From contig NZ_JAZHRX010000001.1 of assembly GCF_036924645.1 (NCBI RefSeq), positions 2,294,001 to 2,358,000 on the forward strand: a stretch of 64,000 bases of DNA, written 5' to 3'. Below are positions 1 to 64,000 of the stretch, one piece after another. This DNA comes from Bradyrhizobium sp. AZCC 2176. GTDB lineage: Bacteria; Pseudomonadota; Alphaproteobacteria; Rhizobiales; Xanthobacteraceae. A program made the translations under genes and the position numbers. How positions within the stretch are numbered: position 1 is the stretch's first letter; every line of letters begins with the position of its first letter. The notes under the pieces are model-generated. The model had not been told where the DNA came from, made no database searches, and saw only the letters and a program-made list of their open reading frames with translations.

Positions 1-443
1 TGCAGGACCGTGTTACCCTTGGTCTCGCGGGCCAACTTGGCGTCGGTAACCTCGTATGACCAGGCGCCCAAACCGCTTGGTGTCTCGATCCGCCGTAACA
101 CGTCGGCGCGACCGCTCCAAAGCCCATCCCGTAACGCCGCCTGAACGATCACCGCGTCGCCGCGCACCATCGCCTGCCGCGTTTGGGCCACCGAGGCGTG
201 ATCGATGCCAACGCCGGCAATGACGGTGACGGTCCCGCCCTGCTTGGTGAGATGGTCGACAAAACCCTGCTCATGGGTTTTGCCGCGCTCCACCAGGGCA
301 TCGAGGGTCGGGTCATGGCGGAGCTTTGGCTTGGCCAGTTCGCCTTGGGCGACCTTGAGGTCGAGATGTGTGAGGTAACGACAATTCAGATGCCCAACCA
401 GGTCGCCAGCGCTGAAGACGATTGCCGCGCCGTTCTCTTGCAT
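1..443 (-). CDS. TM0106-family RecB-like putative nuclease, N-terminal part (cut by window edge)
   Basis: Reading the minus strand from the ATG at 443 gives 147 open codons that leave the window at base 1. The start reads MQENGAAIVFSAGDLVGHLN, then CRYLTHLDL, a GxxHEQ segment near residue 57, and a core with SGRADVLRR and GAWSYEVTDAKLAR (about residues 112-140). The conserved Asp of GRADVL and the D-x-K of TDAKLAR fit a RecB/PD-(D/E)XK nuclease core. This pattern matches my memory of the TM0106-type RecB-like nucleases, which usually continue into an RNase H-like region and often a DNA2-type helicase. The frame stays open upstream of the ATG (SFGGW before M), so an earlier start is possible. 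It lies 268 bp downstream of a recombinase gene on the same strand, so it may be cargo of a mobile element. Confidence 0.8.
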   Translation of the reverse strand, partial: MQENGAAIVFSAGDLVGHLNCRYLTHLDLKVAQGELAKPKLRHDPTLDALVERGKTHEQGFVDHLTKQGGTVTVIAGVGIDHASVAQTRQAMVRGDAVIVQAALRDGLWSGRADVLRRIETPSGLGAWSYEVTDAKLARETKGNTVL

Positions 444-666
444 CCATCCCCCGAAGCTGCTGCCGGGCCCTCGGGACTCGGCTCCCGCAACAACGATACC
501 GGCCTTCAAGCAAACGCGAAAGAGCAAAGCGAGACACGCAAGGCGCGAACGGACCGCATCCAGGCTCTATCCCTTCGAAGACAGAGCCGCTCCGACGAGA
601 GTCGGCGCCGCATCCGCCGGGGCACCGTACCCAGACGTCACAATCGCGCGCCGCCTTGACACTTGG

Positions 667-679
667 CCTTGCACCAAGG
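667..679. repeat. 13-bp near-palindrome shared by both recombinase 3' ends (copy 1)
   Basis: CCTTGCACCAAGG lies 33 bases past the stop of the minus-strand recombinase gene. An identical 13-mer lies just past the stop of the second recombinase gene. The outer five bases pair (CCTTG/CAAGG) around a 3-base loop. It may be a short terminator-like hairpin or a recombinase-linked site; its function is not known. Confidence 0.5.
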
Positions 680-711
680 CGCGTCATTGGGCTCGGCCAA
701 GCCATTGGCTA

Positions 712-1956
712 CTACACTACGTACCTTGGCAATTTCTCGATCTCGCGAAGGGCAACAAGGGGCCATGTTTCGCCGTAGCGATCGCTGACCTTTGCGCCCG
801 CATGGCCCTGCAGAATATTTCGTACATCCTCGGGTATCGATAGAACACGAGCGAGCGATGAAAATCGATGCCGCCAGCCATGGTTCGGCGCCACACGCTC
901 GTCGATCCCCAGTGAACGCACCCATTCAGCGAGCCGTTCGCCCACCTTCTTGTAGTGAGGGTTCGCATGGCTGCCGCCACGGCTGCGGCGCGGATCATAA
1001 AACAGAGGCCGCGCTCCCCTCGACTTCGCGAACTTAAGCAAGCCTTGATCAACCAAGTGGCTATATAGCGGCACTTCGCGGAACTTCCGCGTCTTGTTGG
1101 TTTCGGCTCGTATGCGCAGCATTGGGATGCCGTCCCGCTGCAGAAAATCACGTCCAGTGAGGGGCGTAATTTCGTTCACCCTCGCCCCCGTGTAGGCGCA
1201 GATCCACGGGACCCACCGACGCGCGGCAGCCATCTCGACGCTGATCTTATCGGAGGGCGGCCGCAGCGTCGCGGCCAGGATTATCCTTGCTTCTTCGCCA
1301 CTGAAGCCTTTGTCTCGTTCGTGCAGAGTGTCCTTGACGCGCACGCGAATGCCAGCGGCTGGATTTTCGCTCAGCATATCTTGGTCGACTGCGAATTGCA
1401 GGGTCGCCTTTATGGCCGCGAGATAGACATCTCGAATGGTAACGTTTGACATGTCTTCGACTAGAAGAGCGTTCTTCCATGCGACGATATCGGCTCGCGA
1501 GATGCTCGTCGCCTCATCGTGGCCGAGATGAGTAATCAAGCGTTCCACGACAGGCGTCCAGCGCTTCACGGTAGCGGGAGCAAGCTGAGCTTCGGCGGCG
1601 TAGGACTTGAATATTGAGCGGACCGACAATCCTGCCTTCGACGCGACCGGCTCTGCCGACGAGATCAAGGATGAAGATGTGATGTCGACGATTGGTTCAA
1701 CAGCGAGGGCTTGTACCGGGATGGGCGTGCACACCGTTGCTGTATCGATGAGTGGATTAGTAAGCCGGACCCAATCACGCTCGATCTGTAACGCAGCTTC
1801 GAGATACCGAATGCGTGCAATGCCAAGGTCTCGCGTCCTCAACGAGTGTTTGATCTCGCTCTTTCCAACCACTTCCCTCAACCGATCGGGAACACGTTTC
1901 CTGAACCAGAAAATTCCGCTTTCAGGGTGCCGTTTCGGGGTGCCTAATGAGGTCAT
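712..1956 (-). CDS. Site-specific tyrosine recombinase with DUF6538-like N-terminus
   Basis: This encodes a phage-type integrase of about 414 residues. The N-terminus (SGIFWFRKRVPDRLREVVGK, then KHSLRTRD) has the DUF6538 pattern common in rhizobial island integrases. A core-binding region follows, then the catalytic domain: an Arg in AYTGARVNEI, the HxxR box in NHGWRHRF, a His in LQGHAG and the nucleophile Tyr in SDRYGE. All catalytic positions are present, so it may be active. I chose the ATG at 1956 (MTSLGTPKRH) because the 17 residues upstream, possible from 2007, do not look like protein. The gene start is 86 bp from an att-like copy of the tRNA-Ser end and points away from the second integrase, so the two recombinases are divergent. 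Its own element probably extends left beyond the window. Confidence 0.88.
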   Translation of the reverse strand: MTSLGTPKRHPESGIFWFRKRVPDRLREVVGKSEIKHSLRTRDLGIARIRYLEAALQIERDWVRLTNPLIDTATVCTPIPVQALAVEPIVDITSSSLISSAEPVASKAGLSVRSIFKSYAAEAQLAPATVKRWTPVVERLITHLGHDEATSISRADIVAWKNALLVEDMSNVTIRDVYLAAIKATLQFAVDQDMLSENPAAGIRVRVKDTLHERDKGFSGEEARIILAATLRPPSDKISVEMAAARRWVPWICAYTGARVNEITPLTGRDFLQRDGIPMLRIRAETNKTRKFREVPLYSHLVDQGLLKFAKSRGARPLFYDPRRSRGGSHANPHYKKVGERLAEWVRSLGIDERVAPNHGWRHRFSSLARVLSIPEDVRNILQGHAGAKVSDRYGETWPLVALREIEKLPRYVV

Positions 1957-2041
1957 GTGTACCATCGTTGTGTACCAACGGTGGTCCGGAAAACCCTTTG
2001 ATTTCAAAAGGCCCGCTATTTTCTAGGCTGTTTTCGACAGG

Positions 2042-2056
2042 GTGGCGGAGAGGGAG
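2042..2056. repeat. attL: 15-bp copy of the tRNA-Ser 3' end
   Basis: GTGGCGGAGAGGGAG is identical to bases 11831-11845, where 14 of the 15 bases form the CCA end and acceptor strand of tRNA-Ser(CGA). The match ends at 2057 (A versus G). This is the usual mark of integration into a tRNA 3' end and defines the left border of the island. Confidence 0.85.
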
Positions 2057-2185
2057 ACCGCCGAACTACTCACCGCCGTCGTTCGCAGCCGTTCGTTTGC
2101 AATTGAAATTATGCCGATAGTATAGGGTTTTCCTTCATTCTCGTTTTTCATCGTTCGTTGCCGCCCGTCCCAAGCCATGTTAATT

Positions 2186-2209
2186 TTGGGGACTGACTTG
2201 GGGACTGAC
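2186..2209 (+). repeat. Tandem 12-bp repeats, likely integrase arm sites (left)
   Basis: Two exact tandem copies of TTGGGGACTGAC end one base before the integrase ATG. A matching pair of GATTTGGGG(T/A)C(T/C) units lies inside the right border at 11753-11776. Direct repeats flanking both att cores are typical of arm-type binding sites of tyrosine recombinases. Their overlap with the integrase leader could also give autoregulation. Confidence 0.65.
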
Positions 2210-2210
2210 G

Positions 2211-3395
2211 ATGGCAGGTAATCTGACGGCTCGGAAGGTGCAAACGGCAACGCCGGGCAAATACAGCGACGGCGGCAATTTGTATTTGATCGTCTCCCCG
2301 AATGGGTCCCGCAAATGGGTCCTCCGCTTCACATGGCGGGGGAGAGCAAGGGAAATGGGATTGGGAAGCGCTGCTGCGGTGCCCCTCGCCGACGCCCGTG
2401 AGAAAGCCGCCAGCGCGCGCCGGAAGATCGCCCGAGGCCTGAACCCCATCGATGAGCGGAAACGCACCAATGGCGTCCCCACGTTCGGCGAAATGGCTGA
2501 TCAGGTGCGCGAAGCGCTGTCCGTCGGTTTCCGGAACGAGAAACACAAGGCTCAGTGGAAATCGACGCTGACCACCGACGCCGCGACGTTGCGAGACAAG
2601 CCGGTGGACACCATCACCACCGATGACGTGTTGGCGGTTCTGAAACCTATCTGGACGACCAAGCCCGAAACCGCTTCGCGGCTGCGGGGCCGGATTGAAA
2701 AGGTGCTGGACGCTGCCAAGGCCAAAGGGTTCCGAGACGGCGAGAACCCCGCGCGGTGGCGCGGCCACCTGGACCACCTGCTGCCACGGCCATCGAAGCT
2801 TGCTCGCGGACACCACGCCGCGATGCCCTACGACGAACTGGCGGCGTTTGTAGCGGACCTTCGGGGGCGCGAGGCTCTCGCCGCGTTGGCACTGGAACTG
2901 TGCATCCTCACAGCCGCTCGATCCGGTGAAATCCTTGGCATGCGCTGGGATGAAATCGATCTGGACAAGAAAATCTGGACCGTGCCCGCGCATCGAATGA
3001 AGGCGGGGCGCGAGCACCGGATACCGTTGTCTCAACGCGCCACCGACATTCTTGTTAGACTTAGCGAGGGCCGTTCGGGCGAATTCGTTTTTCCGGGCCA
3101 GCGCCGCGACAAACCGCTGTCGAACATGGCGATGGAAATGATGCTGCGGCGCATGAAAATCGAGAACGCCACCGTGCACGGTTTCCGATCCAGTTTCCGC
3201 GATTGGGCTGGCAACGAAACCAGCTATCCGCGCGAATTGATCGAAACCGCCTTGGCGCACGTCATCGGCGACAAGGCCGAACAGGCTTACCGCCGCAGCG
3301 ATGCGCTGGAAAAACGCCGCAATCTAATGGAGGCATGGGCGGACTACTGCGAACCCAAGCGGACGACAAACGTTGTGAGGATGCGGCAGGCGTAG
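2211..3395 (+). CDS. P4-type tyrosine integrase (DUF4102 N-terminal domain)
   Basis: This 394-residue protein should catalyse integration and excision of the island. The N-terminal arm-binding domain has the P4 pattern (TPGKYSDGGNLYLIV, then RKWVLRF, with a PLADAREKA helix). The catalytic domain shows R237 (TAARSGEILG), H323 and R326 (HGFR), H350 (ALAHV) and Y360 (QAYRRSD), so the active site is complete. The start ATG follows directly on the two 12-bp repeats. It reads into the island, 155 bp from the left att copy, which fits a self-encoded integrase. The length is normal for the family. Confidence 0.95.
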   Translation: MAGNLTARKVQTATPGKYSDGGNLYLIVSPNGSRKWVLRFTWRGRAREMGLGSAAAVPLADAREKAASARRKIARGLNPIDERKRTNGVPTFGEMADQVREALSVGFRNEKHKAQWKSTLTTDAATLRDKPVDTITTDDVLAVLKPIWTTKPETASRLRGRIEKVLDAAKAKGFRDGENPARWRGHLDHLLPRPSKLARGHHAAMPYDELAAFVADLRGREALAALALELCILTAARSGEILGMRWDEIDLDKKIWTVPAHRMKAGREHRIPLSQRATDILVRLSEGRSGEFVFPGQRRDKPLSNMAMEMMLRRMKIENATVHGFRSSFRDWAGNETSYPRELIETALAHVIGDKAEQAYRRSDALEKRRNLMEAWADYCEPKRTTNVVRMRQA

Positions 3396-3411
3396 CTGTA
3401 TCCCGCGCCGC

Positions 3412-3424
3412 CCTTGCACCAAGG
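3412..3424. repeat. 13-bp near-palindrome shared by both recombinase 3' ends (copy 2)
   Basis: This is the second exact copy of CCTTGCACCAAGG, 17 bases after the integrase stop codon and just before the next gene. See the copy at 667-679. Confidence 0.5.
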
Positions 3425-3432
3425 GGCCGGCG

Positions 3433-4110
3433 ATGCCACAGCGCAAACGCAGATTGCCGATTTCATCCAGCGGTCAACCTGCGCCAAAATTCGAGCCGAA
3501 TGCAGTGTTCTGGGGACGATGTGAAACCGCATACGGCCGAGCCATTTCACGTGAAATACGCGAAGAGGTAGTCACGGCTACGAACAATTTCCTCTGGATC
3601 GCCAGCATGGAGGCGGAGGCAGAGGACCTCAATGCGGCCGTCGAGCGCATCGGCCGATACAGGAAGGCAGCAGGCGCTCTGTTGAATGAACAGGGCGAAC
3701 CGGGATCAACCGCCTCCATTTTTTACGCCGAGTATCTAATTCAAAGCGAATTTCCCGACACAACGCTCGACCAACTCCATGATCTACTGATGTCATACCA
3801 TGGAGCGTGCGCAAGAGCACAAGGGCGAGCCGCTTCTGAAAACGAGCCGGAATTCCGGCAAGGCGCGTCATGGGACACTTGGATCAGGAATATCACGGCG
3901 ATTTGCAAGCGACACCAGTTGCCAATCGGTTCCCGCAAGGACGACGACAAAATGCGCCAGCACTCCCCGTTCGTGCGCCTAGTCTATGAACTTCAAAGCG
4001 GGTTCGACCACAGGTACCTCCGCGGAGCGCATTCCCGTACAGCCGTAGCAAAGGCAATCGGAGACGCGCGAAGGTCGGGACGGAAAACGGCCGCAAGCGC
4101 CCCGCAATAA
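3433..4110 (+). CDS. Island-borne hypothetical protein, 225 aa
   Basis: I do not recognise a characterised family. The predicted protein is mostly helical and hydrophilic, with a basic start (PQRKRRLP) and a basic end (RRSGRKTAAS), and no signal peptide or membrane segment. A central stretch (SIFYAEYLIQSEFPDTTLDQ) and a WDTWIRNI motif near residue 147 may be useful for homology searches. It lies 37 bp after the integrase gene and before the AlpA-like regulator, on the same strand. That is the place where integrative elements often carry control or packaging-interference genes. A helical DNA-associated role is only a guess. The start at 3433 has no strong ribosome-binding site. Confidence 0.7.
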   Translation: MPQRKRRLPISSSGQPAPKFEPNAVFWGRCETAYGRAISREIREEVVTATNNFLWIASMEAEAEDLNAAVERIGRYRKAAGALLNEQGEPGSTASIFYAEYLIQSEFPDTTLDQLHDLLMSYHGACARAQGRAASENEPEFRQGASWDTWIRNITAICKRHQLPIGSRKDDDKMRQHSPFVRLVYELQSGFDHRYLRGAHSRTAVAKAIGDARRSGRKTAASAPQ

Positions 4111-4186
4111 GTCCCGCATCTGTTGCGATTGATCGGCTACGACCTTCATGACCCGCCCGGTTCGGGCATAACGATGAAGGCGTCCC

Positions 4187-4381
4187 ATGAACACCCACGT
4201 TTCAATTGAACCGGAGGCCCTGTCCGTTCCGCAGGCGTGCGCCCTCGCCGGTATCGGACGAACAAAGTTGTACGAAGCAATAACCGCCGGCAGCTTGAAA
4301 GCGCGCAAATTGGGGAAGCGGACCCTGATACTTCGGGATGACCTGCGCCAGTTTCTCGCGGCACTTCCGACCGCGGCTTAA
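4187..4381 (+). CDS. AlpA/excisionase-like helix-turn-helix protein
   Basis: This 64-residue protein is a single MerR-like winged helix of the excisionase/AlpA type. The segment SVPQACALAGIGRTKLYEAI is the helix-turn-helix, followed by GSLKARKLGKRTLILRDDL, the usual wing with a basic tip, and a short FLAALP helix. Proteins of this size and order in P4-like elements act as recombination directionality factors or as activators of the integrase gene. It lies between the integrase and the replication-like gene, as in many satellites. An AAGGCG sequence seven bases upstream could be its ribosome-binding site. Confidence 0.8.
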   Translation: MNTHVSIEPEALSVPQACALAGIGRTKLYEAITAGSLKARKLGKRTLILRDDLRQFLAALPTAA

Positions 4382-4453
4382 TCAATTCACAAAAGTTGCC
4401 CGGCCGTATCGACGACACCGGGCATGGCCTCACCGCTAGTCCGCAGGCGCAAA

Positions 4454-5227
4454 ATGTACCGTTGGTTTCGCCTTTACAACGACGCGATCAACGATCCGAA
4501 ACTGTTACGGCTTTCGGACCACTTGCATCGATTGTGGATCGGGCTTTTGTGCATCGCCTCCAAGAATGAAGGCGCGCTTCGCTCGATAGAGGACATGGCC
4601 ATCATGCTGCGCACGACACCGGCCGTGTTGGAGCGCGACATCAGCAGGCTAATAGCCGCACGGCTCATTGATAATCATGAAGGCAGGCTTACACCGCACA
4701 ATTGGGAAAAGTGGCAGCCCAAATCGGACGGCATCGATCCTACCGCGTCCGCGCGTATGCGGCGTTACAGGGAGCGTCAGCGTAACGACCGTAACGCCAC
4801 CGTAACGGTGATACGACCAGACACAGACACAGACACAGACACAGATACAGACACAGAAATAAATTCCGTGGCTATCGCCACGGACGCTTCGGCGTCGATT
4901 GATCCATCGGCTGCCGAGCGCGAATTGTTTGCAAGGGGAAGGGAAATTCTCGGCAAGAGCGCAGGCGGCCTGATTGCCAACCTGCTGAAAGCTAAGGGCC
5001 ACAACATAGCGTTGGCGCGCGCGGCACTAGAAACGGCTTCGCAAAAGGAAAACCCGGCCGAGTACGTTGCGGCCGCGTCTCGCGGTCCGCCTACTGCTAA
5101 GCCGCTCACTGAACATCAACGCAAGCAGCGCGAAGCAGTGGAGTTAGTCAATGTTCTCAAACAGAAATCAAGCGACAGCGGCAGCGGCGACGATATTGGG
5201 CTGCTACGACACGATCACGGCGAGTGA
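4454..5227 (+). CDS. Replication-initiator-like protein with winged-helix N-terminus and Asp-Thr repeat linker
   Basis: The N-terminus (MYRWFRLYNDAINDPKLLRL, a WIGLLCIAS helix, then AIMLRTTPAVLERDISRLI) has the pattern of phage replisome-organiser winged-helix domains, ending in NWEKWQPKSD and a basic MRRYRERQR helix. A low-complexity Asp-Thr linker follows, then a helical C-terminal domain (GGLIANLLKAKGHNIALARA). This two-domain layout is typical of phage and satellite origin-binding proteins. I chose the ATG at 4454 because homologous starts, as I recall them, begin MYRW; an in-frame ATG at 4424 would add ten residues. The next gene starts inside the 3' end, so translation is probably coupled. 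The assignment rests on pattern, not on a database match. Confidence 0.7.
   Translation: MYRWFRLYNDAINDPKLLRLSDHLHRLWIGLLCIASKNEGALRSIEDMAIMLRTTPAVLERDISRLIAARLIDNHEGRLTPHNWEKWQPKSDGIDPTASARMRRYRERQRNDRNATVTVIRPDTDTDTDTDTDTEINSVAIATDASASIDPSAAERELFARGREILGKSAGGLIANLLKAKGHNIALARAALETASQKENPAEYVAAASRGPPTAKPLTEHQRKQREAVELVNVLKQKSSDSGSGDDIGLLRHDHGE
4819..4856 (+). repeat. ACAGAC hexamer microsatellite coding for (Asp-Thr)n
   Basis: About six tandem ACAGAC-type hexamers, one with a T substitution, encode the alternating Asp-Thr linker of the replication-like protein. Hexamer units keep the frame, so slippage would change linker length without breaking the protein. Confidence 0.9.
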
Positions 5228-5528
5228 TCCGAAGGTGTTCGTGGCGGCACTCGTCGAAATGTTGGCAATGTACCCGTCCGCCGTCATAGCCCGAGCCGCC
5301 GATCCGGTGCGCGGCCTACCTGCCCTCGTCAAATTTCCGAACCTGGCCAGCTTCCGCGAGCAACTCGAACGAATGCTCGACGAGCATGACCGAGACGTGC
5401 GGAGGGAACGGCATCGACAAGAGCGCGAAAAACAGAACCAATTATCGGCACGGCCGCAACTCAATGATCGAGCCAAGGCACGAGTTGTTGAGGGGTTTCA
5501 GAAATTGAAGGCAAGGCTAGGCGGGTAA
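5151..5528 (+). CDS. Small protein co-translated with the replication-like gene
   Basis: This 125-residue protein starts 77 bp inside the 3' end of the replication-like gene, in another frame, with a GGAG ribosome-binding site ten bases upstream. The first half is helical and fairly hydrophobic (FVAALVEMLAMYPSAVIARA). The second half is a strongly charged probable coiled coil (about residues 65-105, DEHDRDVRRERHRQEREKQ). The overlap and position suggest a partner of the replication protein, such as a helicase-loader-like or accessory factor, but no motif proves it. Homologues in phage regions often have the PxxVIARAADPxxGLP motif seen near residues 43-58. Confidence 0.65.
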   Translation: MFSNRNQATAAAATILGCYDTITASDPKVFVAALVEMLAMYPSAVIARAADPVRGLPALVKFPNLASFREQLERMLDEHDRDVRRERHRQEREKQNQLSARPQLNDRAKARVVEGFQKLKARLGG

Positions 5529-5626
5529 TTGGCAAGGTAGATGCCCCAATGCCCGCCTCCCCGGGGGGAGGGAAAAACGAACACATAAAAGCATGCTTAT
5601 TGGAAATGGGGCCGTCAACACGGCGG

Positions 5627-5652
5627 CATTCGGGGTTGGTTTGCCCCGAATG
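5627..5652. terminator. Perfect 9-bp hairpin between convergent genes
   Basis: CATTCGGGG (5627-5635) pairs perfectly with CCCCGAATG (5644-5652) around an 8-base loop. It lies between the ends of the convergent small replication-module gene and the HNH gene. There is no T-run on either strand, so a terminator role is uncertain; it could also be a processing or origin structure. Confidence 0.4.
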
Positions 5653-5662
5653 GCGCATCGCG

Positions 5663-6619
5663 CTAACACTTCAAGCGCGCGCGAAATGCGATGAGGTCGC
5701 TCGGGTCGTCCGTACGGTGGATCATACGGTGACAGTTCGCGCAAAGAACCGCAAAATCCTTGGCGACATCGTACTGGACCGCAACACCCTCGGCTAAGGT
5801 GCTGATCGGCGTGAGATGGTGGGCCTCTATAAAACCTTCTCCGATGTCACCATAGCGAGCGGAAAACTCCAAACTGCATGCTTGGCAGACCGTGCCATGA
5901 TGCTTTTTCGCCGCCTTTGCCGCCGTGCCATTTCTTTCAATCTTCTTGTGCAGAACGTACTTTCTCTTTTCGGTTATAGTTGCGTTGTCGGGCACGTTGA
6001 AGTCGGAGACCTCCGTATCCGCATCGCCATCTGCATCCAAACCACCTCGAAATGTCAGCGCTCGATAGGCGCGGATCAGTAATTGCAGATCGTCTCGCAG
6101 CGTCGCTTCGCTCGGCAACTCGGTAAGGCTGTATCTGAAACCCAAACTATGACCCGCGGCGTAGTCGCCGGGAAGGCGAGCATCCGATCCTGTCTCAATT
6201 TGGATTAGTGGGGCTGCCGAGACGAATTCTGGCAGGCGTTTCCTTATGAAATGAGCGCGGTCGCTTAGAACATCACGCGTTTTCGAACCGAATTCCTGTC
6301 GGGTAGATGTCGTACCTTGGTTTAGCGAAAGGAAGGCGACTGGCTCCGTCGCGTGAAATAAGTAAACCGCATAATAGCCGCGTACAGCACTCGTGGTGAC
6401 GACTGGATCAAAAACAGCAATCCATGGAATAGCTGCCCAGTTTCCTTGTCCCGGACTGCCTTGAATATGAAGGCCTCCGCCCCGATCGCCGAGACCATCG
6501 GCAATTGCTTGTTCGGCATCAGTCCTTATGAAGCGCGCCAACGGATGGGCTTCTAACGGTTGTTTCCGGGCCTCGGGAAATTCGCTGATGATGCGATGCA
6601 GAGTTTCTCGTAAGGGCAT
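5663..6619 (-). CDS. McrB-type DNA-recognition domain fused to HNH endonuclease
   Basis: This protein of about 318 residues has two parts. Residues 1-180 match the MrcB/DUF3578 pattern (LARFIRTDAEQAI, GSPGQGNWAAIPWIAVFDP, GYYAVYLFH, SLNQGTT), the domain that reads modified cytosine in McrB-like enzymes. The C-terminal part is an HNH nuclease with two Cys pairs (CQAC and CANC), the catalytic EAHHLTPIS and a final HRMIH. The fusion predicts a modification-dependent (type IV-like) restriction nuclease without the McrB GTPase. It is encoded against the replication module, as expected for island cargo. I chose the ATG at 6619, which has a weak AAGAAAG upstream; 6649 would add ten residues. Confidence 0.88.
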   Translation of the reverse strand: MPLRETLHRIISEFPEARKQPLEAHPLARFIRTDAEQAIADGLGDRGGGLHIQGSPGQGNWAAIPWIAVFDPVVTTSAVRGYYAVYLFHATEPVAFLSLNQGTTSTRQEFGSKTRDVLSDRAHFIRKRLPEFVSAAPLIQIETGSDARLPGDYAAGHSLGFRYSLTELPSEATLRDDLQLLIRAYRALTFRGGLDADGDADTEVSDFNVPDNATITEKRKYVLHKKIERNGTAAKAAKKHHGTVCQACSLEFSARYGDIGEGFIEAHHLTPISTLAEGVAVQYDVAKDFAVLCANCHRMIHRTDDPSDLIAFRARLKC

Positions 6620-6751
6620 TGTAGGCTTTCTTGATCCCAAAACGGGCATACTTACGGATTTCGCCGAACGATCCGAGTTGTGTAGTAGGCATTTCTCAAT
6701 CTATTGTTGGCCGAATACTGTCAATGGATTTTCGAGCCCCGGGTGGTTCTG

Positions 6752-6985
6752 ATGTCTGATACGCGAAAACAGCCGATCAGTTACGTCACTTGGGCAATTT
6801 TGGCATTCCTAGCTTTTGGAATTTATCAGGTGTTTTTTGTCGGGTCGCCTGCGAACAAGAAGTTTTTGGATGATTGCCACGCTCGCGGTACCGCTCACCT
6901 CACGAGTAATTCGCCAGACGAGGAATACCGGCGCGTAATTGTCGATTGTCAGAGCAAACTGCGCGAGTTCAAGCGGTCAAATTAG
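6752..6985 (+). CDS. Small single-pass membrane protein, 77 aa
   Basis: The protein starts MSDTRKQPISYV, then has one hydrophobic helix (WAILAFLAFGIYQVFFV, about residues 13-30) and a hydrophilic tail with two Cys (DDCHARG and VDCQSK). I do not recognise a family. It is divergent from the McrB/HNH gene, with about 130 bp between the starts, and convergent with the membrane protein gene that follows. An ATG at 6704 in the same frame would add 16 residues that look unlike protein. The base composition is clearly lower in GC than the core genome, like its neighbours. Confidence 0.55.
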   Translation: MSDTRKQPISYVTWAILAFLAFGIYQVFFVGSPANKKFLDDCHARGTAHLTSNSPDEEYRRVIVDCQSKLREFKRSN

Positions 6986-7045
6986 GCCGTGTCGAACTCG
7001 GCGAGCGAGTTGTGCTTGGAAGAGGCACGCCACCTTTGAGCCGGA

Positions 7046-7777
7046 TCACTCCTTAGCATCCTTTGGAGCCGCTGCCGGTCCCGGCGGGATGACGGCTGGA
7101 GGTGTCGCGATGGGAGCTGGCGTAATGGGAGCCATTTGAGGAAGAGCCGGTACAGTGACAGTCGCTTTATCGACGCTTTGGTTTTTCTTTGTCGGCGTCG
7201 GCGCGTCTTTTTTGTCGAAGGTAATGCCCCCAAAGACCGCGACAAGAATTGAAATTCCGAATAGAGCAAAAATCATAGACTTGTAGAATATTTCAAGCTT
7301 GCCGTCCGAATGGAGCTGACCCTTTTCGCGAAATTTGTCGTGGCTAACAAAACATTTCGCAGCGAGCCACAACAGGCCTTTTGGAACAAAAAAACTTTCT
7401 TTCCCGATTTCATCGGACAACGACAGTTCTGGAATTGTGACCTTATACTTTTTTTCGATCTGAATTGCATGGTTCACCGCCCCCTTGAGCAACCGGTGAA
7501 ACCAGTACCTGTCCATGAGATAGAAAAGCAACGTGCCAAACACGCCAAATATCGGAACCAAAACGGCAAATTGAATATCTATACGCCAAAGTTGCAGTGC
7601 CCATCCTTTGTCCAAGAGGAAACCGATAGACGCCAACAGTGCCAGCAAGATCGTGATGAACAGTCCGCGGATACGCATGCCGATTTCGTTAAAGTGCATT
7701 TGCACGCCAACGACGGTCTTCCAAACGTCTATTACCTGCTTTGCGCGTTCATCGCGCAGTTTTCGATTATTCTGCAT
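7046..7777 (-). CDS. Three-helix membrane protein overlapping the HAD gene
   Basis: This protein of about 243 residues has three hydrophobic segments: GLFITILLALLASIGFLLDK, FAVLVPIFGVFGTLLFYLMD and MIFALFGISILVAVFGGI. After the second is a conserved-looking stretch (RYWFHRLLKGAVNHAIQIEK). The last 50 residues are rich in Pro, Ala and Thr and probably disordered. Its ATG at 7777 lies inside the 3' end of the HAD gene (11-bp overlap), so the two are translationally coupled. A TTG at 7795 is another start. I do not know the family. A phosphatase-like enzyme coupled to a short multi-helix membrane protein on a mobile island resembles two-gene defence systems with a membrane effector; that is inference. 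Confidence 0.7.
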   Translation of the reverse strand: MQNNRKLRDERAKQVIDVWKTVVGVQMHFNEIGMRIRGLFITILLALLASIGFLLDKGWALQLWRIDIQFAVLVPIFGVFGTLLFYLMDRYWFHRLLKGAVNHAIQIEKKYKVTIPELSLSDEIGKESFFVPKGLLWLAAKCFVSHDKFREKGQLHSDGKLEIFYKSMIFALFGISILVAVFGGITFDKKDAPTPTKKNQSVDKATVTVPALPQMAPITPAPIATPPAVIPPGPAAAPKDAKE

Positions 7778-8642
7778 GGAAATCGCCGAAATCAAACAGC
7801 CCTAAGATTTCCGAGAAACTTTCTTCGAGCGTGAAGTTCGGATTAACATGCTCGCGCTCTTTGATTTTCTGTTCCCGTTCGACCTCGTCGGCCGTCCAGT
7901 GCGTAACATCCTGGAGCAGCTTATATTCGGGTCGTTTGTGTGCTTGTCCGTACTTTGCCCACACAGCATCGACCCCGCAATCGACCGCCATCGCGACATC
8001 TTTCATGAGATTGTCTCCGACGTATACGCAGTCGCTTTTTGACAGTTCCAGATCAGCCATGATCGCGTTCAAAACTGCGGCATCCGGTTTCTTTGATCCT
8101 TTAGGTGTAAATTCTTGCTTTGTGAGTTTGAGACCGTAATGGGAGGCCGGATAGTGACGCAGGTCATCGGCTGACAATCCGGCTGGTAGCCTGTGATCTT
8201 CGGGACAGAAGACGTAATCGAGTACGCCGTCTAACCCCAAGCGGCGCACGCGATAATTTGAGTAGAAGGCCATGCTCTCGGTGTAGCCGACGATGCGTGT
8301 GCCTCGCCCTTTGATCTTGAGCAAGCTTTCGGCCACGGTTGGATAGAGACGAAGGTGCTCGCGGCGCTTTGACCGGTAAATCTGAATGGATTTTGCGAAG
8401 ACCTCGGTTGCGGGACGACCTTTCAGGACCGATTGTAGCGACGGGATTTCCTCGATGAGAAACGAATATTCCGACGTACCATGTTTCTGATGGACGGCGG
8501 CGATCTCGGGAAGAAGCTTGGCCTTTTCGACACCGCTGATTTCAACAATGCTATCCAACATTGAAGAAAAGCAATTGAGCCACAACTCGACCCAATCGAA
8601 GAGGGTATTGTCCAAATCGGTTATTAGGGCAGTTTTCTTCAT
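7767..8642 (-). CDS. HAD-superfamily hydrolase
   Basis: This 291-residue protein has all HAD motifs: the nucleophile and acid Asp in LITDLDNTLFDW (D9, D11), motif II Thr in GYTES (T121), a Lys in KGSKKPD (about 184) and motif IV in VGDNLMKDV (D210). A helical cap lies between motifs I and II (about residues 20-105), as in class I phosphatases of the haloacid dehalogenase/phosphoglycolate type. The protein is longer than most such enzymes because of a charged C-terminal extension (EREQKIKEREH) of about 45 residues. The substrate cannot be told. It is the first gene of a pair with the membrane protein gene. Confidence 0.9.
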   Translation of the reverse strand: MKKTALITDLDNTLFDWVELWLNCFSSMLDSIVEISGVEKAKLLPEIAAVHQKHGTSEYSFLIEEIPSLQSVLKGRPATEVFAKSIQIYRSKRREHLRLYPTVAESLLKIKGRGTRIVGYTESMAFYSNYRVRRLGLDGVLDYVFCPEDHRLPAGLSADDLRHYPASHYGLKLTKQEFTPKGSKKPDAAVLNAIMADLELSKSDCVYVGDNLMKDVAMAVDCGVDAVWAKYGQAHKRPEYKLLQDVTHWTADEVEREQKIKEREHVNPNFTLEESFSEILGLFDFGDFHAE

Positions 8643-8784
8643 GCGAAACTTCGTCGGTGGAGCAGTGATTGTCGTTTGATCAATGATTGCATCAGACCTA
8701 CGATACTAACCGAGCGAGCGCGATCAGATCGGCAACGTATCCACCGCTTAATTCGGTGATGGTCGGGGCAAAAAATTATCATAG

Positions 8785-8931
8785 TTCCGTCTTGCAAACT
8801 GGTCGAAAGCGGAGGCGGGCGACTTACAGGCAATCAAGCAGATCGGAGACCAATTGGACGGCAAGGCCGCGCAAGCCGTCGAGCATGGCGATGTCTCGGT
8901 CACTAATTTGACCGACCCCCAAGCTTTATGA
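8785..8931 (+). pseudogene. 3' fragment of a relative of the GRPxGS small protein
   Basis: The + strand frame from 8785 to the TGA at 8929-8931 reads KAEAGDLQAIKQIGDQLDGK and then AAQAVEHGDVSV. This aligns without gaps to the C-terminal half of the small protein at 11432-11740 (KAEQGDLHAIREVADRMDGK). An in-frame stop lies at 8782-8784 and no start is present, so this is a 3' remnant. It suggests that an older island end, or a duplicated copy, lies in the middle of the element. Confidence 0.75.
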
Positions 8932-9266
8932 GATCGCGGCGGATGGATCGAGTGAAAAGTATCGAGAGCCGAAGGCCTTGCCAGCCCCGCACCGCAGTCC
9001 TGAAACCACGCCCAAACGAAAAGGACCACCGGAGCGACCGATGGTCCCCAAAGCCTACCGGCTTTGCCTTGTTATTTGCCAGTTAGCTGCGGACAGACTG
9101 GCGGCTGCCGCAGGGTTGATGCTCGCTTTACGCTGGCCGTTTGGACACTGGCCTTTGGACCGTTAGCCGTTGAAACGTCGGTCCCGTCGGACGCCTGTCA
9201 CCCTTGGCTTTGGTCTTTATCGGCGCTCGTCACTGTTGGCGCGGGATGGTGCGAGAAACCACTCGA
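8932..9266. other. Stretch without a recognisable gene
   Basis: All six frames are broken or give only unlikely short proteins, and the base composition changes within the stretch. It lies between two gene remnants and looks like decayed DNA. I see no RNA gene or clear repeat in it. Confidence 0.6.
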
Positions 9267-9506
9267 TCAACCGAACGATCCAACGCTCGACAAAAGCGCC
9301 GGTTCCAGCATGCAGAGGCAAATGAAGGGCGGGAAGGCCAAGTCTGCGTTAGCAGCCGCGAGCAAGAGGCCGATTTGGGCGATCCAAGCATTGCGTTGTA
9401 GCGGAACGAGGTCATGCGGATGATGTTCGGCTAAATGCCCTAGAACCGCCTGCACGGGTTTGGTTAGGAAATCGGCGACGGTCGAGGTGTAGTAGGCTTG
9501 CTGCAT
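9267..9506 (-). pseudogene. Possible 5' remnant of a DUF2075-type protein gene
   Basis: From the ATG at 9506 the minus strand reads MQQAYYTSTVADFLTKPVQA, then HLAEHHPHDLVPLQRNAWIA and QIGLLLA. From memory, this resembles the N-terminus of DUF2075 (DNA/RNA helicase-like) proteins (AYY-SxxxFL, then a Q-xxAW-xxxI helix). After about 50 residues the frame loses this character (CLCMLEPALLSS) and stops, so a full gene is absent. A family match is tentative. A free-standing short protein is the other possibility. Confidence 0.4.
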
Positions 9507-9668
9507 TGCGGACAATCATCCATGAGTGGACCAACGGCAATAAGGGGCCATTACCGATGCGCTCTCGTGTCTTCAAGCGCCTTGGTATTGTTATGCGCAA
9601 ACAACCTGGCCCGGTATGGCTGCGTGCGTCGGCATTTGGTAAGAAGCTTCCTCCCTGGGGGCACACTT

Positions 9669-10241
9669 TCACTGCGCCTCATCTGAGCACGCCGTTGGCC
9701 GTCTGCCGGATCGCACGCATGAGCGAAACCGCCACGGCTCGACATAGCTGCCAGCCCCCACCCCGCGTTCATTGCGCCTTGCTTCATCTTGCGCGGCAGC
9801 ATAGCCACCCTTGCTATATCGCGGCCAATCGAGCGCTAGACCATTGCGAACAAGCCAGTCCGCAAGATCAACCCCATCTACCGAACAGACTGCGACAACG
9901 CGCTTGTACTGGTCACGATCAACTTCAATGCACGCGACGGGGCGCTTGGCTATGACGTCATAGAGCGCATTTGCAGCTTGCTGGCTGCAACGGTACGGGC
10001 CGCTGTCAGCATCGCGGCAAAGCTGATTGCTTTCCGGGGCGTCGATGCCAGACAGCCGAATGCGAACACCGTCCAGGTCCAGCGTGTCGCCGTCGATGAT
10101 GCTGGCGCGGCCGGTCAAATCGGACGCTGCCGCAACGGTCGCGATCAATGCCAGCGCGAGGCCGGGCAGCCATTTTATCCGGCCGACGCCTTGGCGTTCA
10201 GTACAATGCTTCACATGTCCCACTAAAGAAATTGAAGCCAT
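9669..10241 (-). CDS. Thermonuclease-family (SNase-like) exported nuclease
   Basis: A signal-peptide-like helix (IKWLPGLALALIATVAAA, residues 22-39) precedes an SNase fold: ASIIDGDTLDLDGVRIRL, GIDAPE, a Cys-bearing loop, then DRDQYKRVVAVC, NGLALDWPRYS and AAQDEARRNERG. Catalytic equivalents (Asp in DGDT, Arg and Asp in RLSGIDAPE, Arg in YKRVVA) are visible, so an active Ca-dependent secreted or periplasmic nuclease is likely. The start overlaps the 3' end of the gene before it by 44 bp. A later in-frame GTG could give a shorter leader before the same hydrophobic helix. It is the last gene of a three-gene minus-strand set. Confidence 0.85.
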   Translation of the reverse strand: MASISLVGHVKHCTERQGVGRIKWLPGLALALIATVAAASDLTGRASIIDGDTLDLDGVRIRLSGIDAPESNQLCRDADSGPYRCSQQAANALYDVIAKRPVACIEVDRDQYKRVVAVCSVDGVDLADWLVRNGLALDWPRYSKGGYAAAQDEARRNERGVGAGSYVEPWRFRSCVRSGRRPTACSDEAQ

Positions 10242-10584
10242 TGGACATAAGCACGAACGTCACAGGCTTTTTGAAAAACCTAAGTCGAATGCTATCGGAA
10301 GGCGCTAGCAGACCCGGCATGGCAACAAAATCATTGTTAGCGCCTCCCTTTTGAACGATTTTCCAATCAGCAGCTTTTTGATCTCCAATTTTGATTGCGC
10401 CTGATCTTGTATCGACAACCAATTGGCCAACCGCGCCTAGCCAGAAATCTGATTTCTTGCTCCTCGCAAACCGACCAGCCTCTACGTCAAACACATCCAA
10501 CGTCGTGCAAACGTAGGTTTGTTCGGCCCGTGCATGTCCGCCAATCAGAATTAGTACGATGACGAGAACGAACCGAATGTTCAT
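10198..10584 (-). CDS. Exported hypothetical protein, 128 aa
   Basis: A clear signal peptide (MNIRFVLVIVLILIGGHARA) is followed by a mature part of about 108 residues with two Cys (YVCTTLD and GTCEALY). These could form a disulfide that closes a small beta-rich domain. I do not recognise the family. An upstream ATG at 10602 in the same frame directly follows the stop of the preceding gene, but the ATG at 10584 fits the signal peptide better. It is coupled both upstream (stop at 10603) and downstream (overlap with the nuclease gene), so the three exported proteins are probably made together. Confidence 0.65.
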   Translation of the reverse strand: MNIRFVLVIVLILIGGHARAEQTYVCTTLDVFDVEAGRFARSKKSDFWLGAVGQLVVDTRSGAIKIGDQKAADWKIVQKGGANNDFVAMPGLLAPSDSIRLRFFKKPVTFVLMSNGFNFFSGTCEALY

Positions 10585-10602
10585 TTGCCGGTTGCCCGCC
10601 AT

Positions 10603-11271
10603 TCACTTTGACTTATTCAGTCGATCACGTTCAGCGTCAATCAGGTCCGACGCGCATTTCATAAAGCTGGTTGCTGACTTATCAGAGCGAACTTTTGCAC
10701 CTTCCTTGTTCGTATCTTCGACGCTGAGGTCGATGGGCACTTGCATATCAGCGCCGCCTTTCCTGCGAGCGAACGCTATCGTGACAGTACCTTCCCTTAT
10801 GCTTTGGACCAGCATGGGGAACGTTTTCGCGTCATAGATTGCGATGATCGCGCCGGGTGTATCTGTTTCCCTATCTTGCTTGATTAGGAAAGGTCGGCTG
10901 GTCGCGTTGCCGGAAACAAAAAAAGCGGTGACCGGTGCATTCGGAATAATCTTGTACGACTGCGGATCGAGGTCATTCACAACTATTTTGAGCAGAATGC
11001 CTATACTATTGTTTGCGGTCATCAGATTGAACGAGCCGTCAACTCGAACGAAGTTTCCAGCTTTGTACGTGAAGTCCTTGATGAGCGATGCAAACTCCAC
11101 CCCACAGCCCGTTAGAACTCCGTCTGTGAACTTTGGCGCTGCGACGGTGTAGCCAGTTCCAAGGCGACTTGCGAGCACCTGTTCGATGACGGCGTTGTTC
11201 GGCCCGACGGGTTGCGCGATTGCAGGGGCCACCATCAGACATGCCGCCGCAATTGCGGCGATTGGTTTCAT
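10603..11271 (-). CDS. Exported hypothetical protein, 222 aa
   Basis: The signal peptide is MKPIAAIAAACLMVAPAIAQ. The mature protein has a mixed alpha/beta pattern with two Cys (LTGCGVEF and FMKCASD) and ends in a charged helix (LIDAERDRLNKSK). No catalytic motif is visible and I do not recognise the family. It is the first gene of the three-gene exported set. The region upstream (11272-11431) is AT-richer and is shared with the divergent small gene at 11432, so it probably holds both promoters. Confidence 0.65.
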   Translation of the reverse strand: MKPIAAIAAACLMVAPAIAQPVGPNNAVIEQVLASRLGTGYTVAAPKFTDGVLTGCGVEFASLIKDFTYKAGNFVRVDGSFNLMTANNSIGILLKIVVNDLDPQSYKIIPNAPVTAFFVSGNATSRPFLIKQDRETDTPGAIIAIYDAKTFPMLVQSIREGTVTIAFARRKGGADMQVPIDLSVEDTNKEGAKVRSDKSATSFMKCASDLIDAERDRLNKSK

Positions 11272-11431
11272 TGTGTTTCACAGTGTTGGGGGAATTTCAC
11301 AGCGCCATTATCATGGCACAGGTACAACCACGTTTGGCATCAGGAATAATACGGGGACCGTGGGACCCCGCACGCAACCATAGTTCCGTCACCGATTTGC
11401 TTTAAGCTTCAACGTCTAGACGGTGAAGAAC

Positions 11432-11740
11432 ATGGGCAGGCCGATCGGGTCCGTGAACAAGGAAAAGCCATTCGCAGATGCGCTCCGGATAGCGCTTCGG
11501 AGCGGCAATCCCCATCGGCTGCGAGCCATCGCTGAAAAGCTGATCGAAAAAGCAGAACAAGGCGACTTGCACGCCATCCGTGAGGTCGCGGATAGGATGG
11601 ACGGAAAAGCGGTGCAGGGTATCGAGCGCGCCGATGTCCCGGTCCAAATGTTGAGTGACGCTGAACTCCTAAGGATCGCGGCTGGTGGATTGCCAGAACC
11701 GGTCGATGATCCCGACAGGCCGTCAGGTTTGCCGCATTAG
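11432..11740 (+). CDS. GRPxGS small protein of mobile elements, 102 aa
   Basis: The protein starts MGRPIGSVNKEKPF, an AT-hook-like Gly-Arg-Pro turn, then a helical domain (ADALRIALRSGNPHRLRAIA) and the conserved-looking KAEQGDLHAIREVADRMDGK. This pattern is familiar from short proteins near phage and island ends in rhizobia, some annotated as small-terminase-like or DUF5681-like; the assignment is tentative. I chose the ATG at 11432 over one at 11423 because homologous starts read MGRP. It is the last gene before the right arm repeats. A related 3' fragment lies at 8785-8931. Confidence 0.65.
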   Translation: MGRPIGSVNKEKPFADALRIALRSGNPHRLRAIAEKLIEKAEQGDLHAIREVADRMDGKAVQGIERADVPVQMLSDAELLRIAAGGLPEPVDDPDRPSGLPH

Positions 11741-11752
11741 GCGAATTGGAGC

Positions 11753-11776
11753 GATTTGGGGTCTGATTTGGGGACC
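11753..11776 (+). repeat. Tandem 12-bp repeats, likely integrase arm sites (right)
   Basis: GATTTGGGGTCT is followed directly by GATTTGGGGACC, 54 bp inside the right att core. Both share the TTGGGG(A/T)C core and the tandem 12-bp spacing of the left pair at 2186-2209. This supports a matched set of recombinase arm sites. Confidence 0.65.
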
Positions 11777-11830
11777 AGCCTAGCTTCTCAGGCAAGAACC
11801 TTCACGAAATCAAAGACTTGGTTACATCTA

Positions 11831-11845
11831 GTGGCGGAGAGGGAG
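11831..11845. repeat. attR: 15-bp core at the tRNA-Ser 3' end
   Basis: GTGGCGGAGAGGGAG covers the CCA end and 3' acceptor strand of the tRNA-Ser gene plus one base outside. It is identical to 2042-2056 and marks the right border of the island. Confidence 0.85.
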
Positions 11846-11921
11846 GGATTCGAACCCCCGATAGGCTTGCACCTATGCCGCATTTCGAGTGCGGTGCATT
11901 CGACCACTCTGCCACCTCTCC
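11832..11921 (-). tRNA. tRNA-Ser(CGA)
   Basis: The 90-nt cloverleaf has the acceptor stem GGAGAGG/CCTCTCC, an encoded GCCA end, the long variable arm of class II tRNAs, a GGTTCGAATCC T-arm, and the anticodon loop CTCGAAA with anticodon CGA (bases 11885-11887, complement), which reads UCG. The gene is intact on the right side of the island, so integration did not destroy it. Confidence 0.97.
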
Positions 11922-12228
11922 AGGCGCCATGACGGGCCGGATTCGGCCCTGCAGTCGGGGCGTGTTCTAGGCGAGGAAGACGGGGCAGACAAGGCGCGGG
12001 GCGGAGAAATTCGCGCCAAAACGGGCCGGACGGCTTTCGAAAAAAATGGTGGGACCGCCAGACGCGACAAAACACTGACGGTCCCGTGCCGCTGCTTTGA
12101 AATTCTGGCCGGGAAGTGCGGCTTCACCGGTCAGCGGAGCGACGAGACGACGGTAGCAACCGGAGCGGAAACGGCAACGCGAACCCGATTTTAACCTAAC
12201 CAGTCAACCTTACCGCCCGCGCGGAACG
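11922..12228. other. Intergenic region upstream of tRNA-Ser
   Basis: This should hold the tRNA promoter (reading leftward) and the end region of the ROK-like gene. I see no supported gene; the open frames here look like GC-driven artefacts. Confidence 0.5.
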
Positions 12229-13326
12229 CTAATCCCGCCCCTTCCTGGCCTTTTTCTCGTCCTTGCCGTTGTCCTTGCGCCGGTTGGTGAAGCGGGCATT
12301 GCCAAGGCCGGTGCCGATGGTCAATACGCCCCAGCGCTCGACGTCCTGCATGAAGGGAACTTCGGAGAGGCCCTGCACCACGCCGTCATTGTGCATCAGT
12401 ACAGCGGTGTCGTGATCGCCGATCTGCGGGATCGCCTCGACCAGGCTTGCCGGCAGGTTGAACTTGCTGCTCTCCCAATTGCCCGGCAGGTTCTGCGCGC
12501 CCTTTTCGATCGAGCCATCCTCGTTGATCACTCCGGGACAGGCGATGCCGATGAAGGGCGCGAGCTTCAGGCCCTCGGCCTCGGTGGCAGTGATCAGATC
12601 CTTTAGCATCTTGACCAGCCGCTTGACCGCGCCTTCGCGCGTCGGCTCATCGTCGGCGTGCCGCCACAGCTCGGACTTCCAGACGTCAGCCTTGGAAAGA
12701 TCAGGCGCCTTCTTCCAGCGGGTCTCCACCACGCCGCAGCGGATGTTGGTGCCGCCGATATCCACCGCAAGGATGCTGTCATGGCCCTCGAAAATCCATG
12801 ACGGCGCCAGGTGCAGCGTGCCGAGCAGGCCGGCGTCGTCGGGATCAAACCGGATCGGCACCAGATCGACGTCGAAGTCATCGGCCTTGAGGATGATATC
12901 GGTGCGGGCGATGGCGATCTCTCCGACCCGGCTCTGCCGAAAACCGCCACCGACCACGATGCGCTCGGTATCGGCCCACGCCTTGGTCTTGAGGAACCGC
13001 CGCGTCACATAGGCCAGCTCCTGGGCAAATTCCTCGATTGCCCCGTGCACCAGCGCTGCGGCGCCGACATCGGCGCCGACCAGCACCTCGTCGAGTTCAC
13101 CCTTTGGAATCTCGCCGGCCGACTTTTTGCCCAGTGGATCGTCGCCGTTTTTCTTCAGCGGCTTGCGTAAGCCGTCGAGGATCTTGCGGAAGGCCCCCTT
13201 GCTGGCGCGGTCGCCGAGAAAGCCTTCCTCGTCCTTCAGTTCGACGTTGAAACTGTCGACCTCGACCGACGGCAGGCGGGTGGCGCCGTGGCGGGCGATG
13301 CCCGTGGTCGTTACGGTGTCTGCCAT
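12229..13326 (-). CDS. ROK/hexokinase-like sugar kinase family protein
   Basis: This protein of about 365 residues has an N-terminal region of some 190 residues of unknown role (with GADVGAAALVHGAIEEFAQE). The sugar-kinase ATPase core follows: the phosphate-1 loop SILAVDIGGTNIRCGVVE, then FIGIACPGVINEDGSI, a putative catalytic Asp in GDHDTAVLMHNDG, and the adenosine-side WGVLTIGTGLGNARFTN. Those motifs fit the ROK/glucokinase superfamily, but the long N-terminus is unusual, so the substrate is open. I chose the ATG at 13326 (MADTVTTTG) because the frame upstream, open to 13482, runs into an intergenic repeat and a non-protein-like sequence (YSLLAIR). Confidence 0.75.
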   Translation of the reverse strand: MADTVTTTGIARHGATRLPSVEVDSFNVELKDEEGFLGDRASKGAFRKILDGLRKPLKKNGDDPLGKKSAGEIPKGELDEVLVGADVGAAALVHGAIEEFAQELAYVTRRFLKTKAWADTERIVVGGGFRQSRVGEIAIARTDIILKADDFDVDLVPIRFDPDDAGLLGTLHLAPSWIFEGHDSILAVDIGGTNIRCGVVETRWKKAPDLSKADVWKSELWRHADDEPTREGAVKRLVKMLKDLITATEAEGLKLAPFIGIACPGVINEDGSIEKGAQNLPGNWESSKFNLPASLVEAIPQIGDHDTAVLMHNDGVVQGLSEVPFMQDVERWGVLTIGTGLGNARFTNRRKDNGKDEKKARKGRD

Positions 13327-13390
13327 GCGCCCAGGCCCCTGCCGGATCTCGCTGGCAACAACGGGCGGGGAACCGATTGGTTTCAAAAGA

Positions 13391-13471
13391 GGGCGAATAG
13401 CGAGTAGCGAATAGCGAGTGGAAGGTGGCTGATGAGCCTCCCCATTCGCTATTCGCCACTCGCCATTCGCC
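13391..13471. repeat. Intergenic GCGAATAGCGAGT repeat with inverted arms
   Basis: Short direct units (GCGAATAGCGAGTAGCGAAT) are followed, after a 30-base centre, by the inverted series CATTCGCTATTCGCCACTCG. This is a dispersed repeat type seen in Bradyrhizobium and relatives. Translated, it gives the false YSLLAIR/EWRIANGE peptides at gene starts. Confidence 0.75.
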
Positions 13472-13520
13472 TTTTCGGCCAAAATCCTTCATTTTTGGCC
13501 GGTTTTAGACCCTGTTTGCC

Positions 13521-13548
13521 TTGACTCGCGGCGTTCTGCGGCTATAAG
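13521..13548 (+). promoter_or_regulatory. Sigma-70-type promoter of rplU-rpmA
   Basis: TTGACT (13521-13526), a 16-base spacer and TATAAG (13543-13548) make a near-consensus housekeeping promoter, about 190 bp upstream of rplU. It predicts a start near 13555 and a long leader. Confidence 0.7.
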
Positions 13549-13558
13549 TCCCCGCATC

Positions 13559-13589
13559 CGGCGCGGGATTTCTCGCGCCGCTTGTTTTT
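13559..13589 (+). terminator. Terminator-like hairpin at the start of the rplU leader
   Basis: CGGCGCG (13559-13565) pairs with CGCGCCG (13574-13580) around an 8-base loop, and a T5 run lies at 13585-13589. Placed directly after the predicted start site and before rplU, it could act as an attenuator. Confidence 0.45.
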
Positions 13590-13740
13590 GCGCGAAATCT
13601 TACGGGGTTTGCTCTTGTTCTATGGGGCTCGCCCTTGGCCGCGCGAAAATCGTACCCATAACGACTGACCAAAAAGCCGACCCGGGCAGCCCTGTTGGGA
13701 ATATGTCCGAGGCCGGGATCGAACACGAAGGAAAAAAACG

Positions 13741-14202
13741 ATGTTCGCAGTCATCAAAACCGGCGGCCGGCAATACCGCGTCGTTCCGGATGATGTGCTC
13801 GAGATAGGCAAGATCGCCGGCGAAGTCGGCACGATCGTGCAGCTTGGTGAAGTTCTGGTGGTCGGCGGTGACACGCCGGTGCTGGGCACGCCGACGGTGG
13901 CAGGTGCTTCCGTTGCAGCCGAAGTGCTGGACCACAAGCGCGGCCCGAAGGTGATCGCGTTCAAGAAGCGTCGCCGCAAGAATTCGCGCCGCAAGCGCGG
14001 CTATCGCGACGAGATCACGGTGCTTCGCGTCACCGAGATCCTGACCGACAACGCCAAGCCTTCGATCGGCCCGCGGCCGAAGCGGGAAAAGGTGGTGGCG
14101 CCCGCCGCCGAGGACGACGAGGCGCCGAAGGCCGCCAAGAAGAAGGCGCCCGCGAAAAAGGCTGCGGCAAAACCCGCCGCAAAGAAAGCCCCGGCCAAGT
14201 AG
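13741..14202 (+). CDS. rplU: 50S ribosomal protein L21
   Basis: This is the large-subunit protein L21, which binds 23S rRNA. The start MFAVIKTGGRQYRV and the RNA-binding end HKRGPKVIAFKKRRRKNSRR are diagnostic. The conserved part ends near residue 115. A further 40 residues form an Ala/Lys/Pro-rich tail (KKKAPAKKAAAKPAAKKAP), an extension seen in several alphaproteobacterial L21 proteins. It is followed by rpmA after 124 bp, the standard pair, and preceded by a strong promoter and a leader of about 185 bases. Confidence 0.98.
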   Translation: MFAVIKTGGRQYRVVPDDVLEIGKIAGEVGTIVQLGEVLVVGGDTPVLGTPTVAGASVAAEVLDHKRGPKVIAFKKRRRKNSRRKRGYRDEITVLRVTEILTDNAKPSIGPRPKREKVVAPAAEDDEAPKAAKKKAPAKKAAAKPAAKKAPAK

Positions 14203-14326
14203 GCCGCCGCGAAGGGGCAAGAGCGACAAGAAGTGATGTGCTTCGACGAAAAGTTGAAGCGCGACAAAAAGTGAAATGATTCCGTCAAGGAATTGATCTA
14301 AAACTTAGCGAAGTCGGAGACGAGCC

Positions 14327-14596
14327 ATGGCTCACAAAAAAGCAGGCGGTTCATCGCGAAACGGTCGCGATTCAGCGGGCAAGCGCCTGGGCATCAAGGC
14401 CTATGGCGGCGAGCACGTGATTCCCGGCAACATTATCGCGCGTCAGCGCGGCACCACCTGGCATCCCGGCCTTAATGTCGGCATGGGCACCGACCATACT
14501 CTCTTTGCCAAGGTCGAAGGTCATGTCGAGTTCCGTGCAAAAGCCAATGGTCGCACTTTCGTATCGGTAGTCCCGATGACGGAGGCGGCCGAATAG
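14327..14596 (+). CDS. rpmA: 50S ribosomal protein L27
   Basis: L27 reaches the peptidyl-transferase centre with its N-terminus. The 89-residue protein starts [20 protein letters not shown] and continues GVKxYGG-like ([20 protein letters not shown]) and THWHPG-type ([12 protein letters not shown]) motifs. The length is normal. There is no N-terminal extension of the Firmicutes type. The GGAGACGAG before the ATG is a fair ribosome-binding site. It forms an operon with rplU and ends in a strong hairpin. Confidence 0.98.
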
Positions 14597-14658
14597 ACGG
14601 TGGACACATCTGAGTCCGCCGGGTCCTGTTGAACCGGCGGAGTCGAAAAGGGCTCCGA

Positions 14659-14687
14659 GGGGAGGCGGGAAACCGGCCTCCCCTTTT
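14659..14687 (+). terminator. Rho-independent terminator of rplU-rpmA
   Basis: GGGGAGGC (14659-14666) pairs with GCCTCCCC (14676-14683), closed by a short GGGAAACCG loop region, and TTTT plus further T-rich bases follow. Confidence 0.8.
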
Positions 14688-14723
14688 CATTTTGTTGCGC
14701 ATTTTCGCAATCAGGAGCCCGAC

Positions 14724-15320
14724 ATGTTGCAGGACATTCCGATCCCAACGCCGACACTACGCGAAACGAGTAGCTGCGTCCTCGAGACCGAACGGCTGAC
14801 GTTGCGCCGGCCGACGCTCGCGGACGTAAAAGCGATTGCGCATCTCGCCAATGATCGCCGCATTGCAGAAAATACCCGCCGCCTGCCATATCCCTATCTG
14901 CAGGACCACGCGGTCGAATTCGTGCGCGCTACATCCACCGATAACAGCGAGACCGTGTTTCTGATCGAACAGAACTATTCGCCGATCGGCATGGTCGGCA
15001 TCGACCGCAGCGCGCCCGACGCGCCGGAACTCGGCTACTGGCTCGGCGTCGCACATTGGGGCCAGGGTTTCGGCACCGAAGCGGCGCGCGCGGTGATCGA
15101 TTTCTTCTTCGAGGAATTCGATGCCGAGCACCTGATTTCAGGTGCCCGCGTCGCCAACCCGGCGTCACGCAACATCCTGGAGAAATGCGGTTTCCAGTGG
15201 AGCGGCGTCGAACTGCACCGCTTTGAGGCGCTGGGATGCTCGACCCCGGTCGACCGCTTCCGCCTGACGCGCGGCGTGTGGTCGTCGCTGAAGAACTGGG
15301 GAAGCTCGACGCGGCGATGA
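14724..15320 (+). CDS. GNAT acetyltransferase (RimJ/RimL-like)
   Basis: This 198-residue protein fits the Acetyltransf_3 pattern of ribosomal-protein or amino-group acetyltransferases. It has ETERLTLRRPTLADVKAI at the start, LGYWLGVAHWGQGFGTEA (the acetyl-CoA-binding Q/R-x-x-G-x-G/A motif as QGFGTE) near residues 107-122, and NPASRNILEKCGF near residue 150, all typical. The substrate is not predictable. The start ATG follows a CAGGAGCCC ribosome-binding site and lies 128 bp after rpmA, behind its terminator, so it is probably a separate unit. Confidence 0.9.
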   Translation: MLQDIPIPTPTLRETSSCVLETERLTLRRPTLADVKAIAHLANDRRIAENTRRLPYPYLQDHAVEFVRATSTDNSETVFLIEQNYSPIGMVGIDRSAPDAPELGYWLGVAHWGQGFGTEAARAVIDFFFEEFDAEHLISGARVANPASRNILEKCGFQWSGVELHRFEALGCSTPVDRFRLTRGVWSSLKNWGSSTRR

Positions 15321-15340
15321 GCGGGAAGCACGCTCGACAA

Positions 15341-15483
15341 CACCGTCGTCCCTGCGAAAGCAAGGGACCCATAACCACAGGACCATGTTGTTGGTCCAAG
15401 CTGCTGCCCCAGCTCTTTTCAACAACTGACGACGGTGGTTATGGGTCCTGGCTCCTGATGCGCAATTGCGCATAAGGGCTGGG
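15341..15483. repeat. Dispersed intergenic imperfect inverted repeat
   Basis: The left arm (CACCGTCGTCCCTGCGAAAG, then GGGACCCATAACCAC) is mirrored by GTGGTTATGGGTCC and a final GCTGGGACGAC. It lies between convergent genes. This arrangement matches the long palindromic elements scattered in Bradyrhizobium genomes. Confidence 0.6.
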
Positions 15484-15503
15484 ACGACAGCTATGCAAGT
15501 TGC

Positions 15504-16418
15504 TCACGCCGGCGGATTGACCACCGCTTCCTCGCGCCCGAGCTGCTGCTCACGCAGGAAGATGTAGAAACCTGCGCCGATGATGATGGCCGCGCCGATC
15601 AGGGTCGAGATCGACGGCACGTCACCCCACACGACGAAACCGAAGATCACCGCCCACACGATCATCGAATATTGATAGGGCACCACGACGCTGGCGGGCG
15701 CCAGTTTCAGCGAACGGTTGATGCATAGCAGCGCGACGACCGAGGTAACTCCCGCCGCGGCAAACAGGCCGAGGCTGCCGATGGTCGGCGTCACCCAGCC
15801 GATCGGTGACATCAGCGCGCCGAGCAGAAACGTGCCGCCGAATTGCGAGGTCGTCAGCACGATATCCGGCGTCGCCCGCAGCGAGCGCGTGATCAGCATC
15901 AGGAACGCAAACGACAGGCTGCCGCCAAGTGCGATCATCGCAGGCCAGCTTACGGTCTGCGTCGATGGGCGCAGCGCGATCAGCACGCCGCAGAAGCCGA
16001 TCAGGATCGCGGTCCAGCGCCGCCACCCGACGCGCTCGCCGAGCACGATGCCCGACAATGCGGTGACGAAGATCGGCGAGGCCAGATAATAGGTGATGAC
16101 GTCGGCGAGCGGCAGATAGACGGTGGCGAGGAAGAAGGCCGCGACTTCGAGCGTCGACAGCGTTACGCGCAGCAACTGCAGCCACGGCCGTTCGATACGG
16201 GAAAATTCGGCGCGCTGCCTCCAGATGATCGGCGACAGCACCAATAGCGCCGCACAGGCGCGCAGCCACAGCAACTGCCCGACCGAATAGGTCGCGACCA
16301 TGAACTTTCCGAGCGCATCGCCGAACGAGAACATGAAGATCGACAGCAGCATCAATCCGATGCCTGCCAGCCGCGCGGAACGCTCGTCATAGGTGGAGAT
16401 TTTGGCGAACAGGCTCAT
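15504..16418 (-). CDS. DMT-superfamily (EamA) transporter
   Basis: This 304-residue protein has about ten transmembrane helices in two EamA repeats (about residues 15-150 and 160-290), the drug/metabolite transporter layout. Helix examples are IGLMLLSIFMFSFGDALGKF and the typical repeat motif AFFLATVYLPLADVITYYLA. The second repeat ends with GAAIIIGAGFYIFLREQQL. It sits in the inner membrane; export of a small metabolite is likely but the substrate is unknown. Convergent with the GNAT gene and divergent from the MaoC gene. Confidence 0.93.
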   Translation of the reverse strand: MSLFAKISTYDERSARLAGIGLMLLSIFMFSFGDALGKFMVATYSVGQLLWLRACAALLVLSPIIWRQRAEFSRIERPWLQLLRVTLSTLEVAAFFLATVYLPLADVITYYLASPIFVTALSGIVLGERVGWRRWTAILIGFCGVLIALRPSTQTVSWPAMIALGGSLSFAFLMLITRSLRATPDIVLTTSQFGGTFLLGALMSPIGWVTPTIGSLGLFAAAGVTSVVALLCINRSLKLAPASVVVPYQYSMIVWAVIFGFVVWGDVPSISTLIGAAIIIGAGFYIFLREQQLGREEAVVNPPA

Positions 16419-16446
16419 GGGGATGCGACGCTTCCTGCCGTTTCTT

Positions 16447-16562
16447 CGTCATGGCCCGACTTGTTCCGGCCATCCACGCCTTTTGTGCAGCACGTTGTAA
16501 AGACGTGGATGCCCGGGACATCTAGCGCGAAGACGCGCTTCGCGCTATCGCCCGGACATGAC
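16447..16562. repeat. Dispersed GTCATG...CATGACG palindromic repeat
   Basis: The arms CGTCATGGCCCGACTTGTTC and GCCCGGACATGACG flank a centre with ATCCACG and GCGCTTCGCGC. Related copies lie at 31349, 33888 and 52093. It is a REP-like intergenic repeat. Confidence 0.65.
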
Positions 16563-16640
16563 GAATTGAACCAATTGTCGCATCGCGGCCTCTGCGATAC
16601 CGGTACACTCCACCGCCACCAGGCACGGCAGGAAACCGAC

Positions 16641-17120
16641 ATGACCGACTTCGACCCCGCTCAGCATCGCATGGTGCGCGAACAGCGCTGGTTCGATGAT
16701 TTCGTGCTTGGCGAGCGCTTTGTGATCCCGAGCCGGACCCAGACTTCGGCGGTGTTCGCAGCGTTCCAGACCGCCAGCGGCGACACCCATCCGATCCACT
16801 ACGACATCGAATATTGCCGCGCCCGCGGCATGCCGGACCTGCTCGCGCATGGCTTCCAGACCCTGGTCCACACCGCGCCGGGCGCCGGCCTGTTTCCCTA
16901 TCTCGTTGAGGAATCGCTGGTCGGATTCCTCGAACAGTCGAGCAAGTTCCTCAAGCCCGTCTATGCCGGCGACACCATCTATCCCGCGCTCGAAGTGACT
17001 GAGCTTGTGTCCGGCCGTTCGACCGGCGTGGTGACGCTGCGCTCGACCATATTCAACCAGCGCAAGGAGCTCGTGCTGGAAGGGATGCAGAAATTCCTGA
17101 TCCGAAGGCGGCCTGCATAA
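16641..17120 (+). CDS. MaoC-family (R)-hydratase-like protein
   Basis: A hot-dog-fold protein of 159 residues. The catalytic-type segment is ASGDTHPIHYDIEYCRARGM, where D and H match the Asp/His pair of (R)-specific enoyl-CoA hydratases, followed by the helix LLAHGFQTLVHTAPG. It probably hydrates an enoyl-CoA or related thioester; the substrate is unknown. I chose the ATG at 16641 (MTDFDPAQHRM), preceded by CAGGAAACC; the longer frame from 16461 reads through the upstream repeat. Confidence 0.88.
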   Translation: MTDFDPAQHRMVREQRWFDDFVLGERFVIPSRTQTSAVFAAFQTASGDTHPIHYDIEYCRARGMPDLLAHGFQTLVHTAPGAGLFPYLVEESLVGFLEQSSKFLKPVYAGDTIYPALEVTELVSGRSTGVVTLRSTIFNQRKELVLEGMQKFLIRRRPA

Positions 17121-17221
17121 GCGCGCAGCCCACGCCCTTGGCCCTAAAAAGGCTCGAAAATTAAGGCTTTTCGCCAATGTTGCGGGCCTTGAGGGTTGCC
17201 GCACGCGGCCCCCTGCCCTAA

Positions 17222-18286
<1,065 letters not shown>

Positions 18287-18378
18287 TGCAAACTTGAGCC
18301 TCCGCCGGCCGCGCCACTTCCAAATCCGGGAACTGGCGCGTATTGCTTCCTGACCATCCGCATCATTCGACCGCATCC

Positions 18379-19521
18379 ATGAAACGCCCCGCGCTCAAAA
18401 ACTTTCGTCGCATCGTCGTCAAGGTCGGCTCCTCGCTCCTGATCGACTCCCATGCGGGCGAGGTGCGCTCGGCGTGGCTGGCGGCGCTGGCGGCCGATAT
18501 CGCCAAGCTGCATGGCGAGGGCCGCGACGTCCTGGTGGTCTCATCAGGGTCGATCGCGCTCGGGCGCAGCCGTTTGAAATTGCCGCGCGGCCCGCTGAAG
18601 CTCGAAGAAAGCCAGGGCGCCGCCGCGGTGGGACAGATCGCGCTGGCACGAATCTGGTCGGAAGTGCTTGGAGCTCACGGCATCGGCGCCGGACAGATCC
18701 TGGTGACGCTGCAGGACACTGAAGAACGCCGCCGCTATCTCAACGCGCGCTCGACCATCGCCAAGCTTTTGGAATGGCGCGCGGTGCCCGTGATCAACGA
18801 GAACGACACGGTGGCCACCAACGAGATCCGTTATGGCGACAATGATCGGCTCGCCGCGCGCGTCGCCACCATGGCGAGCGCCGATCTGCTGATCCTGCTG
18901 TCCGACATCGACGGCTTGTATGACGCGCCGCCCGGCGCCAACCCCAACGCAAAATTGATTCCGATCGTTGAGTCCGTCACCTCCGAGATCGAGGGCATGG
19001 CGGGCGCGGCCGAATCCGAATTGTCGCGCGGCGGCATGTTCACCAAGATCGAGGCAGCGAAAATCGCGACCACGTCCGGCACGCACATGCTGATCGCCTC
19101 AGGCAAGATCGAGCATCCGCTGCAGGCGATCGCGGACGGCGGGCGCTGCACCTGGTTCCTGACGCCGGCCAACCCCGTCACTGCACGCAAGCGCTGGATC
19201 GCGGGCTCGCTGGAGCCCAAGGGCACGCTGACCATCGATGCCGGCGCGGTGGCAGCGCTGCGCGCCGGCAAAAGCCTGCTGCCGGCCGGCGTCATCCGGA
19301 TCGACGGCCAGTTCGCCCGCGGCGACGCTGTCGTGGTGCGCGGCCCCGATACCCACGAGATCGGCCGCGGTCTCGTCGCCTACGACGCCGAGGATGCGGA
19401 GAAGATCAAAGGCCGCTCCTCGCCGGACGCGATGGCGATCCTCGGTATCTCAGGCCGGGCGGAGATGATCCACCGGGACGACCTGGTGGTGGGCCCGGCA
19501 GGCACAATTCCCGCGAAATAG
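18379..19521 (+). CDS. proB: Glutamate 5-kinase
   Basis: The first enzyme of proline synthesis: it phosphorylates L-glutamate with ATP to glutamyl-5-phosphate. The amino-acid kinase domain (about residues 8-265) has [32 protein letters not shown] and [13 protein letters not shown]. The C-terminal PUA domain (about 280-370) starts after [13 protein letters not shown] and includes [18 protein letters not shown]. At 380 residues it is of full length. I chose the ATG at 18379 (MKRPALKN); an in-frame start at 18343 would add 12 unlikely residues. Next in line is proA, 114 bp on. Confidence 0.97.
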
Positions 19522-19635
19522 GCCACTGGCCGAGCTGCCATTGCCGCTGCCGCCAACCAGCCATGCCGGTTCCGGAACTCGCAAAAGCAGGATTTCCGTG
19601 CTAGCACATGACCTTAATCAAGCTACGAGCCTCCC

Positions 19636-20928
19636 ATGACTGCCCCCCTGAAGGCCATCGACGGCAACGCCGATCTGCCCGCTTTGATGACCGACCTCGC
19701 CACCCAGGCGCGCGCCGCCGCGCGGGTATTGGCGTTGGCGCCGCCGGAGCAGAAGGATCGCGCCCTGGAGGCCGTCCAGCGGGCGATCCGCGTCAACGCG
19801 GCAAAGATTCTTGCAGCCAATGCCGAGGATGTCACCGAGGTTCGCGCCGGCGGGGCGACATCGGCCTTCATCGATCGCCTGACGCTGACGCCTGCGCGCA
19901 TTGAGGCAATGGCCGACGGCGTAGCCACCGTGCGCGCCATTCCCGACCCGGTCGGCACCGTTACCGAGAGCTGGCAGCGGCCGAACGGCATGACCATCGA
20001 GCGCGTGCGCGTGCCGCTCGGCGTGATCGGCGTGATCTTCGAGAGCCGTCCCAATGTCGCGGCCGATGCCGGCGTGCTCTGCCTGAAGTCCGGCAACGCC
20101 GTGATCCTGCGCGGCGGCTCCGACAGCTTCCGCTCCTGCCGCGCGATCCATGACTGCCTGGTGCAGGGCCTGCGCGAGGCGGGCCTGCCGGAAGCCGCGA
20201 TCACGCTGGTGCCGACGCGCGACCGCGCCGCGGTCGGGCTGATGCTCTCAGGATTGAATGGCGGCATCGACGTGATCGTGCCCCGCGGCGGCAAGAGCCT
20301 GGTCGCGCGCGTCGAGGCGGAAGCGCGCGTACCGGTGTTTGCGCATCTCGAAGGCGTCAACCACGTCTATGTCGATCGATCCGCCAAGCTCGACATGGCC
20401 AAGTCGATCGTGCTGAACGCCAAGATGCGCCGTACCGGCGTCTGCGGAGCGGCCGAGACCTTGCTGGTCGATCGCGCGGCCGCAGCGACCAATCTGAAGC
20501 CGCTGGTCGAGATGTTGATCGATGCCGGTTGCGAAGTGCGCGGCGACGACGCCGTGCAGAAGATCGACGCGCGGGTGAAGCCGGCGACCGACGACGATTG
20601 GAACACCGAGTACCTCGACGCGATTATCGCCGCACGTGTTGTCGATGGTGTCGACGGGGCGATTACGCATATCCAGAACCATGGCTCGCGCCACACCGAT
20701 GCGATCGTGGCCGAGGACGCCAGGACCGCCGAGAAATTCCTCAGCGAGGTCGATTCGGCAATCGTGCTGCACAACGCTTCGACCCAGTTCGCCGACGGCG
20801 GTGAGTTCGGCTTCGGCGCGGAGATCGGGATTGCCACCGGCAAATTCCACGCCCGCGGCCCGGTCGGTGCCGAGCAACTGACGACCTTCAAATATCGTGT
20901 TCACGGCACCGGGCAGACGCGGCCGTGA
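19636..20928 (+). CDS. proA: Gamma-glutamyl phosphate reductase
   Basis: It reduces glutamyl-5-phosphate with NADPH to glutamate semialdehyde, the second step of proline synthesis. The aldehyde-dehydrogenase fold shows [34 protein letters not shown], the catalytic Cys in [10 protein letters not shown], and the family end [20 protein letters not shown]. At 430 residues it is of normal length. The start ATG follows GAGCCTCCC with a weak ribosome-binding site. It lies in the obgE-proB-proA-nadD block. Confidence 0.98.
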
Positions 20929-20959
20929 ATACCAACCCGCGCCCGCGGTGACCCGGCGG

Positions 20960-21589
20960 ATGAAACTGCCATCGGCCGCACCAGCCATCCCCTTCCATAC
21001 CAACGGCATGCGCGTCGGCCTGCTCGGCGGCTCGTTCAATCCGCCGCACGCGGCGCATCGCGCGATCAGCCTGTTTGCGCTCAAGCGGCTGAAGCTTGAC
21101 CGCGTCTGGTGGCTGCTGACGCCGGGCAATCCGCTCAAGGATAACGGCCGGCTGCACGACCTTGCCGAACGCGCCGATGCCGCGCTTGATGTCGCCGACG
21201 ATCCGCGCATCGACATCAGTTGTCTCGAAGCTGTCATCGGCACCCGATACACTGTCGACACGATCATCCATTTGCGCCGCCGCGTTTCGGGCGTGCACTT
21301 CGTCTGGATCATGGGCGCTGACAATCTCGCGCAATTTCATCGTTGGCAAAACTGGCGGCGCATCGCCGCGGAGGTGCCGATTGCGGTGATCGATCGTCCG
21401 CCGCAGAGTTTTCGGGCGCTTGCCGCGCCGGCCGCACAGGCCTTGGCGCGCTATCGGCTGCCTGAGAATCAGGCGGCCCGGCTGGCAGATCAGCATGCTC
21501 CCGCCTGGGCTTTCCTGACCGGCCTGAAACTGGACATGTCGTCCACCGGCTTGCGGAACCCGGACGGGAGCTGGAAGGCAAAGAAGTGA
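20960..21589 (+). CDS. nadD: Nicotinate-nucleotide adenylyltransferase
   Basis: It forms nicotinic acid adenine dinucleotide from NaMN and ATP in NAD synthesis. The nucleotidyl-transferase signature is [14 protein letters not shown] near residues 20-33, then [20 protein letters not shown] and the end motif MSSTGLR (ISSTxIR type). I chose the ATG at 20960 (MKLPSAAP). The longer frame from 20897 overlaps proA by 32 bp and starts with residues of no family character. The gene lies 31 bp after proA. Confidence 0.96.
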
Positions 21590-21709
21590 CAATCTGGTTC
21601 GAACCGGCAGGCGGGCTCACTGGAATATTGAAACCATTAACCCCACATGCCTAATATAGTCCGTGTACGCCGGGATTCGGCGTTCGCGATACAGTGAAAG
21701 GAATGGTCC

Positions 21710-22180
21710 CTGGCCACATCTGTATTGTCCAAGTCTGTTTTACCCAAGGCGACTGGTAGCAAGTCTAGCAAGACTCCTGGCAAGTCTGCCAAAACCGCGC
21801 GTAAAACATCGACGCAAGCTGCGGCCTTGAAGGCGCAACCCGACGCCGACAAGACGCTGAATATGATCCTCTCCCGCCTCGACGATATGAAGGCGGAAGA
21901 AACGGTCACCATCGACCTTCGCGGCAAATCCGCCTTTTCCGACTACATGATCGTCACCACGGGCCGGGCCAATCGGCACGTCGGCGCGATCGCGGAAAAC
22001 GTCACGAAAGCCCTGAAGGAAAACGGCATCAGCAACATCCATGTCGAGGGCTTGCCCAATTGCGACTGGGTGCTGATCGATTCCGGCGATGTGGTCGTGC
22101 ACGTGTTCAGACCCGAGGTGCGCGAATTCTACAATCTCGAAAGGTTGTGGACGCAAAACCCGGCGGCGGCAGCGATCTGA
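21710..22180 (+). CDS. rsfS: Ribosomal silencing factor RsfS (probable CTG start)
   Basis: RsfS binds L14 and blocks subunit joining when growth slows. The conserved core lies in residues 50-150: TVTIDLRGKSAFSDYMIVTT, GRANRHVGAIAENV, EGLPNCDWVLIDSGDVVVHV and FRPEVREFYNLERLW. The first 50 residues are a basic Ser/Lys/Thr-rich tail. No ATG or GTG fits this frame. A CTG at 21710 has AAAGGA eight bases upstream; a TTG at 21725 is the other choice and would give 151 residues. It sits between nadD and rlmH, the standard order. Confidence 0.9.
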   Translation: MATSVLSKSVLPKATGSKSSKTPGKSAKTARKTSTQAAALKAQPDADKTLNMILSRLDDMKAEETVTIDLRGKSAFSDYMIVTTGRANRHVGAIAENVTKALKENGISNIHVEGLPNCDWVLIDSGDVVVHVFRPEVREFYNLERLWTQNPAAAAI

Positions 22181-22287
22181 ACGCTCCGCCGATGCGAATC
22201 GGCTGAGGCGCGTGTAGTCTGCCTAGCGCGCGCGGAAAAGCGCGCGGGCCGGAAATTGCACGACGGAACACGCCAGAAACAGCATTC

Positions 22288-22770
22288 ATGCGCCTTGTCG
22301 TGGTCTCAATCGGCCGGCTGAAGCAGGGCCCGGAACAGGAACTGGCCGAACGCTATCGCGAGCGCTTCGAGGACATCGGCCGCAAGCTCGGCTTTCGCGG
22401 CCTTGCGATCCATGAAATTCCGGAAAGCCGCGCCCGCGACACCGCGACGCGGATCTCGGAGGAAGCCGCAGCGATGATGGCGGCGATACCGGAGAAATCC
22501 GTGCTGGTGGCGCTGGACGAGCACGGCAAGAGCATCGATAGCGCGACATTCGCCCGGCAACTCGGCCAGTGGCGCGACGAGGGGATCGCCAACACTATTT
22601 TCGCGATCGGCGGCGCGGACGGACTTTCGCCCGATTTGCAGCGCAAGGCTAAACTACGCATTGCGTTCGGCTCGGCGACCTGGCCGCATCAAATGGTCCG
22701 CGTCATGCTTCTTGAACAGATTTACCGGGCCGCGACCATTTTGGCCGGCCACCCCTACCATCGTGCCTAG
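22288..22770 (+). CDS. rlmH: 23S rRNA (pseudouridine1915-N3)-methyltransferase RlmH
   Basis: A SPOUT-class enzyme that methylates pseudouridine 1915 in the 70S ribosome using SAM. The 160 residues start MRLVVVSIGRLKQGPE and contain the knot motifs VALDEHGKSIDS, TIFAIGGADGLSPDL and WPHQMVRVMLLEQIYRA, ending HPYHRA. All are typical, including the C-terminal Tyr-His-Arg. It is next to rsfS, as in many bacteria. A hairpin-rich GC stretch lies in the 107 bp before it. Confidence 0.97.
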   Translation: MRLVVVSIGRLKQGPEQELAERYRERFEDIGRKLGFRGLAIHEIPESRARDTATRISEEAAAMMAAIPEKSVLVALDEHGKSIDSATFARQLGQWRDEGIANTIFAIGGADGLSPDLQRKAKLRIAFGSATWPHQMVRVMLLEQIYRAATILAGHPYHRA

Positions 22771-22809
22771 GCACGGTGACGTGAATACAGAGGACGCTGA
22801 ACAGGCCGG

Positions 22810-24189
22810 ATGCATTCAACGCGGGACATTCACCCATACCTCGGCACCACTGGCCGCGGCACGCCGCTGACGTCAGCCGTCTCGCTTCCCCTGCTGCTGC
22901 TTGCCGCGAGCTTCGCTGCCGCATCGCTTTCACCAGCGGTAGCGCAGCCCGCCGCCGCGCAGCAAGCGACGGCCGTTTCCCCCGATGCCATCAAGCAGCG
23001 CGCGGAGGAACTGGAGGCCACGCGCGAGCAGCAGCGCAAGGCGGCCGAACTGCAACAAAAATTAAAGGCCGATATCGCGGCGATCGGACAGGACCGCTCC
23101 AAGCTCAACCAGCAACTGATCGACATCGCAACCCAGGTGCGCAGCGTCGAGACCAGCATCGCCGAAACCGAGGGGGAGCTGCGCCCGCTCGACAGCCGCG
23201 AGCAGCAGGTCCGCGCTTCGCTCGATTCACGCCGCACCGAAATCGTCGAGGTGCTGGCGGCCTTGCAGCGTGCCGGGCGGCGCACGCCACCGGCGCTTTT
23301 TGTCCGGCCCGAAGACGCGCTGGAATCGCTGCGCACCGCCATGCTGCTCGGATCGGTCGTTCCCGAACTGCGCGGACGCGCGGAGAAACTTGCCACCGAT
23401 CTCGGCGAGCTGGTGAATTTGCGCAGGAAGATCGCCACCAAACGCGACGTGCTGGCGCGGGACCGCGACAGGCTGAAGGACGATTCTGTCAGGCTGGCTG
23501 CGCTGGTGGAAGAGCGGCAGCGCAAGCAGAGCGCGATCGAAAAGGACATGGAGGCCGAAGGCGCCCGCGCCATCAACCTGTCCAGGCAGGTGGACGGCCT
23601 GCAGGGCCTGATCACGAAAATGGAACAGGATTTGAAGAGCGCCGCCAAGGCGGCCGCCACCGCCAGCCTGCAAGGCGCCCCGGCTGCCCCGGGCGGCAAG
23701 TCCAATCTGGGGGCGCTGAAGGATCCCGCCCGATTGAGCCCAGCGATCGCCTTTGCCTCCGCCAAGGGGCTGTTCGCCTTTCCGGTCAATGGCCGCAAGA
23801 TTCGCGACTTTGGCGGTTCCGACGGCGCGGGCGGCGTGGAAAAAGGCATTTCTTTGGCAAGCAGGCCCGGGGCCCAGGTCACAACACCGTGTGACGGCTG
23901 GGTAGTTTACGCCGGACCCTTCCGCAGCTACGGACAACTCTTGATCCTCAATGCCGGTGGCGGGTATCATGTCCTGATCGCCGGGATGGAGCGCATTTCG
24001 GTAAACATCGGCCAGTTTGTACTTACCGGGGAGCCGGTCGCGACCATGGGATCGACGTCCCAGGTTGCATCCGTTCTCGCGACGACCGCGAGCCAGCCGG
24101 TGCTCTATGTCGAGTTCCGTAAGGACGGCACTCCAATCGACTCAGGCCCATGGTGGGCCGCTAACGAAGGCGAAAAGGTTCGCGGATGA
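22810..24189 (+). CDS. Murein hydrolase activator EnvC-like, M23/LytM-type factor
   Basis: A periplasmic coiled-coil/LytM protein of 459 residues. A signal-peptide-like stretch (VSLPLLLLAASFAAASLSPA, about residues 25-44) is followed by a long coiled coil (about 60-300, with QRKAAELQQKLKADI). The LytM domain follows (about 330-450: GVEKGISLASRPGAQVTTPC, GYHVLIAGMERISV). The metal-site His/Asp pattern of active M23 peptidases is not clearly kept (GGSDG in place of GxxHxGxD), so it probably activates amidases instead of cutting peptidoglycan. The stop overlaps the ctpA start (ATGA), so the two are translationally coupled. Confidence 0.88.
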   Translation: MHSTRDIHPYLGTTGRGTPLTSAVSLPLLLLAASFAAASLSPAVAQPAAAQQATAVSPDAIKQRAEELEATREQQRKAAELQQKLKADIAAIGQDRSKLNQQLIDIATQVRSVETSIAETEGELRPLDSREQQVRASLDSRRTEIVEVLAALQRAGRRTPPALFVRPEDALESLRTAMLLGSVVPELRGRAEKLATDLGELVNLRRKIATKRDVLARDRDRLKDDSVRLAALVEERQRKQSAIEKDMEAEGARAINLSRQVDGLQGLITKMEQDLKSAAKAAATASLQGAPAAPGGKSNLGALKDPARLSPAIAFASAKGLFAFPVNGRKIRDFGGSDGAGGVEKGISLASRPGAQVTTPCDGWVVYAGPFRSYGQLLILNAGGGYHVLIAGMERISVNIGQFVLTGEPVATMGSTSQVASVLATTASQPVLYVEFRKDGTPIDSGPWWAANEGEKVRG

Positions 24190-25544
24190 TGCGCAAGACT
24201 TCTGTAATTCTTCTTAGCGCCGCCACCGGTGCGGCTTTGACGCTCTTCGTTACGCAGCCTCGTTCCGTGTTGATGGGATCGAGTGCGCGCGCTGCGACCT
24301 CGGACACCTATCGCCAGCTCAATCTGTTCGGCGACGTGTTCGAGCGCGTGCGCAGCGACTATGTCGAGAAGCCCGACGACGGCAAGCTGGTCGAATCCGC
24401 GATCTCGGGCATGCTGGCTGGTCTCGATCCACATTCCAGCTACATGGACGCCAAGAGCTTCCGCGACATGCAGGTGCAGACCCGCGGTGAGTTCGGCGGG
24501 CTCGGCATCGAGGTCACGATGGAAGACGGGCTGATCAAGGTCGTGTCGCCGATCGACGATACACCGGCGTCGAAGGCCGGCATCATGGCCAACGACATCA
24601 TCACCAATCTCGACGACGAAGCCGTGCAGGGTCTCACCCTCAATCAGGCGGTCGAGAAGATGCGCGGACCGGTCAACACCAAGATCCGACTCAAGATCAT
24701 CCGCAAGGGCCAGGACAATCCGATCGAAGTCACGCTGGTGCGCGACAATATTCGTGTCCGCTCGGTGCGCGCGCGCGTCGAACAGGACGACATCGCCTAT
24801 ATCCGCGTCACCACCTTCAACGAGCAGACCACCGAAGGCCTGAAGCGCGAGGTCAGCAACCTCTCGAACCAGATTGGCGACAAGCTGAAGGGCTACATCA
24901 TCGACCTCCGGAATAATCCCGGCGGCTTGCTGGAGGAAGCGGTCACCGTTTCCGACACCTTCCTCGACAAAGGCGAGATCGTTTCGACCCGCGGCCGCAA
25001 TGCCGAGGAAACCCAGCGCCGCGCCGCGCATACGGGCGATCTGACCAAGGGCAAGCCGATCATCGTGCTGGTCAATGGCGGCTCGGCCTCGGCCTCGGAA
25101 ATCGTCGCCGGCGCGTTGCAGGACCACAAGCGGGCCACACTGGTCGGCACGCGCTCGTTCGGCAAGGGCTCGGTGCAGACCATCATCCCGCTCGGCAGCG
25201 GCAACGGCGCGCTGCGGCTCACCACCGCGCGCTACTACACGCCGTCGGGCAAATCGATCCAGGCCAAGGGCATCGTGCCCGACATCGAGGTGCTGCAGGA
25301 TGTGCCGGATGAGCTGAAGTCGCGCACCGACACCAAGGGCGAAGCCTCGCTGCGCGGCCATCTGAAAAACGACGGCGATGAGAAGACCGGCTCGCAATCC
25401 TACGTGCCGCCGGACGCCAAGGACGACAAGGCGCTGAAGACGGCGGCCGACCTGCTGCATGGCATCAAGTCGACCGCGACCGCCGCACCGGCCACCGGTG
25501 ACAAGGCGGCGGTCGAAAAGCCGGCCACCAAGGCCGCGAACTGA
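24186..25544 (+). CDS. ctpA: C-terminal processing peptidase, S41 family
   Basis: An exported serine protease that trims or degrades periplasmic proteins, often cell-wall hydrolases. A signal helix (residues 5-25) precedes a PDZ domain (about 95-180, with GEFGGLGIEVTMEDGLIKVV). The S41 core has LRNNPGGLLEEAV, the catalytic Ser in GGSASASEI, and the Lys in RSFGKGSVQT. An Ala/Lys/Pro-rich tail follows residue 400. The 452-residue length is typical. It is coupled to the EnvC-like gene by an ATGA overlap, a pairing seen widely and consistent with joint control of peptidoglycan hydrolases. A terminator follows. Confidence 0.95.
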   Translation: MMRKTSVILLSAATGAALTLFVTQPRSVLMGSSARAATSDTYRQLNLFGDVFERVRSDYVEKPDDGKLVESAISGMLAGLDPHSSYMDAKSFRDMQVQTRGEFGGLGIEVTMEDGLIKVVSPIDDTPASKAGIMANDIITNLDDEAVQGLTLNQAVEKMRGPVNTKIRLKIIRKGQDNPIEVTLVRDNIRVRSVRARVEQDDIAYIRVTTFNEQTTEGLKREVSNLSNQIGDKLKGYIIDLRNNPGGLLEEAVTVSDTFLDKGEIVSTRGRNAEETQRRAAHTGDLTKGKPIIVLVNGGSASASEIVAGALQDHKRATLVGTRSFGKGSVQTIIPLGSGNGALRLTTARYYTPSGKSIQAKGIVPDIEVLQDVPDELKSRTDTKGEASLRGHLKNDGDEKTGSQSYVPPDAKDDKALKTAADLLHGIKSTATAAPATGDKAAVEKPATKAAN

Positions 25545-25571
25545 TCGGCTCCACCGGTCAGCATTCGAATA

Positions 25572-25598
25572 AGGGCGGCCTTCGGGTCGCCCTTTTTG
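25572..25598 (+). terminator. Rho-independent terminator after ctpA
   Basis: AAGGGCG (25572-25578) pairs with CGCCCTT (25589-25595) around GCCTTCGGGT, and a T5 run follows (25594-25598). Confidence 0.85.
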
Positions 25599-25634
25599 CT
25601 GTGCGGGCGATTTCGGCCAACACAAGGTGCGGGG

Positions 25635-25770
25635 AGCTAGAGCCTTTTTCCGTTCCGATGGAATCGGAACGGGGCTCTAGATTTTTTGTTCTGACGCGTT
25701 TTCTTGACGCGAACCGTCTCCATCCCGGATCAAGTCCGGGGCAGGTTTTCGCTGGAAAACGCTCTAGCTG
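25635..25770. repeat. Mosaic intergenic element with AGCTAGAGC terminal inverted repeats
   Basis: The element starts AGCTAGAGC and ends GCTCTAGCT, a perfect 9-bp inverted pair. Inside is the palindrome CCGTTCCGAT-GG-AATCGGAACGG and the shared GACGCGTTTTCTTGACGC. A close copy is at 41071-41176 and more distant ones at 28231 and 48443. It resembles the rhizobial RIME-type mosaic repeats. Confidence 0.75.
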
Positions 25771-25823
25771 CCGTGGCGCTGCCCCGCCGTGGTATCGTCG
25801 GCCCCGGTGATTCGGGGAGGTCC

Positions 25824-27020
25824 ATGACGGAAATGACCGACGATCTGAGCACGCCGCTCGGACAGAAGACGGAGCGCAAGAAGCGCTGGTACCGGCTGCC
25901 CTTCACCGCGATGCAGGCGCTGGCTGTGCTGCTTGGCCTGTTCCTGGTCGCCTTCCTGACCGTCGCCCTCTTCACTGACAACCCGCTCGGCGGCGAGCCG
26001 GTTGCCCGTATCGCGCTGCGCAAGCCGGCGGACGAAAAGCATCCTGCGCCCGCCTCCAGCCACCCCGAACAGGCGGCGAAATCTACCCAGCCGGCTCCGA
26101 CCGGCGACAACAAGACCGTCACGATCATCGACGGCTCCAGCGGCAAGCGCCAGGATGTCGTGATCGGCGGCGATGCCGCCGACAAGGCCGGCGCGGAGTC
26201 TGCGCCGGCGATGGCCATGGCCGGCATCGACCAGCGGTTGTTGGAAAAATCGCGCTACGGCATGATCCCGGTGGTTGCCGACGGCCTGAAACCCTTCACG
26301 GTCTATGCGGCGGACGCCGACCGCACCAAGGCCGCCAAGATGCCTGTCGTCGCCGTCGTGGTCGGCGGGCTGGGTGTCGGCGCCGCCAAGACGGCCGATG
26401 CCATCATGAAGCTGCCGCCGGCCGTCACGCTGGCCTTCACCCCTTACGGGGCCGACCCCGCCAAGCTCACCGAGCGGGCCCGTGCGCAGCGCCACGAGAT
26501 CCTGTTGCAGATTCCGATGGAGCCGTTCGACTATCCGGACAACGACCCCGGTCCCCAGACCCTGCTCACGACACTGACGCCTGAGCAGAATATCGACCGG
26601 CTGTACTGGCACCTCAGCCGGTTCCAGGGCTATGCGGGGATCGCCAATTTCATGGGTGCGCGCTTCACGGCCACCGACACTGTGATGCAGCCGGTCATCC
26701 GCGAGGCGGCCAAGCGTGGCCTCGGCTATCTCGATGACGGCTCCTCGCCGCGCAGCACAGCACCCTCCCTGACGACGGCCCAATCGATGCCCTTCGCCAA
26801 GGCCGATTTCACCATCGATGCCGTGCCGACCTCGGCCGAGATCGATCGGACGCTGCTCAAGCTGGAGACGCTCGCCAAGGAGCGCGGGCTGGCCGTGGGC
26901 GTTGCCTCGGCGCTCCCGATTTCGATCGAGCGGCTTGCCGCATGGATCAAGACGCTCGACAGCCGCGGCATCATGCTTGTGCCATTGACAACGGCGATGC
27001 TGAAATCAAAATCAGGCTAG
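25824..27020 (+). CDS. Divergent polysaccharide deacetylase family protein
   Basis: A 398-residue membrane-anchored protein. A cytoplasmic tail with basic residues (ERKKRWYRL) is followed by one membrane helix (AVLLGLFLVAFLTVALF, about residues 37-53), a Pro/Ala-rich linker, and a divergent polysaccharide deacetylase domain (about 165-398): VAVVVGGLGVGAAKTADAI, VTLAFTPYGADP, HEILLQIPMEPFDYPDNDPG, NFMGARFTA. This is the pattern of the DUF610/divergent family often found after ctpA. The canonical H-x-x-x-H metal site is not obvious. I chose the ATG at 25824; the frame open to 25704 runs through the mosaic repeat. It probably acts in the periplasm. Confidence 0.9.
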   Translation: MTEMTDDLSTPLGQKTERKKRWYRLPFTAMQALAVLLGLFLVAFLTVALFTDNPLGGEPVARIALRKPADEKHPAPASSHPEQAAKSTQPAPTGDNKTVTIIDGSSGKRQDVVIGGDAADKAGAESAPAMAMAGIDQRLLEKSRYGMIPVVADGLKPFTVYAADADRTKAAKMPVVAVVVGGLGVGAAKTADAIMKLPPAVTLAFTPYGADPAKLTERARAQRHEILLQIPMEPFDYPDNDPGPQTLLTTLTPEQNIDRLYWHLSRFQGYAGIANFMGARFTATDTVMQPVIREAAKRGLGYLDDGSSPRSTAPSLTTAQSMPFAKADFTIDAVPTSAEIDRTLLKLETLAKERGLAVGVASALPISIERLAAWIKTLDSRGIMLVPLTTAMLKSKSG

Positions 27021-27107
27021 AGATCAAGCTGATGACGGCGGTCCGGGCTCTCCCGGACTACGCCGGACCGACCGATTGCGGATGGATTTGATGCAAGTAA
27101 AGGAATT

Positions 27108-27623
27108 ATGAGGGACATGGCGCGCTACGAGGACCTGCCTTACCGGACCTGCGTCGGCATGATGCTGATCAACACGGCCGGGCTGGTCTTCATTGGCCGG
27201 CGCGCCGGCGGCATCGAACATGTCGATGAAACCCACGTCTGGCAGATGCCGCAGGGCGGGGTCGATCCCGGCGAGGACACCTGGGCGGCCGCCAAGCGCG
27301 AGCTTTACGAGGAAACCAGCGTCCGCTCGGTGGAGAAGCTCGGCGAAGTCCCGGATTGGCTGATCTACGACATTCCACGCACGGTGGCCGGACGCGCCTG
27401 GAAGGGCCGCTATCGCGGGCAACGGCAGAAATGGTATGCAGTGCGCTTCACCGGCAAGGACGCCGAGATCAATGTCGCCAGTCCTGGCGGCGGCGGCCAC
27501 AAGGCCGAATTCGTGAGCTGGCGCTGGGAGCCGATGAAAAATCTCCCGAACCTGATCGTTCCGTTCAAGCGGCCGGTCTATGAACGCGTCGTCAAGGAAT
27601 TCTCCAGTCTCGCGGGCGGCTAG
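27108..27623 (+). CDS. rppH: RNA pyrophosphohydrolase, first of a tandem pair
   Basis: A Nudix enzyme that removes pyrophosphate from mRNA 5' ends and so starts decay. The Nudix box is [20 protein letters not shown] followed by TSV; the usual last Gly is Ser here, while the metal-binding RExxEE is complete. WQMPQGGVD and the RxQKWY motif ([12 protein letters not shown]) are those of RppH/IalA. The 171 residues are of usual length. A start at 27117 is possible, but AAGGA is well placed for 27108. A paralogue follows 54 bp downstream. Confidence 0.93.
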
Positions 27624-27677
27624 CTGTTTTCATTTTGACGCGCTGTCGCGGCGCACCCCGGTATCCTCTCAAACGCC

Positions 27678-28175
27678 ATGTCCGACAAACCCTACCGGCC
27701 CAATGTGGGTATTGCGCTGTTCAACACCTCGGGCCAGGTGCTGATCGGCCGCCGCTTCCGCGACGACGGCCCGGAAATTATTCTTCCCGGCCTCGAATGG
27801 CAGATGCCGCAGGGCGGCATCGACGCCGACGAGGATCCGCGCGACGCCGTCATGCGCGAACTCTGGGAGGAGACCGGGGCGGTCAGCGCTGAAATTCTCG
27901 GGGAGACCGATTGGATAAAATATGACTTTCCGCCCTATGACGGACCACCCACGCACCGCCTCGCCCAATTCCGCGGTCAGCGGCAGAAATGGTTCGCGCT
28001 GCGCTTCACCGGCAGCGACGACGAGATCGATCCGCTGACGCCGCGCAACGGCCAGCCGGCCGAATTCGATTCCTGGCGCTGGGAACGGCTCGACCACGTC
28101 GCCGACCTCGTGGTGCCATTCCGGCGCGACGTGTATCGGATGGTGGCGCGGGCGTTTGTGGAATTCACCCGGTAG
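27678..28175 (+). CDS. rppH: RNA pyrophosphohydrolase, second of a tandem pair
   Basis: This paralogue has 165 residues, starts YRPNVGIALFNTSGQVLIGR and has the complete Nudix box GGIDADEDPRDAVMRELWEE + TGA, with RGQRQKWFALRFTG. Unlike the first copy it keeps the standard Gly. Both copies share NVG/CVG start, WQMPQGG and the QKW motif, so they come from an old duplication. Which copy is the main RppH cannot be told; the second matches the consensus better. No terminator lies between them, so they may be co-transcribed. Confidence 0.93.
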   Translation: MSDKPYRPNVGIALFNTSGQVLIGRRFRDDGPEIILPGLEWQMPQGGIDADEDPRDAVMRELWEETGAVSAEILGETDWIKYDFPPYDGPPTHRLAQFRGQRQKWFALRFTGSDDEIDPLTPRNGQPAEFDSWRWERLDHVADLVVPFRRDVYRMVARAFVEFTR

Positions 28176-28230
28176 ACCGAGATGACTTTTCTTCGAATCG
28201 TCATCTCGCGCTATCTCTTTGATTTGAGCA

Positions 28231-28315
28231 GATCTCCGCGCAAACGCGTTCCGCGTTTGTCGCGAGGGAAAACCGGTACCCACTTTTCCGGACCATGCTC
28301 TAGAATCGCATGATC
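28231..28315. repeat. Mosaic intergenic element (GATCTCCGCGCAAACGCG type)
   Basis: The stretch contains the palindrome CAAACGCGTTCCGCGTTTG, then GGGAAAACCGGTACCCAC and GCTCTAG. It shares blocks with the other mosaic elements and fills most of the 316-bp gap 28176-28491. I see no gene in the rest of that gap. Confidence 0.65.
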
Positions 28316-28494
28316 TCGCCGCGGTCGCTGCACGAGACTCTTGACGGCGTCTCGTCGCTCAATATTTTTCGGCCGGCCGAGCTCGCAGAAGGCTCCGGAT
28401 GCCGCCGATGGTGGCGTCAGCGAACCTTTTTGTATCGACCGCAGACTAACGGGCTCAGCTTTGAAATAACCCGCACCGGTTTCTTGCCTCCATG

Positions 28495-28761
28495 ATGGAA
28501 GTGACTGTAGCCAAGCGCCGCCGGAGTTGGGAATGGCGGGTGCACGATCACAATGGCACGTTGATCATGCACGGGCGCGAACGTACCCGTCCGGCGGCCC
28601 GCTACCAGGGCTATCGGACCCTCTTCATGATGCTGGCCGTGGTTCGCAGGCCGGTCGAACCGCGGGCGTCCAGGGTTCGCCCGGAGCCGGAAACCGGCCG
28701 CAAAACCGCGGCCGATCTGGCGCACCTTCGGCGCTCGGCTCGCCCGTTAACTCCGGATTGA
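28495..28761 (+). CDS. Small basic hypothetical protein, 88 aa
   Basis: The protein starts MEVTVAKRRRSWEWRVHDHN and continues with RTRPAARYQGYRTLFMMLAV, then a basic, Pro-rich tail. The N-terminal half looks like a compact beta-hairpin/helix unit and is the convincing part. I do not recognise a family. A second ATG directly upstream (28492) is equally possible. It lies on its own between a mosaic repeat and the heat-shock genes. The GC-rich tail could be partly spurious. Confidence 0.45.
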   Translation: MEVTVAKRRRSWEWRVHDHNGTLIMHGRERTRPAARYQGYRTLFMMLAVVRRPVEPRASRVRPEPETGRKTAADLAHLRRSARPLTPD

Positions 28762-28812
28762 GCCCGCCGAAGCCGCGAACGGCGCGCATCGAATAATTTT
28801 GAATGCGGCCCC

Positions 28813-28840
28813 TTGAAACTTTTCCGCGTTTTCCTAATTC
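28813..28840 (+). promoter_or_regulatory. Promoter of the ROSE-controlled hsp20 gene
   Basis: TTGAAA (28813-28818), a 16-base spacer and TAATTC (28835-28840) form a housekeeping-type promoter directly upstream of the thermometer. The same bases (CTTGAAA, then CCTAATTCG 14 bases on) would also partly suit an RpoH holoenzyme. Confidence 0.6.
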
Positions 28841-28847
28841 GATTTGT

Positions 28848-28953
28848 GCCGCTGACAGCGGTGCCGGATGCCAGATCGGGTCCGGCGAGTTTGAGCGGGC
28901 GCCGGACGGTGTCCGACGCTGCTTCGTATCCATCTTGCTCTTAGGAGGACTTG
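28848..28953 (+). promoter_or_regulatory. ROSE-type RNA thermometer
   Basis: The leader folds into successive hairpins: CCGCT/AGCGG (28849-28861), GCCGGA/TCCGGC (28863-28886), a GCGCCGGAC/GTCCGACGC hairpin (28899-28919), and a final one in which TTGCTCTT faces AGGAGG. This TTGCT/AGGAG anti-ribosome-binding pairing is the hallmark of ROSE elements, described in Bradyrhizobium small heat-shock genes. At low temperature it hides the ribosome-binding site at 28943-28948; heat opens it. It lies directly before hsp20. Confidence 0.9.
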
Positions 28954-28956
28954 GCT

Positions 28957-29409
28957 ATGAGGACTTTTGACTTCTCGCCCCTGTGGCGCTCCACGATCGG
29001 TTTCGATCATCTGGCTGAGTTGCTGGACAGCAGCTTGCAACAATCCGCCGACGACAATTATCCGCCCTACAATGTCGAACGTTGCGGCGAAGACGCCTAC
29101 CGGATTTCGCTCGCGGTCGCCGGCTTCGGCGTCGACGACATCACCGTGACTGCCGAGCAGGACACGCTCGTCATCGAGGGCAAGAAGCCCGACGCCGAGC
29201 AACGCGAATACCTGTACCACGGCATCGCGGCCCGGCCGTTCCGCCGGGTGTTCAACCTCGCCGACTATGTGCAGGTCAAGCAGGCCTCGTTCAAGGACGG
29301 CCTGTTGATCGTCGATCTGGTTCGCGAAGTGCCCGACTCGATGAAGCCGCGGCGTATTCCGATCAGCAACGCCGATGCTTCCCGCCAGATCGAACACAAG
29401 GCGGCCTAG
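28957..29409 (+). CDS. Small heat-shock protein, Hsp20 family (ROSE-controlled)
   Basis: An ATP-independent holdase of 150 residues. The alpha-crystallin domain covers about residues 35-128: NVERCGEDAYRISLAVAGFG, DDITVTAEQDTLVIEGKK, and YLYHGIAARPFRRVFNLADY. The end motif PRRIPI (I-x-I type) helps oligomer formation. The length and class A type match the Bradyrhizobium HspA group. The ATG at 28957 is eight bases after AGGAGG; a TTG at 28951 is in frame but too close. The thermometer implies control of translation by heat. The next Hsp20 gene is 92 bp on. Confidence 0.96.
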   Translation: MRTFDFSPLWRSTIGFDHLAELLDSSLQQSADDNYPPYNVERCGEDAYRISLAVAGFGVDDITVTAEQDTLVIEGKKPDAEQREYLYHGIAARPFRRVFNLADYVQVKQASFKDGLLIVDLVREVPDSMKPRRIPISNADASRQIEHKAA

Positions 29410-29501
29410 CGCCACCTCGGCAAGAAAGGCTTGGCGCGCGGACTACCGACCGCGCACGAGTTGTGTAGCAAGCAACATGCAGAATCGATGAGGAGGACAC
29501 T

Positions 29502-30002
29502 ATGGCTTTTCGTGATCTGATCCCATGGTCGAGAAATCAGGAGCTTGCGCCGACGCGCGACAGCTTCGACCCGTTCTTCACCCTGCACCGGGAGATGAAT
29601 CGGCTGTTCGACGATGTCTTCCGCGGATTTGGGACGCCGGCCCGTTTCGGCAGCCCGCTGATGGAAGGTCGCTTCGGATGGCCGAGCATCGAGCTCAAGG
29701 AAAACGACAAGGAGCTGACCGTGTCGGCTGAGCTGCCCGGGCTGACGGAAAAGGACGTTCAGGTTGAGATCGCCAACGGCGTTCTAACCCTGCGCGGCGA
29801 GAAGAAGTCGGAGCGAACCGATAATGGCGGCAGATACTTCTCCGAGCGCTATTACGGTTCGTTCGAGCGGCAGATTCCGCTCGACGGAGTCGAGGAAGAC
29901 AAGGCCGAAGCCAAATTCCACGACGGCGTCCTGACGATCACGCTGCCGAAATCCGAACAGGCTCGTTCGGCCGTCAAGCGCATCGAGATCAGCAAGCAGT
30001 AA
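29502..30002 (+). CDS. Small heat-shock protein, Hsp20 family (class B/C type)
   Basis: A 166-residue Hsp20 with N-terminal FDPFFTLHREMNRLFDDVF, an alpha-crystallin domain at about residues 50-145 (ELKENDKELTVSAELPGLTE, YFSERYYGSFERQIPL, FHDGVLTITLPKS) and a final IEI. It differs from the first Hsp20 and is nearer the class with the FERxxxLP pattern. A GAGGAGG site is seven bases before the ATG. I see no TTGCT/AGGAG pairing, so it has no clear ROSE element of its own and may depend on read-through from the first gene. Confidence 0.96.
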   Translation: MAFRDLIPWSRNQELAPTRDSFDPFFTLHREMNRLFDDVFRGFGTPARFGSPLMEGRFGWPSIELKENDKELTVSAELPGLTEKDVQVEIANGVLTLRGEKKSERTDNGGRYFSERYYGSFERQIPLDGVEEDKAEAKFHDGVLTITLPKSEQARSAVKRIEISKQ

Positions 30003-30082
30003 CGATGATGGCGGCGGCGCCCAATGCCGCCGCCCAATCCCACCGACGTTTCGCTGGAAAGGAGAGTTAAGGAAACCGTTCG

Positions 30083-30457
30083 ATGAGCAAGGCCGATCTC
30101 AACGCACCTGAGTTCGCACTATTTCATCCCGCCGCACATTACGATTCCCCTGCCGAAGTGCTTGATGACCTGCAGCTTTCCGATTCTGAGAAGCGCGTCA
30201 TCCTGTCGTCCTGGGCCTCCGATATGTTTGCGATCGAATCCTGTCCCGGCCTGCGAGACATTCCGGGCATGGGCCACACTATCCGGCTCGCCGACATTCT
30301 TTCGGCGTTGCGCCAACTCGACGGTAACGACGATCGTCCGCCGCCCGCAGAAATGATGGCCGAGTTGATGCCGATCAATTCTCCCTTGAGGTTGACCAGC
30401 GCGCCGCCCGAATTGCCGGGGTTGATCGCCGCGTCGGTCTGGATGAAATCCTCATAG
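30083..30457 (+). CDS. Small conserved protein with a foreign 3' end
   Basis: Residues 1-88 ([60 protein letters not shown]) look like a genuine small rhizobial protein that normally ends soon after this. From about base 30346 the frame runs antisense through an HtrA/DegP fragment, giving an unrelated tail. The gene was therefore cut at its 3' end by a rearrangement and now reads to a chance stop at 30457. A GGAGAGTTAAGG ribosome-binding site precedes the ATG. It follows the Hsp20 genes and may be part of their stress unit; the role is unknown. Confidence 0.65.
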
Positions 30458-30690
30458 CCCTGCTTGCCAAGCCCGGTCCGGCTGAGCGCGCTGACAAGGC
30501 CGGAGGTCACCGTCTGGCCGAGGCCGAAGGGGTTGCCGATGGCGATGACAAAGTCGCCGACTTCGAGCGCGGCACTGTCGCCGAACGCGATCGCCTTCAG
30601 CGCGGACGGCGACCGAATCCGCAACACCGCAATGTCGGTTCCCGGATCGCGCCCGACAACCTTGGCCGAAGAAGGAAATCAACGCAACCG
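30346..30690 (-). pseudogene. Internal fragment of an HtrA/DegP-type serine protease gene
   Basis: The minus strand from about 30680 reads [15 protein letters not shown] (with the catalytic Asp), [20 protein letters not shown], then [20 protein letters not shown] (catalytic Ser) and LIGINSAII. The part with the catalytic His and the signal peptide, and all PDZ domains, are missing. A stop lies just upstream of the conserved part. It is thus a pseudogene fragment of about 110 codons. It overlaps the tail of the small gene at 30083. I see nothing further in 30691-30895. Confidence 0.85.
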
Positions 30691-30895
30691 ACCGATCGGA
30701 GCTCCAATCAACGACGGTAGCGCTGCGAACAGAGATCCGTTCACGCACTGCATTCTGATGCGGCCTGGTTCGGCCCGACCGGTGCAACGACAGCGTTCAA
30801 GCCGGCGTCGAGAGCGAGTTCGCAGAAGTGCCGCCACCAAACGCTCAGCGCCCGTCACCGGGTGACGAGCGCTGGCGTTATCAGACCTTCAATAT

Positions 30896-30918
30896 GCCCC
30901 GGAGCGGTGCCCCGGGGC
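30896..30918 (-). terminator. Hairpin at the end of the atp operon
   Basis: On the minus strand GCCCCGG (30918-30912) pairs with CCGGGGC (30902-30896), directly after the atpC stop. The T-run is weak, so efficiency is uncertain. Confidence 0.5.
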
Positions 30919-31326
30919 TTAGTGCATAGCGGTGGCGTTTAGCTCGATCTGGATGCTCTTGAAGTGGTCCAGCCGCTCGATGGCGTGATCGAGCTCGGTG
31001 CCTTCCTTCTCGGCGAGCTTGGCTTCCATCTCGGCGATGGTCTCGGCGAACTGCGCCCGATCGACATCGGCGATCGAAGTTGCGACGTCGGCCAGCACCG
31101 TGACGCGGTTATCCGACACTTCGGCAAGGCCGCCGAGCACAATGATCTTCTCATGCCTGCCATCGGCGGTGATGGTCAGGATACCCGGGCGAACCGCCGC
31201 GACGACCGGCGCATGTCCGGAGAGAACGCCGAAATCGCCCTCCACGCCGGGAACGTCAACCTGATCGACTTCGCCGGAGAAGGCGAGCTTTTCGGGGGAG
31301 ACAAGATCGAAATGAAAGGTAGCCAT
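30919..31326 (-). CDS. atpC: ATP synthase F1 subunit epsilon
   Basis: Rotor subunit that links gamma to the c-ring and can inhibit hydrolysis. The 135 residues start [20 protein letters not shown] and continue with [20 protein letters not shown] and a helical C-terminus ([17 protein letters not shown]). I chose the ATG at 31326; the frame from 31353 adds nine residues from the repeat. It is the last gene of atpHAGDC, after a 137-bp gap that holds a dispersed repeat. Confidence 0.96.
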
Positions 31327-31348
31327 TGGTCTTCCCGTTCTTTCCGCT

Positions 31349-31457
31349 GTCACCCGCGGGTTTGACCCGCGAGTCCATCAAGAGAAATCTTTCTGGCAAT
31401 GGATTGCCGGGTCGATCTGTACGAAGACGCGCTTCGCGCTTTGCCCGGCAATGACGA
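31349..31457. repeat. Dispersed palindromic repeat between atpD and atpC
   Basis: TGTCACCCGCGGGTTTGACC at the left and CCCGGCAATGACGAGG at the right flank a centre with ACGCGCTTCGCGC. It is a relative of the 16447 repeat, inside the atp operon. Confidence 0.6.
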
Positions 31458-31463
31458 GGTAAC

Positions 31464-32927
<1,464 letters not shown>

Positions 32928-32957
32928 CTATACTTGAACGACCGTCGGGTTGGCGCG

Positions 32958-33836
32958 CTAGACCGCCTCGGCACCGGAGATGATCTCAATCAGCTCCTTG
33001 GTGATCTGGGCTTGACGGGTTCGGTTGTAGACCAGGGTTTGCTTGCGGATCATGTCGCCGGCGTTGCGGGTGGCGTTGTCCATCGCGCTCATCTGCGCGC
33101 CGTAGAACGAGGCGTTGTTTTCGAGCAGCGCGCGGAAGAGCTGCACCGCGAGGTTGCGCGGCAGCAGGCGCGTCAGGATCTCGTCTTCTTCCGGTTCGTA
33201 CTCGTAGGACGTCGGCGGGCCGGCATTGGCGGCAGGCGCCTCCACCACCAGCGGAATAATCTGCTGGGCGGTCGGGATCTGCGAGATCACGGATTTGAAG
33301 CGCGAATAGAACAGCGTGCAGACATCGAACTCGCCGGCATCGAAGCGCGCCAGAACCTTTTTGGCAATGTCTTCGGCATTGACGAAGCCGAGCTGGCGAA
33401 CCGAGCGCAGGTCGACATGCTCGACGATGTTCTTCTCGAAGGTGCGGCGGAGCTGCTCGTAGCCCTTGCGGCCAACGCAAAAAATCTTGACCTCTTTGCC
33501 CTGGCCAATCAGCGACAGCGCACGCTCGCGCGCCAGGCGCACGATCGAGGAATTGAAGGCGCCGGACAGGCCGCGTTCGCCCGTACAGACCAGCAGCAGA
33601 TGCACCTGGTCCCTGCCGGTGCCGGCCAGCAGCGCCGGCGCGCCGGGCGAACCGGCTGCGGCGCTGGCGATATTGGAAATCACCGCGTCCATCTTCTCGG
33701 CATAGGGCCGAGCCGCTTCGGCAGCGCTCTGCGCACGGCGCAGCTTTGACGCCGCCACCATCTGCATCGCCTTGGTGATCTTCTGCGTCGCCTTGGTCGA
33801 GGCGATGCGGACCCGCATGTCTTTAAGTGAAGCCAT
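32958..33836 (-). CDS. atpG: ATP synthase F1 subunit gamma
   Basis: Central stalk subunit. It begins [20 protein letters not shown], the N-terminal coiled-coil helix, and ends with the matching C-terminal helix ([39 protein letters not shown]). The 292 residues are normal for alphaproteobacteria. It lies between atpA and atpD; the 145-bp gap to atpA contains an inserted repeat. Confidence 0.99.
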
Positions 33837-33887
33837 TCTCAGTTCACCCTAGCGACCTGTTTTCCAACCCGGTCGCGAACTCCTCGT

Positions 33888-33973
33888 TCGTCATGCCCGG
33901 CGTTGTGCCGGGCATCCACGTCTTATCTTTCCGCCATATCAAAGGACGTGGCCGGGCCAAGCCCGGCCGTGAC
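33888..33973. repeat. Dispersed palindromic repeat between atpA and atpG
   Basis: GTTCGTCATGCCCGGCGTTG and GCCAAGCCCGGCCGTGACGG form the arms around ATCCACGTC and GGACGTGG. It is of the same family as 16447 and 52093. Confidence 0.65.
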
Positions 33974-33981
33974 GGAATCAA

Positions 33982-36071
<2,090 letters not shown>

Positions 36072-36716
36072 AGAGACGCTCTTTTTTAGCTGTCAAACTC
36101 GCAAGGGAAAAACCGTCGCCACAAGCAGCGGCGCCTAGCGATCCAAGCCCTTGGAATTCAAGCGGGACTTCGATTTTCGACCGGCACGAGAGGTGCCGGG
36201 ACCGTTAAAATCGCGGCTTTGCTAACATAGCGAGCGCGCAGGTGCAACATGACGGCGCATGCGGGCGATGCCTCGTCGCGCTTCAATTTTCAGGCCCGGC
36301 CGAATGCAGCTTGATGGGGATCGGCGCGCCGGAATTTTGGCTCCGGTGGTTGCAGGCGATCTGGGCGGTCCCCGACCAGCCGATTCGTTCCACCCGTATT
36401 TGCATGGCCGCTATGACCGCTAGCGTTCGGAACGAATCGGCCGGCTCGTCTCCATTTGATCATTACTTGCGCAAATCTTTACTCGATGTGTGATGACTGT
36501 ATTTTTGAGTAATAACTAGTATTGAATTGGTTAAAAATCTATTAACGTGCAAGATTACGGAATATCGTTCGACGGTAACAAGATATGTCAGCACGATACG
36601 TTCCCGATTTACTGCCCAATTCATGCCTCATTGCCTCATCAAACGGCCACCCTGAAGTTGGGACGGGGGTTCCATTTGTCACGTATGTGGCAAATACTAT
36701 CTGAGGGACTAGTTTA
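36072..36716. other. 645-bp intergenic region between atpH and the RlpA-like gene
   Basis: The left part should carry the atp promoter reading leftward. The right part (about 36460-36560) is strikingly AT-rich for this genome and probably holds the promoter of the RlpA-like gene. I see no convincing coding frame; the open frame at 36242-36493 has no protein character. Confidence 0.55.
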
Positions 36717-37205
36717 ATGTTGCATACCAATAAAGCGGCGCCGGGAACTCTAACCCGGTCGCGTACGGCGCTCGCGTTGATCGCCGCAACTCTCCTGGTC
36801 GGAGGCACCGTCTCCGAGGCTTCCGCCAAATCCAGGCATCACCGCCACCATTCCCATCACGCCCACAAGGCCAAGAGCAATTGGATGGACGCCAATGCCT
36901 CCATCGGCTCGTCCGGCTCCGGGCACGGCTTCTCGGGAAAGGCTTCTTTTTACGGCAATGAATCCGGCAGCAGAACCGCCTCCGGTCAGCGCTTCAATCA
37001 GAACGCCATGACCGCGGCCCACCGCTCGCTGCCGTTCGGCACCAAGCTCCGGGTGACCCATCGTGGCCAGAGCGTCGTGGTGACAATCAACGACCGTGGC
37101 CCCTTCATCAAGGGCCGCGTTCTCGACCTCTCCACGGGCGCTGCCCGTGCCATCGGCCTGACCGGTGCCGGCGTCGGCCACGTCACCGCCGAGGTCGTCT
37201 CTTAA
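36717..37205 (+). CDS. Septal ring lytic transglycosylase RlpA-family protein
   Basis: An exported double-psi beta-barrel protein of 162 residues. A signal peptide (LALIAATLLVGGTVSEASA) is followed by a His-rich stretch (HHRHHSHHAHK), then the barrel: GKASFYGNESGSRTASGQRF, AMTAAHRSLPFGTKLRVTH, VVVTINDRGPFIKGRVLDLS. These are the RlpA signature motifs, including the catalytic Asp of NDRGPF. No SPOR domain is present, so septal targeting may differ. The His-rich stretch could bind metal. A strong bidirectional terminator follows. Confidence 0.93.
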   Translation: MLHTNKAAPGTLTRSRTALALIAATLLVGGTVSEASAKSRHHRHHSHHAHKAKSNWMDANASIGSSGSGHGFSGKASFYGNESGSRTASGQRFNQNAMTAAHRSLPFGTKLRVTHRGQSVVVTINDRGPFIKGRVLDLSTGAARAIGLTGAGVGHVTAEVVS

Positions 37206-37292
37206 CGCGCGCGCCTCTCGCGCCGTTTTCCGGTCCATCAGATCGAGTAAGCGTTGCGTTGCGTAACCGTCGCGGAACTTCCCGCGGCAACA

Positions 37293-37326
37293 AAAGCCTG
37301 CCGTCGCAAATGACGGCAGGCTTTTT
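37293..37326. terminator. Strong bidirectional terminator
   Basis: AAAGCCTGCCGTC (37293-37305) pairs perfectly with GACGGCAGGCTTT (37312-37324) around GCAAAT, with A/T runs on both sides. It serves the RlpA-like gene and possibly priA from the other strand. Confidence 0.9.
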
Positions 37327-37340
37327 CACTTCTCGCTCCG

Positions 37341-37420
37341 TCATTCCGGGACGACGCGCAGCGTCGAACCCGGAATCTCGAGGTTCCGGGTCTGGTCCTG
37401 CGGACCATCCCGGAATGACG
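37341..37420. repeat. Dispersed GTCATTCCGGG repeat
   Basis: TCCGTCATTCCGGGACGACG at the left and CATCCCGGAATGACGA at the right form the arms around GAACCCGGAATCTCGAG. A relative is at 59165-59279. Confidence 0.65.
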
Positions 37421-37427
37421 AACGGAT

Positions 37428-39638
37428 TCACAAAAAGCTCTGCGGGTCGACGTCGACTTCGAGCTTCAGGTTGCCCTTGGTCTTCGGCCCGGCGGTCAGC
37501 CATTCGCGCAAATATTCCGACAGGTCGACATTGCGCAGCGACTTCACCAAAAGCCGGAACCGGTAGCGGCCCTTGATGACCGCAAGCGGCGCTTCGGCAG
37601 GCCCCAACACCTGAATGCGCTCGTCGATCGGCGCCACCGCGGCAAGCTTTCGCGCAAAGCCTTCCGCGGTCGGGCGGTCGCCGGCGGAGATGATCAGGCT
37701 GGCGAGCCGGCCGAACGGTGGATAGCCGGCGCGATCGCGCGCCTCGATCTCGCTGGCATAGAACGCTTCGCGGTCGCTCGCGACCAGGGCCTTCATCACG
37801 GGATGTTCGGGCTGATGGGTCTGCAGGTAGCCGACGCCGCGGCCCTGCTCGCGCCCGGCACGGCCAATCACCTGGTTGAGCAATTGGAAAGTGCGCTCGG
37901 CGGCGCGCGGATCGCCATTGCCGAGGCCCAAATCGGCATCGACGACGCCGACCAGATTGAGCCGCGGAAAGTTATGCCCCTTCGCCACCAGTTGGGTACC
38001 AATGATGATGTCGACGCGGCCTTCGGCGATTTCATTGAGTTCGCTGCGCATGGTCTCGATCGAGGTGATCAGATCGCTCGACAGCACCATGGTGCGCGCG
38101 TTCGGAAACAGCGACGCCGCCTCTTCCTGCAGCCGCTCGACGCCGGGGCCGACCGCGACCAGCGATTGCTCGGCCTGGCAATGCGGGCAGATGTTCGGGC
38201 GCGGCATCGAGAAGCCGCAATGGTGGCAGATCAGCCGCTGACGAAAACGATGATCCACCAGCCAGGCGTCGCAGATCGTGCAGGCAAACCGATGCCCGCA
38301 GGCGCGGCACAGTGTCAACGGCGCGTAGCCGCGGCGGTTGAGGAACAATAGCGCCTGCTCGCGCTTCTCGATCGCGAACTGAATCTGTTCGGCGAGCGGC
38401 GGCGAAACGAAGCGGCCGCGCGGCGGCGGTGCACGGCGCAGATCGATCGCCTCGATATGCGGCATGTGCTGGCCGCCGAAGCGCGACGGCAGCGCGACGC
38501 GCTGATAACGCCCCTTGCGCGCGTTGACCTCGGTTTCGACCGACGGCGTCGCGGACGCCAGCACGATCGGAATTTTGGCGATATGCGCGCGCACCACTGC
38601 CATGTCGCGGGCGTGGTAGTGCGCGCCGTCATCCTGCTTGTAGGCCTGGTCGTGCTCCTCATCGACGATGATCAGGCCCAAATCGGCATAGGGCAGAAAC
38701 AGCGCCGAGCGCGCGCCGACCACGACCGGCGCTTCGCCCGCCGATATCGCCGCCCAATTGCGCTGCCGCGTGCGCGGCGTCAATTCGGAGTGCCATTCCA
38801 GCGGACGCACGCCGAAGCGCTGGGCGAAACGATCGAGGAATTGGCCGGTCAGCGCGATCTCCGGCATCAGGATCAGCGTCTGTTTGCCGCGCCGGATAAT
38901 TTCCGCAATCGCCTCGAAATAGACTTCGGTCTTGCCCGAGCCGGTGACGCCGTCGAGCAACGCGACGTGAAAGCTGCCATTGGCAGCAAGCGCGCGCATC
39001 GCATCGACCGCCGTGCGTTGCTGCGGAGAAAACTCCGGCTGCGCGAAGGACGGATCGGGCGCGGGCGGCGCCAGCGGCGGCGGCATCGCCTCGACGGCAA
39101 GCGTGCCCTCGTCGACCAGGCCATCGACCACGCCGCCGCTGACCCCGGCTTCCCGCGCCGCTTCGGATTTGCCATGCAGCAGGCCGTCCGACAGCACCTC
39201 GATCACGCGCCGCCGGGCCGGCGTCAGACGCCGAGGCGGTTCGCCCACCAGCCGCACGCCGAGGCGCATCCGCTCGGGGCCGAGATTTTCGCCCATCCGC
39301 AACGCCATGCGCAGCACCATGCCGCGCGCGGACAGCGTGTAATTGGCGACCCAATCGACGAGGCCGCGCAGTTCCTCTTTCAGCGGCGGCACATCGAGCT
39401 TTTCGCCGACATCCTTCAGGCGGTTGTGCAGGCGCGGATCGGGATTGGCATTCTGCGCCCACACCACCGCCACCACTTCGCGCGGACCGAGCGGCACACA
39501 GACGACGTCGCCGGGCTTGAGCTCCATGCCGCGCGGCACGCGGTAGGAATAATTCTGATTGAGCGCGACCGGCACTAGCACGTCGACGACGCGGATCGCC
39601 GATGCGGATAAGGTGCTGCTGCGAGTGGTGTGGTCCAT
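37428..39638 (-). CDS. priA: Primosomal protein N' (replication restart helicase PriA)
   Basis: A 736-residue 3'-5' helicase that restarts broken replication forks. The N-terminal DNA-binding domain (VVDVLVPVALNQNYSYRVP) is followed by Walker A GVTGSGKTEVYF, the DEAH-type box IIVDEEHDQAYKQDD, and the zinc-binding loop with CRACGHRF, CTICDAW, CHHCGFS and CPHCQAE. The helicase C part has IIGTQLVAKGHNFPRL and QVIGRAGREQGRG. All motifs are intact. It is a single gene, followed by a dispersed repeat and a shared terminator. Confidence 0.98.
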   Translation of the reverse strand: MDHTTRSSTLSASAIRVVDVLVPVALNQNYSYRVPRGMELKPGDVVCVPLGPREVVAVVWAQNANPDPRLHNRLKDVGEKLDVPPLKEELRGLVDWVANYTLSARGMVLRMALRMGENLGPERMRLGVRLVGEPPRRLTPARRRVIEVLSDGLLHGKSEAAREAGVSGGVVDGLVDEGTLAVEAMPPPLAPPAPDPSFAQPEFSPQQRTAVDAMRALAANGSFHVALLDGVTGSGKTEVYFEAIAEIIRRGKQTLILMPEIALTGQFLDRFAQRFGVRPLEWHSELTPRTRQRNWAAISAGEAPVVVGARSALFLPYADLGLIIVDEEHDQAYKQDDGAHYHARDMAVVRAHIAKIPIVLASATPSVETEVNARKGRYQRVALPSRFGGQHMPHIEAIDLRRAPPPRGRFVSPPLAEQIQFAIEKREQALLFLNRRGYAPLTLCRACGHRFACTICDAWLVDHRFRQRLICHHCGFSMPRPNICPHCQAEQSLVAVGPGVERLQEEAASLFPNARTMVLSSDLITSIETMRSELNEIAEGRVDIIIGTQLVAKGHNFPRLNLVGVVDADLGLGNGDPRAAERTFQLLNQVIGRAGREQGRGVGYLQTHQPEHPVMKALVASDREAFYASEIEARDRAGYPPFGRLASLIISAGDRPTAEGFARKLAAVAPIDERIQVLGPAEAPLAVIKGRYRFRLLVKSLRNVDLSEYLREWLTAGPKTKGNLKLEVDVDPQSFL

Positions 39639-39746
39639 CGGGGAATCAGGCTGGAGGTGTCCGGGGCAAGGCTAGCGCCACGCCGCCAAGTTAGCGAACG
39701 GTAAACGAAAGAGGTGCGATATAATGCGTTGAATTACCGTCTCCAA

Positions 39747-39782
39747 GAGAGGCTTCAAGAGAAGCTTCAAGGCAAGCTTCAA
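39747..39782 (+). repeat. Three 12-bp tandem repeats before xerC
   Basis: GAGAGGCTTCAA, GAGAAGCTTCAA and GGCAAGCTTCAA follow each other without gaps and end eight bases before the xerC ATG. The common core is (A/G)GCTTCAA. They cover the 5' leader, so copy changes could alter expression. Confidence 0.85.
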
Positions 39783-39790
39783 AGGCAGGG

Positions 39791-40765
39791 ATGATGGCCA
39801 GGGAAGTTCCGGCACTCCAATCGATCGAACTCGAATGCGCCGACGAGGGCCTCGCGCTGGAGATGGCGCGCTGGCTGACGCATCTGCGCGCCGAGCGGCG
39901 GCTGTCGCCAAAGACGCTCGAAGCCTACGCCCGTGACCTCCGCCAATGCCTCATTTTCCTCAGCCAGCACTGGGGCAGGAGGGTCACGCTGAAGGGGTTC
40001 GCGGCGCTGGAGGCCACCGACGTCAGGGCGTTCATGGCGATGCGACGCGCCGACGACATTGCCGGGCGTTCGCTGATGCGGGCGCTGGCGGGCTTGCGTT
40101 CATTCGGGCGCTATCTCGAACGCGAAGGCAAAGGCAAGGTCGGAGCCCTGTCCGCCATCCGCGCGCCCAAGGTTGCCAAGAGCCTGCCGAAGCCGATCCA
40201 GATGGCCACCGCCAAGCGTTTTGCCGATGCCGACGAGCGCGCCGGCGAGGGGCGCGATCCCTGGATCCTGGCGCGCGACGCTGCTGTGATGGCGCTGCTC
40301 TATGGATCAGGCCTGCGCATCTCCGAGGCGCTGGGACTGAAACGGCGCGACGTGCCCAAACCGGGCGAAGGCGACGTCCTCATCGTCACCGGCAAGGGCA
40401 ACAAGACCCGGATGGTGCCGGTGCTGCAGAACGTGCTGGCGCTGATCGCCGACTACGTTGCGATGTGCCCGCATTCTTTGCCTCCCGCCGGACCTATTTT
40501 CGTCGGCGCGCGCGGCGGACCGCTTTCCCCGCGGATCATCCAGCTCACCATGGAGCGGCTGCGCGGCGCGCTCGGCCTGCCCGACAGCGCCACCCCGCAC
40601 GCGCTGCGGCATTCCTTCGCGACCCACCTGCTCAGCCGCGGCGGCGATTTGCGCGCGATCCAGGAACTGCTCGGCCACGCCTCGCTCTCGACCACGCAGA
40701 TCTACACCGGCATCGACAGCGAGCGGCTGCTGCAAGTGTACAAGAGCGCGCACCCGCGAGGGTAA
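39791..40765 (+). CDS. xerC: Tyrosine recombinase XerC
   Basis: Resolves chromosome dimers at dif together with XerD. The 324 residues have a SAM-like core-binding domain (LTHLRAERRLSPKTLEAYAR) and catalytic residues: R in YGSGLRISEALGL, K in VTGKGNKTRMVPV, HALRHSFATHLLSRGG (H-x-x-R), LGHASLSTTQIYTGID (H and the nucleophile Tyr). A second ATG directly downstream is equally possible as start. It is divergent from priA, as in related genomes, and unlike the two recombinases at the left it is a core gene. Confidence 0.96.
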   Translation: MMAREVPALQSIELECADEGLALEMARWLTHLRAERRLSPKTLEAYARDLRQCLIFLSQHWGRRVTLKGFAALEATDVRAFMAMRRADDIAGRSLMRALAGLRSFGRYLEREGKGKVGALSAIRAPKVAKSLPKPIQMATAKRFADADERAGEGRDPWILARDAAVMALLYGSGLRISEALGLKRRDVPKPGEGDVLIVTGKGNKTRMVPVLQNVLALIADYVAMCPHSLPPAGPIFVGARGGPLSPRIIQLTMERLRGALGLPDSATPHALRHSFATHLLSRGGDLRAIQELLGHASLSTTQIYTGIDSERLLQVYKSAHPRG

Positions 40766-40897
40766 CGCGGGCCAGACACAAAATATCGAAAACAACCCCA
40801 TGCAAAGTAGAATGGACCCGGTTCGCAGCACTCAGGCCGCTTGCGTCCAGAGCACGAGATAGCCCGTCGTCACGGCGCGGCCTGATCTCATCCCGCT

Positions 40898-41070
40898 CTA
40901 ATTGGCTAGATACTCAATCCGGTACACATAGTCCGATCCGCGGCCGACCTCCACGCGGACGACTGGCAAGAATTTCAGCCGATCATAGACGGGCGTCGTC
41001 ACCTTAACGGTGCGGCCGGCGATGTCGGCGACGTATTTGGTGTTGCTCACCGCAGCTTTGGGCGCCCAGA
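40898..41070 (-). pseudogene. 3' remnant of a gene cut by a mosaic repeat
   Basis: From base 41070 the minus strand reads WAPKAAVSNTKYVADIAGRT, then TPVYDRLKFLPVVRVEVGRG and SDYVYRIEYLAN before the stop. This looks like real protein sequence, but it begins exactly where the mosaic element at 41071 ends and has no start. The family is not recognised. The rest of 40766-40897 shows nothing I can support. Confidence 0.55.
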
Positions 41071-41176
41071 CTAGAGCCTTTTCCGTCCCGATTGAATCGG
41101 AACGGGGCTCTAGATTCTTGTTTTGACGCGTTTTCTTGACGCAAACCGGTTTCCACTTCGCTGGGAAACGCTCTAA
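41071..41176. repeat. Mosaic intergenic element, second copy
   Basis: CTAGAGCCTTTTCCGTCCCG, the AATCGGAACGGGGCTCTAG block, GACGCGTTTTCTTGACGC and a final GAAACGCTCTAA match the element at 25635-25770 block by block. The internal CATCCCGGATCAAGTCCGGG block of the first copy is missing here. Confidence 0.75.
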
Positions 41177-41250
41177 CTCACCCGAACTATCGCCCCTTAA
41201 TCGGAAAGAGAAGTAAATTAGTTCGGGACCGCAATGAGCCGCGCGGAAAC

Positions 41251-42012
41251 CTAAGCCAGTCCCAAGCCGCCATCGACGGCGAGAACCTGGCCCGTCAGCC
41301 ATTGCGAGGCGGGACCCGCAAGCTGGACAATCCATTCCGCGATGTCGTCGGGAACGCCGCGCCGACCGAGCGGAATCCGTGCGCGCTCGTCTTCCCTGAC
41401 GGCTTCTGCCTGTTCCGCAGATAGCCCCATCATCCCGGTCAAGGCGCCGGATTCCGTGGGCCCGGCCGCGACCGCATTCACCCTTATTCGGAGCGGCGCG
41501 AGTTCGAGCGCCCAGCAGCGGGTCAAGTGTTCCAGCGCCGCCTTGCTGGCGGCGTAGTGGGATAGTCCCGCCGCCGGCCGGTGACCGAAGGTCGAGGAGA
41601 TGTTGATGATGGTGCCCTGCGTCGCCTTCAGGTGAGGAAGGGCGGCGCGGGCCAGCAGGCTCGGACCGAGCACATTGACGGAAAAGATGTCTATGATCCG
41701 ATCGGCTGTCGCATCCGATAACGGAAGGATGGCGCCCGCGCCGGCGTTGTTGACGAGCGCATCCACTCGGCCCCAGTTGTCGACCGCCGTGGCGATGGTC
41801 CGCTTGGCGTCTTCAGCAGAGGCGGTATTCGCAACGATGCCCGCGATATTCTTGTGCTCCGCCACCGTTTGCTCGACGGGGCCGGCGCGGCGGCCGGTGA
41901 TGAGCACCTTGTCGCCCTGGTTGGCGAAACGGAGCGCGGCCGCCCGACCGATGCCGGAGCTGCCGCCCGTTATGATCATGACTCTTTCGTTCTGCATGTT
42001 CGTTCGACTCAT
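41251..42012 (-). CDS. SDR-family oxidoreductase
   Basis: A short-chain dehydrogenase of 253 residues. The NAD(P)-binding TGGSSGIGRAAALRF lies at residues 15-29, NNAGAG at about 88, the catalytic Ser in NISSTFGHRPAAG, and Y-x-x-x-K in LSHYAASKAALE. The substrate is unknown. Starts at 42012 or at the second Met (41997, MQNERV) are both possible. It is the last of four enzymes on the minus strand that face the AraC-type regulator. Confidence 0.92.
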   Translation of the reverse strand: MSRTNMQNERVMIITGGSSGIGRAAALRFANQGDKVLITGRRAGPVEQTVAEHKNIAGIVANTASAEDAKRTIATAVDNWGRVDALVNNAGAGAILPLSDATADRIIDIFSVNVLGPSLLARAALPHLKATQGTIINISSTFGHRPAAGLSHYAASKAALEHLTRCWALELAPLRIRVNAVAAGPTESGALTGMMGLSAEQAEAVREDERARIPLGRRGVPDDIAEWIVQLAGPASQWLTGQVLAVDGGLGLA

Positions 42013-42141
42013 CTGTAAAGTTCGAAGTTGGTCAAAGCGGGCATAAACGACCGCTTCGGTTTCAGCGGCTCAGTGGTTGCGAGGTATTGAACCAGGGCGC
42101 GAATTCATACGCGCCCTGGTTCGGCCTTGCCCAACGAGCGG

Positions 42142-43059
42142 TCAGTAGTCCCAGAAGACCGGTACGAAACGGAAGACGTCGCCGTCGGCCGCCACCCGGC
42201 CGATGGACGGGAACGGCAGGTGAGTGGCCACCAGCATCTCGCCGCTCTTGGCCAGCTCCCGCAAAAGACGGACCCGAACGCGCGCCGCCTCTTCGGGGTC
42301 GTGTTCGAAACCGTTGTGCCAGTCAGGCTGCTCGAACCCGACAGTAAACACTGCGTCGCCGGCGAACGTCAGCCCGTCGCCGCCGGACGCCACGCGGACC
42401 ACGCTGTGCCCGGGGGTGTGACCGCCGGTGCGACGGGCGACCACGCCTGGCGCAATCTCGTGCTCCTCATCGAACGTCCGCAGGTTGCTCCCGTACTCGC
42501 TCACGAACCGCTTGGCGGCCGACCGAAGCGCATCCGGGAAACCCTGCGGCATGGAGGTGTGGGAGAAATCGGGCGACTCCCAGAACTTGACCTCGGCGGC
42601 CGCCACGTGGATCCGCAGGTCTTTACGCAGTCGCTCCTTCACCCCCTCGACGAGCAGCCCGCCAATGTGGTCCATGTGCATGTGGGTCAGCACCAGGTCG
42701 GTCACGGACCCAAGATCGATGCCGGCGGCCTCCAGTCGCTTGATCAACTGGCCGGCCCGCGGCAAGTTCAAGTCCGGATCGGACCCTAGTCCAGCGTCAA
42801 TGAGGATGGTCTTGCCGCCGCTACGCACCACGACCACGTTCAGCGCCCAGTCGAACGCGTCCTGCGGCAGGAACATGTCTTTCAGCCAGGCCGCGCGGTC
42901 GGCCGGGTCGGCGTTGTGTCCCAACATTTGGGTTGGGAGCGGCAGCACGCCATCGCTGACCACCAGCACGTCAATGTCGCCAACCTTCAGCGCGTAGCGC
43001 GACGGAACGAGCTCTTCGGGTCCCGATGTAACGGGGTATGAGGTGTTATGCAGGTTCAT
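42142..43059 (-). CDS. MBL-fold metallo-hydrolase
   Basis: A metallo-beta-lactamase-fold enzyme of 305 residues. The metal site is LTHMHMDHIGG (HxHxDH), with a later His in GGHTPGHSVVR, an Asp in FAGDAVF and a final His in ATHLPFPSIG. This set fits lactonase-like or other hydrolytic members; the N-terminal region (VLVVSDGVLPLPTQMLG) lies where many exported homologues have a leader, but no signal peptide is seen here. I chose the ATG at 43059, seven bases after AGGAGA; 43077 would add six residues. Confidence 0.92.
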   Translation of the reverse strand: MNLHNTSYPVTSGPEELVPSRYALKVGDIDVLVVSDGVLPLPTQMLGHNADPADRAAWLKDMFLPQDAFDWALNVVVVRSGGKTILIDAGLGSDPDLNLPRAGQLIKRLEAAGIDLGSVTDLVLTHMHMDHIGGLLVEGVKERLRKDLRIHVAAAEVKFWESPDFSHTSMPQGFPDALRSAAKRFVSEYGSNLRTFDEEHEIAPGVVARRTGGHTPGHSVVRVASGGDGLTFAGDAVFTVGFEQPDWHNGFEHDPEEAARVRVRLLRELAKSGEMLVATHLPFPSIGRVAADGDVFRFVPVFWDY

Positions 43060-43168
43060 GTTCGTCTCCTGTTTCATGGTAAAGGCGCCTGGTTGGTCTT
43101 GGTTCTGGCTGGTCTTGGTTGAGCAGGCCGCGCAGCCAGGGGAGCGCGGCCGCCATCGCTTGGGGTGT

Positions 43169-44374
43169 CTAGAGGTTGGTCACGCGCTCCGGATCGGCCG
43201 ACGCGAGCGCCGCGGCGCGCTCGGCGCGGGGCGGGTAGATCCAGACAGTATTGATCTCCTGCTTGGTCTTCTTGGCGACGTCGCCGACCATCTCGATCTT
43301 GCGCTCCCAGCCGCGCGTGAACAGAGCGCCGGCTTCGCCGAGGTCGAGGCAGGTGACGTAGGCCTTCTGGTGATACGGCCTGGTCGGAACGCCCAGGAGC
43401 TCGGCAGCGGCATTGTTGCCGGCAAAGGCGCCCATCCGCGTGGCGTGCTGGCACGACATCAGCGCGTAGTTGCCTTCGTCGTCGCATGCGGCCCGCGCAG
43501 CATCGCCGGTGGCGAAGACGCCGGCGACACCCGGCACGCGCAGATCGCGATCCACCAGCAGGCGGCCGAAATTGTCGCGCTCGGTGGGAATCTGCGCCGT
43601 CAACGGCGCGGCGCGAATGCCGGCCGCCCAGACCACTGTCTCGGTTTCGATGCGTTCGCCGGTCGACAGGGTGACGCCGGATTTGTCGAGCGAGGCGACG
43701 CCAGCCCCGAGCCGGGTCTCTACGCCGAGCTTGCGCAACGCTTCCTCGATCACCGGGCGAGGGCCTTCGCCCATGTCGGGAGCGATCGCACTGTTGCGGT
43801 CGACGATGATCACGCGGGTCTTGGCGTCGTTGCCAAGGATTTCGCGCAAGCGCGCGGGCAGCTCGGTTGCTGCCTCGATGCCGGTGAAGCCGCCGCCGGC
43901 GACGACGACGGTATCCCGCCCGTTGATGGCCGGCCGGTCGGCCAGGCTGTGTAGATGCTTGTCGAGCGCGATTGCGTCATCGAGCGAGTCAACACTGAAG
44001 CCGTGCTCGGCAAGGCCCGGAATGTTGGGGCGGAAGAGGCGGCTGCCGGTGGCCACCACGAGACGGTCGTAGGACAGAGTCTTTCGCGGGCCCTTTGGAG
44101 TCGTGATCTGCACCGTTCGAGCATCGGTGTTGATCGTCTCGGCGCTGCCCTGGATGTAGTCGACGTCGATCGCCTTGAGGACGTCAAGCAGCGGCGCGGT
44201 CAGGGTTTCCGGCCTCGGCTCATAGAGCCTTGGGCGGACCACCAGCGTCGGCTCCGGTGCGATCAGTGCGATTTCGAGATCGTCAGGCGAAACGCCGTGA
44301 ATGTCGCGCAGGCGGGCGGAGGAAAGGGCGGCGTACATGCCGGCGAAGCCGGCGCCGATAATGGCTAGTCGCAT
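43169..44374 (-). CDS. NAD(P)/FAD-dependent oxidoreductase, NDH-2-like
   Basis: A 401-residue flavoprotein of the pyridine nucleotide-disulfide oxidoreductase fold. The FAD motif is RLAIIGAGFAGMYAALSSAR at the N-terminus, the NAD motif VVVAGGGFTGIEAATELPAR near residue 155, and ATGDAA near 290. The overall pattern is that of type II NADH dehydrogenases, but a C-terminal membrane-binding helix is not obvious, so a soluble reductase is possible. GGAGCAAACCC precedes the ATG. It lies between the MBL and hydrolase genes. Confidence 0.9.
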   Translation of the reverse strand: MRLAIIGAGFAGMYAALSSARLRDIHGVSPDDLEIALIAPEPTLVVRPRLYEPRPETLTAPLLDVLKAIDVDYIQGSAETINTDARTVQITTPKGPRKTLSYDRLVVATGSRLFRPNIPGLAEHGFSVDSLDDAIALDKHLHSLADRPAINGRDTVVVAGGGFTGIEAATELPARLREILGNDAKTRVIIVDRNSAIAPDMGEGPRPVIEEALRKLGVETRLGAGVASLDKSGVTLSTGERIETETVVWAAGIRAAPLTAQIPTERDNFGRLLVDRDLRVPGVAGVFATGDAARAACDDEGNYALMSCQHATRMGAFAGNNAAAELLGVPTRPYHQKAYVTCLDLGEAGALFTRGWERKIEMVGDVAKKTKQEINTVWIYPPRAERAAALASADPERVTNL

Positions 44375-44480
44375 GGGTTTGCTCCTTGGTTTGCACTTGT
44401 CGAAAGTCTGCGCGCTACCGCCGCTGCTCCGTTGAGGGCAGCGTTCGGCGGCGCTACGAGAGGTGAAGTGAATGCTGGTC

Positions 44481-44768
44481 TTAAGGCGCGATGCAGCGTG
44501 ACAGCGAACTCAGCGGCCAGCCGTCTCGAAAAGCAGCCGGCGCAGACCCCTTCGGACTCCAGTCCTGGTAGGGAAGACCGGACCCAGCCTTGGTCATCAT
44601 CGAAACCAGCGGGCGCGGCGTTTGCATGACGTGCGGCGCGACTTCCACCTCCTCGCCCGCCGCGGAAGTGAAGCGAACGGCCAGAGAGAGGCCGTAGAAG
44701 ACGGCAGGGGCAACGACCCTACGTCGCGATTTGATTGCAAGTGGGCTGGCGAGGCTCTTCCAGGTCAT
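44481..44768 (-). pseudogene. Decayed alpha/beta hydrolase gene, N-terminal part only
   Basis: The frame starts at the ATG at 44768 after a GGAGA site. Residues 57-88 (SMMTKAGSGLPYQDWSPKGS, then AFRDGWPL) align with the start of the intact hydrolase downstream of it in sequence order ([20 protein letters not shown]). It lacks the nucleophile and all later parts. The first 56 residues are of other origin (signal-like VVAPAVFYGLSLAVRF). It is a partial duplicate that has decayed or been fused. Confidence 0.65.
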
Positions 44769-44800
44769 ATTTGTCTCCCGCTGTTGCTGATCGGCGCCGA

Positions 44801-45631
44801 CTAGGCCGAGATGAAGGAGAGAATGTCGGCGTTGATGAAGTCGGCATGTGTCGTGCACAGGCCGTGTGGCAGAAGATCGTAGATTTTTAGTGTGCTGTGC
44901 TTCAGTAGCTTCGCCGACAGGGGCGCGGAGTCGTCGACGGGTACGATCTGGTCGTCACCGCCATGCAGGACGAGCGTGGGCTGGGTGATGCTTTTCAGGT
45001 CCTCGCTGAAGTCCGTTTCCGAGAAAGCCTTGATGCCATCATAGTGGGCCTTGGCGCTGCCCATCATGCTTTGGCGCCACCAATTCCAGATGACGGCCTG
45101 CGATGCTTCTGCGCCCGGGCGGTTATAGCCATAGAATGGACCGCTCGCGAAGTCTCTGTAGAACTGCGCCCTGTTGGCAGAGAGCTGCTGGCGTAGGCCG
45201 TCGAACACTTCGATGGGCAAGCCACCCGGATTGGCCTCTGTCTTCAACATCAGCGGCGGCACCGCACCGATCAGGACCAGCTTCGCCACGCGATTTCTGC
45301 CATGGCGTGCAACGTAACGCGTGGCCTCGCCGCCGCCCGTGGAATGACCGATGTGAATGGCATTCCGAAGATCGAGGTGCTCTACGACGGCCGCGACATC
45401 GGCTGCGTAGTGATCCATATCGTGGCCGTCACTCACCTGCATCGAACGGCCATGACCCCGGCGATCATGGGCGATGACACGGTAGCCCTTGCTGACGAAG
45501 AAGAGCATCTGGTTATCCCAGTCGTCGGCGGTCAGTGGCCAGCCGTGGTGAAAAACGATCGGCTGGGCGGATTTCGGCCCCCAGTCCTTATAGAAAATCT
45601 GGACGCCATCGTTGGTGGTGACGGAGATCAT
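44801..45631 (-). CDS. Alpha/beta hydrolase (chloroperoxidase/arylesterase-like)
   Basis: A 276-residue serine hydrolase. The oxyanion region is [16 protein letters not shown], the nucleophile elbow [17 protein letters not shown] (Ser near residue 97), the acid [13 protein letters not shown] and the His in [17 protein letters not shown]. This pattern is that of cofactor-free haloperoxidases or lactone/aryl esterases. The start [11 protein letters not shown] is clear. It is the first gene of the minus-strand set and is divergent from the AraC-type regulator, which probably controls it. Confidence 0.94.
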
Positions 45632-45976
45632 AGGATCGGTCCCTTGAGTTCGTGTGTCGCTCTCTCAGCGTGAGCACGACGATCTCTAGCGAACCTGGCG
45701 TGCCGCTGCCCCAGAGCGATTGCCGTCGCTATAGAGCGATTGCTGCTATCGCCTGCGCCTCCGCCAATCGCCCGGGGTTTCGCAGGTTCTGCGGATAGCT
45801 CGGCCAATTATGTGTTCTTCCGCTACACCGTAGCGGATAGATCACACTATCCGTCAGCTAGTTTACGTGAGGAGTTTGCTGAGGTAAGTTCCGCCATCAG
45901 GTCAGCGACCGCCCCACCTACTTGCTCGCGCCATCGCGGCGAGGGCTCCATCGCCACCGCAACTTGGTATTGGATC
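45632..45976. promoter_or_regulatory. Divergent control region between hydrolase and AraC-type regulator
   Basis: This 345-bp region separates the divergent starts and should contain both promoters and the operator. An AT-rich segment lies at about 45805-45885. The plus-strand frame through it (open from 45740) lacks protein character. I cannot name a specific operator. Confidence 0.5.
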
Positions 45977-46927
45977 ATGAATAAGCCGATCCTGCGCGAT
46001 CCTTCGGAAGATCCGCCGGCCAAGTCTGGGGCGCGCCAGAGCAACTCGCCGATTACCGATGGGCGTCCTGCCGATGTGGAGATGGCACGCGTGCTCAAGA
46101 CCGCGCCACTTCGCATGGCTTCCGATCCGTCCAGTGGCGCGATCGCCTATTGGAAGCATGATCCCCTGCACGACGTCGTGGAGCCAATGGCTGATCACGT
46201 CATTATGACTTACCCTGCCGGCTCACAGCGGCTGGAGCGGCGCACCGGTAAATCAGCAGCGATTACGACGGCGCGTCCCGGGGTTGTGACGGTCATCCCA
46301 GCCGGCTCGACCTCCCGGTGGGACATTCACCAGCCCATGCATGTCGTTCAACTCTATCTTCCGCACAGAACGCTTGAGCGCGTTGCCCGCGAGGCCGATA
46401 CGGCCACACCGATCGATCTCCTGGAGCGAACGGCGCATCCCGACCCCATTACATCCCGATTGCTCTTGAGCGCGGCCGATGCGCTGGAGGGCAATGGGGC
46501 CCTGGAAACGCTGTTCAGGCAGCAGCTGACGGACCTCCTGGCCACACGCCTCCTGGCTGCGCACACTGGCTTGCCAACGCCGTCCCAGCCGACCATGGGT
46601 GGGCTGTCGCCGAAGGTCCTGCTCCGCGCCATCGAACGCCTGCGCTCGGACAGCGAAGCGGACGTCTCGCTCGCCGCTCTCGCTTCAGAGGCCGGCCTGT
46701 CGCGCTTCCACTTCTGTCGTGCCTTCAAGGAGAGCACCGGGCTTTCGCCGCATGCCTGGCTGCGCCAGCACCGCCTCGAGCAGGCCATGAACATGCTGCG
46801 CGACACCGACGAGTCGGTCGTCTCGGTCGCCGCGGCGCTTGGCTATGCCTCCCAGACGGCCTTCGCCGCGGCGTTCAGGAAGCTGACCGGAGAAACGCCG
46901 AGCGATTGGCGACGGCGCATACGTTAA
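45977..46927 (+). CDS. AraC-family transcriptional regulator
   Basis: A 316-residue regulator. The N-terminal part (about residues 35-180) is a cupin-type sensor (MADHVIMTYPAGSQRLERRT, GVVTVIPAGSTSRWDIHQPM). The C-terminal AraC domain has two helix-turn-helices: DVSLAALASEAGLSRFHFCR with AFKESTGLSPHAWLRQHRL, then ESVVSVAAALGYASQTAFAA with FRKLTGETPSDWRRR. I chose the ATG at 45977 (MNKPILRDP) because the frame upstream is intergenic. It faces the enzyme cluster and is probably its activator. Confidence 0.93.
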   Translation: MNKPILRDPSEDPPAKSGARQSNSPITDGRPADVEMARVLKTAPLRMASDPSSGAIAYWKHDPLHDVVEPMADHVIMTYPAGSQRLERRTGKSAAITTARPGVVTVIPAGSTSRWDIHQPMHVVQLYLPHRTLERVAREADTATPIDLLERTAHPDPITSRLLLSAADALEGNGALETLFRQQLTDLLATRLLAAHTGLPTPSQPTMGGLSPKVLLRAIERLRSDSEADVSLAALASEAGLSRFHFCRAFKESTGLSPHAWLRQHRLEQAMNMLRDTDESVVSVAAALGYASQTAFAAAFRKLTGETPSDWRRRIR

Positions 46928-47172
46928 CAGCAATGCTCCGCGCAGGGCGTCATGCTGAACCGACGTCACCACTTGGCATATGCGTTATTGCGCGACTTCC
47001 GTTTGTGGCCCATCGCGTCGCTCGCTGCAAGGAAATCAGCAGTTGTCATATTGAAGGCGTAAAAGGACTGACAAAAAAATCCCTCAAAGCAACAGTTCAA
47101 ATAGCGGCTTGACGCTTGCTTTGAACAGGCCGTTCGGCAATCGTGAGCTGGATTTCACTGGAGAGGGACAAC

Positions 47173-47763
47173 ATGGGCGCACATGAAAGCATGGAGCATG
47201 CGGAGCATGCCGAGCACGCTTCGGGCTCGAACAAGAAGATCGCGTTGCTGATCGCCGTGATCGCCTTGTTTCTAGCGCTGTCGGAAACGCTGGGCAAGGG
47301 CGCGCAGACCGAGGCCATCAGCAAGAACGTCGAGGCGTCGAACCTGTGGGCGTTCTTTCAGGCCAAGAGCATCCGCCGCACCGTGGTGCAGGCCACCGCC
47401 GAGCACGCCAAGCTCAGCCTTGGAACGGTCGGTGACGATGCGGCAAAGGCGGCGCTGCAGAAACAGATCGACGACTGGAACAAGACCGCGCAGCGTTACC
47501 GTTCGGAGCCGGAAACCGGCGAAGGTTCGGAAGAACTCGCCAAGCGCGCCAAGCACGCCGAGCACGAGCGCGATGAGGCGACCGCGAAGTATCACCACTA
47601 CGAAATCGCCTCGGCCGCCTTTCAGATCGGCATCGTGCTGGCTTCCGCCACCATCATCACCGGCATGATCGTGCTGGCCTGGGTGTCAGGCGCATTGGCG
47701 CTCGCGGGCATCGCGATTACCGGCCTCGGCCTCTACGCGCCGCATCTCTTGCATTTGCATTGA
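47173..47763 (+). CDS. DUF4337-family membrane protein
   Basis: A 196-residue protein with a His/Glu-rich start (MGAHESMEHAEHAEHASG), a first membrane helix (IALLIAVIALFLALSETLGK), a helical loop of about 100 residues (NLWAFFQAKSIRRTVVQATA), and two C-terminal helices (FQIGIVLASATIITGMIVLA and ALALAGIAITGLGLY). This is the DUF4337 pattern; its function is unknown. GGAGAGGG seven bases before the ATG at 47173 decides the start against 47143. A single-gene unit, it appears. Confidence 0.9.
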   Translation: MGAHESMEHAEHAEHASGSNKKIALLIAVIALFLALSETLGKGAQTEAISKNVEASNLWAFFQAKSIRRTVVQATAEHAKLSLGTVGDDAAKAALQKQIDDWNKTAQRYRSEPETGEGSEELAKRAKHAEHERDEATAKYHHYEIASAAFQIGIVLASATIITGMIVLAWVSGALALAGIAITGLGLYAPHLLHLH

Positions 47764-47780
47764 GCGGGCTAATTCCGTCG

Positions 47781-47889
47781 TCGTCACCCGCGAAAGCGGG
47801 TGATCCAGTTCGCCGCGGCTTCTCGGCTTCAAACACTACTGTCTCTGGGTTGAATCCGCCCTGGGTCGCCCGGTCAAGCGGGCGACGAC
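47781..47889. repeat. Dispersed GCGAAAGCGGGTGATCCAGT repeat
   Basis: CGTCGTCACCCGCGAAAGCG and GGTCAAGCGGGCGACGACAG form the arms around a CACTACTGTCTCTGG centre. A relative is at 60531-60630. It lies between convergent genes. Confidence 0.65.
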
Positions 47890-47899
47890 AGCAAGGGAA

Positions 47900-48430
47900 C
47901 TACCGCGCTTCGTGCACGCTCTTCCTGAAACGCGCGATCAGCCGCAGCGTGCGCGATGACCAGCTATCGCCGTCGCCACGCAGGATTTCCCGGAGGCGCT
48001 GCCTGATCGGCTGGACCAGGGCGGCCGCCTTGGCGCGCATCGCCATGATGAATTCATAGGTCTTGTTGAACCACGCCATCTGCAGGAGCTTTGTGCGCGT
48101 CACATCGAAGATGAAGGCAGTGACGCCGACGCCGACGAATTTCCCGAACACGATGACGATGGCGGCGCTGAGCCAATATTCATGCGCCAGCAGCCAGAGG
48201 CCGACCAGCTTGAGCGGAAACAGCGGAATCACCGGTACGGCAAACACGATCAGCGTCATCGCCGGCGACAGCGTATCGACGCGATCAGACAGCCATTGCT
48301 TGAAGGCGCGAAGCGGAATCAGCGCAACGATGCGCTCGACGATCGGCTCGAGATGATCCCACAGCCAGGCTTCGATCAGGAAGATGACCGCAAGCAGGAC
48401 CCAGAACGGCTGTAACAGGCGGCGCATCAT
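47900..48430 (-). CDS. Hypothetical membrane protein, 176 aa
   Basis: Membrane helices: PFWVLLAVIFLIEAWLW at the start, then TLIVFAVPVIPLFPLKLVGL and WLSAAIVIVFGKFVGVGVTA in the middle. The C-terminal third is basic and cytosolic in character (RQRLREILRGDGDSWSSRTL). The pattern is familiar from conserved alphaproteobacterial proteins of unknown function. A second Met at residue 2 is an equal start. It is convergent with the DUF4337 gene. Confidence 0.8.
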   Translation of the reverse strand: MMRRLLQPFWVLLAVIFLIEAWLWDHLEPIVERIVALIPLRAFKQWLSDRVDTLSPAMTLIVFAVPVIPLFPLKLVGLWLLAHEYWLSAAIVIVFGKFVGVGVTAFIFDVTRTKLLQMAWFNKTYEFIMAMRAKAAALVQPIRQRLREILRGDGDSWSSRTLRLIARFRKSVHEAR

Positions 48431-48442
48431 CAGTCGGAATCT

Positions 48443-48535
48443 CTAGAGCGGAATGACGTCCATTGATTGGTCGCTCCGCTCTATTTCTTTGTTTAAAGCA
48501 CGATCTTTTCGAGAAAACGGATACCTGCTTCTGTG
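48443..48535. repeat. Mosaic intergenic element (CTAGAGCGGAATGACGTCC type)
   Basis: CTAGAGCGGAATGACGTCCA is mirrored by GGTCGCTCCGCTCTA, then AAAGCACGATCTTTTCG and GAAAACGGATACC follow. It belongs to the same broad RIME-like class as the elements at 25635 and 41071. Confidence 0.65.
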
Positions 48536-48569
48536 ACCACGCTCCTACCCGGTATGTACCGGATATCGA

Positions 48570-49973
48570 TCACATATGGATGGCGCGTTTGCCGATCGCA
48601 AGCGCGGCTTCCTTGATGGCTTCCGAGCGGGTCGGATGGGCATGGCACGTGCGCGCCAGATCTTCGGCAGAGCCGCCGAACTCCATCAGAACACAGGCTT
48701 CGTGGATCATTTCGCCGGCTTCGCGGCCGACGATGTGCACTCCAAGTACGCGATCGGTCTTCGCATCTGCGAGAATCTTCACGAAACCGTCAGTGGTCTG
48801 GTTGACCTTGGAGCGGCCATTGGCGGTGAACGGAAACTTGCCCGACGTGTAGGCGACGCCCGCCTGCTTCAGCTCTTCCTCAGTCTTGCCGACCGACGAC
48901 ACTTCCGGCGTGGTATACACGACGCCTGGGATAACATCGTAGTTCACGTGGCCCGCCTGCCCTGCAATGATCTCGGCGCAGGCAACGCCCTCGTCCTCGG
49001 CCTTGTGCGCGAGCATCGGCCCCGCCACCACGTCGCCGATCGCATAGACGCCCTTCACGCTGGTCGAGAAATGCGCATCGATCTGCACGCGACCGCGATT
49101 GTCGAGCGCGATGCCGGCCTCCTTGCAGCCGAGCCCGTCGGTGTAGGGCACGCGGCCGATGCAAACCAGAACCACATCGGTTTCGAACGTCTCTGCCGGT
49201 CCGCCGACTGCTGGTTCGACACTGACCTTCAACGTCTTGCCCGACGTATCGACGCCGGTGACCTTGGCGCCGAGCCTGAATGCAAAACCCTGCTTTTCGA
49301 GGATGCGCTGGAATTGCTTTGCCACTTCGCCATCCATGCCGGGCAGGATGCGATCGAGGAATTCGACCACCATGACCTCGGCGCCGAGCCGTTTCCAGAC
49401 CGAGCCAAGCTCGAGCCCGATCACGCCCGCGCCGATGATCAGGAGCTTCTCCGGCACTTTCTCCAGCGACAGCGCACCGGTCGACGACACGACGCGCTTC
49501 TCGTCGATCTCGATGCCCTTCAGCCGCGCAATATCGGAGCCGGTGGCGATGACGATGTTTTTGGTCTCGACCGTCTGCGCCTTGCCGTCGCTGCCCGTGA
49601 CCTCGACCTTGCCGGCACCGAGGATCTTGCCCTTGCCGCTGATGACGTCGATCTTGTTCTTCTTCATCAGGAACTCGACGCCTTTGACGTTGCCGTCGAT
49701 GCCCTGCTGCTTGAAGTTCATCATCGAGGGCAGGTCGAGTTTCGGCGCGGAAACGCTGACGCCCATCTTGGCAAAGGAGTGCGCGGCCTCTTCGAACATT
49801 TCGGAGGCATGCAGCAGCGCCTTCGACGGCATGCAGCCGACATTGAGGCAGGTGCCGCCGAGCGTTGCGTTCTTCTCGACCACGGCAACCTTCATGCCGA
49901 GTTGCGCCGCGCGCACCGCGCAGACATATCCTCCCGGGCCGGTGCCAATGACGACGAGATCGTAGGAAGCCAT
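48570..49973 (-). CDS. lpdA: Dihydrolipoyl dehydrogenase (E3)
   Basis: The E3 flavoprotein of the 2-oxoglutarate dehydrogenase complex, which reoxidises dihydrolipoamide with NAD. The 467 residues have the FAD motif [20 protein letters not shown], the redox disulfide in [13 protein letters not shown], the NAD motif [35 protein letters not shown], and the catalytic His-Glu in [14 protein letters not shown]. It is the last gene of the TCA cluster, after an SDR gene. Confidence 0.98.
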
Positions 49974-50007
49974 GATGAAGTCCTGTAGCTGAGAAACGTG
50001 TCAGGTA

Positions 50008-50754
50008 TTACCGCCCACCCGAGACATCAAGGATGGCGCTGGTGACGTAGGAAGCCTCGTCCGAGATCAGCCAGACGATGGCGTTGGCGATTTCATCCGC
50101 GGTGCCGACCCGCTGCATCGGCACCATATGCGCGAGCCGGTGCGCGCGATCGGGCTCGCCGCCGCTCGCGTGAATCTCGGTGTCGATCAGCCCTGGGCGG
50201 ATCGCAGCGACTCTAATCCCCTCGCCGGCGACTTCATGGCCGAGGCCGACGGTGAAGGAATCCACCGCGCCCTTGGAGGCCGCATAATCGACATACGTAT
50301 TGGGAGAGCCGAGTTTCGCCGCGACCGAGGAAAGGTTGACGATGACGCCGCCCTCGCCGCCCTTGCGGGTCGACATCCGCTTCACCGCCTCGCGCGCGCA
50401 CAGGATGCTGCCGGTGACGTTGACCGCCATCATGCGCTGGATGCGCTCGGCCGACATGTCCTCGACGCGTGCCGAGGGCCCCACGATGCCGGCATTGTTG
50501 ACGAGCGCGCCGAGCGTTCCGAATTCGTCGGCGGCTTTGAACAGCGCGAGAATGTCCGCCTCGCTGCCGACATCGCATTTCACCGCGATCGCCTTGCCGT
50601 TCTTGCGCTCGATCTGCGAGACGACTTCTTTCGCCGCGGCCTCATTGCTGGCGTAACCGACCACGACGCGGAAGCCGCGCGCGGCGGCAGCGAGCGCGGT
50701 AGCGCGGCCGATGCCGCGGCTGCCGCCGGTGATCACAACAACCTTGTCCGTCAC
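50008..50754 (-). CDS. SDR-family oxidoreductase inside the odh-lpd cluster
   Basis: A short-chain dehydrogenase of about 248 residues (VTDKVVVITGGSRGIGRATA at the start). The NNAGIVGPS, IVNLSSVAAKLGSP and YVDYAASKGAVDSFTVGL motifs give the active site Ser-Tyr-Lys. The best start is a GTG at 50754 behind TGGGGGGCT; an ATG at 50781 in frame would add nine residues. The substrate is unknown and the link with the 2-oxoglutarate dehydrogenase genes on both sides is not explained. Confidence 0.9.
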   Translation of the reverse strand: MTDKVVVITGGSRGIGRATALAAAARGFRVVVGYASNEAAAKEVVSQIERKNGKAIAVKCDVGSEADILALFKAADEFGTLGALVNNAGIVGPSARVEDMSAERIQRMMAVNVTGSILCAREAVKRMSTRKGGEGGVIVNLSSVAAKLGSPNTYVDYAASKGAVDSFTVGLGHEVAGEGIRVAAIRPGLIDTEIHASGGEPDRAHRLAHMVPMQRVGTADEIANAIVWLISDEASYVTSAILDVSGGR

Positions 50755-50838
50755 ATCAGCCCCCCACAAGTCAGCGCGCATCGATCCATGGCTTGCAGCG
50801 CCGGGCCTTTCGCACCGGCGCTGGCAAAGCCGGTGGCG

Positions 50839-52071
50839 TTAGAGATCCAGCACCAGCCGCGCCGGATCTTCCAGGCTTTCCTTGACACGGACCAGGAAGG
50901 TCACCGCCTCCTTGCCGTCGATCACGCGGTGATCGTAGGATAGTGCCAGGTACATCATCGGGCGCACCTCGATCTTGCCGGCGACCACCATCGGCCGCTC
51001 CTGGATCTTGTGCATGCCGAGGATGCCGGACTGCGGGGCGTTGAGGATCGGCGTCGACATCAGCGAACCGTAGATGCCGCCATTGGTGATGGTGAAGGTG
51101 CCGCCCTGCATCTCGTCGATCTTGAGCTGGCCATCGCGGGCGCGGCGGCCGAAATCGGCGATCGATTTTTCGATGTCGGAGATCGACTTGTGGTCGCAGT
51201 CGCGCACCACGGGCACGACCAGGCCCTTGTCGGTGCCGACGGCGACGCCGATGTGGTAGTAGTTCTTGTAGATCAGGTCGGTGCCGTCGATCTCGGCATT
51301 GACGGCCGGGATGTCCTTTAGCGCCTGCACGACGGCCTTGGTGAAGAAGCCCATGAAGCCGAGCTTCGAGCCATGCTTCTTCTCGAATACGTCCTTGTAT
51401 TGTGTGCGCATCGCCATGATGTGCGTCATGTCGACCTCGTTGAAGGTCGTCAGCATCGCGGCGGTGTTCTGCACGTCCTTCAGCCGCCGCGCGATGGTCT
51501 GGCGCAGCCGCGTCATCTTCACGCGCTCCTCGCGCGCGGCGTCGTCAGCCGGAGACGGCGCGCGCACCTGCACGGACGCCGCCGGCTGATTGACCGGCGT
51601 CGGCGCGGAAGCCGCCTTCTCGATCGCGGCAAGCATGTCGCCCTTGGTGACGCGGCCGTCCTTGCCGGAGCCTGGAACGGTTGCGGCATCGATGCCGCTT
51701 TCAGCCGAGAGTTTTCGAACCGACGGCGCCAGCGGCGCATCGGATGCCACTGCCTTCGGAGCCGCAGCGGCAGGCGCTGCCGCCGGGGCGGCGGCCTTGG
51801 GCGGCGCGGCTGCCGCCGGTTTGGCGCCGCCGGCCGCGCCGTCATTGATCTGCCCGAGCAGCGCGCCGACGGCGACCGTCTCACCGTCCTTGGCCGCGAT
51901 CTCGCCGAGCACGCCGGCTGATGGCGCCGGGACCTCGATGGTGACCTTGTCGGTCTCAAGCTCGACCAACGGCTCGTCCACCGCGACGGCGTCGCCGGCT
52001 TTCTTGAACCAGCGGCCGATGGTGGCTTCCGTCACGGACTCCCCGAGCGTCGGAACACGAATTTCAGTCAT
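50839..52071 (-). CDS. odhB: 2-oxoglutarate dehydrogenase E2 (dihydrolipoyl succinyltransferase)
   Basis: Core enzyme of the 2-oxoglutarate dehydrogenase complex. The 410 residues comprise a lipoyl domain ([20 protein letters not shown], lipoyl Lys in [11 protein letters not shown]), an Ala/Pro linker, the peripheral-subunit-binding domain ([20 protein letters not shown]) and the catalytic domain, which ends in [20 protein letters not shown] with the active His and Asp. I chose the ATG at 52071; the open frame to 52566 is antisense-like through the end of sucA. A repeat separates it from sucA. Confidence 0.98.
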
Positions 52072-52092
52072 GGTATAGTTTCCTCTTTGCGT

Positions 52093-52203
52093 CATGGCCG
52101 TCCCGGCCATCCACGCCTCAAAACGATCTCGAACAAAAGGCCGCTCATGCCCGGGACATTTGGGGCGAAGACGGCGCTTCGCGCCTTTTGCCCGGGCATG
52201 ACG
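52093..52203. repeat. Dispersed palindromic repeat between sucA and odhB
   Basis: GCGTCATGGCCGTCCCGGCC at the left and TTTGCCCGGGCATGACGACC at the right flank ATCCACGCC and GGCGCTTCGCGCC. Same family as 16447 and 33888. Confidence 0.7.
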
Positions 52204-52217
52204 ACCAAAGAAATTTG

Positions 52218-55175
52218 TTAGTTCAGCGCCTCGTCCAGCATCGCCTTGAGCTGCGCCTGGTGCTTCGACATCAAACCGGTGGCGGTTGCCGCCGACGCCG
52301 CGCGGCCCGCGTAACGCGGCCGCCGGTTCGGCGCGTGGATCTGGTTCAGCACCCATTCGAGATAGGGCTCGATGAAGTGCCATGCCCCCATGTTGCGCGG
52401 CTCTTCCTGGCACCAGACCACTTCGGCGTTCTTGAAGCGACCAAGCTCCTGCACCAGCGCCTTCAGCGGCACCGGATAGAGCTGCTCGACGCGCAGGATG
52501 TAGATGTCGTCGATACCGCGCTTTTCGCGCTCCTCGTACAGATCGTAGTAGACCTTGCCCGAGCACAGCACGACGCGGCGGATCTTGTCGTCCGGCGCCA
52601 GCCTGATCTTCTCGTCGGGCAGCATCTGCGCGTCATCGTACAGGATGCGGTGGAAGGTGGTGTCCGCGCCCAGTTCGTCGAGCCGCGAGACCGCGCGCTT
52701 GTGCCGCAACAGCGACTTCGGCGTCATCACGATCAGTGGCTTGCGGATTTCGCGATGCAACTGGCGGCGCAGCACGTGGAAGTAGTTCGCAGGCGTCGTG
52801 GGATACACCACCTGCATGTTGTCTTCGGCGCACATCTGCAGGAAACGCTCGAGCCGGGCCGAGGAATGCTCCGGCCCCTGCCCTTCATAGCCATGCGGCA
52901 GCAGGCAGACGAGGCCGGACATGCGCAGCCATTTGCGCTCGCCCGACGAGATGAACTGGTCGAACAGCACCTGGGCGCCGTTGGCGAAGTCGCCGAACTG
53001 CGCTTCCCACATCGCCAGCGCCTTCGGCTCGGCCAGCGAATAGCCGTACTCGAAGCCGAGCACCGCCTCTTCGGACAACAGCGAGTTGATGACCTCGTAA
53101 TGGCCTTGATCGTGGCCGAGATGGTTGAACGGCGTGTAGCGGCTCTCGTCCTCCTGGTCGATCAGCACCGAATGGCGCTGCGAGAAGGTGCCACGCTCGG
53201 AGTCCTGCCCCGACAGCCGGACATGATGGCCTTCCTGCATAAGCGTGCAGAAGGCCAGCGCCTCGCCGGTCGCCCAGTCGATGCCGACGCCGTTGTCGAT
53301 CGCCTTCGCACGGTTTTCCAGAAAGCGCTGGATGGTGCGGTGAACCCGGAAGCCGTCCGGCACCTTGGTGATCTTGCGGCCGATATCCTTGAGGATATTG
53401 ACGTCGACGCCGGTGACGCCGCGCCGCGCATCCTCTTCCTGGTCGGCGGATTTGAAGCCGGCCCACTTGCCGTCGAGCCAATCGGCCTTGTTGGGCTTGT
53501 AGCCGGAGCCTGCCTCAAGCTCGGCATCGAGCCGCGCGCGCCAGTCGGCCTTGGCCTTCTCGACCTCGCCTTCGGTCATCACGCCGTCGGCAATCAGCCG
53601 CTTGGCGTAAATCTCCAGCGTCGACGGATGCGAGCCGATGCGCTTGTACATCACCGGCTGGGTGAATGCCGGCTCGTCGCCCTCGTTGTGGCCATGGCGG
53701 CGATAGCAGAACATGTCGATCACGACCGGCTTGTGGAACTTCTGCCGGAATTCGATCGCGACCTTGGCTGCGAACACCACCGCTTCCGGATCGTCGCCGT
53801 TCACGTGGAAGATTGGCGCGTCGATCATCTTCGCCACGTCGGACGGATAGGGCGAGGAGCGCGAGTAGCGCGGATAGGTGGTGAAGCCGATCTGGTTGTT
53901 GACGATGAAATGCAGCGAGCCGCCGGTGCGGTAGCCCTTCAGGTCGGACAGGCTGAAACACTCCGCCACGACGCCTTGGCCGGCGAACGCCGCGTCGCCA
54001 TGCATCAGCATCGGCAGCACGGAAATGCGCATGTCCGGCGGATCGCCATGCTGGTCCTGCTTGGCGCGCACCTTGCCGAGCACGACGGGATCGACGATTT
54101 CGAGATGCGACGGGTTGGCGGTCAGCGACAGATGGATCTTGTTGCCGTCGAACTCGCGGTCGGACGACGCACCGAGATGGTATTTGACGTCGCCGGAGCC
54201 TTCGACTGCATCCGGGTTGGCGGAGCCGCCCTTGAATTCATGAAACAGCGCGCGGTGCGGCTTGCCCATCACCTGGGTCAGCACGTTGAGCCGGCCGCGA
54301 TGCGGCATGCCGAGCACGATCTCCTTCACGCCGAGATTGCCGCCGCGCTTGATGATCTGCTCGAGCGCCGGGATCAGCGATTCAGCGCCGTCGAGGCCGA
54401 AGCGCTTGGTGCCGGTGAACTTGAGATCGCAGAACTTCTCAAAGCCCTCGGCTTCGACCAGCTTGTTCAGGATCGCGCGCCGTCCCTCGCGGGTGAAACT
54501 GATCTCCTTGTCCGGCCCCTCGATGCGCTCCTGGATCCAGGCCTTCTGCGCCGGGTTGGTGATGTGCATGAACTCGACGCCGAGCGTCTGGCAGTAGGTG
54601 CGCTCGCAGATCGCGACGATCTCGCGCAGCGTGCCGTATTCGAGGCCGAGCACGTGGTCGAGGAAGATCTTGCGGTCGAAATCGGCGTCGGTGAAGCCAT
54701 AGGTGCGCGGATCGAGTTCTTCGCGGTCGCGCGGCGCCTCGATCCCGAGCGGATCGAGCTTGGCGTAGAAATGACCGCGGATGCGATAGGCGCGGATCAG
54801 CATCAGGGCGCGGACCGAATCGCGCGTCGCCTGGTTGACGTCGGCGGCCGACAGTTCAGCGCCCCTGACCTGCGCCTTGGCGGCAAGCTTGGTGCCGACC
54901 GCCTTCTCGACGGTGACCCAGTTGCCGTCCAGCGCCGAGGTCAGTTCGTCGCGCGGCGTGAGCGGCCAGTTGTCGCGGCTCCAGGAGGCGCCGTCGGCGT
55001 TCTTCTGGACGTCGGCCGGGGTGTCTTTCAGGCTTTTGAAGAATTCCTGCCAGTCGCTCTCGACGGACGCGGGGTCCTGCTCGTAGCGGGCGTAGAGGTC
55101 GTCGATGTAGGTGGCGTTGGTGCCCTGCAAAAACGAAGAGAGGGCAAATGCTGCATTCGCGTCCTGGCGAGACAT
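52218..55175 (-). CDS. sucA: 2-oxoglutarate dehydrogenase E1
   Basis: Thiamine-diphosphate-dependent decarboxylase of the complex. The 985 residues start with the E2-binding helix region ([20 protein letters not shown]). ThDP-site motifs include [40 protein letters not shown] and [20 protein letters not shown]; the pyrimidine-side domain has [20 protein letters not shown], and the C-terminal part [20 protein letters not shown]. Length and motifs are typical. It follows sucD after 134 bp. Confidence 0.99.
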
Positions 55176-55309
55176 GGTGGCGTCCTGGTGATTTTCGGTT
55201 TGCGCGTGGAAGACGGCGCATCGCCGATCCGGAAACCGGATCAGCGGGATAAAGTACCCTTTACCCTATCTAATGCGAAACTTCGCCCCGAAAAGAACCA
55301 AGAATTGAA

Positions 55310-56194
55310 TTAAGACTTCAACTTTTCGGCCAAGGTATGTCCGAGCCGTGCCGGCGACGGCGAAACCGTGATTCCGGCGGCTTCCATGGCCGCCGTCTTG
55401 GACCCGGCGTCGCCCTTGCCGCCGGAGATGATGGCGCCGGCATGGCCCATGCGGCGGCCGGGAGGGGCGGTGACGCCGGCGATGAAGCCGACCATCGGCT
55501 TCTTCCGGCCGCGCTTGGCTTCGTCCTTGATGAACTGGGCCGCGTCTTCCTCGGCGGACCCGCCGATTTCACCGATCATGATGATCGAGGTGGTCTTGGG
55601 GTCGGCGAGGAACATTTCCAGCACATCGATGAATTCGGTGCCCTTGACCGGATCGCCGCCAATGCCGACCGCGGTGGTCTGGCCGAGGCCCTCCTGGGTG
55701 GTCTGGAACACCGCTTCGTAGGTCAACGTGCCCGAACGGGAAACGATCCCGACGCTGCCGGGCTTGAAGATGTTGGCCGGCATGATGCCGATCTTGCACT
55801 CGCCCGCCGTCATCACGCCCGGGCAGTTCGGCCCGATCAGGCGCGATTTCGATCCGCTCAACGATCTTTTGACGCGCACCATGTCAAGCACCGGAATGCC
55901 CTCCGTGATGCAGACGATCAGCGGAATTTCCGCATCGATCGCCTCGCAGATCGCATCCGCCGCGCCCGGCGGCGGAACGTAGATCACGGAAGCATCCGCA
56001 CCGGTCTTTTCGCGCGCTTCGGCGACGGTGTCGAACACGGGCAGGTCCAGATGCTTCGAACCGCCCTTGCCCGGCGAGGTGCCGCCGACCATCTGGGTGC
56101 CGTAAGCGATCGCGGCTTCCGAATGGAACGTGCCGTTCTTGCCGGTAAAACCCTGGCAGATGACTTTGGTATTCTTGTCGATCAGAACGGACAT
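55310..56194 (-). CDS. sucD: Succinyl-CoA synthetase subunit alpha
   Basis: Forms succinate and ATP/GTP from succinyl-CoA with SucC. The 294 residues start [20 protein letters not shown]; the CoA-binding fold, [20 protein letters not shown] and the phosphohistidine region [16 protein letters not shown] (His) are present. I chose the ATG at 56194; the longer frame to 56293 overlaps the preceding gene and has no family sequence. A DUF1579-like gene separates it from sucC. Confidence 0.98.
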
Positions 56195-56240
56195 GGTTGC
56201 GAACGCTTTCGTAGGTGACCGGGAACGATGAACGATGAAC

Positions 56241-56717
56241 TTAGTGAATCCGCCGGTAGACGCCGGTGAGCACGTCGGCCCATCCTTCGGCATCAGGCGA
56301 GAACTGGATCTTCATGGAGTAGTTGTCGTTGTCGACGACCTCGTAGACATGGCGCGCGTTGCCGCGCAGCGAGCCGCGCACGAGGATCAGCGACTTGCCG
56401 GCCCAGCCGCCGGAGGCCGGCGCCGGCGAATAGTAGCCGAGCGAATCGTGCCAGAACAATTTGTAGGTCCGGTCCTCGCGGTCGTAGGTGAACACGCCGT
56501 GGGTGGCGAAGGTCTCCTTGCCGTCGCGCATCTGGCGGGTGTCCTGGATCAAATAGAAGCCATTGAGATCCACGCGCGCGACCACATGCGAGGTCGCAGG
56601 TCCGCCCGCGGTCCAGCGCGACGGATAAACCATTTCTTCGCCGGCCCATTCGCCCGCAAACACCTCAAGCTTGCGGTGTTCTTCCAGCGGTGTCGGTGCG
56701 GCGAGATGGTCAGCCAT
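56241..56717 (-). CDS. DUF1579-like protein between sucC and sucD
   Basis: A 158-residue beta-barrel-type protein: [20 protein letters not shown] at the start, [40 protein letters not shown], and [20 protein letters not shown] at the end. This is the DUF1579/lipocalin-like pattern of small-molecule-binding barrels; no function is known. The ATG lies two bases after the sucC stop and sucD follows after 46 bp, so it is part of the suc operon. That position is unusual, because sucC and sucD are normally adjacent. Confidence 0.85.
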
Positions 56718-56719
56718 CG

Positions 56720-57916
56720 CTAGCCTCCCTTGACGGCTTTCACGATTTTCTGTGCGGCGTCATCGAGATTGTCGGCCGACACCACGTTGAGGCCGGACTG
56801 GCTGATGATCTTCTTGCCGGCACCGACATTGGTGCCTTCGAGGCGGACCACCAGCGGCACTTTCAGGCCGACTTCCTTGACGGCCGCGACAACGCCTTCG
56901 GCAATGATATCGCATTTCATGATGCCGCCGAAGATGTTGACCAGGATACCCTTCACGTTGGGATCGGCGGTGATGATCTTGAACGCTGCGGCGACCTTCT
57001 CCTTGCTGGCGCCGCCGCCGACGTCGAGGAAGTTGGCGGGCTCCATGCCATAGAGCTTGATGATGTCCATCGTCGCCATGGCAAGGCCGGCGCCATTGAC
57101 CATGCAGCCGATGGTGCCGTCGAGCGCCACGTAATTGAGATCGTATTTCGACGCCTCGATTTCCTTGGCGTCTTCCTCGGTCTCGTCGCGCAAGGCGGCT
57201 ACTTCGGGATGGCGGAACATGGCGTTGTCGTCGAACGACACTTTCGCATCGAGCACGCGGAGCTGGCCCTGCTTGGTGACAACAAGCGGATTGATTTCCA
57301 GCATCGCCATGTCCTTGGCGGTGAAGGCGTTGTAGAGCTGCACCACCAGCTTTTCGGCCTGCTTGGCGATATCGCCGGAGAGATTGAGCGCTTTTGCGAC
57401 CGTGCGACCGTGATGGCCCATGATGCCGGTCGCCGGATCGACCGAGAAGGTCACGATCTTCTCGGGGTTGTTGTGCGCGACTTCCTCGATGTTGACGCCG
57501 CCTTCGGTCGAGACGACGAACGAGACTTCCGAGGTTTCGCGGTCGACCAGGATCGAGAGATAGAACTCTTTGTCGATGTCGGAGCCTTCCTCGATGTAGA
57601 GGCGGTTGACCTGCTTGCCGTGCGCGCCGGTCTGGATCGTGACCAAGGTCGCGCCCAGCATCTGCTTGGCGAATTCGTTGACCTCGCTGACCGACTTGGC
57701 GATGCGCACGCCACCCTTGTCGCCGGCGGAAGCTTCCTTGAACTTGCCCTTGCCGCGGCCGCCGGCATGGATCTGGCTCTTCACCACCCAGATCGGGCCG
57801 GGGAGCTGCTTGGCGGCAGCATCAGAATCCGAGGCCTTCAACACAGGCACGCCGCGCGAAATCGGCACGCCGAATTCATGCAGCAACGCCTTGGCCTGGT
57901 ATTCATGGATATTCAT
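56720..57916 (-). CDS. sucC: Succinyl-CoA synthetase subunit beta
   Basis: The 398-residue subunit has the ATP-grasp fold: [59 protein letters not shown] and the CoA-side [20 protein letters not shown]. The start at 57916 is the family's; an upstream in-frame start at 57931 adds five residues. It is the first suc gene after mdh (133-bp gap). Confidence 0.98.
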
Positions 57917-58049
57917 CTGGACGCTCCCCAAAACCCTTAGCGGCGAGTTCTACAGTTCACCGGCATTGGTAGTTGGCATACCATATACCAACAGAACTGC
58001 AACCCTGAAAAACGCCTCCGCCCCGCGAAGGGGCGAAAGCCGAACAAAA

Positions 58050-59075
<1,026 letters not shown>

Positions 59076-59164
59076 TTATCCCTTTCGAATGACCGGTTCA
59101 AGCCGGAGCGTGCCCAATTCTAAGGCCCCGCCTGGATTTCGGTCCGGTATGCCACGAAGCACTG

Positions 59165-59279
59165 TCATTCCGGGGCGATGCGCAGTATCGAACCCGGAAT
59201 CTCGCGCCACAACTTCTGGATTTCCCGGTGCGCAATCGCGGACCTGAGGTTCGCGCTTCGCGCGCCTCGGAATGACGGA
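59165..59279. repeat. Dispersed GTCATTCCGGG repeat, second copy
   Basis: CTGTCATTCCGGGGCGATGC and GCGCGCCTCGGAATGACGG form the arms around GAACCCGGAATCTCG. Same family as 37341-37420. Confidence 0.65.
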
Positions 59280-60464
59280 TCAGGTCTCCACCAGCCCCGT
59301 GCTCGACCCGCTTGCCGCAGAGTCCTTCCGGCCGTGCGGGAGCGCCAGGTAGGATTCCGAGCTCATCTCAATCAACCGCGACGAGGTCCGCTTGAACTCG
59401 TTGGCCTCGATACCCTCGGTCGCCAGATACAGCGACACCGGATCGGCCTCGGCCGAGGCCATCAGCTTCACGGCGTTGTCGTAAAGCGTATCGATCAGCG
59501 AAATGAAACGCTTGGCGGCGTTGCGATCGGGGTAATCCATGACCGGAATGCGGTCGATCAGGATGGTGTGATAGTCGTGCGCCAGCCGCAGGTAATCCGA
59601 TGCGGCCAGCGGCTTTTCGCAGATATCGGCAAAGGAAAAACGCGCGATGCCGTGCGCCGAACAGGGCACGCGCAGAATACGGCCCTTGATCGTGATGTCG
59701 CGCGGCTTGCACGGCGCATTGCCGGTCATCTTGCGCCAGGCACGGTCGAGTGCGGCGCCCGCTTCATCGTCCGGCGGCACCAGCCACATCTTCACGCCTG
59801 CGAGCTTTTCCAGCCGGAAATCGGTGCGCGCATCGAGCCGCAGCACGTCCATGCGGTCTTCGATCTGCCTGATGAAAGGCAGGAACAGCGCGCGGTTGAG
59901 GCCGCCCTTGTAGAGGTCCTCGGGCGCGACGTTCGAGGTCGCCACCACCACGGTGCCAAGCTCGAACAGTTTTGAGAACAGCCGCCCCAGGATCATGGCA
60001 TCGGCGATGTCGGTGACGTGGAATTCGTCGAAGCACAACAACCACGCTTCGTCGAAGATCGCATTCGCCGTCAGCTCGATCACGTCGCCGTCTGCGATTT
60101 CTCCGCGCGCGATGTTCTGGCGATAAGCGTAGATCTTCTCATGCGCCTCGGCCATGAATTCGTGGAAATGGGCGCGGCGCTTGTGCTGGACCGGTGAGTG
60201 CTGAAAGAACAGGTCCATCAGCATGGTCTTGCCGCGGCCGACCTCACCATGAATGTAAAGCCCGCGCGGCGGCGGCTCGCCCTTGTCGCCAAACAACCGG
60301 CCAAGCAGACTTAGCTTGCGCGCCGGCTTGTAGCTCGACAGCCGTTCCTCAAGCGCGGCAAACGCCTCGGCGGCATCGGCCTGCGCGGGATCGGCCTCGA
60401 TCGCTCCGGAGGAAACCAGCACCTGATACTGTGCGCGGAACGAGGTGGGGTCTGTCGACAGCAT
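59280..60464 (-). CDS. zapE: Cell division protein ZapE (AFG1-like ATPase)
   Basis: An AAA+ ATPase of 394 residues, linked to FtsZ-ring function and to quality control of membrane proteins. Walker A is HGEVGRGKTMLMDLFF, Walker B LLCFDEFHVTDIADAMIL, and an Asn sensor lies in VVVATSNVAPEDLYKGGLNR; FADICEKPLAASDYLRLA and IPVMDYPDRNAAKRFISLID follow. I chose the ATG at 60464 (MLSTDPTSF); the frame to 60527 has a weak extension. It lies after mdh in the minus-strand order of the region, but a repeat separates them. Confidence 0.96.
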   Translation of the reverse strand: MLSTDPTSFRAQYQVLVSSGAIEADPAQADAAEAFAALEERLSSYKPARKLSLLGRLFGDKGEPPPRGLYIHGEVGRGKTMLMDLFFQHSPVQHKRRAHFHEFMAEAHEKIYAYRQNIARGEIADGDVIELTANAIFDEAWLLCFDEFHVTDIADAMILGRLFSKLFELGTVVVATSNVAPEDLYKGGLNRALFLPFIRQIEDRMDVLRLDARTDFRLEKLAGVKMWLVPPDDEAGAALDRAWRKMTGNAPCKPRDITIKGRILRVPCSAHGIARFSFADICEKPLAASDYLRLAHDYHTILIDRIPVMDYPDRNAAKRFISLIDTLYDNAVKLMASAEADPVSLYLATEGIEANEFKRTSSRLIEMSSESYLALPHGRKDSAASGSSTGLVET

Positions 60465-60530
60465 GGCCCCTTTCGGCCCCAAGCGCGCGGAAATTGCAAG
60501 CCGTGAATTGGTGCTGGGGGTATGCAAACA

Positions 60531-60630
60531 CTACTTACCGCGAAGGCGGGTATCCAGTACGCCGCAGCTCCTCGGCTCTATCGCAGGAATCTCTGGTATA
60601 CTGGATCATCCGCTTTCGCGATGATGACGG
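60531..60630. repeat. Dispersed GCGGGTATCCAGT repeat
   Basis: TTACCGCGAAGGCGGGTATC and CCGCTTTCGCGATGATGACG form the arms, with GGCTCTATCGCAGGAATCTC in the centre. Same family as 47781-47889. Confidence 0.65.
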
Positions 60631-60655
60631 CGGTGGACGCGACGCGCACCAAGCC

Positions 60656-61192
60656 TCACGCACTCAGCGCGTAGGAATCCTCGACCACATAGGGGCCGCC
60701 GCCGGTGGAGGCGCGCGACGAGAACAGCACGAAGCGCGAGGCCATAAACGTCCGGCTCGGAAAGTAGCCGCGCACCGAGAGATAATCGGCAACGTCCTGG
60801 CTCGACGCATCATGCAGCCGCGCCAGCGTCACGTGCGGCGTGAATTTGCGGCCCTCGGGATCGAGCCCGATCCGCTGCATCAGCCGTTCGAGCTCGGCCT
60901 GCAGTTCGATCAGCGGCCGGCTCGGCTCGACGGAAGCGACCACGGCGCGCGGTTTCTTGCCGCCAAAGCTCTGCAGGCCCTGCACCTTGACCTCGAACGG
61001 CTTGCGGTTGACCCGAAACAGCATCGAGGCGATTTCATTCGCCGACATGCCGTCGATATCGCCGATGAAGCGCAAGGTGACGTGATAATTTTCGGGATCG
61101 ATCCAGCGTGCGCCGGGAAGGCCGCCACGCAAATTGGAAAGGCTCTGGCCGATCTCGGCCGGGATTTCCAGTCCAGCAAACAAACGCGGCAT
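60656..61192 (-). CDS. thpR: RNA 2',3'-cyclic phosphodiesterase (2H family)
   Basis: A 178-residue 2H phosphoesterase. Two HxT motifs are the active site: HVTLRFIGDIDG near residue 39 and HVTLARLHDASS near residue 123. FAGLEIPAEIGQSLSNLRGG at the start and FVLFSSRASTGGGPYVVEDS at the end are also those of the LigT/ThpR family. It hydrolyses 2',3'-cyclic phosphate RNA ends in vitro; the cell role is not settled. A single-gene unit. Confidence 0.94.
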   Translation of the reverse strand: MPRLFAGLEIPAEIGQSLSNLRGGLPGARWIDPENYHVTLRFIGDIDGMSANEIASMLFRVNRKPFEVKVQGLQSFGGKKPRAVVASVEPSRPLIELQAELERLMQRIGLDPEGRKFTPHVTLARLHDASSQDVADYLSVRGYFPSRTFMASRFVLFSSRASTGGGPYVVEDSYALSA

Positions 61193-61374
61193 CGCATGAC
61201 TCCCGATGCTTGGGCATGACCTTGAAAAGGACCATGTCCTGTAACAGCGCCCGGTGACGAATCACCGATTACTAATTCCTACCCGACTTATATGACTCTG
61301 CGAAGCACGTGGGGCCGGGCAAACCGGAAAGCTACGGGGAAAACCACTGGTAACGTTTTTCGTTTGCATCCTTT

Positions 61375-62052
61375 TCAACTCCTCTGCCCGGAGATCGTGC
61401 CGAGAAATGCCTCCACCATAGGCAGAATATTTTTGACGATGACATCGATGCCCTCTGCGGTCGGATGCAGGCCGTCCGCCTGGTTGAGTTTGGCATCTGC
61501 GGCAACCCCTTCCAGGAAGAACGGGTAGAGTGGAACGCCGAAGGATTTGGAAAGCTCCGGATAGATCGCGTTGAAACGCGCGGCGTATTCGCTGCCGTAA
61601 TTGGGCGGCGCCAACATTCCGCACAGCAGAACGGCAATCTTGCGCGCCTTCAGCCGCGCCAGGATATCGGTCAATGCAGCACGGGTAACGGCGGGATCGA
61701 TCCCGCGTAGCGCGTCGTTGGCGCCGAGTTCAACAATCACCGCCTCGGTTCCCTCGGGAATCGACCAGTCCAGCCGATCGCGGCCGCCGGACGTGGTGTC
61801 GCCGGACACCCCGGCATTGGTCATATCGACCTTTATCCCCTTGTCGCCCAACGCCTTTTGCAGGCGGGCGGGAAATGCCGCCGTGGCCTGCAGGCCGAGG
61901 CCGGCGCTCAAGGAATCGCCAAGGACGACCATTTTGACCGGTTTGGCCGACGCGGTTGGCAAGCCTTGAGCTGGGACTTGAGCCTGGGCGTGGACCAAAA
62001 CCGGGCCTGCCATCATCAAAGCCACAATCAACACGCGTATGTGCGCAAACAT
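61375..62052 (-). CDS. Arylesterase, SGNH/GDSL hydrolase (TesA-like)
   Basis: An exported 225-residue esterase. The signal peptide is RVLIVALMMAGPVLVHAQAQ. The SGNH blocks are VLGDSLSAGLGL (Ser), GVSGDTTSGGRDRL (Gly), VIVELGANDALRGI (Asn) and DGLHPTAEG (Asp-His). This is the periplasmic TesA/arylesterase type. I chose the ATG at 62052; the frame open to 62187 crosses the divergent gene start. The divergent neighbour is an ABC transporter pair, the common arrangement for tesA-type genes next to a LolCD-like or YbbAP exporter. Confidence 0.94.
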   Translation of the reverse strand: MFAHIRVLIVALMMAGPVLVHAQAQVPAQGLPTASAKPVKMVVLGDSLSAGLGLQATAAFPARLQKALGDKGIKVDMTNAGVSGDTTSGGRDRLDWSIPEGTEAVIVELGANDALRGIDPAVTRAALTDILARLKARKIAVLLCGMLAPPNYGSEYAARFNAIYPELSKSFGVPLYPFFLEGVAADAKLNQADGLHPTAEGIDVIVKNILPMVEAFLGTISGQRS

Positions 62053-62101
62053 CCGTTTCAAGCCCTCGACCCGAGTGGTGGAAGTGCCATATGACCGAGC
62101 C

Positions 62102-62815
62102 ATGGACAGTCGCATCGAACCCTCTTCACTGACCGGCCTCGAGCCGGACACCATTTCCATCTCCAACGTCAACCTCTCGCTCGGCACAGGCGCCGCCCGC
62201 GTTCATATCCTGAAAGATATCAGCCTTCGTGTGGCATCGGGCGAGGCGATCGGCCTGATCGGACCCTCAGGCTCGGGCAAATCGACCTTGCTGATGGTGA
62301 TGGCGGGGTTGGAACGTCCTGACAGCGGAGAGGTGGTGGTCAACGGCACGCCGTTCAATGCCCTCGATGAGGACGCGCTGGCCCGCTTCCGCGGCCGTCA
62401 GGTCGGCATCGTGTTCCAGTCGTTTCATCTGATCCCGACCATGACGGCGCTGGAAAACGTCGCGGTGCCGCTGGAGCTCGCCGGCAATCCCGACGCGGCC
62501 GAGCGGGCGGCGCGGGAATTGACGTCCGTCGGGCTCGGCGACCGCCTGCATCATTATCCGACGCAATTGTCTGGCGGTGAGCAGCAGCGCGTGGCGCTTG
62601 CCCGGGCGCTGGCGCCCGATCCCGCAATACTCGTAGCGGACGAGCCGACCGGCAATCTCGACGAAGCCACCGGCAAGCAGATCGTCGACATGCTGTTCAC
62701 CAAGCACGCCGAGCGCGGCATGACCTTGGTGCTGGTGACGCACGACACCTCGCTGGCGCAGCGCTGCGACCGCGTGGTGCGGCTGCGCTCGGGCCGGATC
62801 GACGGACATTCATGA
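62102..62815 (+). CDS. ABC transporter ATP-binding protein (YbbA-like)
   Basis: A 237-residue ATPase with Walker A GPSGSGKSTLL, the Q-loop GIVFQSFHLIPTMTALENVA, the signature LSGGEQQRVALARALA, Walker B ILVADEPTGNLDEATG and the H-loop VLVTHDTSLA. It is of the LolD/MacB type with an FtsX-like partner. I chose the ATG at 62102 (MDSRIEP); 62039 would overlap the divergent esterase gene. The stop overlaps the permease start (ATGA). The esterase-ABC-permease layout is like tesA-ybbA-ybbP. Confidence 0.95.
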   Translation: MDSRIEPSSLTGLEPDTISISNVNLSLGTGAARVHILKDISLRVASGEAIGLIGPSGSGKSTLLMVMAGLERPDSGEVVVNGTPFNALDEDALARFRGRQVGIVFQSFHLIPTMTALENVAVPLELAGNPDAAERAARELTSVGLGDRLHHYPTQLSGGEQQRVALARALAPDPAILVADEPTGNLDEATGKQIVDMLFTKHAERGMTLVLVTHDTSLAQRCDRVVRLRSGRIDGHS

Positions 62816-64000
62816 GCGTCATTTCCGAACCCGCTTACCGCAGCCGCGCGTCATCCCTTGCCCTGCGCTACGCGCTTCGCGAACTGCGAAGCGGCCTGCG
62901 CGGCTTTTACGTCTTCGTCGCCTGCATCGCGCTCGGCGTGATGGCGATTGCCGGCGTCGGCTCGGTCGCAGCCAGCCTCAGCGAGGGCTTGACGCGCGAG
63001 GGCCGTACGCTGCTCGGCGGCGATGTGGCGTTCTCGCTGATCCAGCGCGAAGCCAAGCCGGAGGAAGCAGCCTTCCTGCGCGCGCGCGGCCAGGTTTCGG
63101 TCGCGGCGGCGCTGCGCGTGATGGCCCGCAGCCATGACGGCAAGCTGGCGCTGGTCGAACTCAAGGCGGTGGACGGCAACTACCCGATGCTCGGGGAAGT
63201 GACACTCGATCCCAAAATGCCGATGGCTGGTCTGCTGGCCGAGCGCGACGGCGCGTTCGGCGCGGCGGTCGATTCGACCTTGCTGGCGCGGCTCGACCTG
63301 AAGCTCGGCGACCGCATCACCATCGGCAACGCCAGCTTCCAGATCCGCAGTGTCGTCGGCGCCGAGCCGGACAAGCTCGCCGGCAATGTCGGATTGGGCC
63401 CGCGCGTTCTGGTCAGCGAGCAGAGCCTGCGCGCCACCGGTCTGTTGCAGCCCGGCAGTCTGGTGCGCTGGATCTACCGCGTGAAGCTGCCGGACAACGC
63501 CGCCGACGATCGCGCCGCCACCCAGTTGATCGAGAGCGCGCGCAGCGCCCTGCCGGAAGCCGGCTGGTGGATCCGCAGCAGCAGCAATGCGTCGCCACAG
63601 CTCGAACGAACCATCAATCGCTTCACCCAGTTCCTGACGCTGGTCGGCCTCGCGGCCCTTCTGGTCGGCGGCGTCGGCGTCGCCAACGCCGTCAAGAGCC
63701 ATATCGACCGCCGCCGCGACGTCATCGCCTCATTCAAGGCGCTCGGCGCCACCGGTCGCGACGTCTTCACGATCTATTTGACGCAGGTGATCCTGCTCGC
63801 CGCGGTCGGCTCGGTGATCGGGCTAGCCGTCGGCGCGGCCTTGCCGTTCGTCATTGTCGGCGTGTTCGGCAAGCTGCTGCCGCTGCCCGTGATACCCGCC
63901 CTGCATCCGGACGAACTGGCACTGTCGTTCATCTACGGCCTGCTCACGGCGCTCGCCTTCGGATTATGGCCGCTCGGCCGGGTGCATGACGTGCCGGTTG
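62812..64000 (+). CDS. FtsX-like ABC permease, N-terminal part (runs off the window)
   Basis: Translation from the ATG at 62812 stays open for 396 codons to the window end. It starts MSVISEPAYRSRASSLALRY, then a first membrane helix (GFYVFVACIALGVMAIAGVG), a long periplasmic MacB-like domain (about residues 60-255, LLGGDVAFSLIQREAKPEEA), and an FtsX core (FLTLVGLAALLVGGVGVANA near residue 275, then RRRDVIASFKALGATGRDVF). The full YbbP-type protein has about 850 residues, so roughly half is here. It is coupled to the ATPase gene by ATGA. Confidence 0.93.
   Translation, partial: MSVISEPAYRSRASSLALRYALRELRSGLRGFYVFVACIALGVMAIAGVGSVAASLSEGLTREGRTLLGGDVAFSLIQREAKPEEAAFLRARGQVSVAAALRVMARSHDGKLALVELKAVDGNYPMLGEVTLDPKMPMAGLLAERDGAFGAAVDSTLLARLDLKLGDRITIGNASFQIRSVVGAEPDKLAGNVGLGPRVLVSEQSLRATGLLQPGSLVRWIYRVKLPDNAADDRAATQLIESARSALPEAGWWIRSSSNASPQLERTINRFTQFLTLVGLAALLVGGVGVANAVKSHIDRRRDVIASFKALGATGRDVFTIYLTQVILLAAVGSVIGLAVGAALPFVIVGVFGKLLPLPVIPALHPDELALSFIYGLLTALAFGLWPLGRVHDVPV

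Follow-up and report, generated by a model that had tools for sequence, protein, structure and literature searches.

The window, that is, the whole 64-kb stretch of Bradyrhizobium sp. AZCC 2176 DNA that was analysed, contains a 9.8-kb island bracketed by exact 15-bp direct repeats (GTGGCGGAGAGGGAG) at positions 2042–2056 (attL) and 11831–11845 (attR) of the forward strand. The right repeat is the 3' end of tRNA-Ser(CGA) (11832–11921, reverse strand), which is the integration target and the sole tRNA detected within the window. An earlier note, made from the sequence alone, had read the repeats as copies of this tRNA end; both copies are indeed exact, and the right one is the tRNA end itself. 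No third copy occurs in the window even when two mismatches are allowed, and at least two matches with at most two mismatches were obtained in 3 of 100 shuffles. The genome is a single contig of 7.15 Mb with four exact copies, the other two lying about 150 kb to the left, and the island forms the segment nearest the tRNA in an accretion of 160.7 kb. The leftward segment of about 150 kb was considered as a T4SS-bearing ICE and rejected after a search for one transfer family, the VirB4-type PF03135, which was not found in the genome (the family matched only 1 of 14 control genomes). No near-identical island was found elsewhere. The same tRNA is occupied by other integrases in two of 11 flanks (G023 and G024).

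GGGG repeats are located close to both island ends. Two tandem copies of TTGGGGACTGA (2186–2208, forward strand), probable integrase arm sites, lie right before the integrase gene, and their counterpart TTTGGGGTCTGATTTGGGGACCA is found at 11755–11777 (forward strand). The pattern was picked post hoc, and with at most one mismatch at least three matches arose anywhere in 14 of 100 shuffles.

Integration genes and cargo

The first gene of the island encodes a 394-aa tyrosine integrase (2211–3395, forward strand) with Arm-DNA-bind_3, Phage_int_M and Phage_integrase domains. A 64-aa AlpA-like regulator or excisionase (HTH_17, 1.4e-11) is encoded at 4187–4381 on the same strand. Between them lies a gene for a 225-aa protein (3433–4110, forward strand), which has an integrase no more than 1 kb away in nine of the 16 genomes in which its context was read. 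It had zero matches among 50,697 phage records, 72,556 plasmid records and two IMG/VR scans, and the genome contig search confirmed no relative. The AlphaFold model is all helical (pLDDT 80.3), and searches of PDB and BFVD with it gave no known fold at E <=0.001. Elements G468 and L028 bear other small-terminase families, Terminase_2 (9.9e-30) and Terminase_4 (5.9e-27), respectively. In the relative in G468, the set of integrase, 225-aa gene, alpA, primase and Terminase_2 lies at one end of a tRNA-Ser island of 45 kb, the rest of whose genes look metabolic by eye. The Pfam integrase match ends at position 136 of 172 in both G468 and G471; thus, decay of these relatives is possible, and a small satellite is not in every case what carries this gene set.

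The cargo includes genes of defence type. An MrcB_N-HNH protein, restriction-like, is encoded at 5663–6649 on the reverse strand (MrcB_N, 1.6e-43; HNH below the cut-off), followed by a 77-aa protein without a family match and with a hydrophobic segment by eye (6752–6985, forward strand). A membrane protein (7046–7795; PADLOC Hydrolase-TM, 1.4e-24) and a HAD hydrolase (7767–8642; PADLOC Hydrolase, 6.6e-88) are both encoded on the reverse strand, as are a staphylococcal-nuclease-type protein recognised in the Pfam/PHROG scan (9669–10241), a 134-aa protein without a family match (10198–10602) and a 222-aa protein whose start looks signal-like by eye and which has no convincing family match (10603–11271). 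The integrase, the AlpA-like regulator, the McrB/HNH nuclease and the HAD/membrane pair had all been claimed in the earlier note and are borne out by these matches. Its list lacked the staphylococcal-nuclease-type gene and the GGGG repeats, as well as the origin-like element, the broken second GRPxGS copy and the terminase linkage described below.

No large terminase, portal or capsid gene, and no phage structural or lytic gene, was recognised in Pfam and PHROG scans of the island proteins, in agreement with the earlier remark that no capsid gene could be seen; a complete temperate phage was rejected on these grounds. The PHROGs scan comprised 10 + 2 island proteins, with the 77-aa protein left out, and its sole head or packaging match among these 12 linked the AlpA-like protein with a family of small terminases, at a chance-level E of 0.06.

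Replication module and origin-like element

The gene at 4424–5227 (forward strand; at most 267 aa, conserved start probably 4454) matches PHROG 3926 (1.1e-14), and its product is, on sequence grounds, a phage initiator. The initiator gene is overlapped by a gene for a 125-aa protein (5151–5528, forward strand), which is a probable helicase loader; the best solved-structure match of the family profile was 1no1, a weak one (E 0.031). The earlier description of a replisome-organiser-like gene with a coupled small gene therefore holds. Within the initiator gene are three CGTAACG iterons (4781–4807, forward strand), a CAGA-repeat array of seven 6-bp units (4818–4859, forward strand), which is the probable unwinding or loading element, and the inverted repeat CCGTGGCTATCGCCACGG (4866–4883). 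Together, the iterons and the array resemble an origin placed inside the initiator gene. Of 71 related initiator genes, 55 contain a CAGA array, and none was detected in the rest of those loci (2.04 Mb of strand). Among 47 distinct arrays, 25 combine steps of 5 and 6 bp, which alters the peptide but keeps the DNA motif. Three initiator relatives were found in the genome contig search.

The probable small-terminase gene and its relatives

At the far end of the island, 90 bp before attR, is an ORF for a 102-aa, DUF5681-like protein (11432–11740, forward strand; open from GTG 11423) with the GRPxGS motif that had been pointed out beside this att site. It is a probable small terminase because its relatives adjoin large-terminase genes. 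The best 80 of 155 IMG/VR loci that bear the initiator contain 11 relatives, all of which lie directly upstream of, and on the same strand as, a large-terminase homologue. Another IMG/VR set was made up of the best 80 of 483 small-terminase relatives, and such a homologue was found downstream in 72 of 80; of these, 71 were found by script and one, the apparent exception L210, separately, and of the others two contigs end too soon and six show none. The five large-terminase query proteins all match PHROG large-terminase families. In both matched phage records, the annotated large terminase is the next gene or the next but one. The GRPxGS protein itself matched no PHROG terminase family, its profile gave nothing meaningful against solved structures, and its structure model (pLDDT 62.5) is of low confidence and was judged too weak for a fold search. 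A DUF5681 protein is reported among the structural proteins of a Salmonella phage, which is proof neither for nor against a role as terminase. The remains of another small-terminase-like gene, broken by two stops, lie at about 8800–8955 (forward strand) and indicate some decay.

Ten relatives from the same genus, 60–69% identical to the island copy, had no large-terminase query match in the stretches fetched. Together with the weaker L203 and L204 they make up 12 loci, seven of which couple the small terminase with a replication gene as well as a recombinase of the serine or tyrosine type; IMG/VR contig L209 does likewise. The terminase gene occurs with primases and a serine recombinase in six further genomes of the genus and in one IMG/VR contig, and a large terminase was not found there.

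Contigs with large-terminase and portal genes carry the initiator, loader and small terminase too, and these three could thus be remnants on the island. The temperate phages of the same initiator family in IMG/VR (for example L040 and L048) share with it the initiator and/or loader and the small terminase, and most initiator genes of that family carry the CAGA-array origin, as on the island. These phages run on into large terminase and portal, whereas the island does not. As an alternative, a podovirus-like prophage may have shrunk by losing everything from its large terminase to the right att site and gaining host cargo, with integrase, early genes and small terminase left behind. The shared order of initiator, 125-aa gene and small terminase in phage contigs such as L048 and L040 and the broken terminase fragment would suit such an origin. 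However, the deletion would have to stop 90 bp before attR and spare both att sites and the open early genes. Small terminases without a large one also occur in elements whose replication genes and recombinases differ, and the 225-aa gene is unmatched in the phage records and IMG/VR scans, so a shrunken prophage appears unlikely. The earlier note had named the same genes in full prophages as evidence against a satellite; contigs with large-terminase and portal genes do contain the initiator, loader and small terminase, but not, as far as searched, the 225-aa gene.

A defence function for the small-terminase-like protein, poisoning the large terminase of phages within a mobile defence island that is not packaged, would agree with the location of its gene at the end of defence-type cargo and with L194, where its relative lies near an 85% relative of the MrcB_N-HNH gene. 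In eight other elements, however, a gene of this type comes after a primase gene or other replication genes and thus resembles a transfer gene more than cargo, which makes this role very improbable.

Comparison with known elements and proposed life cycle

P4-type satellites have in common with the island the integrase type, an AlpA relative, a tRNA site and defence cargo. The P4 gene list includes the alpha primase, psu, sid and delta, none of which was recognised among the island proteins scanned with Pfam and PHROG. The Gram-negative PICIs, for example EcCICFT073, similarly combine an integrase, an AlpA regulator, replication genes and phage-resistance genes without structural genes (PMC6092414). 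That paper takes its Gram-negative cases from Enterobacteriaceae and Pasteurellaceae, marks terS in some PICIs on its maps, and describes the att site as never prophage-occupied. The integrase, replication module and master regulator that define PICIs are present on the island, and phage structural or lytic genes, which PICIs lack, were not recognised in its scanned proteins (PMC6092414). In contrast, the island has a phage initiator/loader pair with an intragenic origin-like element instead of a primase-type Pri-Rep, is 9.8 kb rather than about 12–15 kb (PMC6092414), and sits in a tRNA also used by other elements. PICIs are further characterised by genes of their own and by induction and packaging that depend on a phage (PMC6092414); the 225-aa gene was not found in the phages and plasmids searched and is no known PICI gene.

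The minimalist Vibrio islands (PICMI) are also small, with int, an accessory gene, alpA and then a replication gene (PMC10803314). Their int-adjacent iolg is required for excision (PMC10803314), which suggests, by position only, a similar role for the 225-aa gene. The island differs in using tRNA-Ser rather than fis, in having no DUF3987/DUF5906 primase and in carrying a small terminase; for PICMI115, homologues of packaging-redirection genes are reported as not found (PMC10803314). Membership of P4, PICI and PICMI was rejected on gene content. The reading of the island in the earlier note as a satellite or a relative is the best supported one, strengthened by the small terminase, the phage-type origin and the defence-type cargo. 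Its likeness to P4 and PICIs fails at the gene level, there being no primase-helicase and no recognised P4 gene. No satellite of Bradyrhizobium was described in the literature searched, mostly at title level.

A self-excising genomic island or mobilisable element with acquired phage early genes, moving by transformation, generalised transduction or conjugative help, is improbable. Such an element would find parallels in G023, where a 52% integrase relative at the same tRNA belongs to an element with a gene that looks relaxase-like by eye, and in the G468 gene set heading its 45-kb island. Against it, the Pfam scan of 13 island proteins gave no relaxase family, PF03135 was not found in the genome (with the control result given above), and a phage origin and a small terminase are not known to serve conjugation.

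The combination of an integrase, a phage-style replication start, a packaging helper gene, anti-phage genes and no capsid fits a parasite of helper particles, and the island is probably a satellite-like mobile element that travels in the particles of a helper virus. We infer that the integrase and AlpA, possibly with the 225-aa protein, would excise a 9.8-kb circle between the 15-bp att sites. The initiator would bind the iterons in its own gene, the adjacent CAGA array would open or load a strand, and the 125-aa protein would recruit the host helicase, so that the element would replicate as temperate phages do. The small terminase may then mark island DNA so that a helper phage packages it with its own large terminase and capsid, with the HNH and HAD/membrane genes serving as putative anti-phage cargo. 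A search of the genome for a helper found no PF03354 and no match to one large-terminase protein query, run with no positive control.

More tentatively, Bradyrhizobium and its relatives may hold an undescribed group of satellites of which the island is one member. These would combine a portable DUF5681-type small terminase, last before the att site or recombinase, with tyrosine or serine recombinases and interchangeable replication modules (initiator and loader with a CAGA-array origin, O-like initiator, primase-polymerase or Toprim primase), and the island iterons would be near-identical to those of the phages possibly exploited. If so, defence genes would pass among soil and symbiotic bacteria on a family of small elements that borrow the capsids of phages. 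Simple sequence handles for finding more such elements and testing their packaging directly are offered by the small terminase and the CAGA-array origin.

Gene content and ends of the island

The 15-bp direct repeats that the earlier note placed at the ends of this 9.8-kb island (window 2042-2056 and 11831-11845) are exact on both sides, and no further copy turns up in the window even when two mismatches are allowed. The right copy is, as claimed, the 3' end of tRNA-Ser(CGA) (11832-11921, minus strand), the sole tRNA found in the window. The gene calls also held. The integrase (2211-3395; 394 aa) has a P4-type arm domain, the AlpA-like regulator (4187-4381) has 64 aa, and the replisome-organiser-like protein of 267 aa, here called the initiator (4424-5227, plus strand), matches PHROG replication-initiation and DnaD-like loader families. 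The proposed McrB/HNH nuclease is present as an MrcB_N-HNH protein, PADLOC assigns the HAD/membrane pair to Hydrolase and Hydrolase-TM, and the remaining cargo comprises a staphylococcal-type nuclease plus two proteins that could not be convincingly placed in any family. The 125-aa gene (5151-5528, plus strand) matched nothing in Pfam or PHROG. A profile of its relatives gave four matches among solved structures, the top one, weak (E 0.031), being 1no1. This is the structure of G39P, the helicase loader of SPP1, which is encoded next after the initiator in that phage. The GC content of the island is 55.4%, versus 63.3% in the right flank.

GGGG repeats are also found near each end, as TTGGGGACTGA in two copies at 2186-2208 and as TTGGGGTCTGA at 11756. 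The pattern TTGGGGWCTGA, with at most one mismatch, has three matches in 64 kb, all of them these repeats (expected 1.09). Because 14 of 100 shuffles reach three matches somewhere, and the pattern was picked after the repeats had been noticed, it is their position that counts. Tandem GGGG repeats ahead of int and a similar att core are found in two related loci, G468 and G471, and G468 has one such repeat near its tRNA end as well. We infer that the repeats are integrase arm sites.

The 225-aa gene (3433-4110, plus strand) lies between the integrase and AlpA-like genes. A large protein search returned nine matches including the query's own protein. The relatives P0123 and P0124 have longest contigs equal in size to those of the initiator relatives P0002 and P0006, which suggests that they lie on the same contigs. 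Relatives occur in two other genomes of the genus (of 195), 10 others of the family (of 391) and four others of the order (of 397), and context was examined in 15 of the 16 genomes with a relative (all except G129). A Pfam-confirmed integrase lies within 1 kb of the gene in 9/16 genomes, this one included, and an AlpA-like gene follows it here, in G308 and G468, and, below the Pfam cut-off, in G200. A fold search with the 225-aa protein matched nothing. In PICMI, iolg is the excision partner (PMC10803314); by analogy of position, the 225-aa protein could have the same role.

Insertion history of the tRNA-Ser site

In the genome G019, sequence 90% identical to positions 2140489-2145175 of this genome (7.15 Mb, one contig) joins the tRNA directly, and in G005 a shorter match, to 2144721-2145107, ends 60 bp from the tRNA. 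Such junctions were found in two of the 11 tRNA flanks compared and were not seen in the other nine. Therefore, about 160.7 kb (2145176-2305830) was inserted at the tRNA in this genome, and the island is the piece nearest tRNA-Ser. Its left neighbour, a segment of about 150 kb (G000:C1:2145176-2296041), has its own DUF6538-type integrase (window 712-2007), a relative of which adjoins the same tRNA in G024. The most economical order would place the insertion of this segment first and that of the island later. By eye, the segment contains a Wadjet-like gene and helicase/nuclease genes.

An origin-like element in the initiator gene

The initiator gene contains three CGTAACG iterons (4781-4807), seven CAGACA-type units (4818-4859) and then an inverted repeat. 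An array of at least four CAGA units occupies the same place in 55 of the 71 IMG/VR loci with the N-terminal part of the initiator, near-duplicates among which reduce the distinct arrays to 47. No such array occurs elsewhere in those loci (2.04 Mb of strand), or in nine loci holding only the C-terminal part. Tandem Repeats Finder detected some array within the initiator gene in 67/71, versus 0.34 per 850 bp elsewhere. Steps of 5 and 6 bp are mixed in 25 of the 47 distinct arrays, and since such mixing alters the encoded peptide, conservation acts on the DNA motif. By eye, the iterons of L041, L056 and L081 are near-identical to those of the island. In the array-bearing loci, which belong to the IMG/VR set L031-L110, the CAGA units stand beside locus-specific iterons inside the initiator gene. 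The origin of lambda lies inside gene O, and the layout of the island element resembles it. The iteron/CAGA element is probably a replication origin, and CAGA arrays may be a general origin motif in these phages.

A probable small terminase and the satellite reading

The GRPxGS protein of 102 aa (11432-11740, plus strand), a probable small terminase and so named below, matches Pfam DUF5681 below cut-off. In IMG/VR, the initiator profile has 155 confirmed relatives; among the best 80 of these loci, 11 contain matches to the small terminase, in every case directly upstream of a large-terminase homologue on the same strand. The large-terminase queries were ORFs first chosen by eye from L040, L045, L048, L083 and the phage record L111; PHROG places all five in large-terminase families and three of their neighbours in portal families. 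Because four queries came from those 11 loci, 7/11 are matches outside the query's own locus. A second, larger test started from the small terminase itself, which has at least 483 relatives in IMG/VR, and took the best 80; many of these 80 contigs resemble one another and thus are not independent cases. In 71 of them a homologue of the large terminase follows on the same strand within 1.5 kb, two contigs end too soon and seven had no match. One of the seven, L210, has a large terminase overlapping beyond the set limit, for a total of 72/80; four (L212, L263, L265 and L266) have a long unmatched ORF directly downstream, and the remaining two are L233, an ambiguous case, and L209, described below. 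Only two phage records match the small terminase; the annotated large terminase is the next gene in MW202674 and the next but one in MW202691, followed by a P22-like portal.

Within the genus, 18 of 195 genomes, including this one, contain a match (E <=0.001), and context was examined at 14 places in 14 other genomes; three more genomes, in which the match is weak, and another site in G140 lie outside this set. The 10 most similar relatives (60-69%) and the weaker L203 and L204 had no match to the large-terminase queries in the fetched stretches; a large terminase belonging to a different family might escape these queries. Two weaker relatives have one, directly downstream in L206 and 2.5 kb downstream in L205. 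Six of the 12 loci lacking a match (L196-L201, from same-genus genomes) are compact elements in which the small terminase comes after primase-type genes and before a convergent serine recombinase that is 79-100% identical to the L201 copy. The same plan, with a primase-polymerase match, the 181-aa gene common to those loci, small terminase and serine recombinase, recurs without a large-terminase match in L209, an 8.7-kb IMG/VR contig with the closest relative of the island protein in that collection and, by eye, an integrase-like first ORF. L204 (5821-11275, about 5.5 kb) comprises an integrase, an O-like initiator, a 326-aa gene, the small terminase and a tyrosine recombinase. The single copy in L202 lies 80 bp from a tRNA-Thr 3' end, that in L194 has an 85% relative of the island HNH gene at a distance of 4.1 kb, and that in L203 has an internal stop; replication queries found no match in L193, L194, L195, L202 or L203. 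A 178-bp stretch (window 9362-9539) is 96% identical to L193 8239-8416, likewise about 1.7 kb upstream of a small-terminase gene, the terminase genes themselves being far less similar (76%).

Other results stand against the satellite proposed in the earlier note. In G468, int, the 225-aa gene, alpA, a primase and a Terminase_2 small terminase form a set at the far end of an island at tRNA-Ser(GCT) with att sites 45 kb apart (L306, L326, L327), whose other genes look metabolic by eye; the integrase match in G468 and G471 ends at 136 of 172 Pfam positions. L028 (Bradyrhizobium sp. 199) has the initiator C-terminal part, the probable loader (the 125-aa gene) and a Terminase_4 small terminase, and by eye no large terminase, in an element to which no ends are assigned. 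Membrane/OmpA-like genes (by eye) and then a staphylococcal-type nuclease follow in L028; L308, L321 and the window also have nucleases of this type. The 225-aa gene of G229 adjoins a weakly matching Sf6-type small terminase and no integrase was seen there. For the initiator relatives of G119 and G099, a large-terminase match is no more than 7 kb away, as in prophages. Two probes, one lacking a positive control, recognised no helper phage in this genome. In a limited literature search covering Bradyrhizobium, Rhizobiales and Alphaproteobacteria, no listed title or abstract opening describes a satellite of these bacteria, and the one review found for Bradyrhizobium mentions satellites in general terms only.

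Helper and transfer are the weakest link of the satellite verdict, and its strongest support is the small-terminase linkage together with the phage-type origin. On balance we lean towards the island being a satellite-like element, a new variant, for which a helper and transfer are predicted.
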